DNA of 39,075 nt from positions 1-39,075 of IMG/VR virus record IMGVR_UViG_3300042560_001788; one strand, given 5' to 3'. The notes below the pieces were generated by a model, which searched no databases, had not been told where the DNA came from, and was given only the letters and a program-made list of their open reading frames with translations. The stretch comes from a virus. Both the position numbers and the translations under genes were made by a program. This document shows positions 1-39,075 of this stretch, piece after piece (positions within the stretch are counted from its first letter, which is position 1; each line of letters starts with the position of its first letter).

Positions 1-45
1 GCTGTGGGTACGTTTGGTTGAAATTGGAAGTTGGGATTTAGCCGT

Positions 46-504
46 ATGGGTAAGGGCCGCAAACCGACGCCTAAACAGATCCTTAGCCTGCGTGGCAGCC
101 GCCTTAGAGGGCCGCACGCCACCGGCATCGACGCGCCGCCTGGCGTTCCACCCTCGCCCGCCTGGCTGTCGGACATTGCCCGCGCCGAGTGGGAGCGGAT
201 CGTGCCGATGCTTGAAGCGTCAAAGGTGATGAGCCCGCGTCACCAGCAGACACTCGCGGCGTATTGCGATTCGTTCGCGGACATGGTGCAGGCCGACATC
301 GAGCTCAAGGCGAACGGCACCACGTTGATGGACGACAAAGGTAGAGTAAGCAATCACCCGGCGTGGAATCGGAAGCGTGACGCACGGAATCAGATGCTGA
401 AGTTTGCGGCCGAGTTTGGCCTGACTGCTTCGGCGTTGTCGAGGGTGTCTGCCGTTGACCAAGGCCCGCAAGAAGACGAAGACGACGCCCGCATGTTCGC
501 TTGA
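46..504 (+). CDS. terS: Terminase small subunit (P27-like)
   Basis: Small subunit of the DNA packaging motor, which recognises phage DNA and hands it to the large subunit. The 152-residue product opens with a basic stretch (GKGRKPTP), has a central W-x-R-I helix region and ends acidic (QEDEDDARMFA). Size, composition and position directly before a large terminase fit the P27 family. The ATG at 46 is preferred over an in-frame TTG at 31, because a GGAAG stretch sits immediately before the TTG and cannot serve it. The 3' end overlaps the large subunit gene by 50 nt. The assignment rests mainly on context and general family resemblance. Confidence 0.8.
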   Translation: MGKGRKPTPKQILSLRGSRLRGPHATGIDAPPGVPPSPAWLSDIARAEWERIVPMLEASKVMSPRHQQTLAAYCDSFADMVQADIELKANGTTLMDDKGRVSNHPAWNRKRDARNQMLKFAAEFGLTASALSRVSAVDQGPQEDEDDARMFA

Positions 505-2017
505 TGCGAAGGCTGCGGACATCGCGGTGCGGTTCTTCGAGGAGAACCTGACGCACGCGAAGGGCGAGCTTGGCGGCAAGGCGTTTTTGCTGGAGCCGTG
601 GCAGAAGGAATACGTCGGCCGGTTATTCGGCACGATGAAAAACGAGGTGCGGCAGTACCGCACGAGCCTGCTGGCGATCCCCCGCAAGAACGGCAAGAGC
701 ACCCTGTGTGCCGGGATCGCCCTGAAGTTGATGTTCGACGGGGAGCCGGGTGCCGAGATCTACTCGTGCGCCGCCGATCGCGACCAGGCCCGGCTCGTCT
801 TCGAGATGGCGAAGGTGTGCGTGGAGAACTCGCCCAAGCTGCGGAGCCGCCTGCGGGTGTTTCGCAATTCCATCGTGCGGGAAGACACGCATTCAACGTA
901 CAAGGCACTTTCGGCCGAGGCGTTCACGAAGCACGGCCTGAATGCCCACGGGATTATCTTCGACGAGCTCCACGCGCAGCCCGACCGGGAACTGTGGGAC
1001 GTGATGACCACGAGCACCGGAGCCCGGCGGCAGCCGTTGTGTGTGGCGATCACCACGGCGGGCTTCGACCGCAAGAGCATCTGCTGGGAAATCTGGCGTT
1101 ACGCCCTGGCCGTGCGAGACGGGGCAATCAAAGACGAGACCTTCCTGCCTGCGATCTATGCCGCCGATCCCGAAGACGATTGGACCAAGGAAGAGACCTG
1201 GCGGAAGGCGAACCCGAACCTTGGCGTGAGCGTGAAACTCGACGACCTGCGGGTGCGGTGCAAGCGTGCCCAGGACATGCCGAGCGAAGAGAACACCTTC
1301 CGGCGGCTGCACCTGAACCAGTGGACCGAGCAGGATACGCGCTGGCTGCGAATGGAGCACTGGGCGCAGGGCAACAAGCCATGCCCGGTCATGCTCGACG
1401 GCCGGGAGTGTTTCGCGGGCCTCGATCTCGCCAGCACGTTCGACACCACCTGCTTCTGCCTGCTGTTCCAGTTGGACGATGGCACGTTCTGGGTGGAGCC
1501 GCACTTCTGGATTCCCGAGGACAACATGCGGGAGCGCGTGAAGCGGGACCGCGTGCCCTACGACCAGTGGGCCAAGGAGGGGAAGCTGCACTTGACGCAC
1601 GGCAACGTCACCGACTTCGACCAGGTGCGGGCCGACATCATGGCCCTGACGAAGAAATACAACGTCCGGCAGGTGGCGATTGACCGCTGGAACGCGACGC
1701 AGTTGGCCACGCAACTGCAAGGCGATGGCGTGAATGTCTTAGGTTTTGGGCAGGGCTACGGCTCGATGAGTTCGCCCGCCAAGCAGCTTGAGGCGCTGGT
1801 GGTGGGCGGCAAGTTGCACCACGGCGGGCATCCCGTCTTGGCGTGGCAGGCGTCGAACGTAGCAATCCAGCAGGACCACGCCGGAAACATCAAGCCCAGC
1901 AAGGCGAAATCCAACGAACGCATCGACGGCATCGTGGCGTTGACGATGGCCCTCGGCATCCACGCGACGGCCACGGCCCCGCCCCCCGAACAATCCTGGG
2001 ACATCATCTCGTTATGA
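455..2017 (+). CDS. terL: Terminase large subunit
   Basis: ATPase-nuclease motor that pumps DNA into the prohead. The 520-residue protein has a Walker A motif AIPRKNGKST (residues 74-83), a Walker B with catalytic Glu (GIIFDE, 166-171) and nuclease acidic residues in GLDLAS (D324), AIDRW (D410) and RIDGIVAL (D491). This is the complete two-domain layout of HK97-type large terminases. Translation probably begins at TTG 455, inside the small subunit gene. A later in-frame start such as GTG at 527 cannot be excluded. It ends in an ATGA overlap with the portal gene, indicating translational coupling. Confidence 0.95.
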   Translation: MTKARKKTKTTPACSLDAKAADIAVRFFEENLTHAKGELGGKAFLLEPWQKEYVGRLFGTMKNEVRQYRTSLLAIPRKNGKSTLCAGIALKLMFDGEPGAEIYSCAADRDQARLVFEMAKVCVENSPKLRSRLRVFRNSIVREDTHSTYKALSAEAFTKHGLNAHGIIFDELHAQPDRELWDVMTTSTGARRQPLCVAITTAGFDRKSICWEIWRYALAVRDGAIKDETFLPAIYAADPEDDWTKEETWRKANPNLGVSVKLDDLRVRCKRAQDMPSEENTFRRLHLNQWTEQDTRWLRMEHWAQGNKPCPVMLDGRECFAGLDLASTFDTTCFCLLFQLDDGTFWVEPHFWIPEDNMRERVKRDRVPYDQWAKEGKLHLTHGNVTDFDQVRADIMALTKKYNVRQVAIDRWNATQLATQLQGDGVNVLGFGQGYGSMSSPAKQLEALVVGGKLHHGGHPVLAWQASNVAIQQDHAGNIKPSKAKSNERIDGIVALTMALGIHATATAPPPEQSWDIISL

Positions 2018-3303
2018 GCGAAAACGCCGCCGACTTCAGGATGTTCGACCTGCGTGGCATCGACTGGCCCGAGGTTTCGTCGAGCCGCACGCCCTCGGGC
2101 ATCCGCGTCAACGCTGACAACTCGATGGCCTGCTCGGCCTACACGGCCTGCATCCGCGTGATCTCGGATGCGGTCTCCGCTTTGCCGCTCCACGTTTACG
2201 AGCGGATGGCGAATGGCGGCAAGGCGAAGGCCACGGCCCACCCGGTGTATCGCCTGCTCCACCAGCAGCCGAACCCCTGGCAGACGGCGCAGGAGTTCCG
2301 CGATTGGATGACCGGAATGTATTTGCACTACGGGGCCAGCTACGCCGAGATTCGCCCCGGTGCTCGCGGTGCCGTCTCGGAACTGTGGCCGCTGCACTCG
2401 TCGCGGATGGAAGTGGAGCGGCTGGAGAACGGCCGCCTGCGGTACATCTACCGCGAGCCGAACGGGCGGCAGACGACCTATTCGCAGGAGCAGATCTTCG
2501 CTCTGCGGTTCACGACGGAAGACGGGATTCGGGCGATCCCCACGTACAAGATTTTCCAGAACGCGATCGGGCTGGCCCAGGCGTTGGAGGCCCACGGGTC
2601 CACCTACTTCGGCAACGGTGCCCGGCCGGGCATTGTGCTGGAGAGTGACAACCCGATTCCGGTGGAGGCGGCCGAGCGTCTCCGCGAGCAATGGGAGCGG
2701 ATGCACCGGGGCGCAGATCGTGCGTTCCGCACGGCGGTCCTGCCCAACGGCGTGAAGGCCCACGAGCTCAGCGGCTCGAACGAGGCGGCCCAGTTCCTCG
2801 AAACGCGGCAATACCAAGTCATCGAAATCTGCCGTGCGTTCCGCGTGCCGCCCCACATGATTCAGGATCTCACCCGCTCGACCTACTCGAACATTGAGGT
2901 GCAGGGCACGGAGTTCGTCCAGCATTGCCTGCTGCCGCACTTGAAGCGGTGGGAGGCGGCCATAAGTCGCGACCTCATCGTCGAGGACGATCGGTTCTTC
3001 GCGGAACACTCAGTGAGCGGCCTGCTGCGTGGCGACCACGCGAGCCGGTCGGCCTACTACGTCTCGGCCTTACAGAATGGGTGGATGACGATCAACGAGA
3101 TTCGGGAACTGGAAAACCTTAACCCGATCGGGCCGGAAGGCGACAAGCACTTCGTGCAACTCAACATGACGACGCTCGACAAGGTTGGCCAGGAGCAACC
3201 GGCACCGGAGCCGACGCCAGCGCCGCCCGTCGAGGACGAGGAAAGCCCGGCCGACGACGCCGAGGACCAGGCCGAACAGGAGGATTCAACCGATGGAAAT
3301 TGA
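2014..3303 (+). CDS. Portal protein, HK97 family
   Basis: Dodecameric portal forming the DNA entry and exit vertex of the head. The 429-residue protein has the family's typical opening (ACIRVISDAVSALPLHVYE), a HPVYRLLHQQPNP stretch, the middle region ending in IVEDDRFF, and an acidic Pro-rich tail (residues about 395-429). The ATG at 2014 overlaps the terL stop (ATGA); the open frame runs further upstream but that part is a shadow of terL. The gene overlaps the protease gene by 11 nt. Confidence 0.94.
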   Translation: MSENAADFRMFDLRGIDWPEVSSSRTPSGIRVNADNSMACSAYTACIRVISDAVSALPLHVYERMANGGKAKATAHPVYRLLHQQPNPWQTAQEFRDWMTGMYLHYGASYAEIRPGARGAVSELWPLHSSRMEVERLENGRLRYIYREPNGRQTTYSQEQIFALRFTTEDGIRAIPTYKIFQNAIGLAQALEAHGSTYFGNGARPGIVLESDNPIPVEAAERLREQWERMHRGADRAFRTAVLPNGVKAHELSGSNEAAQFLETRQYQVIEICRAFRVPPHMIQDLTRSTYSNIEVQGTEFVQHCLLPHLKRWEAAISRDLIVEDDRFFAEHSVSGLLRGDHASRSAYYVSALQNGWMTINEIRELENLNPIGPEGDKHFVQLNMTTLDKVGQEQPAPEPTPAPPVEDEESPADDAEDQAEQEDSTDGN

Positions 3304-3964
3304 ACGCCGCTGCCTGACCGTAGACGAAGCACCCGAGTGCGAACTGCAAATCGAGACGCGCACCAGCGGGCGCGAGGCGATCCGTGGGCTGGCGGTGCCC
3401 TACAACCGGCTTTCCCTCGACCTCGGCGGCTTTCGGGAGCGAATCCTGCCGGGTGCCTTCGACAAGGTGCTGAACCGCCAGAGGGGCAAGGGCGAGATCC
3501 TTTCGTACTACAACCACAACAGCGACATGTTGCTGGGCCGCGAGTCGGCAGGAACGCTTGAGATCATCGCCGACGAGCGTGGCATCTCGTATGTCGTGGA
3601 GCCGCCGGATACCTCGGCAGGCCGTGACGTTCTCGCCCTGGTGCGTTCTCGGAATCTGCGGGGCAGTTCGTTCGCCTTCACCGTGGGCCAGAAGGGCGAG
3701 CGGTTTACGACGGACGAGGGCGGCAAGGCGATCCGCGAGATCGTCGAGGCTTCCGGCCTTTACGAGGTCGGCCCCGTGAACGTGCCCGCCTACGGCAGCG
3801 CCACGTCTGCGGTCGTGGCGAAGCGTTCCTATGAGGCTTGGCTGGCTGCCCAGGCTGCGGCCGTCGAAGCGGACGCCGATGCCGAGCCGGAAGTGAAGAG
3901 GGCCGTGCGCTCCCTGGTCCGTGACGCCGCTGCGGCGTGGGCACTGAGGCTTCGCCGTGTCTGA
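3293..3964 (+). CDS. Prohead maturation protease
   Basis: Serine protease that cleaves scaffold or delta-domain peptides during head maturation (peptidase family S78-like). The 223-residue protein contains the typical beta core G-x-A-V-P-Y, and the YNHNSDMLLGR...GTLEI segment where the catalytic His lies. It also has a SSFAFTV strand carrying the likely nucleophile Ser. The start is fixed by a strong AGGAGG (3278-3283) ten bases before the ATG. It lies between portal and capsid genes, the canonical HK97 order. Its stop overlaps the start of a zinc-ribbon microprotein. Confidence 0.93.
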   Translation: MEIERRCLTVDEAPECELQIETRTSGREAIRGLAVPYNRLSLDLGGFRERILPGAFDKVLNRQRGKGEILSYYNHNSDMLLGRESAGTLEIIADERGISYVVEPPDTSAGRDVLALVRSRNLRGSSFAFTVGQKGERFTTDEGGKAIREIVEASGLYEVGPVNVPAYGSATSAVVAKRSYEAWLAAQAAAVEADADAEPEVKRAVRSLVRDAAAAWALRLRRV

Positions 3965-4127
3965 AGCACGCTGCACTTGCGGCGAGAAACTCCGTTGCCG
4001 TTCCAGCCGCCCCTGCGGTGACGAGCGGCAGCGGTATCTGCGTTGCCCCCGGTGCGGGGCTCGGGCGGTGGCGTTTGTGAAAACAACACTTTCCGAAGTG
4101 CGGTTCTGCAAGAGACCCGCCCGCTAG
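3957..4127 (+). CDS. Zinc-ribbon microprotein (56 aa)
   Basis: A short frame beginning at GTG 3957, overlapping the protease stop, and ending at TAG 4127. It encodes 56 residues rich in Arg and Cys: C-T-C, then C, C, a CPRC knuckle and a late C. The spacing suggests one treble-clef or zinc-ribbon fold, broadly like the Com regulator of phage Mu, which also pairs an N-terminal Cys pair with a CPRC knuckle. Zinc-binding Cys pairs this regular are unlikely in a random frame. A role in nucleic-acid binding or translational control of the capsid gene is only an inference. No strong Shine-Dalgarno is visible, so translational coupling to the protease is expected. Confidence 0.6.
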   Translation: MSEARCTCGEKLRCRSSRPCGDERQRYLRCPRCGARAVAFVKTTLSEVRFCKRPAR

Positions 4128-4174
4128 TGGCACTGTGGACTCCACGGCAATACCGCCGCCAGGAGATTCACACA

Positions 4175-5491
4175 GTGGACAACCTCAAGAAGCTTCAGGA
4201 CGAGGCGGTTACCCTCGCCAACCGGATCGACGCAGTTCGCGCCATCGAAGGCGACGACGACAAGATTGCCGAGCGCGACCTCGAACTGGAAACGCTGAAC
4301 AAGCGGGCCGGTGATCTCGCCAAGAAGATCGACTTTGAGAAGTCGGTCGTCGAGTCGGCCAAGAACCTGCGGTCGGTGGTGGATCGCTGCACCCCCGCCC
4401 CCGAGGTTCGTGCCGAGGAGAAGGCCGTCCGCATCGAGGCCGTCCCGTTCGCGGGCCGCCTGCGTGCGTTCGAGAAGGCCGAGGACGCCTACCGGTTCGG
4501 CATGTTCATCAAGGCCCGCAAGGGTGATGCCGAGGCCAAGCGGTGGTGCGACGATGCGGGCATCGACACCCGTGCTCTCGGTTCGACCGGTGCCACCACC
4601 GGTGCCGCGACCGTGGCCGACGTTCTCTCCTCGACCGTGATCCGGCTCGTGGACCAGTACTCGGCTTTCGTGCAGAACGCACAGAACGTGCAGATGCCGA
4701 GCGACGTGCTGCTGTTCCCGCGCCGCACGGGCGGTGCGACGAGCCAGTGGCAGGACGAGAACGTGGCGATCACGGCCAGCGATCCCACCATCAACCAGGT
4801 GACGCTGACGGCCAAGAAGGTGACGGCCGCCACGATTGTGGCGAACGAGCTTCTGGCCGATTCGGTCATCTCAATCGGTGACTGGGTGGCGGCCGAGCTC
4901 GGCCTGTCGCTCGCCAACGCCGTCGAAGCGGCTGCGTGGAGCGGCAACCCGGCGAACGCTCCCGCCGTGGCCGGTCTCGTGACCAGCCACACGGGCGGTC
5001 TCTTGGCCTCCTCGGCTGCCACCTATGCGGCGTCGCTCGTGACGGCTGCCGGTGACACCCCCGACGAAGTGACCAAGGCCAACCTCCTCGCGATGATGGC
5101 GGCCATGCCGCAGCACAGCCGGGCTGGTGCCAAGTGGTATTGCAGCCCGTTCTTCTTCGCGGCCTGCATGCAGAACCTGGATCTCGCCCAGGGCGGTTCG
5201 GTCGGCATGACGCAGGGCATGGGCCTCACCTTCCTCGGCAGCCCGGTGGTCCTCACCGACCGCCTGCCGAGCGGTGCGGACTCCACCGGTGCGATCATGG
5301 CGCTGTACGGCAACCTTGCCAACAGCTCGATGTACGGCATCCGCCAGGGCATCGAGATCGCCAGCTCGGATCAGGTGAATTTCCTGTCGGAGCAGACGGT
5401 CATCAAGGCTTCGGCTCGCGTGGCGATCACGCACCACAGCCTTGGCTCCTCGACCGTCGCCGGGCCGGTCATCGGCCTCGTGGGTGCGTGA
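4175..5491 (+). CDS. Major capsid protein, HK97 fold with delta domain
   Basis: Main shell protein of the head. The 438-residue product begins with an about 100-residue charged coiled coil (NLKKLQDEAVTLANRI...), the delta/scaffold domain. The HK97-like core follows (QMPSDVLLFPRRTGG, EL-L-A-D-S, GMGLTFLGSPVVLTDRLP, IRQGIEIASSDQVNF). The open frame reaches upstream to 4043, but GTG 4175 has a good AGGAGA (4161-4166) eight bases ahead and begins exactly at the coiled coil. The protease upstream is expected to remove the N-terminal domain, probably near the RALGSTGATTGAA linker. A strong terminator follows. Confidence 0.93.
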   Translation: MDNLKKLQDEAVTLANRIDAVRAIEGDDDKIAERDLELETLNKRAGDLAKKIDFEKSVVESAKNLRSVVDRCTPAPEVRAEEKAVRIEAVPFAGRLRAFEKAEDAYRFGMFIKARKGDAEAKRWCDDAGIDTRALGSTGATTGAATVADVLSSTVIRLVDQYSAFVQNAQNVQMPSDVLLFPRRTGGATSQWQDENVAITASDPTINQVTLTAKKVTAATIVANELLADSVISIGDWVAAELGLSLANAVEAAAWSGNPANAPAVAGLVTSHTGGLLASSAATYAASLVTAAGDTPDEVTKANLLAMMAAMPQHSRAGAKWYCSPFFFAACMQNLDLAQGGSVGMTQGMGLTFLGSPVVLTDRLPSGADSTGAIMALYGNLANSSMYGIRQGIEIASSDQVNFLSEQTVIKASARVAITHHSLGSSTVAGPVIGLVGA

Positions 5492-5520
5492 GCCTGACGG
5501 CTTGACGTGATGTGCAAACT

Positions 5521-5560
5521 GGGCGGGCCGCTCCACACCGGGGCGGCCCGCTCTCTTTTT
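5521..5560 (+). terminator. Rho-independent terminator after the capsid gene
   Basis: A perfect 9-bp GC stem (GCGGGCCGC at 5523-5531 with GCGGCCCGC at 5543-5551), extendable by two pairs including one G-U. The loop is 11 nt and is followed by TCTCTTTTT ending at 5560. It lies between capsid and glycosyltransferase genes, so it can separate very high capsid expression from downstream genes. Confidence 0.85.
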
Positions 5561-5570
5561 GAGGTAGCAC

Positions 5571-6305
5571 ATGATCGTCCGCGTGGGTGGTACTGAGGCA
5601 GACGTTCGGGTGGAGGCCATCCTGTCGATGCCTAGGCTGTCGTTCACGGCCAACCACTTCGCATGGGCTCAAGCACTCATGCCGCTGGGGATTCGCCCCA
5701 CGATGGGCACTGGTGCGTTCTGGAGCCAGGTAAACACCCGCGTGATGGAGCAGTTCATCGATAAGGCGGAATATCTACTGACCATCGACTACGACACATT
5801 CTTCACGAAGGAAGACGTGGAGCACCTCTTCGCGATGGCGATGACGTTCCAGTGCGACGCGCTGACCGGATTGCAGACGAAGCGGGAAGACGGCCGCCCG
5901 ATGCTGACGCTGAAGGACACGCTCGACAACCCGCCCGAGGACGGCAAGACGAGCCTGCCGATGTCGTGGTTCTCCGAGCCGGTGCAGGAGGTGGACACGG
6001 CCCACTTCGGCCTCACGGTCATCAGTACGGCCGCCCTCAAGCGGTGCAAAAAGCCTTGGTTCTGGTCGAAGCCAGGCCCCGATGGGTCGTGGAACGACGG
6101 CCGCGTGGATGACGATATCTGGTTTTGGCGCAACTGGCGGGAGAGCGGCAACCGCGTCTTCATCTCGCCGCGCGTCGTCCTGGGCCACGGCGAGTATGTC
6201 GTGACCTGGCCGGGGCAGAACCTCGGCAAGCCGGTCTTTCAATGGACGACCGATTTCACGACCAACGGAAAGAAGCCCGAAACTGCATGGAGCGTGCCTC
6301 AATGA
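5571..6305 (+). CDS. Glycosyltransferase-like protein (GT-A type)
   Basis: A 244-residue protein with a GT-A type nucleotide-sugar signature: a strand leading into LLTIDYDTFF, with a D-x-D metal motif at residues 73-75. A second acidic motif (GRVDDDIWFW) and a late His (LGHGEYVVTW) are also seen in family 2-like glycosyltransferases. It would transfer a sugar to a virion protein or host glycan; the acceptor is unknown. It starts 10 bp after the capsid terminator and overlaps the next gene by ATGA. It sits between head genes, suggesting modification of the capsid or tail. Confidence 0.7.
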   Translation: MIVRVGGTEADVRVEAILSMPRLSFTANHFAWAQALMPLGIRPTMGTGAFWSQVNTRVMEQFIDKAEYLLTIDYDTFFTKEDVEHLFAMAMTFQCDALTGLQTKREDGRPMLTLKDTLDNPPEDGKTSLPMSWFSEPVQEVDTAHFGLTVISTAALKRCKKPWFWSKPGPDGSWNDGRVDDDIWFWRNWRESGNRVFISPRVVLGHGEYVVTWPGQNLGKPVFQWTTDFTTNGKKPETAWSVPQ

Positions 6306-6502
6306 AGAAACTAAGGATGCTGCGTTCGTTCCAAAACTACCGCGCCGGGCAGGTGGTGGAGATCCCGGGCGGGCGTGCCCAAGAGTTGATCGCCCGGCGG
6401 TTCGCGGTGGAGGACCGGCAGCAGGAGTTGATTGAGACGGCCGCCGTCGAGCACGACGTGGAGACGGCCGACGCCACGCCCAAGCGGAGACGCAAGAAGT
6501 GA
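6302..6502 (+). CDS. Small head-region protein, unknown function
   Basis: A 66-residue protein with a beta-rich start (LRMLRSFQNYRAGQVVEIPGGRAQELIARRFA) resembling a small SH3-like barrel, and a highly charged tail ending RRRKK. It is coupled by ATGA to the glycosyltransferase upstream and GTGA to the connector downstream. Similar small proteins occur between capsid and connector genes in many siphoviruses. No function is assigned. Confidence 0.7.
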   Translation: MKKLRMLRSFQNYRAGQVVEIPGGRAQELIARRFAVEDRQQELIETAAVEHDVETADATPKRRRKK

Positions 6503-7107
6503 AGTACCGCAGCCTCAGCCGCCAGACGCCGCCCGCCGTGGAGCCCGTGACGCTCTCCGAGGCGAAGTCGCACTGCCGCATCGACGGCACCGCAGATGAT
6601 GCCTATGTGGCCAGCCTCATCACGGCAGCCCGTGAGTGGTGCGAGCAGTACCTAGACCGCACGCTGGTCTACACGCAGTGGGTGATGAGGTTCGACCGAT
6701 TCCCTACCTCGGGCATCGAGGCGATGGAGCTGCCTCGCCCGCCTATGGCCACCGCTGGCACGGCCACGGCTGTGTCGCTCACGTTCACGGCAGACGGCGG
6801 CACGACCGGCACCTACGCCGTGGAGCAGTTCCGCGTGGACCGTCAATCGACGCCGGGCACGGTCCTGCCGATCTACGCGGGCACCTGGCCGCCGCACCGG
6901 ATCGACGCCGGGGCGCATGCCGTGACGTGGTGGGCTGGCTACGGCAACAGCGGCACGGACGTGCCTGCCGCGATCCGGCACGCCATCCTGATGCTCGTGG
7001 GCATGTGGTTCGAGCGCCGCATGGCGGCCGACTCCATGAGCGGCGACGAAATCCCGTTCGGCGTGAAGTCGCTTCTCGACTCGCAGCGATGGGGCTCCTA
7101 CCGATGA
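6499..7107 (+). CDS. Head-tail connector (gp6/phiE125 gp8-like)
   Basis: First connector ring beneath the portal. The 202-residue protein begins with the helical pattern EPVTLSEAKSHCRIDGTADDAYVASLITAAREWCEQYLDRTL, diagnostic of the gp6-like/phiE125 gp8 connector family. It ends in a helix (AIRHAILMLVGMWFERR) followed by IPFGVKSLLDSQRWGS. The start is GTG 6499, overlapping the previous stop. Its order after the capsid and before the adaptor matches HK97-like genomes. Confidence 0.88.
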   Translation: MKYRSLSRQTPPAVEPVTLSEAKSHCRIDGTADDAYVASLITAAREWCEQYLDRTLVYTQWVMRFDRFPTSGIEAMELPRPPMATAGTATAVSLTFTADGGTTGTYAVEQFRVDRQSTPGTVLPIYAGTWPPHRIDAGAHAVTWWAGYGNSGTDVPAAIRHAILMLVGMWFERRMAADSMSGDEIPFGVKSLLDSQRWGSYR

Positions 7108-7421
7108 TCGACCCCGGCAAGCTCCGCGAACGCATCACCGTCCAGGTCGCCAGCGGCAGCACCAATGCCCTCGGCGAGACGGTGCTGGCGTGGAGCGACT
7201 CCTCGGCAGTCTGGGCGAGCGTGGAAGGCGTGAGCGCCCGCGAGGCGTTGCTGGCCGGGCAGCAAGAAACGAGCGTCACGCACCGGCTGCGGCTGCGGTA
7301 TCTGCCGGGCCTCACTCAGCAGATGCGGTTTGCATGGCGTGGCCGCACGCTGGAGATCGTGAGCCTGCTCGAGCACGGTAACCGCAGCGAGCACGAGGCC
7401 ATTTGCCAGGAGCAGCAGTAG
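7104..7421 (+). CDS. Head-tail adaptor / stopper protein
   Basis: A 105-residue all-beta protein beginning MIDPGKLRERITVQ, with WASVEGVSAREALLAGQ and ...LRLRYLPGLTQQMRFAWRGRTLEIVS. This is the signature of the phage head-tail joining family (SPP1 gp16/HK97 gp10 type), which plugs or joins the connector. It is coupled to the connector by an ATGA overlap; the next ATG follows its TAG directly. Confidence 0.88.
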   Translation: MIDPGKLRERITVQVASGSTNALGETVLAWSDSSAVWASVEGVSAREALLAGQQETSVTHRLRLRYLPGLTQQMRFAWRGRTLEIVSLLEHGNRSEHEAICQEQQ

Positions 7422-8174
7422 ATGGCGAAGCCGAAGCCTGACTCCACGCTCCGCGTCGATATGTACTTCCCCGACATGGAAGAACTGCGGGCCGAGCTCA
7501 AAAAGCTGCCGACCAATTTGGCCGCCAAGCACTTCGGCGCGGCGTTGCGGAAGGCGGTTCAGCCGGGGCTCACGGCCCTGCGGCAGGCCACTCCGAAGGG
7601 GCCGACCGGCAACCTGCGGAGAAGCATCAAGACCAAGGTGAAGACCTACCCCCGAAACGGCACGGCCGTCGGCATGGTGGGCTACTCGTGGGGCGGCGAG
7701 AACAAGGGCTACCACCAGGGCTTCATCGAGTTCGGCACGAAGGAACGTAAGACGAAGGGGCCGGTGGCGTCGAGTTTTAAGAAGCGCGGACAGTTCACCA
7801 TCGCCCGCCCGCGAAAACTCGGCAAGCCACCGAAGAACCTCTTCGGCGCGGCAGGCGACCGCTACGCCGCCCGCTATCGGTCCAGGCTGAAGGTGCAGAC
7901 GAACCCGAAGTATCCGAAGGCGTTCTTCAAGCGGGCCGCCGCTGGCGAGGTCGTGAAGCTCGGCAAGATGCCAATCGGTGGACGCACGGGCGTGCCCCCG
8001 GTGAAGACCGCCTTCAACCGAGCGAAGCCAGCGATGGAGGCCGAGCTTCGGATGCAACTCGGTGCCCGCATCGAAAAGGCTTGGGCCGAGCTCGAAGGCC
8101 GCACAAAGCGCGGGCTCCAGACCACCTACAACTCGTACCGGGAGAAGAAGATCCTCGACCGGCTCTTCGGCTAG
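7422..8174 (+). CDS. HK97 gp10-like neck/tail completion protein
   Basis: A 250-residue basic protein. The N-terminal half (ELRAELKKLP...LRKAVQPGLTALRQATPKGPTGNLRRSIKTK...GYHQGFIEFGTKERKTKG) matches the HK97-gp10_like family of tail completion proteins. It is longer than the usual 120-150 residues. The extra C-terminal half is Lys/Arg rich and unassigned. The start codon follows the adaptor stop immediately. Confidence 0.82.
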   Translation: MAKPKPDSTLRVDMYFPDMEELRAELKKLPTNLAAKHFGAALRKAVQPGLTALRQATPKGPTGNLRRSIKTKVKTYPRNGTAVGMVGYSWGGENKGYHQGFIEFGTKERKTKGPVASSFKKRGQFTIARPRKLGKPPKNLFGAAGDRYAARYRSRLKVQTNPKYPKAFFKRAAAGEVVKLGKMPIGGRTGVPPVKTAFNRAKPAMEAELRMQLGARIEKAWAELEGRTKRGLQTTYNSYREKKILDRLFG

Positions 8175-8186
8175 AGAGGCCACCCC

Positions 8187-8597
8187 ATGAAATCCCCCGA
8201 AGCCGTTCTCCGCAGCGTTCTCGTGACGAACACCGTCACGTCGTCCATCGTGGGCAGCCGCGTCTTCCCGCTCTTGGCCCCGAAGACGGCGGCCTTGCCG
8301 TTCGTCATCTGGCGGCGCTCGGGCATCAGCCGGGAGCACACGCTGGCCGGGCCAATGGGCGTGCCAAACGTGAGCGTGGAGATGCAGTCTTTTGCCACCA
8401 CCTACGAGGACGTGCGTGATCTGGCCGACCGCGTGCGTCTGGTTCTGGATGGCTACGGGGGCACTCTGAACAATACAGAAGTGAAGCATGTGTCGCTGGA
8501 GCAGGAATCCGACGACTTCGTGCAGCTGGCAGGCGGCGACCTTCCGCCGGTGTACCAAGTAACTCAGACCTTTAACGTCCTCTGGCAGGAGACTTAG
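8187..8597 (+). CDS. Tail terminator (DUF3168-like)
   Basis: A 136-residue protein with the tail-terminator pattern: an N-terminal helix (SPEAVLRSVLVTNTVTSSIVGSRVFPLLAPKTAALPFVIWRR), a central SVEMQSFATTYEDVRDLADRVRLVLDGYGG and a late beta strand (VYQVTQTFNVLW). This is the gp17/DUF3168 fold that caps the tail tube at the neck. It lies just before the tail-tube genes, as expected. Confidence 0.85.
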   Translation: MKSPEAVLRSVLVTNTVTSSIVGSRVFPLLAPKTAALPFVIWRRSGISREHTLAGPMGVPNVSVEMQSFATTYEDVRDLADRVRLVLDGYGGTLNNTEVKHVSLEQESDDFVQLAGGDLPPVYQVTQTFNVLWQET

Positions 8598-8600
8598 CAG

Positions 8601-8984
8601 ATGTCAGCAACGCCGCATGATGGATCGGGCACCACGTTCTCGTTCGGTGGCACCGCGTTTACCGTCACGAACATCGTGGTGAGCAACACGGACCCGGCCG
8701 CCGACGACACCATTGACGTGTCGCATCTCGGCCTGACCACCGGCAACAGCGTCCGCACCATCCAGCGCCCGCTCCAAGGCTCGGCAACCGACACCGGCCG
8801 CGAGGTGGTGGTGGACTACCTCGGCACGAACATCATCAAGGACGCTTCGACCGGCACGCTTGTGCTGACGGTCGGCGGCTCGGCGGCGATCAGCGCTGCC
8901 GCGACCGTCTCGGCTTCCACGCTGACGTTTGCGACGAACGACGCCGTGCGGGGCCAGGTCACCTTCAAGGTCGCCCGGTACTAA
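8601..8984 (+). CDS. Major tail protein-like (tube protein 1)
   Basis: A 127-residue all-beta protein, Thr/Ala/Val rich, with DDTIDVSHLGLTTGNSVRTIQRPL and a last strand AVRGQVTFKVARY. Size and position between tail terminator and tail chaperones indicate a tail-tube subunit. A second, similar small protein follows, and which one is the bulk tube subunit cannot be told from sequence alone. Confidence 0.75.
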   Translation: MSATPHDGSGTTFSFGGTAFTVTNIVVSNTDPAADDTIDVSHLGLTTGNSVRTIQRPLQGSATDTGREVVVDYLGTNIIKDASTGTLVLTVGGSAAISAAATVSASTLTFATNDAVRGQVTFKVARY

Positions 8985-9002
8985 GCCTGACGGAGGCCCG
9001 TC

Positions 9003-9323
9003 ATGGCTAACGAGTGCGCGGGCGTTACGGCTTCGTGGGACTCCACGAACTTCGGCGAGGTCGTGGAGATCAAGGTCAACGCGGGCGGCAGTCTGCCGCT
9101 CGCGCGGGCGAGCACCTGGGCATTTGACGTTGGCACTATAGATATCTCGTGCCTGAGCACTGCCAACGTCTCGCTGGCCCAGTACGGCAAGAAGGCCACG
9201 CTCGCCATCTCTGGCGGCGGGCTGACCTTCTCCACAAAAGCGATCTGCGAGCGGGTGCAACTCTCGGGCAAGGTCAACGACATCGCACGGTATGCGGTGA
9301 CGTTCAAAATCACGCCCGAATGA
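9003..9323 (+). CDS. Tail tube-like protein 2
   Basis: A 106-residue beta-rich protein: WDSTNFGEVVEIKVNAGGSLPLARAS, then a GTIDISCLSTANVS segment like the DTIDVSHLGLTTGNS of the preceding gene, and a final strand (ARYAVTFKITPE) like TFKVARY. The shared order of motifs suggests divergent copies of one fold. It could be the tube subunit proper or a decorating/tip version. It is preceded by a weak GGAGG-like site and followed closely by the tail chaperone gene. Confidence 0.72.
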   Translation: MANECAGVTASWDSTNFGEVVEIKVNAGGSLPLARASTWAFDVGTIDISCLSTANVSLAQYGKKATLAISGGGLTFSTKAICERVQLSGKVNDIARYAVTFKITPE

Positions 9324-9333
9324 GGACACGCGC

Positions 9334-9678
9334 ATGGCACTGACCGCAGAACAGATCTTGGCAGCGGACGACCTTGGCCTTCTCAAAGTGAACGTGAAGG
9401 AGTGGGGCGGCGAGGTCTATATCCGCGTGATGACCGTGGGCGAGCTCGACGCCTACCAGAAGGAATGGGTAGGGAAGAAGGAAGTCGGCGTGGACAACTT
9501 TCGCGCCAAGTTCTTGGCCCGCTGCCTGTGCGACCAGGGTGGCCAGCGGCTCTTCAACGACGAGCAAATCGAGAAGTTGGCGGCGAAGAGCGCAAAGGTG
9601 GTGAGCCGGTTGTTCGACAAGGCCGCCGCCCACAACGCGATCACCGAGAAGGACGTGGAGGAACTGGCAAAAAACTAA
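9334..9678 (+). CDS. Tail assembly chaperone, short form (gpG-like)
   Basis: A 114-residue acidic helical protein located between tail tube and tape measure genes, the fixed place of gpG-like chaperones that coat the tape measure during tail assembly. Its last codons are GCA AAA AAC TAA, containing the heptamer A AAA AAC in the correct phase for -1 slippage. Most ribosomes should stop here, giving the short form; the long form is listed separately. Confidence 0.85.
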   Translation: MALTAEQILAADDLGLLKVNVKEWGGEVYIRVMTVGELDAYQKEWVGKKEVGVDNFRAKFLARCLCDQGGQRLFNDEQIEKLAAKSAKVVSRLFDKAAAHNAITEKDVEELAKN

Positions 9679-9986
9679 GCATCCGCCCGACGCGCAGGTT
9701 TCTGTTTCGTTTGGCGGGTCACTTGAAGATGACGGTGGGCGATCTCGAGCGGCGCATGTCGGCCGTCGAGTTCGCGGAGTGGTTGGCCTACACAAGGTAT
9801 TTTGAGGCGTTGCCGGATTCGTGGCGGGAAACGGGATTGCTGGCGAGCGCGGTGCTCGCCCCGTATTCCGCCAAGGGCAAGGCACCGCGTGCGGAAGACT
9901 TCGTGCCAATCGAAAAACCACCGCAGCATCAGCAGCAGATGGTGGATCAGATCAAGCAGTTGCAGCAGATTTTCAACAGCGGGTGA
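9334..9986 (+). CDS. Tail assembly chaperone, frameshifted long form (gpGT-like)
   Basis: Predicted product of -1 slippage at 9669-9675: residues 1-114 are shared with the short form, then reading resumes at CTA (9675) for 103 more residues, about 217 in total. The extension contains LKMTVGDLERRMSAVEFAEWLAYTRYFEALPDSWRETG, the pattern of gpT-like C-terminal domains. It ends with a Gln-rich tail (PPQHQQQMVDQIKQLQQIF) three bases before the tape measure ATG. An internal ATG at 9730 might alternatively allow separate expression, but the perfect slippery site favours fusion. Confidence 0.85.
9669..9675 (+). promoter_or_regulatory. -1 ribosomal frameshift slippery heptamer
   Basis: A AAA AAC in the zero frame of the short chaperone, immediately before its TAA. 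Slipping back one base puts ribosomes in the long downstream frame. Downstream, CCGCC (from about 9682) could pair with GGCGG (about 9714) to form a long-loop stimulatory stem, but that structure is weak by eye. Confidence 0.85.
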
Positions 9987-9989
9987 GCA

Positions 9990-12758
9990 ATGGCGACAGT
10001 AATCGGCGTTGGCATGCAGATGACGGCGAACGCCTCTGGCATGACCAAGGGGCTGTCCGACGCCGACAAGGCTTTGCAGCTGCTTCAGAAGATCGTCGAT
10101 CAGAACCAGAAGAGTCTGCAACGGTTCACCGGCGAGGCCGACAAGACCACCCAGCAACTCGACAAGCTCACGAAGGGCGTGAGCACCCTGAGCACGATCG
10201 AGATTGGCCGCGTGCTCGTGGACACATTTCAGGCTCTGGGCTCGGCGTTTACGAGCGCGGCTCAGAACGTGCTGACGCTCGCCGGGAACGTCAGTTCCTC
10301 GCTCGACTCGCTCAATGATCTCTCGGCCCGCACGGGCATCGGCGTGGAATCGCTCCAAGGCTATGCCCTCGCCGCGAAGATGGCGGGCGTGGACACGGAG
10401 GCCTTCGGCGTGGCGGTTCAGAAGTTGGCCGTGAACATCGGCAAGGCGACGCCTGGCGATGCGATGGACAAGGCGCTCCGTGGCATCAACCTGAGCGTGG
10501 CCGAGTTGCGGATGCTGGCCCCTGAGCAGCAGTTCTCCGTGATCGGGGATGCCATTGCCCAGTTGCCAACGGTCGCCGAGCGGGCGGCAGTGGCGGTGCA
10601 GGTTTTCGGCAAGCAGGGGGCGGCCCTGGCTCCGCTGTTCCGCGAAGGGGCGGCCAGCATCGACGAACTGCGGGAGCGTGCCGAGCGGCTGGGCATCATC
10701 GTCAGCGAAACGCAGATCAACAACGTGGCCGACATGAACGACGCCTTTGACCTTGTGAGTGCCACAATCAACGGCATCATCGGGCAGGTGATTGGCAACC
10801 TCGCCCCGGCCGTCACGGACGTGACCAACCAGTTCCTGCGATTCGTGGAGGAGTGGAGCGGGGCGCAGGGCGAAGGCGGCACGGGGATCGCCAACCGCAT
10901 TACGGAAGTTCTCCTGCAAGGGGCCGAGATCTTCGCGGGCGTGTTTGACCAGTTCGTGGGCAACTTTAGCGGTTTTACAGCGGCGATTACCGGAGCCAGC
11001 GAAGTCTTTCAATTCGTGGCGAACGCCTTCACGGCCGTAACGGAATCGTTGCGGACGGTGTTCAATCTCTTTGAGACAATCGGCAATGGCATCATGCTGG
11101 CCATCGGCAAGCTGCTCGAAGAGGTGGGCGCGTGGGTGTCGGACGATCTGGCCCAGTTCGGGGCCGACCTCGCCAATGAAGCCTCGGCCGCTATGGCCCA
11201 GAACCAGAAGGAGTTCCTCGAAGCCGGGGCCAACTCCTTTCAGGCTGGTCTCAACGCCGTGGGCCTGGGCGAGGGCGAAACCTCGGCGGCCGAGCGTGGC
11301 AAGGGTGCCGCCACGGCCTACGTCCAAAAGTTCCGCGAGCAGGTGGAGGCCAGCCAACAGCCCGAGATCAAGGTGGCCACGAACCTTGAGACGACCGAAG
11401 AGCGGCTGAAGCAGTTCCTGACAACGGCCACCGATGGCGGCTCGGAGTTCCTGCGGCAGTCCGTGGAGACGCTCGACACCTTCCAGCGGATGGCGGCCGA
11501 GGGCGGACTGACGGCCGACCAGATCAAGATCATGGACGGCTTCATGGAAAACGTGAACGCCGAGCTCACCAAGGAAGTGAACCTGCGGCAGGAGGCCGCA
11601 GACGCCGCCGCACAGCAAGCCACGGCCGACGACAAGCGGATTGAAAGCCTGCTCAAGACCGGCGACGCCACGAGCAAACTGCAAGAAGACCTCACGGCCG
11701 TCGAGCGTCAGTTGGACGTGCTGGCCGACAAGACCGATGCGGAGGCCCAAACCCGCCGCGATAAGTTGCTGACGCTGCGTGATGAACTCAAGGGACAACA
11801 GCAGGCCGTCGAGCAAGGCTTCGGCCAGGGCTTCGCCAAGGCGTTTGAAGACACTGACCGAGCGATTCAGCAGGCGATCGAGAAGGCTGGCGAGTTTGGT
11901 GCGGCCGGATCTGCGGCTGCGGTTGATCTCGCCGCTGGCATCGAGGCGGCGAAGGCTCTTGTGAAGGACGGCATCCTCGACCGGGAAGCCTTCGAGCTCG
12001 AGGTGGCCCGACAGCAGCAGTTTTTCCAGCAGCGTGTCGAGCAGGAGCAGGTCGTGGCCCGCGAGCGCGAGGCCGCCGCCCATCGTGTCGAGGGCTTCAT
12101 GCGGGGCCAACTCGACGAGCGGCAGCGGGCCGAGCTTGATGCCGCCGCAAAATTGGAGGAGCGCAAGAAGGAGGCGGCCCTTAACGTCAAGGCGATTGAA
12201 GACCAGATCGCCAAGGAGAGAGAGGCCGTCGAGGCCGCGCGCAAGTCTGGCAATCTTGCCGACGCCCGCGCTGGCGTGACCCGCCTCAACCAGTTGAACC
12301 AGGCGAAGCGGGCCGAGCAGCAGATCGCCAACGGCCGCGCACAAAACGAGCGGCAGCAGCTGCGGCAGATCCAGCAAGGAAACACGCCCGCCCAGCAGTT
12401 TCAATCGCTTATCGCTCGCAATAACGACCTGTTCCTGTCGGGCATCCAAAACGCCTACGCAGGGGCGAACGCGGCCCTAGCCCAGAGCGCACAGTTTGCC
12501 TCGCAGCAAGCCGAGCGCGTGCGACGATTTGAGGAAATGTCGCGACCAACGAACGCCGCAGTGCAGACCGCCGACTTCCGCACGGCCGAGGGTCAGGCGT
12601 TGGTGCAGAGCGTCGCGGAGCAGGCACAAGACCCGGCGCTGATCGAGGCCCGGCTCCAGACAAAACAACTCAACGCAATCGCCAAGGGCATCACGCAGGC
12701 GGCGGCCAACTACTTCAACTCCCCTGTCGCCATCGTCGGCGGGGCCGTCATGGGGTGA
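9990..12758 (+). CDS. Tape measure protein
   Basis: The 922-residue protein sets tail length and is ejected with the DNA. It is the longest gene in the window and follows the tail chaperones. The N-terminus has MATVIGVGMQMTANASGMTKGLSDADKALQLLQKIV and a long alpha-helical region with hydrophobic helices (residues about 75-130 and 240-380). This is followed by Gln/Glu/Arg/Ala-rich coiled coil (about 530-830). It starts 3 bp after the frameshifted chaperone. A rough scaling of 1.5 angstrom per residue predicts a tail near 140 nm. Confidence 0.92.
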   Translation: MATVIGVGMQMTANASGMTKGLSDADKALQLLQKIVDQNQKSLQRFTGEADKTTQQLDKLTKGVSTLSTIEIGRVLVDTFQALGSAFTSAAQNVLTLAGNVSSSLDSLNDLSARTGIGVESLQGYALAAKMAGVDTEAFGVAVQKLAVNIGKATPGDAMDKALRGINLSVAELRMLAPEQQFSVIGDAIAQLPTVAERAAVAVQVFGKQGAALAPLFREGAASIDELRERAERLGIIVSETQINNVADMNDAFDLVSATINGIIGQVIGNLAPAVTDVTNQFLRFVEEWSGAQGEGGTGIANRITEVLLQGAEIFAGVFDQFVGNFSGFTAAITGASEVFQFVANAFTAVTESLRTVFNLFETIGNGIMLAIGKLLEEVGAWVSDDLAQFGADLANEASAAMAQNQKEFLEAGANSFQAGLNAVGLGEGETSAAERGKGAATAYVQKFREQVEASQQPEIKVATNLETTEERLKQFLTTATDGGSEFLRQSVETLDTFQRMAAEGGLTADQIKIMDGFMENVNAELTKEVNLRQEAADAAAQQATADDKRIESLLKTGDATSKLQEDLTAVERQLDVLADKTDAEAQTRRDKLLTLRDELKGQQQAVEQGFGQGFAKAFEDTDRAIQQAIEKAGEFGAAGSAAAVDLAAGIEAAKALVKDGILDREAFELEVARQQQFFQQRVEQEQVVAREREAAAHRVEGFMRGQLDERQRAELDAAAKLEERKKEAALNVKAIEDQIAKEREAVEAARKSGNLADARAGVTRLNQLNQAKRAEQQIANGRAQNERQQLRQIQQGNTPAQQFQSLIARNNDLFLSGIQNAYAGANAALAQSAQFASQQAERVRRFEEMSRPTNAAVQTADFRTAEGQALVQSVAEQAQDPALIEARLQTKQLNAIAKGITQAAANYFNSPVAIVGGAVMG

Positions 12759-12761
12759 CGC

Positions 12762-13634
12762 ATGGGCATCGCATCAACCAAAGAACTCGGCCGCACGTTT
12801 GAGCAGGAGATCAAGCGATTTCCGATTGCGCGTCGCCGCTGGGTGTGTGTGTTGAGCGACGACACGACGCTGAATAACCCTACGGCCGAGACCTCCGTCC
12901 TGGCCGCCACGTGTGGCTCAGCCTGGGGCGCGGCGCATCCAACATTCAGCGATTTCAAGCTCCGCAAAGTCTCGATGAACGAAGGCTTTGAGGGCTCCCC
13001 GTATCACGTCGAGGTGATCGCGGAATACGGCAACGTGACGGCCGAAGAACTGCTAAATCCAACTGCCCGCGCGTCGGAATGGTCAGCGTCCGCGCGGCAG
13101 GGCCAAGTGCCAGCGCTCTTTTTCTACGACGGCAGCAATACGTACCCGCTGACAAACTCGGCCTATGACTTCTTCCCCGGCCTGACAACCGACGAGTCGA
13201 TGGTCTCGATCACGGTCACCAAAAACTTTGCCGCCTGGCCTACGAGTTGGTTTGGCGCGATGAACGGCGTTAACGACGCCACCTATTTCGGCTGTGCGGC
13301 CGGGACGATCAAGGTCAACTCGGTCAACGTGTCGATCGAGCGAGAGGAGTTTGGAGGCGGCGTGGTTGCGTTCTACAAGGCGACGGCCGAACTGCTTTAC
13401 CGCCAGAGCGGCTGGGCACTTCAACTGCCCGACGTTGGCTGGAACTTCACCGCGAGCGGTCAGAAACGGCGCGCGATGGTGTTTGATTTCGAGAACTCGG
13501 AGTGGGTGCCGAGCCCGAACCCGATTGGTCTAAACGGATCTGGCGCGCCGTCGCCAACGGGCTACCCGGCGATTCTCGTGCGTCGCGTGAATCCAGAAGT
13601 GTCGCTCGTTGGCGTCTTTGGGAATCCTCCGTGA
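12762..13634 (+). CDS. Distal tail-region protein, unknown
   Basis: A 290-residue beta-rich protein directly after the tape measure. Visible features are EIKRFPIARRRWVCVLSDDTTLNNPTAET near the start, FEGSPYHVEVIAEYG, FFPGLTTDESMVSITVTKNFAAWPTSWF and a hydrophobic C-terminus. The position is that of a distal tail (Dit-like) or tail-tip component, but no diagnostic motif is recognised. It is coupled to the next gene by a GTGA overlap. Confidence 0.7.
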   Translation: MGIASTKELGRTFEQEIKRFPIARRRWVCVLSDDTTLNNPTAETSVLAATCGSAWGAAHPTFSDFKLRKVSMNEGFEGSPYHVEVIAEYGNVTAEELLNPTARASEWSASARQGQVPALFFYDGSNTYPLTNSAYDFFPGLTTDESMVSITVTKNFAAWPTSWFGAMNGVNDATYFGCAAGTIKVNSVNVSIEREEFGGGVVAFYKATAELLYRQSGWALQLPDVGWNFTASGQKRRAMVFDFENSEWVPSPNPIGLNGSGAPSPTGYPAILVRRVNPEVSLVGVFGNPP

Positions 13635-14332
13635 GCGACTTACGGCCGACGCAATTCACGCTTGAGTCTGCCGAGCGGATCGCCAACGTGGTGCGAGCCG
13701 TCGAAACGGCTCCGCGCCCAGCGCGGCCGCTGGTGTTTGATCGCATCCCCGAAGGGCGGATGCCAAAGGCCGTCAAGATGGGCACGTTCACCGGCGCGTG
13801 GCCAGTCGGCGGCACCAAGACTGTCACGTTTCGCAATCAGACGACGACTCCAAACACCGCTTCGGTGGTGAATCTGTTTTTTCCAATCACGAACTCGGCA
13901 GCCAGCACACGCGACTGCGCGATCGCCAGGGACGGAACGGCGTGGTATCTGATCGACGTGCCGCTGGCTACGGCGTCGGCGGTGTTTGCTTCAAGCACAG
14001 CATCGCGCACTGTCTTCGGGACTGGCAGCACGTCAGTGATAAAGTTCTTTAGCCCGGCAAGCACGTCAGTAATAAATTTTTTCAGCCCCGGCAGCACTTC
14101 GGAATTTACGTTTGTCACCGGCGTTTCTGCTTCGCTTAACACGACCGACTGCACTATCACTGTTACCGCGCAGACGGCCACGGCTACTAGCATTTCGATG
14201 GGCGGAACACAAACGGCTACAAGCATTTCGATGAGCGGAACACAAACTGCCATCAGCGTTTCTATGTCTGGCACGCAGACCATGACGATTCTCGGAACTA
14301 CTTTCACGGCAACGTACCTAACATTCGGGTGA
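13631..14332 (+). CDS. Repeat-containing tail protein
   Basis: A 233-residue Ser/Thr-rich protein starting at GTG 13631, inside the previous stop. The first half is a beta domain (FTGAWPVGGTKTVTFRNQTTTPNT). The second half consists of two arrays of 11-residue repeats: about three copies of S-T-S-V-I-x-F-F-S-P (DNA 14024-14122) and three of A-T-S-I-S-M-S-G-T-Q-T (DNA 14180-14278). Such repeats suggest an elongated beta structure in the tail tip or a fibre. No enzyme motif is seen. Confidence 0.7.
   Translation: MSDLRPTQFTLESAERIANVVRAVETAPRPARPLVFDRIPEGRMPKAVKMGTFTGAWPVGGTKTVTFRNQTTTPNTASVVNLFFPITNSAASTRDCAIARDGTAWYLIDVPLATASAVFASSTASRTVFGTGSTSVIKFFSPASTSVINFFSPGSTSEFTFVTGVSASLNTTDCTITVTAQTATATSISMGGTQTATSISMSGTQTAISVSMSGTQTMTILGTTFTATYLTFG
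14024..14122 (+). repeat. 33-bp tandem repeat array 1
   Basis: Three consecutive in-frame 33-bp units at 14024-14056, 14057-14089 and 14090-14122, sharing GCA-GCACGTCAGT-type starts and TTT-rich centres. The first two are clearly similar and the third has diverged. Each encodes one 11-residue unit of the tail protein. Confidence 0.8.
14180..14278 (+). repeat. 33-bp tandem repeat array 2
   Basis: Three 33-bp units at 14180-14212, 14213-14245 and 14246-14278. The first two are nearly identical (few substitutions) and the third is diverged; a further degenerate unit may follow. They encode the ATSISMSGTQT repeat. Confidence 0.85.
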
Positions 14333-14336
14333 TTCT

Positions 14337-16073
14337 ATGCCGTGTCCGTGCTGCAATCCCTGCTCCGGCCCGTGCGACGGCGAGAACCCGTGCCCCGAAG
14401 GCTGCGTGTGCGTGGATGGGGAGTGCACGCCGTGCGACTGCTCTGCCACCGGCTTTGCGCCTGCCATAGCGTCAGATACAGACCGCGGGCTTGTGTATCT
14501 TGAGTTCTCAGCCTGCATCGGCAGTGGTGCTGAAGGCACGGTTGACGCGCCGCAAGCGGCTGGCCCGTGCGACTACGAGGGGATGGGTGGAGCGATCACA
14601 GGAGCAACGCTGACGGACGGCGGCAGCGGCTACGCTGTCTTGGGCAGAGTTGAGCCAACAGTCACGGCGAGCGTGCCAGGTGGCAGCGGGGCTACACTAT
14701 CGGTGACGCTTACGGAAGGGGCTGATTTTCTTGGGGATACCTTTTGCCTAGAGGTGCCGTACTGGAGCGTTGACAGCGTGTCAGTGACGAACGGCGGCAC
14801 CGGCTACTCAGACAAACAGGCGGTGACATTTTCTGCTGCCGCTGGCGACACCGTTGTTGAGCAAGCCAAGGCGTATGCCTACGTTGCCATCGAAGAGCCA
14901 CAAAGCCCCAGTTTTGATATCTACGACCAAGACGGAAACCCATCGGCTGGTGTCGGTGCAGTGCTTGTCCCGACGTTTGCTGTCGTTTCTGGAACTAGCA
15001 TTAGTCGCGGCGGCGCGGCTAACCCTCCGTTTTGCAACGTGCCGAATCGCACTGCCTACCAAGTGACCGGCATCACAATCACAAACGGCGGCAGCGGCTA
15101 CGCGGTTGATGACTTTGTAGAGATTAGTTTTGCAAACTCCAGCGACGGGGTGGTTGCTGATTATCTGGATGCACAAGTGTCGGCCGTCTCGGGCGGCGGC
15201 GAAATTACGGCAATCGGCATCACATACGGCGGTCGGTTTGGCGGCGGCTTCACCGACACGTTAGGCAGTGTGGTCGTTGAGGGGTGCATAGGCGCGGTCG
15301 GAAAATACTACAGAGAGGACGAGGACGAGGAACCCTACGTTGCCGAAGTCACGGTGACGATTCAGCAGGAAGCACCCAGTACCGGCAACGGTGCGGTCAT
15401 TGCGGCCACCGTAGAAGACGACCCAACAAGCGAAGACTTCGGCAAGGTGGTGTCGCTTACAGTGCAAGACGGCGGCACTGGATACCTAGACGCTGCGAGT
15501 GCTTGCGGCGACTTGGACACCCTCTACATCGAATGGGGCGACCTATCGACTAGCATTAATTGGAGAACGCACTTTGGCGGGTTGGGGCTTGTATGCGGAA
15601 ACTTTCACCGCCAAAACGATGGCGATATAGATGGCACGGAGGGGCCGTACTGTAGGGGCGGTGCCTCAAACCCTTTCTTGGGCGACGCTGGTAATACAAC
15701 CGATCTTCAGTTGGTGACAGGCTTTACTAGCCCCGCGTGCAAGTGCGACGGGTATCTGCACATGACGTTTGACCTTCTGTTTGTGTGCACGGAGTGCGTT
15801 TCTACGCAGACGAGCGTGCAGCCCGAGTCTAACAAGATTAGAGTCAGGACAGTGTGCGTCAAATTTCCAATGGACGAAAGCGGATGCCCGATTGGAGACG
15901 CTGAAGTAGTCGGATGGACAGCAGGCACTCTAGACGTTGTGGACGACGTGCCGGGGAACAACGCCTGCAAGCCGTACACCAAGAATGACGGAACGTATGT
16001 ATCGAATGACCCTTGCAACTGCCCCACTGGCTGTGACGTTAATGAACCTCCGCAAATCAGTTTTATGCCATGA
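14337..16073 (+). CDS. Cys-rich, GGSGY-repeat tail protein
   Basis: A 578-residue secreted-looking structural protein without a signal peptide. Residues 1-35 carry eleven Cys (MPCPCCNPCSGPC...GCVCVDGECTPCDC), like a disulphide-rich EGF-type knot. The middle has repeats of a hydrophobic strand followed by T-x-GG-[ST]-GY (LTDGGSGY about 92, VTNGGTGY about 150, ITNGGSGY about 248, VQDGGTGY near 380), a beta-turn repeat seen in some large phage tail proteins. The C-terminal 130 residues are again Cys-rich with several C-x-C pairs. It probably forms part of the tail tip or a fibre; enzyme activity is not suggested. GC content is somewhat lower than in neighbours. Confidence 0.75.
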   Translation: MPCPCCNPCSGPCDGENPCPEGCVCVDGECTPCDCSATGFAPAIASDTDRGLVYLEFSACIGSGAEGTVDAPQAAGPCDYEGMGGAITGATLTDGGSGYAVLGRVEPTVTASVPGGSGATLSVTLTEGADFLGDTFCLEVPYWSVDSVSVTNGGTGYSDKQAVTFSAAAGDTVVEQAKAYAYVAIEEPQSPSFDIYDQDGNPSAGVGAVLVPTFAVVSGTSISRGGAANPPFCNVPNRTAYQVTGITITNGGSGYAVDDFVEISFANSSDGVVADYLDAQVSAVSGGGEITAIGITYGGRFGGGFTDTLGSVVVEGCIGAVGKYYREDEDEEPYVAEVTVTIQQEAPSTGNGAVIAATVEDDPTSEDFGKVVSLTVQDGGTGYLDAASACGDLDTLYIEWGDLSTSINWRTHFGGLGLVCGNFHRQNDGDIDGTEGPYCRGGASNPFLGDAGNTTDLQLVTGFTSPACKCDGYLHMTFDLLFVCTECVSTQTSVQPESNKIRVRTVCVKFPMDESGCPIGDAEVVGWTAGTLDVVDDVPGNNACKPYTKNDGTYVSNDPCNCPTGCDVNEPPQISFMP

Positions 16074-16543
16074 TTGTTGCCCAATGCCGACAGTTTAAGG
16101 CGGTTTGCACCCAGCGGGGCTACGACCTTGCCGCTGTGATGGCGTGCGTTGTGTCACAGAATGGCGACCTATGGACGATTGACGAGACGCATGATGCCTA
16201 CCCGCGCCGAAAGCGACAGGCTCGCCACGAGCCGACTGGCGGCCCTGGCACCGAGCTGAAAAAACTCCTGTCGCGTGTCGGCATTACCGCCACCCCCAAC
16301 TGCAAATGCAACGCCCGCGTGAAGCACATGGACGCGATGGAGGCGCAGGAGCCGGGCTGGTGCGAGCGGAACATCGACACCGTGGTTGGCTATCTCCGCG
16401 AGGCAGCAGCAGATCGCGGCCTGCCGTTCCTTGACGCCGCCGGTAGGGTGCTGGTTCGCCGTGCGATTTCCAACGCGAGGAAGGAGGCGGCCCGTGCCAC
16501 GCAAGCAGCCAACGCCGAAGGCAGCGAAGCCAAAACTCGCTGA
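16070..16543 (+). CDS. Small protein with Cys/Trp-rich phage domain
   Basis: A 157-residue protein. The central part GPGTELKKLLSRVGI...NCKCNARVKHMDAMEAQEPGWCERNIDTVVGYLREAAADRGLPF is a compact domain that I associate with phage proteins, sometimes fused to glycosyltransferases. Its C-x-C and Trp-Cys residues may bind metal. The N-terminal 60 residues (CVVSQNGDLWTIDETHDAYP) are unassigned. It is coupled by ATGA to the Cys-rich tail gene. The function is unknown. Confidence 0.7.
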   Translation: MIVAQCRQFKAVCTQRGYDLAAVMACVVSQNGDLWTIDETHDAYPRRKRQARHEPTGGPGTELKKLLSRVGITATPNCKCNARVKHMDAMEAQEPGWCERNIDTVVGYLREAAADRGLPFLDAAGRVLVRRAISNARKEAARATQAANAEGSEAKTR

Positions 16544-16682
16544 GCTCGACTTCGAGGACGACGAGCCGTCCGGCCTCGGCATCCTCGACGACGACGGCAA
16601 CATGGTGCTGCGTCGTGCGGCGAAGCCCAAAACAAAAGGAGGCCGCCGTGGCAAAGGCAAAGACGCCAAGCCTGACAGATGA
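16494..16682 (+). CDS. Small basic/acidic protein, unknown
   Basis: A 62-residue protein starting at GTG 16494 with AAGGAGG (16481-16487) upstream, overlapping the end of the previous gene. It reads as a Lys/Pro N-terminus, an acidic centre (ELDFEDDEPSGLGILDDDGN) and a Lys/Arg-rich tail. It looks intrinsically disordered. The RBS supports it being real; function unknown. Confidence 0.6.
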   Translation: MPRKQPTPKAAKPKLAELDFEDDEPSGLGILDDDGNMVLRRAAKPKTKGGRRGKGKDAKPDR

Positions 16683-16902
16683 CGTTGCCGAATCGTTGAA
16701 GGCTTGCGTCCCGAAGACTTGGTGGGACGGCATCCCGCCCGATGCCCAGGCCGAACTGCTTGCCGTGCGTGCCAAGTTCAAGGCGGGCGGCTACGAGGCT
16801 CGCCGTGGCACCGTCGCGCGCGTTCTGGTTGAGCGTTGCCGTGAACGTGGCTGGAAGACCTGCGATCACAAGAGGTTTGCCGAATGGCTGCAAAAAGATT
16901 AG
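16648..16902 (+). CDS. Small helical protein, unknown
   Basis: An 84-residue protein starting at GTG 16648, five bases after a strong AAAGGAGG (16635-16642), so the upstream in-frame ATG is unlikely. Sequence includes VPKTWWDGIPPDAQAELLAVRAKFKAGGYEARRGTVARVLVERCRERGWKTCDHKRFAEWL, which suggests a small DNA-associated or regulatory helical fold. It overlaps both neighbours (35 and 19 nt). Confidence 0.65.
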   Translation: MAKAKTPSLTDDVAESLKACVPKTWWDGIPPDAQAELLAVRAKFKAGGYEARRGTVARVLVERCRERGWKTCDHKRFAEWLQKD

Positions 16903-17960
16903 CCGACGAGATCGCGGCCGGGGTCGAGCGTGCCTCGCAGCTCCAGGCCGACGCCGAGATCGCACGCCTGCGGGCCGAGGTGACCTCGTACCAGAAACGG
17001 TACAAGGCGGCCCTCGCCCAGATCGACGCCGAGCGTGCGCGGGTCGATACCATCGCGGGCCTGACCGGCATCAAGGCCACGAAGCGGCCCCTGACCAAAA
17101 GCGTCAAGGGGAAGAAGCACCCGGCCACGATGGTCGTGCTGCTCTCTGACATCCACTGCGAAGAGCGGGTGGACCCCGAGACGGTCAACGGCCTGAACGC
17201 CTACGACCTTGAAGTGTGCGAGCAACGCATGGCCGAACTGCTGGAGCGGTTCGCCGTCCTGCTTGAGCACGAGCGGCAACTGGCCCGCATCGATCGCGTG
17301 GTGGTCTGGCTCGGTGGGGATCTGCTCTCAGGGCACATTCACCCTGACACAGCCGAGATGGCACAACTGGCCCCGCTCGCCGCGTGCCGTTTCATCGGCG
17401 GCATCCTGCGGAACTTCATTGACGAGGTGGCGGCCAAGGCCAGCGAAGTGATCGTGGCCACCAACAGCGGCAACCACGGCCGCAGCACGGAGAAGCTCCG
17501 CATCGGCACGGAGATGGAGCACTCCTTCGAGCAGAACCTCTACCTGACGATGGCCGCTGCCGAGCCGCAGAAGAACGTCCGCTGGCAGGTGGGCACCGGC
17601 TACTTGAACTATGTCAACCTCGACGGCTTTCGCATCCGCTTCCACCACGGCCACGCGATCAAGTACGGCGGCGGCGTCGGTGGCATCACAGTCCCGACTA
17701 ACAAGGCGATCAGCGCGTGGGATGCGATTGAGCGGGCCGATCTCACCTGCTTCGGCCACTGGCACCAGTTCCAGTGGCTGCGCGCCGGTCGCTACGTGGC
17801 GAACGGGAGCGTGATTGGACACTCGGCATACGCTACGCGAATCAAGGCGGCCTACGAGCCACCGTGCCAGGCGGCCATCGTCATCGACCACGGGCGAAAC
17901 GAAGTGACGAAGGCCATGCCCATCTACTGCGACCGTGATCTGCGAAAGGGAAAGGAATGA
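16884..17960 (+). CDS. Calcineurin-like metallophosphoesterase
   Basis: A 358-residue protein with the full metallophosphoesterase motif series: D-x-H (LSDIH, residues 88-91), GGD (144-146), GNH (196-198), H-G-H (255-257) and GHWH (291-294). These residues hold two metals and hydrolyse phosphoester bonds. The first 75 residues form a charged coiled coil, perhaps for oligomerisation. Substrate could be DNA ends, RNA or nucleotides. It is followed by a DUF1599-like gene through ATGA, so a nucleotide-metabolism role is plausible. Confidence 0.85.
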   Translation: MAAKRLADEIAAGVERASQLQADAEIARLRAEVTSYQKRYKAALAQIDAERARVDTIAGLTGIKATKRPLTKSVKGKKHPATMVVLLSDIHCEERVDPETVNGLNAYDLEVCEQRMAELLERFAVLLEHERQLARIDRVVVWLGGDLLSGHIHPDTAEMAQLAPLAACRFIGGILRNFIDEVAAKASEVIVATNSGNHGRSTEKLRIGTEMEHSFEQNLYLTMAAAEPQKNVRWQVGTGYLNYVNLDGFRIRFHHGHAIKYGGGVGGITVPTNKAISAWDAIERADLTCFGHWHQFQWLRAGRYVANGSVIGHSAYATRIKAAYEPPCQAAIVIDHGRNEVTKAMPIYCDRDLRKGKE

Positions 17961-18307
17961 TTGACGTGGCCGACCGACTCAATGGTGATGACATCCTGAC
18001 CGACAACCTGCGGCCGGGCTCGCGGGAGTTTCTCGCGGTGCTCGACGAGCTCAAGTCGCTGCACCTCAAGAAGACCCTCGACTACGGGATTGACGAGGAC
18101 GCACTGAGCAACATCCGCAGCAGTGCCGACGTGGTGAACATGCCGCCGTGGGCGGGCTGCATCCTGCGGATCTCCGACAAGATGCACCGACTCAAGGCGT
18201 TCTTCCGGCGCGGCAAGGTGGAGTTCGATGGCGTGGAAGACACGCTCAAGGACATCTGCTGCTACGCCGCCATCGCCCTGGTGCTCTTCCGCGAGGGCGA
18301 AGAGTGA
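17957..18307 (+). CDS. DUF1599-like (nucleotide modification associated) protein
   Basis: A 116-residue helical protein whose HLKKTLDYGIDEDALSNIRSSADVVNMPPWAGCILRISDKMHRLKAF...GVEDTLKDICCYAAIALVLFRE matches the pattern of DUF1599, named nucleotide modification associated domain 1. The family recurs in phages near nucleotide or DNA modification genes. The conserved Glu/Asp helices resemble MazG-like pyrophosphatase folds. It is coupled to both neighbours by overlapping stops and starts. Confidence 0.7.
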   Translation: MIDVADRLNGDDILTDNLRPGSREFLAVLDELKSLHLKKTLDYGIDEDALSNIRSSADVVNMPPWAGCILRISDKMHRLKAFFRRGKVEFDGVEDTLKDICCYAAIALVLFREGEE

Positions 18308-18504
18308 CCGACCGCCGCGTGCCGTACAGCGAAGGCGAGGCCCAAGAAGCGTGGCTGTGGGTGGGCCGCCACGGGCCTTCCAATTCGTGGACCGCGACCA
18401 ACGGCACGGCGGCCAGGATGATCGGGCGGCTGCTCGAGGAACGCGAGCGGCTGCTGGCGATGATCGCGGCGCGCGAGAACTTGCCGAGGCCAGCGGAACA
18501 ATGA
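18304..18504 (+). CDS. Small protein, unknown
   Basis: A 66-residue protein from GTG 18304, inside the previous stop. It has an aromatic centre (EAWLWVGRHGPSNSWTATNGTAARMIGRLLEERERLLAMI) and a helical end. It is the last gene of this + strand run before the convergent integrase. No family is recognised. Confidence 0.6.
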   Translation: MTDRRVPYSEGEAQEAWLWVGRHGPSNSWTATNGTAARMIGRLLEERERLLAMIAARENLPRPAEQ

Positions 18505-18521
18505 GCCGGGCGGCGGGTGCG

Positions 18522-18553
18522 GCGGCGCGGGTTTATCCCTTTCCCCGCGCTGC
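18522..18553. terminator. Hairpin between convergent genes
   Basis: A 10-bp GC-rich stem (18522-18531 with 18544-18553, one G-U pair) around a 12-nt loop, in the gap between the + strand run and the minus-strand integrase. No T tract follows on either strand, so intrinsic termination would be inefficient. It is a likely convergent-end structure, uncertain. Confidence 0.4.
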
Positions 18554-18567
18554 CCCCGCTTGCCTGG

Positions 18568-19461
18568 CTATCTCAAGTCGAGGTGCGGCAGGGCCGCAGT
18601 CGAATCTTCTTCGTTCGGGCAGATCACGGGATCGACATATACCCGTTGAAGGTTCGGGTCGCTGTGATCGAGCAGCTGCGTCGCGGCCGAGCGCCCCCCG
18701 GCAAGGGCTGCATAACTTGCGGCCGTCCTGCGAAGCCCGTGAAAGCCCCGATACTTCACGCCCGCTTTGCGGCAAAGCAGTTTCAAGCTCGCCCACTGGC
18801 TCTTTGTGCGGCGATCCCACGGCCAGACCAGATCGGAGTCGGCCCGCCGGTGCAGGGCCAACATCTTGGCCAGGTCGGGCGTGATCTGCCGTTCGATGTC
18901 GCGGGTCGAGCCCTTGCGGGTCTCGCCACGAAACACGACGCGCCGCCGCTCCAGATCAACGTCGGCCCACCGGAGGCTCATGGTGGCCTCCAGACGCTCA
19001 CCAGTGCAGTAGATGGCATAGATGATGGTCGCCCACCACCAGCCGCTAGGGAGGCCGCCAGTGCGTCCACAACGCAGGCGGGCGCGCCGCACCAAGGCGG
19101 CCACGTCGTCGGCCGTGTAGGCCCGGCCCGTGGGCAGCCGCTTGGGCACCTTGACCTTCGGCAACTCTGGGAACTCGGCAGCGATCCGCTTCTTCGCGGC
19201 GTAGGTCCAGATAGCGGCGAGCATCACGCGATCCTTGCGGACGCTGGCGGGCGACGGCAGGCGGTTCCTCCACCCAGGCGTCTCTGCTCGCCACTTGAGG
19301 TAGCGGCTGATGATGAGGTCGTCGAGGTCATCGGTGGTGGCCTCGCGCCCCAAGAATTTATTCACGCGATCCAAGAGCATTTCGTAGAGCTCGACGCTCT
19401 TGGGCTTCAGTTGGCGTAACAGGGCGTAACGCTCAAGCAATTCCGGCAACGGCATGGGCAT
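18568..19461 (-). CDS. int: Tyrosine integrase
   Basis: Site-specific recombinase that integrates and excises the prophage. The 297-residue protein has an N-terminal SAM-like core-binding domain (residues 5-100) and a catalytic domain with R156 (TGERLEA), likely K183 (TRKGSTRD), H241-x-x-R244 (HGLRR), H266 (LDHSD) and nucleophile Y275 (QRVYVDP). The start is the ATG complementary to 19459-19461, preceded by AAGGAG. A longer frame from 19515 lacks this support. There is no N-terminal arm-binding domain of lambda type. It diverges from the excisionase-like gene. Confidence 0.93.
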   Translation of the reverse strand: MPMPLPELLERYALLRQLKPKSVELYEMLLDRVNKFLGREATTDDLDDLIISRYLKWRAETPGWRNRLPSPASVRKDRVMLAAIWTYAAKKRIAAEFPELPKVKVPKRLPTGRAYTADDVAALVRRARLRCGRTGGLPSGWWWATIIYAIYCTGERLEATMSLRWADVDLERRRVVFRGETRKGSTRDIERQITPDLAKMLALHRRADSDLVWPWDRRTKSQWASLKLLCRKAGVKYRGFHGLRRTAASYAALAGGRSAATQLLDHSDPNLQRVYVDPVICPNEEDSTAALPHLDLR

Positions 19462-19493
19462 GGCGGAAACTCCTTTTTTGCTCGGCCGAAGCC

Positions 19494-19519
19494 ATAAGTG
19501 TACAGAAGTATACACTTAT
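19494..19519. promoter_or_regulatory. Inverted repeat upstream of integrase
   Basis: A perfect 9-bp inverted repeat, ATAAGTGTA (19494-19502) and TACACTTAT (19511-19519), with an 8-bp spacer. It lies 33 bp before the integrase start. On the minus strand TATACT (19512-19507), in the centre of the palindrome, could serve as a -10 element. Protein binding here would control integrase transcription. Confidence 0.55.
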
Positions 19520-19550
19520 TGAACCGAACTCGCCTCCACTCGAACTTCGA

Positions 19551-19586
19551 CCCGGCCACCGGATTGTACAGGTGGTCTGGGCCGGG
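19551..19586. repeat. Inverted repeat in the int-xis interval
   Basis: CCCGGCC (19551-19557) and GGCCGGG (19580-19586) are perfect complements, with further complementarity (CCACC near 19556-19560 with GGTGG at 19571-19575) inside. It lies between the divergent integrase and HTH genes and may be part of an attachment or regulatory site; no core sequence can be defined from one strand of evidence. Confidence 0.4.
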
Positions 19587-19597
19587 GTTCCACCCAT

Positions 19598-19625
19598 TTG
19601 ATTTGTGTTCCCGAATCGGTACCAT
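19598..19625 (+). promoter_or_regulatory. Promoter of the HTH gene
   Basis: -35 TTGATT (19598-19603), 16-bp spacer, -10 TACCAT (19620-19625). The 18-bp operator-like palindrome O1 (19606-19623) covers the spacer and most of the -10, so a bound protein would block transcription. Predicted start is close to the ATG at 19632. Confidence 0.55.
19606..19623 (-). promoter_or_regulatory. Operator-like site O1
   Basis: On the minus strand reads GGTACCGATTCGGGAACA, matching 15 of 18 bases of O3 (GGTTCCGATTTGGGAACC). It lies across the promoter of the HTH gene. One of three copies found only in the lysogeny region. Confidence 0.65.
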
Positions 19626-19631
19626 TGGGGC

Positions 19632-19868
19632 ATGATCGCAATGAAAGACGACAGGGGCCGGAAAATGCTGTCTTGCCGCGACGCGGCCAAGAAGTACGGC
19701 TGCTCCATGCGGTACATCCGCAAACTGGCGCTGGCCGGGAAGCTCGAGCACGAGGTGGTCGGCGGCTCCTACATGGTTGCCGAGGCCGACGTGCTGCGTC
19801 TCAAGGCCCAGGTGGCCAAGGGCGAGGGCCGCCACAAGCCGAAGGCTGGCGGCTACGGCGAAGGTTGA
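19632..19868 (+). CDS. Excisionase-like small HTH protein
   Basis: A 78-residue protein with a MerR/HTH_17-type helix-turn-helix: MLSCRDAAKKYGCSMRYIRKLALAGKLEHEVVGGSYMVAEADVLRLK. This has the typical helix-turn-helix followed by a wing ending in a hydrophobic strand. The fold is shared by excisionases and small phage regulators. It is divergent from the integrase, the expected place for a directionality factor or repressor. ATG 19632 is chosen; ATG 19641 and GTG 19605 are alternatives, but GTG 19605 lies inside the promoter. No clear Shine-Dalgarno is present. Confidence 0.75.
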   Translation: MIAMKDDRGRKMLSCRDAAKKYGCSMRYIRKLALAGKLEHEVVGGSYMVAEADVLRLKAQVAKGEGRHKPKAGGYGEG

Positions 19869-19876
19869 ACTCCCCG

Positions 19877-19900
19877 TTTCACCGCTTGAAAAGATTTTTT
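19877..19900 (+). terminator. Possible weak terminator after the HTH gene
   Basis: TTTCA (19877-19881), loop CCGCT, TGAAA (19887-19891), then AGA and six T (19895-19900). The stem is short and AT-rich, but the T tract is clear and the position between the HTH stop and the next promoter is appropriate. Confidence 0.4.
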
Positions 19901-19911
19901 CTGAACTCCCC

Positions 19912-19939
19912 TTGCAATTGGTTCCGATATGGGTACTAT
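19912..19939 (+). promoter_or_regulatory. Promoter of the 47-aa ORF
   Basis: -35 TTGCAA (19912-19917), 16-bp spacer and -10 TACTAT (19934-19939). Operator-like site O2 (19920-19937) fills the spacer and enters the -10, the same geometry as at O1. The ORF with its AAGGAGG site follows 30 bp downstream. Confidence 0.65.
19920..19937 (+). promoter_or_regulatory. Operator-like site O2
   Basis: GGTTCCGATATGGGTACT, a partial palindrome matching O3 at 15 of 18 bases, placed in the spacer of the 47-aa ORF promoter. Confidence 0.65.
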
Positions 19940-19969
19940 CTTGGGCACCAGCGGCAAGGAGGCAACGCA

Positions 19970-20113
19970 ATGCGAATCGACTGGGACGAACTGATACGGG
20001 CTTTGGTTTTGGTCAGGCTTGGCCAGGAGCTCGGGTCGGACACGAAGGCGGCTCGCCTGATCCACGACGTGATCGACCTGTTTTGTGCTATCCCGATCTC
20101 TCTTTTTTTCTGA
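19970..20113 (+). CDS. 47-residue ORF under operator control
   Basis: A short frame with a textbook AAGGAGG (19956-19962) seven bases before ATG. The product is helical and amphipathic (RIDWDELIRALVLVRLGQELGSDTKAARLIHDVIDLF) with a hydrophobic end. The promoter carries O2, so this peptide belongs to the lysis-lysogeny switch, like other tiny phage regulators. Its 3' end runs into a T7 tract (20102-20108) after a GATCG/CGATC pair, so a terminator may overlap the stop. No family is recognised. Confidence 0.65.
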   Translation: MRIDWDELIRALVLVRLGQELGSDTKAARLIHDVIDLFCAIPISLFF

Positions 20114-20117
20114 CTCT

Positions 20118-20135
20118 GGTTCCGATTTGGGAACC
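20118..20135 (+). promoter_or_regulatory. Operator-like site O3
   Basis: GGTTCCGATTTGGGAACC, the most symmetric copy (6-bp perfect arms GGTTCC/GGAACC, 6-bp centre). It ends 2 bp before the -35 of the next promoter, centred about 45 bp upstream of the predicted start. That position suits activation or partial occlusion rather than the direct block expected at O1 and O2. Confidence 0.7.
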
Positions 20136-20137
20136 GC

Positions 20138-20165
20138 TTGACAGAAGTTCACCCGTCAATACATT
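20138..20165 (+). promoter_or_regulatory. Sigma-70-type promoter
   Basis: Consensus -35 TTGACA (20138-20143), 16-bp spacer, -10 TACATT (20160-20165). It directs the gene at 20196, whose AAAGGAG site (20178-20184) lies in the short leader. O3 abuts the -35. Confidence 0.7.
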
Positions 20166-20195
20166 TTCGCCACCCTCAAAGGAGCCAGTAGACAG

Positions 20196-20417
20196 ATGTA
20201 CAGTACCGACCCCCATCAGAACGAGTATCTCGCCGCCGTGGCCGGGATGGCCGAGCACACCGCCGCACCGGCCGAGCCCGCCGTGGGCGACTTTATCAGC
20301 GGCACGACCAGCGGCAAGACGTGGAGCGGGCGCGTGGAGTGGATCGACGGCCACATGGTGGTGCTCGACGTGGGCGGCAGTTGGCTCCGCGTGCCGCTCG
20401 TGGACATCACGCACTAG
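20196..20417 (+). CDS. Small SH3-like protein, unknown
   Basis: A 73-residue protein: a flexible Ala/Pro-rich start, then VGDFISGTTSGKTWSGRVEWIDGHMVVLDVGGSWLRVPLVDI, which looks like a five-stranded SH3/Tudor-like barrel. It has its own promoter and RBS and lies next to operator O3, so it is the first gene of the rightward early region. Function unknown. Confidence 0.7.
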   Translation: MYSTDPHQNEYLAAVAGMAEHTAAPAEPAVGDFISGTTSGKTWSGRVEWIDGHMVVLDVGGSWLRVPLVDITH

Positions 20418-20435
20418 CAAAAAACACGGGGGAAA

Positions 20436-20450
20436 TGGCACGGATATTGC
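20436..20450 (+). promoter_or_regulatory. Sigma-54 (RpoN)-type promoter
   Basis: TGGCAC (20436-20441), five bases, TTGC (20447-20450). The -24 GG and -12 GC are separated by exactly 10 bases, as RpoN requires, and all ten conserved positions match. It lies in the 184-bp gap before the RecT-like gene, in the correct orientation. Predicted start near 20462. A nine-C run (20450-20458) follows. Activator binding sites were not identified. Confidence 0.6.
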
Positions 20451-20510
20451 CCCCCCCCATTTAGAACACCCCGCCCGCAAGGGATTAGACGGCGCGCAAG
20501 AGACACGGAG

Positions 20511-20574
20511 CCCGGTGGAACCGGGATGGCCCAGGAAGGGATCGACCGGCAAGGCAGGAAGCGGAGCCGGTTTT
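20511..20574 (+). promoter_or_regulatory. Structured leader before the RecT-like gene
   Basis: Two hairpins in the leader that would follow the sigma-54 start: CCCGGT/ACCGGG (20511-20525, loop of 3), then ACCGGC (20545-20550) with GCCGGT (20566-20571) followed by TTT. The second resembles a weak attenuator. Confidence 0.35.
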
Positions 20575-20601
20575 CACATCACGCAGAAAGGGACGCGAAA
20601 G

Positions 20602-21399
20602 ATGAGCACGGAGATTTCAACGCAGCGGGCAGGCGGACTTGCCCTTCAATCGTTCGACGACGCCTTCCGCTTCTCGAAGATGGTGGCGGCGTCAGAGTTC
20701 GCCCCCAAGGATTTCAGGGGCAAGCCAGAGTCCTGCATGCTGGCCATCCAGCACGGGAGCGAAGTCGGCCTGAGCCCGATGCAATCGCTCCAGAGCATTG
20801 CCGTGATCAACGGCAGGCCGACCATCTGGGGCGATGCCGCCCTGGCCTTGGTGCAGAGCAGCCTCGTCTGCGAGTACGTCAAGGAATACACCGAGGGCCA
20901 GGGCGACAACCTGACGGCGGTGTGCGAGGCCAAGCGTCGCGGCTACCCGGCCCCGACGATCAGCCGGTTTTCGATGGCCGACGCCAAGCGGGCCGGGCTG
21001 GCTGGCAAGAGCGGCCCGTGGACCCAGTACCCGGAGCGGATGCTGGCCCTGCGTGCTCGCGGCTTTGCACTTCGCAACGCCTTTGCAGACGCCCTGCGTG
21101 GGCTCATCACGGCCGAAGAGGCCCAAGACTACCCGGCCACGGAACCGGCCACCGTGAAGGTGAGCCAGCCCGAGACGCCGGTGCCCGCAGCGGTTCAAGT
21201 CGCCCTCGCACCATCGGCCATTGAGAAGGCCCGTGCGGCAGTCTCGCGGGCGAGCACGGTGGATCGGCTGGAAGCCCTTCGCACGACCGCCGACGAGCGG
21301 CTGGGCGACGGCACCTTCACCGACGCCGAGCACCAAGAGATCTGCAAGGCGATCCACGCCAAGCTCGACGGCCTCATGTCGGAGGCGCAGGCCCGATGA
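20602..21399 (+). CDS. RecT-like single-strand annealing protein
   Basis: A 265-residue protein. Residues about 15-180 (FDDAFRFSKMVAASEFAPKDFRGKPESCMLAIQHGSEVGLSPMQSLQSIAVINGRPTIWGDAALALVQ...AKRRGYPAPTISRFSMADAKRAGLAGKSGPWTQYPERMLALRARGFALRNAFADALRGLITAEEAQDY) match the RecT-like recombinase family. These proteins anneal complementary strands during phage recombination. The C-terminal 80 residues are a linker and helical tail. ATG 20602 is chosen because family similarity begins there. No exonuclease partner gene is seen next to it. Confidence 0.75.
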   Translation: MSTEISTQRAGGLALQSFDDAFRFSKMVAASEFAPKDFRGKPESCMLAIQHGSEVGLSPMQSLQSIAVINGRPTIWGDAALALVQSSLVCEYVKEYTEGQGDNLTAVCEAKRRGYPAPTISRFSMADAKRAGLAGKSGPWTQYPERMLALRARGFALRNAFADALRGLITAEEAQDYPATEPATVKVSQPETPVPAAVQVALAPSAIEKARAAVSRASTVDRLEALRTTADERLGDGTFTDAEHQEICKAIHAKLDGLMSEAQAR

Positions 21400-21824
21400 G
21401 CGACTCCATGCAGTCAATCCGCATCCGTGGCATCAACGAAGGCCACCCGCCCACCACGGCTGAATGGAACGAGCACGAAGCCCGGCAGGGCGAGATCGGC
21501 CCACAGCGATCTCGCCCTGCCAAGGGCGGGCCACGCAAAGGCCCGACGCCGCTGCCGCTGCTCACCGACGAGCAGATCGTCGGCAACGCGAAGTGGCTTC
21601 ACGCACGGCTCGTGCTCCTGCTCGACGCCCTTGATGGCGAGGAGTGGGACGGCCGGTGGAACAACAGGCTGATGGCCGCGTGGCTGTCGGCCAGGCGAAG
21701 CATCAGAGACGCAGCAACTTGGAAGGACAACAGCGATGGCGTGGCACGACTCGTGGGCATCGATGAAGCGCAAGAAGACAAGCCAGCCGCAGGCGGAAAC
21801 CCGGCAGACGGGAGCGGTGCCTAG
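21396..21824 (+). CDS. Hypothetical protein in the recombination operon
   Basis: A 142-residue protein coupled by ATGA to the RecT-like gene. The N-terminal third is polar and disordered (PPTTAEWNEHEARQGEIGPQRSRPAKGGPRKGP). A helical middle follows (LTDEQIVGNAKWLHARLVLLLDALDGEEWDGRWNNRLMAAWLSARRSIRDAATW) and an acidic Gly-rich tail. Coupling to a recombinase suggests an accessory role. No motif is recognised. Confidence 0.65.
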   Translation: MSDSMQSIRIRGINEGHPPTTAEWNEHEARQGEIGPQRSRPAKGGPRKGPTPLPLLTDEQIVGNAKWLHARLVLLLDALDGEEWDGRWNNRLMAAWLSARRSIRDAATWKDNSDGVARLVGIDEAQEDKPAAGGNPADGSGA

Positions 21825-21888
21825 GCGGGAGAGGGCTAAATCCACCGCAGCGAAGGCTCGCCCAAACAAAAAAACTCCCGGCGAGTGA
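21736..21888 (+). CDS. Small basic protein overlapping the previous gene
   Basis: A 50-residue frame (start ATG 21736, stop TGA 21886-21888) overlapping the preceding gene by 89 nt in another frame. A good GGAAGGA (21721-21727) lies eight bases ahead. The product has extreme Lys/Arg/Pro/Thr content, which suggests a disordered nucleic-acid-binding peptide. It fills the gap to the next gene. The overlap leaves doubt. Confidence 0.4.
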   Translation: MAWHDSWASMKRKKTSQPQAETRQTGAVPRRERAKSTAAKARPNKKTPGE

Positions 21889-21937
21889 CTTGGCCGGATG
21901 CCCCACGAGACGGGGCCAATACACGGAAAGGAATCCA

Positions 21938-22300
21938 GTGAGCGACTACTACTCGGAAACGCTGGCAGACATGCCGCTGTTCGCGGCGGCAGATCGCAAG
22001 ATCGAACTGCCGATCCGCTGCGCCGTCTCGAAAGAGTTGCGCGTGCGGGCTGGCTCCCAGCGGTGGGAACTCCTTCGCCAGTACGTCGAGCACGGCCCGC
22101 TCACGAACGAGCAGGCGGGCGATCTCTCGGGCCTGAGTGACCGCAAGGGCTGCTGCTACTGGAAGCGGTGCGGCGAGCTCCTCGAGCACGGCTACATCGC
22201 CGACACGGGCGAGCAGCGCCGCAGCCAGGCGGGCGAGATGCAGCGGATTTGCCGCGTGACGGATAAGGGGCTGGAAACGATTCAGGCGGCGTCGCGTTGA
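21938..22300 (+). CDS. Winged-helix DNA-binding protein
   Basis: A 120-residue protein starting at GTG 21938 after GGAAAGGA (21924-21931). The second half is a winged helix: QRWELLRQYVEHGPLTNEQAGDLSGLSDRKGCCYWKRCGELLEHGYIADTG...MQRICRVTDKGLETIQ, with the final TDKG typical of MarR-like wings. It is likely a transcription or replication regulator of the early operon. The longer frame from 21890 lacks an RBS. Confidence 0.75.
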   Translation: MSDYYSETLADMPLFAAADRKIELPIRCAVSKELRVRAGSQRWELLRQYVEHGPLTNEQAGDLSGLSDRKGCCYWKRCGELLEHGYIADTGEQRRSQAGEMQRICRVTDKGLETIQAASR

Positions 22301-22350
22301 CGTGCGGCCGAGGTTGGTGAAAGGGAACGCGAAAGCAAAGGAGACGAGAG

Positions 22351-23208
22351 ATGGCCACGACTCAATTTGAGACAGCGGAATATGTTTCCGGCCCAGCTGG
22401 CAAGGGCAAGGTTTCGAAGATAACTCGCTATGGATGGATTCTCCGCGACAGGCCCGGCGAGTTCATGTCGATTGACAAGCACGAACTGAAGGTTGACCAC
22501 GCTTACCAGAGAGACCGGGTGCTGATCAACAAGGTCCGCGACATTCAAGCAAACTGGTCCTGGGCTGGCTGCGGTTGCATCCTTGTTGCGATGAGACCTG
22601 ACGGTTCGTTTTGGGTCTTCGACGGTCAGCACAGGGTTCTTGCCGCACGGAATCGCGCCGACATCAGCGAACTGCCATGCTTGGTTTTTGAGTGCGACGA
22701 CGTGACACAAGAGGCGGCGGGCTTTCTTGTGTGCAACGGCGAGCGGAAGCCTGTCACCGCAGCGGCAAAGTTCAAGGCTCTTGTGCTGACTGGCGACAAG
22801 GCGGCAGTCGCTGTTCAAGAGATTTTTGATCGGCTCGACGTGTCGCTCGTTGAGCAGCCTGCTCGCGCAGGCGAAATCAAGTGCATCGCGAAGTGCCTTT
22901 ATCTTGCCGAATTAGACAAAGGCCTGTTTGAGAGGTCGCTTGAGGCAGCCGTTGAATTGTGCGGCGAATCGCCAGTTACCAAGGACATTCTGGAAGGGCT
23001 GGCGTGGATCGAACGAAAGCACGAACTGCTTTCTGATCATCGATTCATGAAGCGGCTCTGTTCTGTTTCCGTTGCTGAAATCATGACAAGCATCGCGAAG
23101 TTTGCCGCCGCCGAAGGCAAGCGAGGGGAGCGCGTTTGCGGAACCGCCATTCTCAAGCTGGTCAACAAGGGGCTGAGGCACAAATTTGCTGACGAAGGCG
23201 ACGAATAG
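22351..23208 (+). CDS. ParB-like / DGQHR-motif protein
   Basis: A 285-residue protein with an N-terminal ParB-like fold: KVDHAYQRDRVLINKVRDIQANWSWAGCGCILVAMRPDGSFWVFDGQHRVLAARN. The DGQHR signature (residues about 91-95) is the nucleotide-handling motif of ParB/DndB-like proteins. The rest is helical and could bind DNA. Roles could be nuclease, segregation-like or defence-related. Base composition is less GC-rich than neighbours, hinting at separate acquisition. It has its own RBS (AAAGGAGACG). Confidence 0.7.
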   Translation: MATTQFETAEYVSGPAGKGKVSKITRYGWILRDRPGEFMSIDKHELKVDHAYQRDRVLINKVRDIQANWSWAGCGCILVAMRPDGSFWVFDGQHRVLAARNRADISELPCLVFECDDVTQEAAGFLVCNGERKPVTAAAKFKALVLTGDKAAVAVQEIFDRLDVSLVEQPARAGEIKCIAKCLYLAELDKGLFERSLEAAVELCGESPVTKDILEGLAWIERKHELLSDHRFMKRLCSVSVAEIMTSIAKFAAAEGKRGERVCGTAILKLVNKGLRHKFADEGDE

Positions 23209-23223
23209 TTGCGCAATGCAGCG

Positions 23224-23268
23224 CCGCCCCCGTGATAGGCACGATGCCGCTTCGACGCGGCGGGGCGG
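23224..23268 (+). promoter_or_regulatory. Structured intergenic hairpin
   Basis: CCGCCCC (23224-23230) pairs with GGGGCGG (23262-23268), and GCCGC (23246-23250) pairs with GCGGC (23257-23261). This makes a stacked hairpin with a 15-nt one-sided bulge. It ends about 18 bases before ATG 23287, next to its GGGAGG site. It may modulate translation; no T tract. Confidence 0.4.
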
Positions 23269-23286
23269 AATGGAAGGGAGGCCAAC

Positions 23287-23523
23287 ATGTTGAGCGAAAA
23301 AGGAAGCACTTACACGGATCTTCTTGTTCGAGAGATATGCGCTCACCTTGAGTGGATGGCTACTGATCCATCACGCGCTGCAGGTGAAAGCAATGCGTTT
23401 TACAAAGCGGCTCGGTCGATTGGCAGGAACAGAGACGAGTTTGTAATTCGCACGCTGCGGCAAATGGAATGGCACGGCCGTGTAAAAACGGCCGACGGCA
23501 AGGAGGCAGAGCGTGTCCGCTGA
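23287..23523 (+). CDS. Small protein upstream of the replication gene
   Basis: A 78-residue protein with GGGAGG (23276-23281) before the ATG. Sequence TYTDLLVREICAHLEWM...NAFYKAARSIGRNRDEFVIRTLRQMEWHGRVKTA suggests a small helical or winged fold. It overlaps the replication gene by 11 nt, so it is likely translated with it. Function unknown. Confidence 0.65.
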   Translation: MLSEKGSTYTDLLVREICAHLEWMATDPSRAAGESNAFYKAARSIGRNRDEFVIRTLRQMEWHGRVKTADGKEAERVR

Positions 23524-24409
23524 CACCAAGGTTGACGTGTACCTGCCGCTCTACGTCAGGGACTTCCTGACCAGCACAATCGGCTGGTCTGCAGAAGAGC
23601 GAGGGCACTACCTCACGCTGCTGATGCTCCAGTGGGACCGCGACGGGCTCCCCGCTGACTTGGCCGCCCTTGACCGGCTTTCGCCTGGCGTTGGCGACGT
23701 TTGGGCCATGCTGCAGGACAAGTTCCCGGTGGAGGCGGATGGGCAGCGGCGAAACGCGAGGCTGGAACAGCACCGCGACAGGGCCGTGGAGTTGCGACGG
23801 AAGCGATCCGAGGCAGGCAAGGCTGCGGCGGCAGCCCGAGTCGGATCAAGCAATCGTTCATCAAACGTTGAGCAAACGTCCATCAATCGTTCATCAATCG
23901 ATAACCATCCACCTTCACCTTCACCGTCACCTTCAGGTTCAGGGATTTCTTCTAGCGAAGAAATCATTCAACCGGCTGCGCCGGTTGTTGCTACGAGCGA
24001 TCCGCCGAAGCGTCGGACTCGCTCGCAGCACCACAACGCGGTGAAGTGGTCTGAGTCTGATGGCTGGCAGGGGATCAGCGACTCCGACCGCAAGACCTGG
24101 GCCGAGGCATACCCTGCCTGCGTTCTGGACATCGAGCTGGTCCGCGCTTCGGAGTGGCTGAAGTCGAACCCGACGCGCGCAAAGAAATCGAACTGGCGGC
24201 GGTTTGTGGTGTCTTGGCTGACCAGATCGCAGGACAGGGGTGGCACGAACCGCTCCGCTGGCAAAACGCCAGAGGACATGGCAAAGCGGCAGATGCTTGA
24301 ACGAAAGGCCCGCGAGTTTTCGCAATACCGCCCTGCCCCATACCGCACGCCGAAAGAAGTGTTGGCCATTTCCGAAGGATTGAAACTCAAGGACGAGGAA
24401 AACCTATGA
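23513..24409 (+). CDS. Replication protein with DUF1376 domain
   Basis: A 298-residue protein. Residues 7-100 (VDVYLPLYVRDFLTSTIGWSAEERGHYLTLLMLQWDRDGLPADLAALDRLSPG) are a DUF1376 (YdaU-like) domain, typical of phage replication initiators. A Ser/Pro-rich disordered linker follows (about 110-160), then a helical C-terminal domain (VKWSESDGWQGISDSDRKTWAEAYPACVLDIELVRASEWLKSNPTRAKKSNWRRFVVSWL). Start is GTG 23513 behind AAGGAGG. The DNA coding for the linker holds tandem 11-bp repeats and two perfect hairpins, a probable origin, as in lambda O. Confidence 0.85.
   Translation: MSADTKVDVYLPLYVRDFLTSTIGWSAEERGHYLTLLMLQWDRDGLPADLAALDRLSPGVGDVWAMLQDKFPVEADGQRRNARLEQHRDRAVELRRKRSEAGKAAAAARVGSSNRSSNVEQTSINRSSIDNHPPSPSPSPSGSGISSSEEIIQPAAPVVATSDPPKRRTRSQHHNAVKWSESDGWQGISDSDRKTWAEAYPACVLDIELVRASEWLKSNPTRAKKSNWRRFVVSWLTRSQDRGGTNRSAGKTPEDMAKRQMLERKAREFSQYRPAPYRTPKEVLAISEGLKLKDEENL
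23855..23898 (+). repeat. Four tandem 11-bp iterons
   Basis: CGTTCATCAAA (23855-23865), CGTTGAGCAAA (23866-23876), CGTCCATCAAT (23877-23887) and CGTTCATCAAT (23888-23898), continued by CGAT. The 11-bp period is not a multiple of three, so the protein does not repeat here. The selection must therefore act on DNA. The period is one helical turn, which would align initiator proteins on one face. Confidence 0.85.
23855..23987 (+). other. Candidate replication origin
   Basis: Inside the replication gene, in order: four 11-bp iterons (23855-23898); a hexamer-periodic CACCTT-like strand-biased tract (about 23910-23942); a perfect hairpin GATTTCTTC/GAAGAAATC with TAGC loop (23944-23965); and a perfect hairpin CAACCGGC/GCCGGTTG with TGC loop (23969-23987). 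Iterons plus a strand-biased stretch plus hairpins inside the initiator's linker are the organisation of lambdoid origins. Confidence 0.7.
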
Positions 24410-24642
24410 CCGAAACAGCAGCCGCAACAGCCCGACCGCCCCTGACCGCCCGCCAGCGTGAGCTTCTCGACTGGATTCGTGAGAACTCGCGTCTCGCGGC
24501 CCCGACCGTGCGAGAGATCGCAGCTGCCCACGGCATCGCCTCGCCAAACGGCGTGCAGTGCCACCTGAACGCCCTCCAAAAGAAGGGCTACCTGCGCCGC
24601 AACCCGAACAAGGCCCGCAGCGTGGAGGTGGTCGATGAGTGA
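24406..24642 (+). CDS. LexA-type DNA-binding domain protein
   Basis: A 78-residue protein matching the N-terminal winged helix of LexA: PLTARQRELLDWIRENSRLAAPTVREIAAAHGIASPNGVQCHLNALQKKGYLRRNPNKARSVEVV. The SPN-x-x-x-x-HL-x-AL-x-x-KG pattern is the LexA recognition helix. The C-terminal Ser-Lys autoprotease is absent, so it cannot self-cleave. It may compete with host LexA or repress early genes. Coupled to its neighbours by ATGA and an 8-nt overlap. Confidence 0.82.
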   Translation: MTETAAATARPPLTARQRELLDWIRENSRLAAPTVREIAAAHGIASPNGVQCHLNALQKKGYLRRNPNKARSVEVVDE

Positions 24643-24880
24643 CAACCCCTACCCGGCCCCCGCTCCGCTGATCGTGGCGGATCTCTGTGCCCAGGCCGCA
24701 TGGCTGGACGCCATCGACGACGACTCCCGGCTGCGTCTGGAGTGGGCGGCCGACACGATCCGCGAACTGCACGCGCGGCTCGTGAAGAACGCGGCCACGT
24801 TGGAGAAGACCGAATCGGAAGCCCACCAGATGGCGGTCTACATCAAGTCGATGATGGCCCAGAAGGGCGGTGCCGCATGA
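24635..24880 (+). CDS. Small helical protein, unknown
   Basis: An 81-residue protein with a Pro-rich start and a long helix (ADLCAQAAWLDAIDDDSRLRLEWAADTIRELHARLVKNAATLEKTESEAHQMAVYIKSM), probably a coiled coil. It sits between the LexA-like and clamp genes with overlaps on both sides. No family is recognised. Confidence 0.65.
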   Translation: MSDNPYPAPAPLIVADLCAQAAWLDAIDDDSRLRLEWAADTIRELHARLVKNAATLEKTESEAHQMAVYIKSMMAQKGGAA

Positions 24881-25149
24881 CGCTCTCGCAACTCACGCTC
24901 GTTTCGGCGGGCATTTTGATCCAAGCCCTGACGTTCGCTCTGGGCATTGTGGTTGGTGTTTCACTCTTACGAAAGGAATCGAACGATGACCGCGACTATC
25001 GCAAGGAAGCGCAAGAGTTCTGGCATAGCCATGCCAATCGACTCGCTGAGAAAGGCCCTGGCTGCGGTGCGGGCTGCCGTTCCAAGCCGAAGCCCGAAGC
25101 CGATCCTGTTGAACGTTTTGCTGGCAAACGGCGGGATCACGGCGAGTGA
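24877..25149 (+). CDS. Small membrane protein overlapping the clamp gene
   Basis: A 90-residue frame starting at ATG 24877 in an ATGA overlap. It encodes an N-terminal membrane span (LTLVSAGILIQALTFALGIVVGVSLL, about residues 6-31) and a polar, Cys-containing tail (GCGAGC). Its last 164 nt overlap the sliding clamp gene in another frame, so the tail may be under little selection. The coupled start supports reality. Confidence 0.5.
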   Translation: MTLSQLTLVSAGILIQALTFALGIVVGVSLLRKESNDDRDYRKEAQEFWHSHANRLAEKGPGCGAGCRSKPKPEADPVERFAGKRRDHGE

Positions 25150-26089
25150 TCTCGAACTCCAGGTGTCGGCCGAGGTGCCGTACACCGACGCGCCGCTGCT
25201 GCTCCCGTTCGCCCGCTTGCAGGCGATCCTCGGGGCGGCATCGGGCGACGAGGTGACGCTGACGCTTGGCGACACGTCCTGCACCGTGAGCGTTGGCGGT
25301 GGCACTTGGACGCTGCCGACCGAGGATGCGGCCGAGTTCCCCCGGTGGGAGCCGACCACCGTGAAGCCCATCTGCCGCGTGCCGTGCGACCAGTTCGTGC
25401 GGGCCGTGAAGGCGGTGGCCTACGCGACGGACACCGATTCGAGCCGGTTCGCCCTGGGGGCGGTGCTCGTCGAGGTGAAGGATGGCACGGTGACGCTGGT
25501 CGGCACGGACGGGCGGCGGCTCTCGTCCTACGGCATTGAGGTTGACCAGGCCGTGGATGACTCCACCACGCTGATCCCGGCGCGTGCGATCCTGACCATC
25601 AGCAGCATCGCCTCGCACAGCGAAGGGGCGGTGCAGTTGGAGGCCACCGACCGCGAGGTGGTGGCGACCATCGACGGCACGGTGGTGACGGCCCGGCTCG
25701 TCGAGGGACGGTTCCCCAAGTGGCGTGACGTGATCCCCGAGCGGGACGCGAAGGCCACGCTCGTGAACGGGGCCGAGCTCCTGGCGGCGACGCGGCAGGC
25801 GGCCATCGTGACAAGCGAGCAGTCGAAGGGCGTGACGTTCGCGTTCGTCGAGAACGGCATCCACCTGACGGCTCAGAGTGCCGAGGCCGGGCAGTCGAGC
25901 GTGACGTGCGGGCTGCTCGAGGCGGGCCTGACGGCGAGCGTGGCGCTCGACCCCGGCTTCGTGGTCGAGTTCCTGCGGGGCGTGGACGAGGCCGAGCCGG
26001 TGGAGGTCGAGGCCGTGGACGCTCAGAGCGCGGTGGTGCTGCGCTGCGGCGACTGCACCGGGGTCATCATGCCGTTAGCGAAGGACTGA
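24986..26089 (+). CDS. dnaN: DNA polymerase III beta subunit (sliding clamp)
   Basis: A ring-shaped processivity clamp that tethers DNA polymerase. The 367-residue length equals bacterial beta clamps. Three repeated domains can be traced; family-specific segments are DSLRKALAAVRAAVPSRSPKPILLNVLLANGGITASDLELQ, FALGAVLVEVKDGTVTLVGTDGRRLSSYGI and EGRFPKWRDVIPE, and the C-terminus ends VVLRCGDCTGVIMPL. The start is ATG 24986 behind GAAAGGA. Phage-encoded beta clamps are uncommon. Its own polymerase is not encoded, so it probably recruits the host enzyme. Confidence 0.92.
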   Translation: MTATIARKRKSSGIAMPIDSLRKALAAVRAAVPSRSPKPILLNVLLANGGITASDLELQVSAEVPYTDAPLLLPFARLQAILGAASGDEVTLTLGDTSCTVSVGGGTWTLPTEDAAEFPRWEPTTVKPICRVPCDQFVRAVKAVAYATDTDSSRFALGAVLVEVKDGTVTLVGTDGRRLSSYGIEVDQAVDDSTTLIPARAILTISSIASHSEGAVQLEATDREVVATIDGTVVTARLVEGRFPKWRDVIPERDAKATLVNGAELLAATRQAAIVTSEQSKGVTFAFVENGIHLTAQSAEAGQSSVTCGLLEAGLTASVALDPGFVVEFLRGVDEAEPVEVEAVDAQSAVVLRCGDCTGVIMPLAKD

Positions 26090-26325
26090 TGGTAGAGACG
26101 CTTCGCCACATGTGGGATGCCGGGGTGCCTGCGGACGTGATCGCAGCGCACCTCGGCATCCGGCGGCAACGCTTGCACGAACTGCGGCGCGAGCATGGCA
26201 TACCGGATCGGGCATGCAAGTTCCGCAAGCGGATCGTGGACCCCACGCCCGACGAGATCGCAGAGCGTGCGCGGGAGTGCCGTGAGCGGCACTATGCCCA
26301 GCGACGGGCCGAGCCTGACGCTTGA
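26089..26325 (+). CDS. Small HTH protein
   Basis: A 78-residue protein starting at ATG 26089 overlapping the clamp stop. The first half is a helix-turn-helix (TLRHMWDAGVPADVIAAHLGIRRQRLHELRREHGI), and the second has DPTPDEIAERARECRERHYAQR. A similar tail (DPTPREIAQACREIQARW) occurs in the gene at 28617. It is probably a DNA-binding regulator. Confidence 0.7.
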   Translation: MVETLRHMWDAGVPADVIAAHLGIRRQRLHELRREHGIPDRACKFRKRIVDPTPDEIAERARECRERHYAQRRAEPDA

Positions 26326-26371
26326 CACGGTTGCCATCCTGCGGGGGTTCACTCACCCCAGGAGCAACGCC

Positions 26372-26665
26372 ATGCGTTTTGCCTTCGTCGTCCTGTTCGC
26401 CCTCGCCGCTTCGCTCGCCAATGGTCAGACGGTCATCGTGCGTAGCCCGGCCGTGATCTCGGCCCAAGAGCACGCCACGATCATCGCCCGCCGTGGCTCG
26501 CTGGTGCATAGCCAGTGCAGCCAGACGGAAGGCATCGGCATGGGCAGCACGCCCGAGCAGGCCCGGCGCAACTGCTGTTTCTTTGGGAAGAAGGTGATCG
26601 TCGAGGAGGGCGTGGCCTATTCGCCGGTCACGCGCCGCTGGTACGCCGTGATCCGCTACAGGTGA
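26372..26665 (+). CDS. Small secreted protein
   Basis: A 97-residue protein beginning with a signal peptide (MRFAFVVLFALAASLANG, cleavage likely before QTV). The mature part has a Cys pair (NCC) plus one more Cys and a GSTPEQARRNC motif. Start ATG 26372 has an AGGAG site. It is probably exported to the periplasm. Similar small exported proteins can mediate superinfection exclusion, but that is inference. Confidence 0.6.
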   Translation: MRFAFVVLFALAASLANGQTVIVRSPAVISAQEHATIIARRGSLVHSQCSQTEGIGMGSTPEQARRNCCFFGKKVIVEEGVAYSPVTRRWYAVIRYR

Positions 26666-26668
26666 CCA

Positions 26669-26818
26669 ATGGCCCCGTGGCTCATCGCACTCACCGGCGT
26701 GATCTACCTGTTCGTGTCTGCCGACCTGGCTGCGCACGGCAAGCACGGGCTGGCGATTGCCTACGCGGGCTACGCGGCGGCCAACGTCGGCCTGTACCTC
26801 GCTGCGAGGTCACCTTGA
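26669..26818 (+). CDS. Small two-span membrane protein (49 aa)
   Basis: A 49-residue frame from ATG 26669 to TGA 26816-26818, coupled to the RusA gene. It consists of two hydrophobic segments (WLIALTGVIYLFVSADLAA and LAIAYAGYAAANVGLYLAA) with a short charged turn (HGKHG). It is probably an inner-membrane hairpin, perhaps a moron or holin-like protein. Confidence 0.6.
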   Translation: MAPWLIALTGVIYLFVSADLAAHGKHGLAIAYAGYAAANVGLYLAARSP

Positions 26819-27222
26819 ACCCGTTGACGTTCTCCGTGCCGGGTGACCCCGTCCCGCAGCCGAGGCCGCGCGTCTCGACGCGGGGCGGGTTCGCTCGGGC
26901 GTATGTGCCTGGGAAGCACCCGGTGCATGCGTACCGCCAAGCCATCGCAGCGGCAGCCCTGGAAGCAGGGGCAACGCCCACCACAACGGAGCCCCTCACG
27001 GTGATTCTGGATCTCGTCTTCGCCCGCCCTGCCTCGCACCTCACCAAGAAGGGGCTGCGAAAGGGTGCGCCGCTGCTGCCCCGCTGCGACGTGGACAACG
27101 CGGCGAAGGCGTGCCTTGACGCACTGAACGGCGTGGCGTTCGGGGATGACTCGCAGGTGGCGAAGTTGGTGGTGGAGAAGTCATACGGCACGGAGGCACG
27201 GACGACCGTCAGAATCCAATGA
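26815..27222 (+). CDS. rusA: RusA-family Holliday junction resolvase
   Basis: Endonuclease that resolves recombination and replication branches. The 135-residue protein starts with LTFSVPGDPVPQPRPRVSTRGGFARAYVP. It has the catalytic cluster CDVDNAAKACLDALNGVAFGDDSQV: D92, D94, K98 and D111/D112. The start is probably TTG 26815, overlapping the previous stop. It completes the recombination set with the RecT-like protein. Confidence 0.92.
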   Translation: MNPLTFSVPGDPVPQPRPRVSTRGGFARAYVPGKHPVHAYRQAIAAAALEAGATPTTTEPLTVILDLVFARPASHLTKKGLRKGAPLLPRCDVDNAAKACLDALNGVAFGDDSQVAKLVVEKSYGTEARTTVRIQ

Positions 27223-27746
27223 GCAACGAAAGCCTTTACGATTTCCTGTCTGGCCACTGCCAAGAGAACACGGTGCGGTCGTACCTTGAGATCGGCACCC
27301 GTGACGGCGGCAGCCTGCGGGTGGTGGTGGAGAATGCCCCGGCCCTGGAGTCGATCGTCTGCGCCGACACATGGGGCGGCGAGTGGGGCGGCAGCGGGCG
27401 CGGCTCGCACGACCACATCGACCGGCTTCTGGCCGGGATGCTCTACACGGGCGAGGTGCGATACCTCGACGGCGACTCGAAAGAGACGATCCCGACGCTG
27501 GCCCAGCAGTTCGACTTGATCCTCGTGGACGGCGATCACTCCTACGAGGGCGGCATGGCCGATCTGCGGAACGTGTGGCCCCTGTGCCGCCACGGCGGCT
27601 GCGTTGCGTTCCATGACATTACGCACCCCGCGCACCCGTACCTGCTGACGGCCTTCGACGAGTGGGTTGAGGAGCGGCGGCCGGAGATCGCCGTCTGGCG
27701 GCAGGTGCTCGAGCCCTACGGCGTGGCCGTGGCGGTGAAGCGATGA
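27219..27746 (+). CDS. SAM-dependent methyltransferase
   Basis: A 175-residue class I methyltransferase. Motif I is YLEIGTRDGGS (residues 22-32), an acidic residue after strand 2 is D50, and the strand 4 motif is LILVDGDHSYEGGMADL (100-116). The last is characteristic of O-methyltransferases of the Methyltransf_24 type. The substrate is probably a sugar or glycan because a glycosyltransferase follows in an ATGA overlap. DNA methylation is unlikely (no DPPY or PCQ motif). Confidence 0.85.
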   Translation: MSNESLYDFLSGHCQENTVRSYLEIGTRDGGSLRVVVENAPALESIVCADTWGGEWGGSGRGSHDHIDRLLAGMLYTGEVRYLDGDSKETIPTLAQQFDLILVDGDHSYEGGMADLRNVWPLCRHGGCVAFHDITHPAHPYLLTAFDEWVEERRPEIAVWRQVLEPYGVAVAVKR

Positions 27747-28642
27747 AGATCCGCGAGCACCTCATCTATCCGCTTGAGCCGTTCGCCGCCGACCACCTGC
27801 GGGTAGTGCGGGAGGGCGAGTCGCACTTCCGCGACTCGCGCGTGGCGTTCGTCGGCCTGGCCCGCAACTGCGCCGCCCACCTCAAGGCGAACCTCGGGCG
27901 GTTCGAGCGGCTCGTCGAGACGTGCGGCGAGTGGCGGCTGCACATCGAAACGAACGACAACACGGACGACACCGACCAGGTGCTGGCCGACTTCGCCGCC
28001 GCCCACCGGCAGGCGACCTTCGCGAGCCAGCGGCTGGGGCGTGAGCACTACGGGGCCGAGTTCGCGGGCCGCCGTACCATTGCCCTGGCTGAGTACCGCA
28101 CGGCGTGCCAGCGTTGGGTGGCCGACACCTGCGCGTCCTACGACCTCGTGGTGGTGATCGACTGGGACGCCTGGGGCGGGTGGTCGCACTCGGGCGTGAT
28201 GCACGGGATCGGGGCGCTGCACGCGACGCCCGACGCCTACGGCATGGCGGGCGTGGCGTTGATCCAGCACCCGGTGATGGCGATGGGCGAAGACCGGCAG
28301 CCCAAGCTCGTCGCGGATTTCGTGAACTACGACGCCTGGGCATATCGCCTGAACTCGTATTGGGACGACTACACCGCCGGGCTCGGCGGCTGGAAGCACA
28401 GTCACCTGCCGCCGGTAGGCTCGCCGCCGTTCCCGGTCTGCTCGGCCTTCGGCGGCATGGCGATCTACGACACGTTCGCGTATCTGCGTGGGCACTACGA
28501 CGGCGAGAAGGATTGCGAGCATGTGCCATTCCACCGCAGCATCGCGGAGCGGACGGGGCAGCGGTTCTACATCGACCCCGCTATGCGGATGGTGATGCAC
28601 TGGCTGGAGCAAACCGATGGCGGGCGTCACAGCGACCATTGA
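27743..28642 (+). CDS. Glycosyltransferase-like protein
   Basis: A 299-residue protein. VAFVGLARNCAAHLKANLGRFERL begins a Rossmann-like GT-A domain, and YDLVVVIDWDAWGGWS supplies a D-x-D motif (residues 140-142). Later ...FGGMAIYDTFAYLRG and ...CEHVPFHRSIAE resemble CAP59/GT-like enzymes. It is coupled to the methyltransferase, suggesting one sugar is transferred and methylated. The acceptor could be virion protein or host surface glycan. Confidence 0.75.
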   Translation: MKIREHLIYPLEPFAADHLRVVREGESHFRDSRVAFVGLARNCAAHLKANLGRFERLVETCGEWRLHIETNDNTDDTDQVLADFAAAHRQATFASQRLGREHYGAEFAGRRTIALAEYRTACQRWVADTCASYDLVVVIDWDAWGGWSHSGVMHGIGALHATPDAYGMAGVALIQHPVMAMGEDRQPKLVADFVNYDAWAYRLNSYWDDYTAGLGGWKHSHLPPVGSPPFPVCSAFGGMAIYDTFAYLRGHYDGEKDCEHVPFHRSIAERTGQRFYIDPAMRMVMHWLEQTDGGRHSDH

Positions 28643-28961
28643 TTTCCAGACGCTGCGGATTCAGTGGGCATCGCACAGCTCGATGTACGCGATCTGTACC
28701 CATTGGACGATCACGAAGGACCAACTGATCCGGCTGAAGGCCGTCGCCCACCTGCCGCCCCGGCACGACCGCCGGTTCCGCTTCAAGCCCGAACGCCAGC
28801 GCGACCCCACGCCACGCGAGATCGCGCAAGCCTGCCGGGAGATCCAGGCCCGATGGGACGAGCACACCCGCTACGAGCGGGCCGTGACCAAGCCCACGCG
28901 GTTCACGCTGCGGCAGATTGAGACGCCCGAGGATCTGCGGCACATGGAAGGCGGCGAATGA
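28617..28961 (+). CDS. Small DNA-binding-like protein
   Basis: A 114-residue protein overlapping the glycosyltransferase end by 26 nt. It shows a helical N-terminus (TKDQLIRLKAVAHLPPRHDRRFRFKP) and the motif DPTPREIAQACREIQARWDEHTRYERA, close to the one in the HTH protein at 26089. Probable regulator or nucleic-acid-binding adaptor. Confidence 0.65.
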   Translation: MAGVTATIDFQTLRIQWASHSSMYAICTHWTITKDQLIRLKAVAHLPPRHDRRFRFKPERQRDPTPREIAQACREIQARWDEHTRYERAVTKPTRFTLRQIETPEDLRHMEGGE

Positions 28962-29209
28962 GCGATCCCATCCTGGGCAAAATCGTCGTGGACGTGAGCC
29001 AGAAGTACATCTCGGTGTACCTGTGCGAAGGGGACGGCACGGTGAAAGACGCCGACCACTTCAAGTGGCCTTTCCGGCTGGAAGTGAAGGAGGCCCGGCA
29101 GGAAGTGCGGGACACGTTCGACTTCTTCTACGACTACTGCAACGAGACGATCAACGGTTTGGCGGACGAACTGCAAGACGGCGGGGGGGGCGGTGCAGAC
29201 TCAGGGTAG
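28958..29209 (+). CDS. Small protein, unknown
   Basis: An 83-residue acidic protein: KIVVDVSQKYISVYLCEGDGTVKDADHFKWPFRLEVKEARQEVRDTFDFFYDYCNETINGLADEL then a Gly run at the C-terminus. A beta-alpha arrangement with many aromatics. Coupled by an ATGA overlap to the upstream gene. The G-run at 29182-29189 may be prone to length change. Confidence 0.65.
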   Translation: MSDPILGKIVVDVSQKYISVYLCEGDGTVKDADHFKWPFRLEVKEARQEVRDTFDFFYDYCNETINGLADELQDGGGGGADSG

Positions 29210-29219
29210 GAGGTACCCC

Positions 29220-29528
29220 ATGACGCTGCCGAACTACCAAGGAACCGCCGAAGAGTACGCCAAGTACGGGGCCAATCTTTCCATCTGGCAGCAGCTCGCC
29301 CTGCTCCAGGCGTGGGCTCCGCTGATCGGCTACGGCCAGCGGTTCGTGAACGAGGCCGACCCGTACCGGCGTGGTCTCGTCGTGAGCGACGCGGCCGAGT
29401 GGCTGGCCTCGAAGACGAACTCGCAGGCCGACGACCAACTCGTGCGGCTGCTGGCCGACATTCTCAAGACTCCGCAGGGCGAGGCGTTGGTTCGCTGGTG
29501 CCTGCTCAAGGCCGAGGGGGCAAAGTGA
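29220..29528 (+). CDS. Small protein at the start of the lysis region
   Basis: A 102-residue helical protein with TAGGAGG (29206-29212) before ATG 29220. Sequence IWQQLALLQAWAPLIGYGQRFVNEADPYRRGLVVSDAAEWLASKTNSQADDQLVRLLADILKTPQGEALVRWCL has no membrane span. The strong RBS suggests the beginning of a highly translated unit. Unknown function. Confidence 0.65.
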   Translation: MTLPNYQGTAEEYAKYGANLSIWQQLALLQAWAPLIGYGQRFVNEADPYRRGLVVSDAAEWLASKTNSQADDQLVRLLADILKTPQGEALVRWCLLKAEGAK

Positions 29529-29806
29529 ACCTCGATGCTGTTATTCGTATCGTCGCCGCTCTGGCGGCAGTGGGTATCGTCGCTGGCCCCGCGATTGCCG
29601 CCCTGGCTCGCAAAGCCCAAGCCGCGTGGCAAGACCGTGCGGTGGAAGGCAAAGGTGAAGCGGCCCCAAGCGTGACGGGCAAGGATCTGCACGTCGTGCT
29701 TGACCTGGCCACGAGGCTTAAGGCGGCAGGCTGCTCCGAAGGCGTGGCCCTGTGCCAAGAGCTCCTAGACGTGATGCTCGGCAACGCACCCAAGGCGAAG
29801 AAATGA
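29525..29806 (+). CDS. Small membrane-anchored protein
   Basis: A 93-residue protein from GTG 29525 (GTGA overlap). One N-terminal membrane span (AVIRIVAALAAVGIVAGPAIAAL, residues 5-27) is followed by a soluble helical part (VVLDLATRLKAAGCSEGVALCQELLDVML). It could be a holin or holin partner; a single span alone does not prove this. Confidence 0.6.
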   Translation: MNLDAVIRIVAALAAVGIVAGPAIAALARKAQAAWQDRAVEGKGEAAPSVTGKDLHVVLDLATRLKAAGCSEGVALCQELLDVMLGNAPKAKK

Positions 29807-30276
29807 GTATCGGTACTCGGCTTGCCATCGCGTTTGTACTTGGCTGCGTTGCGGCGTTTGGGATGCCGCAGCCCAAGCAGGCCGCGCCGACGTTCTTGAT
29901 CGACGTGAGTGATGACATGAAGACGAAGGTGGCCGACGTTGCGAAGGCACTGCGAGCGGCCAGCCCGGCCGAGCGGGCCATTTGGGCGAGCGTCTGGGAG
30001 AAGGCCGCCGTGGTCGTGGCGTCGCCCGAGGGCGAGCCCGTGGTATTCACCGATACTCGCAGCCTGCGTGGCTTCACGATCCTGAGTCTCGACATCGCCT
30101 GGCGGCGGCTCGGTGGCGTGAAGCCGGGCCAGTACCCCGGCCTGCGTGAAGGCGTCGAGAAAGCGATGGGCGACGTGGTGGGGCTTGACGTGAAGCCGGT
30201 GACGCCGGAACTGCGGCGGGCCTACGCCGAGGCGTGCCAGGCGATTGCGTGGGCTGGCATCGGCAGCGGAGGCTAG
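29803..30276 (+). CDS. Exported or membrane-anchored protein
   Basis: A 157-residue protein with an N-terminal hydrophobic signal/anchor (IAIAFVLG-like segment, residues 7-20: RLAIAFVLGCVAAFG). A soluble domain follows (MKTKVADVAKALRAASPAERAIWASVWEKAAVVVASPEGEPVVFTDTRSLRGF...). Coupled to both neighbours. It is likely part of the lysis or envelope-interaction cassette; no known motif. Confidence 0.6.
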   Translation: MSIGTRLAIAFVLGCVAAFGMPQPKQAAPTFLIDVSDDMKTKVADVAKALRAASPAERAIWASVWEKAAVVVASPEGEPVVFTDTRSLRGFTILSLDIAWRRLGGVKPGQYPGLREGVEKAMGDVVGLDVKPVTPELRRAYAEACQAIAWAGIGSGG

Positions 30277-30279
30277 ACC

Positions 30280-31191
30280 GTGGCCGACTTCATTCCCTTG
30301 ATGGGCTATCAGCCCGACCGGAAGGGCACCGACGATTTCCTGGCGTCGCTCGCCCGGCCCACGCTCGCGCAGGCTGGCCCCGATCTGGTGCTTGACGAGC
30401 GGAAGGATGTGAACCTTGGGCACTACCTGCTGCGAGTGGCCCCCGATTGGAAGCGTGGGGCACAGAAGATCGGCAGCTGCGTCGGCTGGGGGTGGGCCTT
30501 GTCCTGCGACATCCTCGCCGCGTGCGACATCCTGTTACGCAATGAGACGGAGAGTTACGGCGGGCGGGTGCTCGAGGCTTCGATCTATGGGTTCTCGCGC
30601 TGCGAAGTTCGCGGCGGCCGGAACCTAGGGGGCGATGGATCCTACGGCGGCGCGGCAGCGAAGGCCGTGACGAACTACGGCACCCTGCACTACGGCATCA
30701 ACTACGACGGCGTGGCGTTCACCGACAACTCGGGCCAGCGTGAAAAGGAGTGGGGCCGCGACGGCGTGCCGGATCGGTTCGAGCCGTTCGCTGCGAAGCA
30801 CAAGGTGCAGAGCACAGCACTCATTCGGTCTTTCGAGGACTGCGCGAAGGCGTTGCAGTCAGGTTTTCCCACAGCCGTCTGTAGTTCAATGGGCTTTTCT
30901 ATGACGCTGCGCGATGGGTACATGTCGCCCATGGGCACTTGGATGCATTGCCAGATGGCGGCGGCCGTAAAATGGAGCCCCGAGCCCGCCATCCTGGTGG
31001 TGAACAGCTGGGGTGATTGCTATGGCGGGACGTTCGACAAGAACCTGCCGCCGCAGTTCCAGAAGTCTGCGGGCTGGGTGCGTGCAAAGGATTTCACGCG
31101 CATGGTCAGCGGGGACGATTCATTCGCCCTGTCTGGCTACTCGGGTTTCCCGCCGCGCACGCTGCCCGATTGGACCGGAGGCGTCCTATGA
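30280..31191 (+). CDS. Papain-like cysteine peptidase (candidate lysin)
   Basis: A 303-residue protein with the C1-type catalytic set: Q62 and C67 in AQKIGSCVGWGWA, H223 in TWMHCQMAAAVKW, N242 in LVVNSWGDCYGG (the classic N-S-W-G). A GGxLGGDGSYGGAAAK-type segment lies between. Set among small membrane proteins and just before the fibre genes, it may cleave host cell-wall peptides at lysis. Alternatives are a tail-borne protease or a role in processing. It starts at GTG 30280. No signal peptide. Confidence 0.8.
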   Translation: MADFIPLMGYQPDRKGTDDFLASLARPTLAQAGPDLVLDERKDVNLGHYLLRVAPDWKRGAQKIGSCVGWGWALSCDILAACDILLRNETESYGGRVLEASIYGFSRCEVRGGRNLGGDGSYGGAAAKAVTNYGTLHYGINYDGVAFTDNSGQREKEWGRDGVPDRFEPFAAKHKVQSTALIRSFEDCAKALQSGFPTAVCSSMGFSMTLRDGYMSPMGTWMHCQMAAAVKWSPEPAILVVNSWGDCYGGTFDKNLPPQFQKSAGWVRAKDFTRMVSGDDSFALSGYSGFPPRTLPDWTGGVL

Positions 31192-31448
31192 AGACTGCGG
31201 CCCTCGTCACCGGCACGTTCCTGCTCTTTGCCAGAGGCTGCGGAGCCCCGGCCCCCGACCACCCCGACATCGTGGCGGATCTCGCCTGCGAGACAGCCCG
31301 CATGAGCGTCAAGCTCAGCCAAGAGATGGCACCGGCCCCGGCGTCGGACAAGTGCGACAACTGCGATGGCACCGGGAAAATCGGTGACGGCCGGATCGTG
31401 ATGACGTGCCCCGTCTGCAAAGGCACCGGAAAGAAGGTGGCGAAGTGA
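31188..31448 (+). CDS. Small protein with DnaJ-type zinc motif
   Basis: An 86-residue protein. A hydrophobic N-terminus (MKTAALVTGTFLLFARGCG) resembles a lipoprotein signal with Cys at 18, although the residues before it (ARG) are not an ideal lipobox. The C-terminus has C-x-x-C-D-G-T-G (56-63) and C-x-x-C-K-G-T-G (74-81), the Cys-rich repeat of DnaJ. The two CxxCxGxG units would form one zinc centre. Coupled by ATGA to the peptidase. Perhaps a spanin-like or folding factor. Confidence 0.7.
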   Translation: MKTAALVTGTFLLFARGCGAPAPDHPDIVADLACETARMSVKLSQEMAPAPASDKCDNCDGTGKIGDGRIVMTCPVCKGTGKKVAK

Positions 31449-31786
31449 GCCTCGAAGACCTCGACGCCGCCGTGTGGGCCAGCCTGTCGGCCAGAAAGCA
31501 CCTCGCCGGGCGGCCGCTCGTCTCCCGCCTGGTGCGGCGCGTGGTCCGCAAGTGGCCCACGGTGGCGATCGCGCAGGCCCGGCCCGACTCCTACGGCGTG
31601 ATGCTCGAGCAGGTTTCCGCGAGCATCGAACGCAGCGAACGGCAGAACGTCCGCATGGGCATCATCCTCACGCTCGTGCTGGGTGTGCTCATTCAGGAGA
31701 TCGTGAAGGCGATCCTCGCGTGGTGGATGAAATCTGCCAGCAATCGGATTGCATTGGTAGGGTGGCAGACGGAGATGCGGCGATGA
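31445..31786 (+). CDS. Single-span membrane protein
   Basis: A 113-residue protein from GTG 31445. A basic N-terminal half is followed by a helix (VMLEQVSASIERSERQNV) and one membrane span (MGIILTLVLGVLIQEIVKAILAWW, residues about 71-94). Holin-like size and neighbourhood, but only one span. Coupled to both neighbours. Confidence 0.65.
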   Translation: MSLEDLDAAVWASLSARKHLAGRPLVSRLVRRVVRKWPTVAIAQARPDSYGVMLEQVSASIERSERQNVRMGIILTLVLGVLIQEIVKAILAWWMKSASNRIALVGWQTEMRR

Positions 31787-32073
31787 CAGCGGAAGAACTC
31801 AAGCAGGGCGTGCTCGACACCTTTCTGCGGATCGCGGATCGGTTCGGCGTGCCGTGCGTGATCCTCGCGGTGATCTTGTATTTCGGGCGTGAAGCGGCGA
31901 TTGCCCTGCACGACAGCGTGGTGGAGCCGGTAGTGCAGTCGCACGTTGAGTTTCTGGAGAGCACGAAAGAGACGATGGCGAAGCAGGCCGACACGCTCCA
32001 GGAGCTCGCCAAGGGCCAGCAGGAGATCCAGCAGGTGCTTGCACGGCCTGCTAATAACGAGGGCACAAACTAA
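31783..32073 (+). CDS. Single-span membrane protein with coiled coil
   Basis: A 96-residue protein: an amphipathic N-terminal helix, one span (VPCVILAVILYFGREAAIAL, residues about 23-42) and a C-terminal coiled coil (EFLESTKETMAKQADTLQELAKGQQEIQQVL). This layout fits a class of small holins or spanin-like proteins. Overlaps the next gene by one base. Confidence 0.65.
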   Translation: MTAEELKQGVLDTFLRIADRFGVPCVILAVILYFGREAAIALHDSVVEPVVQSHVEFLESTKETMAKQADTLQELAKGQQEIQQVLARPANNEGTN

Positions 32074-32387
32074 TGGCCTCCTACGATCAAACGCCGGGCA
32101 CGCTCAATCTGTCGTTCAAACGAGCAGATGACTTCAGCGCAATGGTGGACTTCTCCATATCGCTGGCCTCTTACACCGTCACCGCTGGCATCACGTCGCT
32201 CGTCAGCGGTGCCGAGGTGCAGCCGCTCACCGTGTCGTTCGTCTCGGCCACGGCCGGGCAGGTCAACGTGAGCCTCACCGACACGCAGACCGCCGCCCTG
32301 GCTCGCGGCACCTACGGGTGGCAAATGAAGTGGACCGAGAACCAGGCCACGCGAACGGCCCTCACCGGCTTCGTGGAGGTGCTTTGA
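32073..32387 (+). CDS. Small beta-domain fibre-region protein
   Basis: A 104-residue beta-rich protein: LNLSFKRADDFSAMVDFSISLASYTVTAGITSLVSG...TVSFVSATAGQVNVSLTDTQTAALARGTYGWQMKWTE. It resembles the N-terminal domain of baseplate upper (BppU-like) proteins, which attach receptor-binding parts. Directly precedes the collagen-like fibre protein in an overlapping frame. Confidence 0.65.
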   Translation: MASYDQTPGTLNLSFKRADDFSAMVDFSISLASYTVTAGITSLVSGAEVQPLTVSFVSATAGQVNVSLTDTQTAALARGTYGWQMKWTENQATRTALTGFVEVL

Positions 32388-32890
32388 TGCCGCCGATCAA
32401 CGCGAACGTGACGAACCAGCAGATCACGGCGAGCGTCGGAGAGACGCAGATCGACGTTTCGGTGGCTGGCGGGTTCGGCCCTTCGGGGGCGAACGGTGCG
32501 CAGGGAATTCAAGGAATCCAAGGACCGGCGGGACCAGCGGGGGCCACGGGCGCAACCGGCCCGGCTGGCACGACCACCTGGGCAGGGATCACGGACAGGC
32601 CCGCGACGTTCCCGCCGTCGTCGCACAATCACGTCGCCGCGAACATAACCGACTTCGCCGCTGCTGTCGCCGCTGTCTCGCCCGGCGGCGGTGGATCGCA
32701 CACCCTCCCAAACGCCACCACATCGACGCTCGGCGGCGTGATCGTCGGCGCGGGCCTGAGCGTGTCGAGCGGCACCGTGTCGGCCAACCTGACTAGCGTG
32801 GCCGGTCGCACTGGTGCGGTGACGATTGCTGCCGCTGACGTTTCCGGCCTTGACACGCTCGCCATCGTAAACGCCCTCATTTTCGGATAA
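32387..32890 (+). CDS. Collagen-like tail fibre protein
   Basis: A 167-residue protein. After a beta N-terminus comes a Gly-X-Y collagen-like stretch (GANGAQGIQGIQGPAGPAGATGATGPAG, residues about 33-60). Then comes W-A-G-I-T-D-R-P-A-T-F-P-P, a common phage fibre junction with HNH residues nearby (SSHNH). The end (TSVAGRTGAVTIAAADVSGL) is the repeat seen in fibre trimerisation regions. It forms the shaft of a receptor-binding fibre. Confidence 0.85.
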   Translation: MPPINANVTNQQITASVGETQIDVSVAGGFGPSGANGAQGIQGIQGPAGPAGATGATGPAGTTTWAGITDRPATFPPSSHNHVAANITDFAAAVAAVSPGGGGSHTLPNATTSTLGGVIVGAGLSVSSGTVSANLTSVAGRTGAVTIAAADVSGLDTLAIVNALIFG

Positions 32891-32893
32891 CTC

Positions 32894-33454
32894 ATGCCCA
32901 AGCAATTCATCACCCCGACCTATACGTTCACGCCCGGCGCAAGCGGCGTCGGCACGCTCGACCTCTCCGGGATCGCGTCGTTCGACCCCAAGCGGCTGGT
33001 GGCCGTCATCAACCAGACTCGCGGCGTTGTGATCTACGCGACCGGCTCTGCGGCCACGCGGTACACGGCGATCGCCGGTTCGGTTCTCACGCTGAACGTA
33101 GACACGGCAACGCACAACGCCGCCGACGTTCTTCAAGTCATCTACGAGCAGGCTGACGACACGCTCGTCGCCATCAATGCACAACTCGACGGCAACACGG
33201 GGGAACTCACGCAAGCCGTGGAAGCCCTGCGAATGGCAGTGCAGTCGTTGAACCGCAGCATCGGGCTGACGACCGTTGACACGGGCGGGCGCACGCGAGT
33301 GCTGATTGATGCCATTTCTGGCGGTTTGACACTTGGATTTGTCGGCACAATAGGCAATGTCTCAGCGGCAGGCGGCTTTTCCGCGAACGATCAAATCCCC
33401 GCCCTCATGCACCTCCAAGCAGACAGCCTGCGAAACAACATCACCGTCACCTAA
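32894..33454 (+). CDS. Tail fibre-associated protein
   Basis: A 186-residue beta-rich protein with segments VGTLDLSGIASFDPKRLVAVINQTRGVVIYATGSAATRY and a helix (TLVAINAQLDGNTGELTQAVEALRMAVQSLNRSIG), then GGRTRVLIDAISGGLTL. Lies 3 bp after the fibre gene. Probably part of the fibre or baseplate; no catalytic motif. Confidence 0.65.
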   Translation: MPKQFITPTYTFTPGASGVGTLDLSGIASFDPKRLVAVINQTRGVVIYATGSAATRYTAIAGSVLTLNVDTATHNAADVLQVIYEQADDTLVAINAQLDGNTGELTQAVEALRMAVQSLNRSIGLTTVDTGGRTRVLIDAISGGLTLGFVGTIGNVSAAGGFSANDQIPALMHLQADSLRNNITVT

Positions 33455-33464
33455 AGGAGCACAC

Positions 33465-34901
33465 ATGCCCACCACGAACACGAACAGGAAGATTCTTGAC
33501 CTCAAGCGCTGGGAGTTTGTCACCCCCGCGCCCACTGCCACCGGTTCTGGGCGGTGCATCGCCAGCAGCGTTCATCAGCGGCAGCAGCAACTTTACATGG
33601 TGGGCGTCAACGCGGCGTTTCTCTACAACCCCGCAGAGGATGGCTGGGTGGAACTGCCGTCGGCTGGGCTTGCCGGAACATTTGGTGACGGGTGCTGCGC
33701 GGTTGCCGGTGGATTCTCAACCGGCGCAACCGCTGGCGTTGCCTCGCTCACGGCCACGGCTGGAAGCACTACGACGATCACGACGAATCAGACCCTCGCC
33801 CGCGACCTGCGCGGCTACTCGGTGCAGTTCGTCGGCGGCACAAACGCTGGCAAAACGAAGGTCATCGCGTCGAACACGATCGGCGCGAACGCGGTCATCA
33901 CGTTCACCGACGCCGAAGCGGTCGCGTTCGACAACACGAGCGCGTATCGGCTCGTCACGCCAACGTGGTACGTCCTCTGCGCTGGCTCGCTCTCAAGCGG
34001 GTCGTTCAAAAGGTACGACTTCGCGACCAACACATGGGTCACGCTCGTCAACACGGGCCTCCCGGCAACGTGGGGAAATGACGGCAGGCTGGTTGCCACG
34101 CCGTCGTGGCTCGGCAGCGGGTACAAGTCTTTCGCTACAGGCACGGCGACGGCTGGCGCTTCGACCACGCTCACCAACAGCGCGAAGGCATGGGCTACGA
34201 ACCAGTGGGCGCAATCTCAGGTGCGGATCACGGCAGGCACCGGCGCGGGGCAGATTCGCACGGTCGCTTCAAACACCGGCACCGTCCTCACGGTGTCTGC
34301 GGCGTGGACGACGACGCCGGATAACACCTCGCAATACAGCCTGGAGGGAAACGACGATTTCGTCTACGCGCTAGGGAACAACGCGGTGACGATGTACCGC
34401 TATTCGGTGTCGGCCAACACCTGGTCAACGCTCTCGCCGGGTGTGGCTCGCGGCGGCGCGCCGAACACTGGGATGGGCGGGCAGTGGGTTCACAGCGTCA
34501 GTGACGCGGCGTGGACAGCCGAGAACGCAATCCAAAACGGACGTTTTATCTACTCGTTCCGCGGCGCGGCTAGCGGGCTGCTCGACCGCTATGACATCGC
34601 GGCCAACGCTTGGTCGGCTGTGTCCTACGCACCGGCAAGCACGACGTTCACCACGGGAACGAAGTATGCCTACATCAAGGACTACCTCTACATTCACAAG
34701 GACGTTACGGGCAGGTGGTATCGGTTCGACCTCGCGCAGTCGTCGATGGACGGCTGGAACGCGATGCTTTACCCACACAGCACGGCGGTGACTGGCGATA
34801 CTGCGTTCGACGTTTCGTATTTTGATGGCGCGACGGAGATCCACTACGTCTACATTGTGCTGAACACCCTGACCGTCATGCTCCGACAAATGGTGATCTG
34901 A
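33465..34901 (+). CDS. Beta-propeller (kelch-like) receptor-binding protein
   Basis: A 478-residue protein with propeller-like blades: RYDFATNTWVTLVNTGLPA, YRYSVSANTWSTLSPG, RYDIAANAWSAVSYAP, RFDLAQSSMDGWNAM. The Y-D-x-x-x-N-x-W repeat is typical of kelch motifs. Two inserted Thr-rich domains (TATAGSTTTITTNQTLARD..., TATAGASTTLTNSAKAW...) each end in GTNAGKTKVIASNT/GTGAGQIRTVASNT repeats. The start follows an AAAGGAG site. Likely carbohydrate-binding tip protein of the tail. Confidence 0.75.
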   Translation: MPTTNTNRKILDLKRWEFVTPAPTATGSGRCIASSVHQRQQQLYMVGVNAAFLYNPAEDGWVELPSAGLAGTFGDGCCAVAGGFSTGATAGVASLTATAGSTTTITTNQTLARDLRGYSVQFVGGTNAGKTKVIASNTIGANAVITFTDAEAVAFDNTSAYRLVTPTWYVLCAGSLSSGSFKRYDFATNTWVTLVNTGLPATWGNDGRLVATPSWLGSGYKSFATGTATAGASTTLTNSAKAWATNQWAQSQVRITAGTGAGQIRTVASNTGTVLTVSAAWTTTPDNTSQYSLEGNDDFVYALGNNAVTMYRYSVSANTWSTLSPGVARGGAPNTGMGGQWVHSVSDAAWTAENAIQNGRFIYSFRGAASGLLDRYDIAANAWSAVSYAPASTTFTTGTKYAYIKDYLYIHKDVTGRWYRFDLAQSSMDGWNAMLYPHSTAVTGDTAFDVSYFDGATEIHYVYIVLNTLTVMLRQMVI

Positions 34902-35062
34902 TGACAATCCATGAACTGATCGCTTTGGCCGAAAACAAACTGGCGACCCTGACCCGTCAGCGTGACGCCGCGTGGCAGATGGGCGATGCGTCGGCGCTCG
35001 CGGCGGCCGACGCACAGATCGCCGAGACAGAGAACACCCTCGCGAAACTGCGGAGCCTCTGA
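34901..35062 (+). CDS. 53-residue coiled-coil protein
   Basis: A short frame overlapping the propeller gene's stop (ATGA). Product is a single helical coiled coil (ELIALAENKLATLTRQRDAAWQMGDASALAAADAQIAETENTLAKL). Tiny proteins of this exact pattern are common next to phage fibre genes. It may be a fibre assembly factor or decoy peptide. Function unknown. Confidence 0.65.
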   Translation: MTIHELIALAENKLATLTRQRDAAWQMGDASALAAADAQIAETENTLAKLRSL

Positions 35063-35148
35063 TGCCATTTTCATTTTCAAGCAGCCCCCGACATCGGGTC
35101 CGCAACCGCGAGGCGTCTGCAAGGGGAAGCCAGCCAGCCCTAACCTAG
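35062..35148 (+). CDS. Possible 28-residue peptide
   Basis: ATG 35062 overlaps the previous stop and the frame ends at TAG 35146-35148. The peptide is Ser/Arg-rich (MPFSFSSSPRHRVRNREASA...). The coupled start follows the genome's rule, but the length is so short that it may be chance. Confidence 0.35.
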   Translation: MPFSFSSSPRHRVRNREASARGSQPALT

Positions 35149-35165
35149 AAGCACAGGAGAAGCCC

Positions 35166-35522
35166 ATGTCCAACGCCACGATCAGCCGCTCATACCGCGA
35201 CTTCGACATCACGCTGCACACCGCAACCAGCCTGGCCACCACGCTCGACCTGCGTGACGTTGCCGGTGCCATCCTCTCCATCGACACCATTTCCACGAAC
35301 GCCAGCACGCTCCAGATGTGGGTCGGCGCAACGCCCACCGGCACCTTCCGCCGACTCTACAAGGTCGATGGCAGCGTGGCCGATCTCACGCTCGCGCCAT
35401 CCACCACTGAGGGACGGGCCTACAGTCTGCCCGATGAAGTGTTCGGCACGGAGTTTCTGAAGATCGTGTCGGCCACGACCAACAGCACGGGCACGACCGG
35501 CTTTGTGATGTTCAAGAGCTAA
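35166..35522 (+). CDS. Small beta-rich fibre-region protein
   Basis: A 118-residue protein with AGGAG (35156-35160) before ATG 35166. Beta strands rich in Thr: FDITLHTATSLATTLDLRDVAGAILSIDTISTNASTLQMWVGATPTGTFRRLYKVDG...EFLKIVSATTNSTGTTGFVMF. Looks like a jelly-roll or Ig-like module for virion decoration or fibre attachment. Confidence 0.65.
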   Translation: MSNATISRSYRDFDITLHTATSLATTLDLRDVAGAILSIDTISTNASTLQMWVGATPTGTFRRLYKVDGSVADLTLAPSTTEGRAYSLPDEVFGTEFLKIVSATTNSTGTTGFVMFKS

Positions 35523-35559
35523 CGCTCGCCGCACTCTCTCACCACAAGAGCGCACCCAA

Positions 35560-36411
35560 ATGGCTATGTCGCCCCGCCTGCTGCGTCCCCGCACCGGCGG
35601 CCTTCACCCGGAAGCCGCCGACTGGCGCTCCCGCGTCATCGCCAACGGCGGGACTGTGAGCGCGTCCACCGTGCAGGCCGTAGATCGGTTCTGCCGCAGC
35701 ATCGACTCGGCGGGTATCCGCGACCGTTTCTATCGGCTGAACCTCTTCTGCGGCAGCGATTTGTCGGCATGCTTGGTTCCGCTTTATCGCGGCCAGTCGC
35801 GCACCGGAACGCAGTTCGGGAACACGACCGATACAAACAACAACTTCGTCAGCGGCGACTATTCGCTGTCTGGGTCGGCTGCGGGACTTACGGGCAACGG
35901 CACAACGAAGTACCTCGCCACGGGAGTGGCGCAGACCTACGCAGGGTCGAATGAAATACATGTGGCGATGGGGTTCGTGCCAAACACTGCGGCAGGCTAT
36001 CAATGTGCCATAGGTGCGCGTTACAACGTCGCCAACTCGGTTGCAGTTGAGGTGCGTGGCTCGAACGCTAACCTCAGAATCGCTGCGTTCAGCGGCGGCA
36101 ATGCGCTTTCTGCCTACTCGCCTTCAGCAGGCAGAAACTCGTTCATATCCCATGCTGTGAACCCAGCGGCAAACAGCTATGAAGCGTGGATTCGTGGCGT
36201 TTCTTTTGATACGCGAACGCTCGGTGCATACAACTCCGCATCGACGGCGAATTTCCTGGTCTTTGCTGGCGACTCGAACGGAACGGCATCAGCCCTTTTT
36301 TCTGGCAGTTCCGACTTCTACAGCATCGGGCTGCGGTTTACGTCATCGGCACAGTTGACGGCGTACCACAACGCTACCGAAGCCTTCCGCACGGCACTGG
36401 GCAGGGTATGA
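35560..36411 (+). CDS. Lectin-like tail protein
   Basis: A 283-residue protein with a start like other phage proteins of this kind: LLRPRTGGLHPEAADWRSRVIANGGTVSASTVQAVDRFCRSIDSAGIRDRFYRLNLFCGSDLSACLVPLYRG. The remainder is beta-rich with Ser/Asn/Gly (SGSAAGLTGNGTTKYLATGV..., IHVAMGFVPNT), consistent with a concanavalin/LamG-like fold. The end GSSDFYSIGLRFTSSAQLTAYHNA is a common fibre-associated terminus. Likely binds host surface glycan. Confidence 0.75.
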   Translation: MAMSPRLLRPRTGGLHPEAADWRSRVIANGGTVSASTVQAVDRFCRSIDSAGIRDRFYRLNLFCGSDLSACLVPLYRGQSRTGTQFGNTTDTNNNFVSGDYSLSGSAAGLTGNGTTKYLATGVAQTYAGSNEIHVAMGFVPNTAAGYQCAIGARYNVANSVAVEVRGSNANLRIAAFSGGNALSAYSPSAGRNSFISHAVNPAANSYEAWIRGVSFDTRTLGAYNSASTANFLVFAGDSNGTASALFSGSSDFYSIGLRFTSSAQLTAYHNATEAFRTALGRV

Positions 36412-36722
36412 CTCTTTCCGACCTCACACTCCCGATAAGCCTTGCAGACGCTCGCGGGCTGGCGTTGGTGTTCACGCCCCAACTAGCGGCTAGGCTCGCG
36501 GAACTGCACGGGCAGCATGGATCGCCCAACTGCGTCCCGATGCCGCGAGTGCTGACCGATGGGCGGCTGATGCTTTGCGGCGACGTTCTCACGGAGATCG
36601 CCCCTGGCGGGCTGTTGCACGCCATGTGGGCCGCAGCGGACCAGGCGGTCTTGCTGCCCAACGTGACGGTGATCCCTTGGGCCGACGCGGTTGCGCTGCT
36701 GCCAGCGGACCCGGCGATCTAG
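36408..36722 (+). CDS. Small protein, unknown
   Basis: A 104-residue protein coupled by ATGA to the lectin-like gene: LPISLADARGLALVFTPQLAARLAELHGQHGSPNCVPMPRVLTDGRLMLCGDVLTEIAPGGLLHAMWAAADQAVLLPNVTVI. Last gene before the small-ORF cassette. No family is recognised. Confidence 0.65.
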   Translation: MTLSDLTLPISLADARGLALVFTPQLAARLAELHGQHGSPNCVPMPRVLTDGRLMLCGDVLTEIAPGGLLHAMWAAADQAVLLPNVTVIPWADAVALLPADPAI

Positions 36723-36726
36723 GCGC

Positions 36727-36750
36727 TGCGCTATCCCCACAAGAGAGCGT
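36727..36750 (+). promoter_or_regulatory. Repeated leader element, copy 1
   Basis: TGCGCTATCC (36727-36736) then CACAAGAGAGCG, five bases before GTG 36756. The same order (TGCGCTmT... then AGAG-type ribosome-binding sequence) recurs before or after other small genes of this cassette. Confidence 0.5.
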
Positions 36751-36755
36751 CGTTC

Positions 36756-37010
36756 GTGAGTGCAGTTCCCGAGCTAGACCGACTCATCGAAGAACACGAA
36801 ATCTTCCGCGCCAACATGCGGTGGAACCAGCGTGACGCCATGTTCACGGCGTTGATTCGCCTGCAAATAACCGCACTGGTGTCGTTCTGTCTCTGGGCCG
36901 TTTTCGGCTTTGCGGGGCTGGCGGGCGTGCCGGTTGTCTGGCGATGGGTGTGCAAGGAACTACACCCGCCAGCACCCCGCGATCCTTTCCGGCGATACAG
37001 GGCCATGTGA
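36756..37010 (+). CDS. Small membrane protein in cassette
   Basis: An 84-residue protein from GTG 36756: an acidic N-terminus (PELDRLIEEHEIFRANMRWNQRDAMFTALIRL) and one membrane span (ITALVSFCLWAVFGFAGLAGVPVVW, residues about 38-62), then a basic tail. Possibly a moron acting at the host membrane. No family is recognised. Confidence 0.6.
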   Translation: MSAVPELDRLIEEHEIFRANMRWNQRDAMFTALIRLQITALVSFCLWAVFGFAGLAGVPVVWRWVCKELHPPAPRDPFRRYRAM

Positions 37011-37012
37011 AT

Positions 37013-37040
37013 TGCGCTATCCACCTTAGAGAGAGAACCG
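37013..37040 (+). promoter_or_regulatory. Repeated leader element, copy 2
   Basis: TGCGCTATCC (37013-37022), identical to copy 1 over ten bases, then ACCTTAGAGAGAGAACCG directly before ATG 37041. Confidence 0.5.
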
Positions 37041-37238
37041 ATGCTAACCCTTGTTGCGTTCGCCATCCTGACAATGGCTGCGTGTTGGTGGCACGATTTC
37101 TACGAATGGAACGACGGAGTGTGCCGATCCAGTGGCCGCGAATGGCGATACTTCGACACCGACAGTCAGGGCGGGCGTGGGTACGCGGACGGAGAGGGAA
37201 ACACGACTTGGATTTCGTGGCCTCTCGTTGACCTCTAA
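37041..37238 (+). CDS. Small exported or membrane protein in cassette
   Basis: A 65-residue protein: hydrophobic start (MLTLVAFAILTMAACWW) that could be a signal or anchor, then polar with aromatics (HDFYEWNDGVCRSSGREWRYFDTDSQGGRGY) and two Cys. Probably a small envelope protein. Confidence 0.6.
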   Translation: MLTLVAFAILTMAACWWHDFYEWNDGVCRSSGREWRYFDTDSQGGRGYADGEGNTTWISWPLVDL

Positions 37239-37241
37239 GTG

Positions 37242-37262
37242 CGCTCTTGCACCAGAAGAGCG
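37242..37262 (+). promoter_or_regulatory. Hairpin, repeated leader element copy 3
   Basis: CGCTCTT (37242-37248) and AAGAGCG (37256-37262) form a perfect 7-bp stem with a 7-nt loop. Preceded by TG, it reads TGCGCTCTT, matching the leader family. It is the first structure in the 143-bp gap after gene 37041. Confidence 0.6.
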
Positions 37263-37265
37263 AAA

Positions 37266-37303
37266 GCTAGGTAGTTGCGAACAAGTACCTAGCATTTGTT
37301 CGC
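37266..37303 (+). other. Interleaved perfect inverted repeats
   Basis: GCTAGGTA (37266-37273) is complementary to TACCTAGC (37286-37293), and GCGAACAA (37277-37284) to TTGTTCGC (37296-37303). The order A-B-A'-B' means the two 8-bp stems interlock. They can be alternative hairpins, a pseudoknot-like RNA, or paired DNA-binding half-sites. The gap has no gene. Confidence 0.75.
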
Positions 37304-37342
37304 CGAAACGCATCCGAAGCGACACGTTTTCCGTATGAATGC

Positions 37343-37351
37343 TGATACAAT
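37343..37351 (+). promoter_or_regulatory. Extended -10 promoter
   Basis: TG-A-TACAAT (37343-37351), an extended -10 element, lying 31 bases before ATG 37382. No good -35 is seen, as is usual for extended -10 promoters. Downstream GATTCGGGAA (37364-37373) equals the core of operator O1. Confidence 0.45.
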
Positions 37352-37381
37352 CTGGGCGTTCTAGATTCGGGAATATGGAAC

Positions 37382-37600
37382 ATGGCACACGCCACGCTAC
37401 GATTCGACCTGAGCGACCCCGACGATGAGCGGGAGCATAAATACGCCCTCGCGGGCCGCGAGGCTCTGATCGCCCTAGAGGCGATTGAGCAGCACCTTCG
37501 CGGGAGGTTGAAGCACGGCGACCCCAGCGACCTAGAAAGAATCGGCCTGAAAGAAATACAGGCCATGATTCCTTACGAGTTGACGAGCCTGTTGCAGTAG
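37382..37600 (+). CDS. Small protein in cassette, unknown
   Basis: A 72-residue helical, acidic protein: MAHATLRFDLSDPDDEREHKYALAGREALIALEAIEQHLRGRLKHGDPSDLERIGLKEIQAMIPYELTSLLQ. The DLSDPDDEREHKYA start is a pattern of small phage proteins. Probably has its own promoter. Function unknown. Confidence 0.65.
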   Translation: MAHATLRFDLSDPDDEREHKYALAGREALIALEAIEQHLRGRLKHGDPSDLERIGLKEIQAMIPYELTSLLQ

Positions 37601-37612
37601 CATTACACGCCG

Positions 37613-37629
37613 CAGAGAGGGACGTATGG
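37613..37629 (+). repeat. 17-bp repeated ribosome-binding leader, copy A
   Basis: CAGAGAGGGACGTATGG, identical to 38122-38138, includes the Shine-Dalgarno-like GAGAGG and start codon of gene 37626. Confidence 0.8.
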
Positions 37630-37877
37630 ACAGCAAAGAGCCGGTCTATCGCTCACAACCCGCCGGGATAACTCCGCAAGAGCGGACTGCCATAAAGGCC
37701 GCTGTGGATTTTTGCGAGTCCACTTGCGCCCCGCTGCCAAGTTCCGAGCAGATTTCGGCCATCCGTGCGTTTCTGGAAATGACAAAAACGCTTACGGTTC
37801 AACAGGAACATTTACGGGCGGGCGAGATCGCACAAAAACTTGTCACAAGTGGACGTATAGCGAAACGAAATGACTGA
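37626..37877 (+). CDS. Small protein in cassette, unknown
   Basis: An 83-residue helical protein: SQPAGITPQERTAIKAAVDFCESTCAPLPSSEQISAIRAFLEMTKTLTVQQEHLRAGEIAQKLV. Start codon defined by the 17-bp leader. Overlaps the next gene by 8 nt. No family is recognised. Confidence 0.65.
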   Translation: MDSKEPVYRSQPAGITPQERTAIKAAVDFCESTCAPLPSSEQISAIRAFLEMTKTLTVQQEHLRAGEIAQKLVTSGRIAKRND

Positions 37878-38109
37878 CCCGCACCTTCCCCACGCCCTGC
37901 GAATCCTCGCCCGCGACATTCACTGCGAGGACGGAATCGCCACGCAGTGCATCCGCGAGGCAGCGGACGAGATCGCCCGCCTGCGGCTCACCGACAAGGA
38001 GCGTGCGGCGATCCAGACTGCGATGAACGCTTACGGCGATAACAACGATGACCGCGAGTGCGCGATAATTGAGGCAACGCTCTGGGGGCTGCTGGAACGG
38101 ACGAAGTGA
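37870..38109 (+). CDS. Small protein in cassette, unknown
   Basis: A 79-residue protein: HALRILARDIHCEDGIATQCIREAADEIARLRLTDKERAAIQTAMNAYGDNNDDRECAIIEATLWGLLERT. Composed of two helical segments, the first matching a small phage motif (D-G-I-A-x-x-x-I-x-E-A-A-D-x-I). Function unknown. Confidence 0.65.
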   Translation: MTDPHLPHALRILARDIHCEDGIATQCIREAADEIARLRLTDKERAAIQTAMNAYGDNNDDRECAIIEATLWGLLERTK

Positions 38110-38121
38110 CGCTACTGAAAT

Positions 38122-38138
38122 CAGAGAGGGACGTATGG
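38122..38138 (+). repeat. 17-bp repeated ribosome-binding leader, copy B
   Basis: Identical to the copy at 37613-37629, ending in the start codon of gene 38135. Confidence 0.8.
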
Positions 38139-38332
38139 CAAAGACAAAGAAGAAGCCCGACCGCGAACTGCTGGAGCAGGCGGCCCTAATCCTGTCGAAC
38201 GAGGCGGAGGCTAGGGAAGGCTATGGCGGAGAGACAACGGAGAGGTTTGTAAGAACACTGCGGCGAGTGGCGAGCGGACTGCGGCGAATGGCGGCCAGCA
38301 AGCCAGCCACCGCAAAGAGATTGCGCTCTTGA
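38135..38332 (+). CDS. Small basic protein in cassette
   Basis: A 65-residue Lys/Arg-rich helical protein (MAKTKKKPDRELLEQAALILSNEAEAREGYGGETTERFVRTLRRVASGLRRMAASKPATAKRL). May bind nucleic acid. The start is fixed by the 17-bp leader; its last codons contain the TGCGCTCTT element (38322-38330). Confidence 0.65.
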   Translation: MAKTKKKPDRELLEQAALILSNEAEAREGYGGETTERFVRTLRRVASGLRRMAASKPATAKRLRS

Positions 38333-38428
38333 GCGAAGGGAGCGAACTAACCGGAATGGCCGGATAGTTGCGCTATAGCGGCGACATACGGCTGCAAGCG
38401 GGCTGGACGCTAGGCATAGGCTGAACGC

Positions 38429-38755
38429 ATGCCAGCACGCATACCAAGCCACAGGCCGCCCAGGCTGAGAACACAGCCAAGGCGTGACGACTCAGCCAGG
38501 CCCAACGCAGCGGCGCGAGGCTACTGCTCGCGAGCGTGGCATGCCCTGCGTCAGCGTGTTCTCGTGCGTGACGCATGGGCCTGCCAGGAGTGTGGGCGAG
38601 TGTGTGCGGATAAGCGTGAAGCCCACGTCGATCACATCACGCCCAAGGCACAGGGCGGGCAAGACGTGATGGAGAACCTGAGGACGCTGTGCGTGAGGTG
38701 CCACGGCAGGAAGACACGGCAGGAGCAGAACGCTACTTCCCTGCAGCGCTCGTAA
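38429..38755 (+). CDS. HNH endonuclease
   Basis: A 108-residue protein. Zinc knuckles CQECGRVC and LCVRCHGRKT flank the catalytic HVDHITPKAQGGQDVMENL, the complete HNH finger (H-x-D-H... N... H). In HK97-like phages such an enzyme assists terminase cutting at cos, and here it would lie just upstream of terS if the genome is circular. The N-terminus is basic. Confidence 0.9.
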   Translation: MPARIPSHRPPRLRTQPRRDDSARPNAAARGYCSRAWHALRQRVLVRDAWACQECGRVCADKREAHVDHITPKAQGGQDVMENLRTLCVRCHGRKTRQEQNATSLQRS

Positions 38756-39026
38756 TCATCTGGGATAGTTCGCCCTTGGTAACGTCAGGCGGCACATCAA
38801 TACCGAGCTTTGTGGCATAGGCCACCTGCTTCTGTGATGGTGGATCACGACGCCAAGCGTTAGGCATGCGAGGGAATGAGAACGCACCACCGACCAACCA
38901 CAACACACTGAGTGCAGCCACAACACCGCTGAACTTAAACAACACCATCACCAGCATTGCCAAGCCTGAACCGAACATGATGAATGCAGCGATGGAACGA
39001 ATGAGCCAGATGGCTTGAGTCTTCAT
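38733..39026 (-). CDS. Membrane protein on the minus strand
   Basis: A 97-residue protein from the ATG complementary to 39024-39026, preceded by GAGG. Two membrane spans (AIWLIRSIAAFIMFGSGLAMLVMVLF and SGVVAALSVLWLVGGAFSF) are followed by a cytoplasmic tail PPSQKQVAYATKLGIDVPPDVTKGELSQMI, a small domain seen in various phage proteins. It converges with and overlaps the HNH gene by 23 nt. The separate strand and lower GC suggest a moron, possibly for superinfection exclusion. TATCAT (minus strand, about 39063-39058) may be its -10. Confidence 0.7.
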   Translation of the reverse strand: MKTQAIWLIRSIAAFIMFGSGLAMLVMVLFKFSGVVAALSVLWLVGGAFSFPRMPNAWRRDPPSQKQVAYATKLGIDVPPDVTKGELSQMITSAAGK

Positions 39027-39075
39027 GCGATTGAACCTCGAAGTGAATGGGCAGGAATGATAGCAGGGGGACACC

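Follow-up and report, generated by a model that had tools for sequence, protein, structure and literature searches.

The origin of phage lambda, ori-lambda, lies in the middle of gene O, between the coding regions of an N-terminal DNA-binding domain and a C-terminal partner-binding domain (PMC7466680, PMC5043065, PMC6022878). In the Bacillus phage SPP1, the available part of the source places oriL inside the initiator gene 38 (PMC6316719). Rac also has an active origin, oriJ (PMC3945230), but its exact position was not found in the literature searched. The literature searched yielded no paper linking DUF1376 to an origin; five papers there bring the family up, never in a title or abstract. A locus in the window, the whole 39,075-nucleotide stretch of viral DNA analyzed here, very probably belongs beside these examples: positions 23851-24030 are proposed to be the replication origin of a tailed phage, located inside its own initiator gene. 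By analogy with lambda O and SPP1 gp38, the best reading is an in-gene origin in the DUF1376/YdaU family. Firing of the origin is inferred; binding and replication data do not exist for any of the members considered here.

The gene concerned (23513-24409, plus strand) has a GTG start and encodes a protein of 298 aa, the proposed replication initiator. The protein meets the criterion for the DUF1376/YdaU family, matching PF07120 with an E value of 1.3e-7 and 32.4 bits against a curated cut-off of 30.1, while its PHROG match is ‘primosomal protein’ (7.5e-12). The AlphaFold2 pLDDT profile delimits a folded, helical N domain (aa ~5-116), a disordered linker (aa 116-169) and a folded, helical C domain (aa ~175-242). 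The element at 23851-24030 corresponds to linker residues ~113-172, between the two folded domains, and the disorder of the linker leaves its codons at liberty to carry signals at the DNA level. Foldseek searches of the PDB gave only non-significant matches, mostly to winged-helix regulators and to no solved initiator, and searches of BFVD recovered other DUF1376 proteins. The full-length protein has no close match in cultured phages; the cultured DUF1376 phages considered below were reached via the N domain of a relative (L060). The host of the phage could not be identified, since a scan of genome contigs did not turn up a close relative in any bacterial genome.

The element begins with five tandem 11-bp direct repeats, or iterons (23851-23905, plus strand), which share the core CAA[A/T]CG and follow one another at helical-turn spacing in the order CAATCGTTCAT, CAAACGTTGAG, CAAACGTCCAT, CAATCGTTCAT and CAATCGATAAC. 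It is proposed, without binding data, that the N domain binds them. All of the repeats are direct and on one strand. Tandem Repeats Finder reports period 11, 4.5 copies and 79% matches, so that the copies may be counted as four to five, and a separate repeat search gives a spacing of 11,11,11. No other array in the 39 kb combines at least four copies with a period indivisible by 3. At 14024-14247 there are two distinct tandem duplications of 33 bp, an in-frame length, with 2.1-2.2 copies each and ~80 bp between them. The iterons are followed by a hexamer tract of about four CACCTT units flanked by CATCCA and GGTTCA (23906-23941, plus strand), the proposed strand-opening region, within which Tandem Repeats Finder places CACCTT x4 at 23910-23935. 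The lowest-GC 100 nt of the whole window are 23852-23951, yet these still have 44% GC.

Downstream of the tract lie three hairpins, all given on the plus strand. Hairpin 1 (23944-23965) has a 9-bp stem and the 4-nt loop TAGC, and hairpin 2 (23969-23987), CAACCGGC-TGC-GCCGGTTG, has an 8-bp stem and a 3-nt loop. The initial annotation had placed 11-bp repeats, a hexamer tract and these two hairpins at 23855-23987, and each was found there. It had missed a third hairpin, the longest (23989-24030), which extends the element to 24030. Hairpin 3 comprises ~17 bp in two stems, the outer GCTACGAGCG/CGCTCGCAGC and the inner TCCGCCG/CGTCGGA, and the copy in the window contains one C-T mismatch. When 23840-24040 is folded as a single strand, the plus strand lies 5.5 sd and the minus strand 6.0 sd below shuffles. 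A role for hairpin 2 as a terminator was considered and rejected: its weak T-rich tail is on the minus strand only, and the gene is transcribed on the plus strand.

The repeats and hairpins are selected as DNA rather than as protein. The 11-bp array was reached in 0 of 400 synonymous shuffles encoding the same protein and in 0 of 400 codon shuffles of the gene, in keeping with the earlier suggestion that the 11-bp period does not come from a protein repeat. Tandem arrays of three relatives (L028, L033, L069) likewise exceed all of their synonymous shuffles. The test scores gapless tandem repeats and is blind to the uneven iteron spacing of lambda. A generic repeat-count test (8-mer, 1 mismatch) proved too weak; it was not significant for the window, most other sequences and several cultured phages, and reached significance for L119, L083, L094, L042 and lambda O. 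Synonymous divergence in a set of 14 relatives is 0.08, 0.01, 0.05 and 0.07 across 23870-24013, with the value of 0.01 over the hexamer tract, against 0.29-0.53 over most of both flanks. The initial annotation had inferred DNA-level selection and, for its origin reading, named conservation at synonymous sites and retention of the repeats and hairpins in relatives as tests; the relatives pass both, and together with the shuffles they bear out selection at the DNA level. The GC-skew check that it also named lends no support, because the skew does not turn cleanly at 23.9 kb.

Relatives with a different linker preserve the layout. A second clade (L005-L008, L026-L033) encodes a different linker protein (RIANAQQTHSKR vs SSNVEQTSINRS) and has about four 11-bp iterons, GCAAACGCAYA, that are different in sequence but phased as in the window. 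Its hexamer tract, (CAACGT)4, occupies the same position, and the order from iterons to tract is unchanged.

The two halves of the element follow different parts of the protein. Relatives that share the C domain have seven N-domain types in total, DUF1376 and six others, and the N-swapped relatives match PHROG ‘replication initiation protein’. Each N type has its own linker repeat motif: CAAWCG with the DUF1376 N domain, and GTAGACG, CCGTCAC/TGTCCGG, GTAACG, GTTACG/GTTGCGC, GTGGCGC or CGTCACG with the six others. Off-diagonal counts in this matrix are few or none, though these very data had served for choosing the motifs, and those of the GTAACG and GTTACG types are related. In the pair L019 and L030, where the C-part DNA is 95% identical and the N-domain DNA 70% identical, the iteron class and hairpin 1 go with the N domain. 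The core of hairpin 2 is present in nearly all relatives with the same C domain irrespective of the N domain, and hairpin 3 is common to different N-domain types. Conversely, three relatives that join DUF1376 to another C domain (L060, L069, L072) retain six 11-bp CAANCG repeats and have neither hairpin 2 nor hairpin 3. Within the limits of such sequence comparisons, it is established that the N domain and the iterons are inherited together, as are the C domain and hairpins 2-3. Recognition of the iterons by the N domain is an inference, as the linker adjoins that domain and simple linkage could give co-inheritance. Counts exaggerate how many events took place, because the relatives are not independent of one another. 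The pairs L047/L055 and L065/L087 (and L040-L089) have ~99% identical C-part DNA and unrelated N-terminal initiator domains, with the junction just 5′ of hairpin 2.

All three stems carry compensatory changes. Among DUF1376-type relatives, such changes preserve the stem of hairpin 1, with T-A replaced by C-G and by G-C in the variants GATTTCTCC/GGAGAAATC and GTCTTCTGC/GCAGAAGAC. Of 27 distinct rows for hairpin 2, 8 have T-A in place of G-C and 2 have A-T in place of C-G; in coding terms, these pair changes combine a P-to-Q replacement with a synonymous change on the other arm. Hairpin 3 shows changes from C-G to T-A and from C-G to G-C, and in one relative (L089) matched deletions shorten both of its arms. 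No G-T wobble pairs in hairpins 2-3 occur among the relatives' rows. Stems were counted on a hand-anchored alignment, MAFFT having misplaced gaps near hairpin 2 and in L089. The rows with compensatory changes are related and represent a handful of events, not dozens.

A wider survey covered 103 diverse DUF1376 genes from viral contigs, of which 37 are related to enteric/Pseudomonas types and 66 are others. A lag of 11 gives the strongest excess over synonymous shuffles in the linkers (z 16.9 for the 37 genes, 11.1 for the 66), and lag 22 is also elevated. The control, the coding region of the DUF1376 domain, has a weaker excess at lags 11 and 22 (z 6.9-8.0 in the 37-gene set; z 3.5 at lag 11 in the 66-gene set), perhaps from codon patterns of the helical domain or from relatedness, and relatedness of the genes likely inflates all of the lag z values. 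A tract of period 5 or 6 is present in 44 of the 103 linkers vs none of the 103 N-domain regions and none of the 73 C-part regions; after codon shuffling, 0.5 such tracts remain on average. The units vary and include GATACA, AGAAG, CAACCA and CACCTT. The best reading of these patterns is that putative in-gene origins recur, hidden, across the DUF1376 family. Near relatives in the set L125-L147 alternate between (GATACA)n and (AGAAG)n at the same place 3′ of the iterons, pointing to fast turnover of tract type. In DUF1376 genes near those of Rhizobium phages (L205-L219), a hairpin-like motif, CCTCACTTCGTTCGG, often comes after the linker repeats, and a similar motif occurs in Komagataeibacter and Acetobacter phages (L114, L119).

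Gene neighborhoods offer functional hints. In cultured phages, the DUF1376 gene is directly upstream of a DnaC-like loader or P-type gene, a DnaA-like gene, or a DnaB helicase, and Rac YdaU includes a DnaT domain. The Pseudomonas phage PfAn1 has an unannotated DUF1376 gene (L120, 1780-2730) just before the putative replication protein P. The gene after the DUF1376 gene of the window encodes a LexA-type HTH protein rather than a loader; this protein of 78 aa (24406-24642) has only the LexA DNA-binding domain (E 4e-21), and its gene overlaps the end of the initiator gene. Neither a helicase gene nor a loader gene was recognized in the window, although the scan left out some small ORFs. Besides packaging and tail genes, the phage has genes for an exonuclease, RecT-like and ParB-like proteins, RusA and a polymerase processivity factor. 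As neither a polymerase nor a helicase was recognized among the scanned ORFs, the phage would need to call on the replisome of its host. A gene for a ParB-like protein/DUF6551 (22351-23208) is located shortly upstream of the initiator, and 0.5 kb downstream of it is a match to PHROG 947, ‘DNA polymerase processivity factor’ (24947-26089, E 5e-57). A phage sliding clamp alongside an otherwise host-derived replisome would be of interest.

Other functions could be proposed for the element. The tract units lie in codon frame (SPSPSP, TSTSTS), as would be the case if the repeats were a by-product of repeated amino acids in a low-complexity linker. That explanation is next to impossible: it is already refuted for the 11-bp array, which never arises in same-protein shuffles; the linker residues vary from clade to clade, yet the DNA architecture persists; and across the family the tract dipeptides are interchangeable, with the short period kept. 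Iterons in or near an initiator gene are often autoregulatory, and the protein might control its own operon by binding the 11-bp repeats, with replication starting elsewhere. Binding itself would look identical, yet an operator would need neither the ordered tract nor the three conserved hairpins downstream, and it would lie 340 bp inside the gene. A search found no promoter-like site around the element, and the window has no second comparable array, leaving an operator quite improbable.

The three hairpins might instead act in the mRNA, influencing translation, stability or transcription pausing, with the repeats incidental. The plus-strand RNA fold is well below shuffles (z -5.0), and compensatory changes do not discriminate RNA from DNA. 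However, the iterons and tract have no stable stems in the RNA fold and are still among the most conserved synonymous sites, and the repeats are helically phased and switch type with the N domain. Rfam contains no match to the element. The commonest pair changes are transversion pairs, without a G-U intermediate in hairpins 2-3, although this is a weak point. An RNA element thus appears quite improbable. Repeated crossover that swaps N-terminal modules could also produce the similarity without any origin function, and from hairpin 2 on the DNA of phages with unrelated N domains is indeed as much as 99% identical. Recombination homogenizes sequence, but it creates neither compensatory stem changes nor matched deletions, and it leaves unexplained the new iterons with the same 11-bp period in divergent lineages. 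A recombination joint is highly improbable as a replacement for the origin and may well be an additional consequence.

If the element is an origin, initiation might proceed in stages. The N domain of the DUF1376 protein would bind the helically phased 11-bp iterons, and the bound complex would open the low-GC region of iterons and tract. The C domain could then recruit the replicative helicase or its loader to the exposed strand beside the hairpins. For the hairpins themselves, one possibility is a structured site for loading or priming and another is a cruciform in supercoiled DNA; this is the least certain step. Iteron binding, strand opening, helicase recruitment and the role of the hairpins are all inferred. 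A broader proposal is tentative and somewhat more likely to be wrong than right: DUF1376 genes would be self-contained, two-key origin cassettes, in which an exchangeable N domain reads the iterons and tract while the conserved C domain reads or uses the hairpin array as a structured site for loading helicase or primase. Specificity would then be changed by swapping the half made up of N domain and iterons at the junction before hairpin 2.

Were the origin confirmed, DUF1376, a widespread phage family without an assigned function, would gain both a function and a cis-site, and origins in many uncultured phages could be located from sequence alone. The relatives would provide a natural series of origin-initiator swaps from which recognition is readable. 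One stretch of DNA would both code for a protein linker and hold an origin, with both still evolving.

The parallel with lambda O drawn by the initial annotation is upheld for layout and not for family membership. As in ori-lambda, there are several iterons and the proposed origin encodes a flexible linker. In lambda a low-GC region follows the iterons; its counterpart in the window may be the stretch of iterons and tract, which includes the lowest-GC 100 nt but at 44% GC is low only in relative terms. The wider arrangement also agrees: the gene is that of a proposed initiator, its disordered linker holds iterons, tract and hairpins, and N domains are swapped with their own repeats. The protein of the window is not homologous to lambda O, for which Pfam and PHROG gave no match, returning only DUF1376 and primosomal-protein matches. 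Lambda, included as a control (L124), has four iterons of ~19 bp that are imperfect inverted repeats and unevenly spaced, whereas the direct repeats of the window are 11 bp long, recur once per helical turn and precede a hexamer tract and three hairpins. A loader gene (P/DnaC-like) does not follow the DUF1376 gene of the window, in contrast to cultured DUF1376 relatives. SPP1 differs in having its own loader, gp39, its own helicase, gp40, and a second origin, oriR, and a hairpin series is not described in the portion of the source that was available (PMC6316719). The ydaU-ydaV region of Rac with oriJ (L122, L117) shares the DUF1376 N domain, the repeat-bearing linker, a hexamer tract of GATACA type and the place before a DnaC-like gene; it differs in its GTTCAAACA-like iteron sequence and, in L122, a DnaT-type C domain. 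In iteron plasmid origins, the repeats are longer and lie outside or beside the rep gene. To our knowledge, these origins have no such hairpin series and their Rep proteins are unrelated to DUF1376. Origins of the P1, RK2 and pSC101 type do resemble the window in having direct repeats in helix phase (PMC5043065). The principle of an in-gene origin is thus already known from lambda and SPP1; the present case departs from both in its protein family and modular swaps, in having direct iterons of 11 bp, and in its hexamer tract and series of hairpins.
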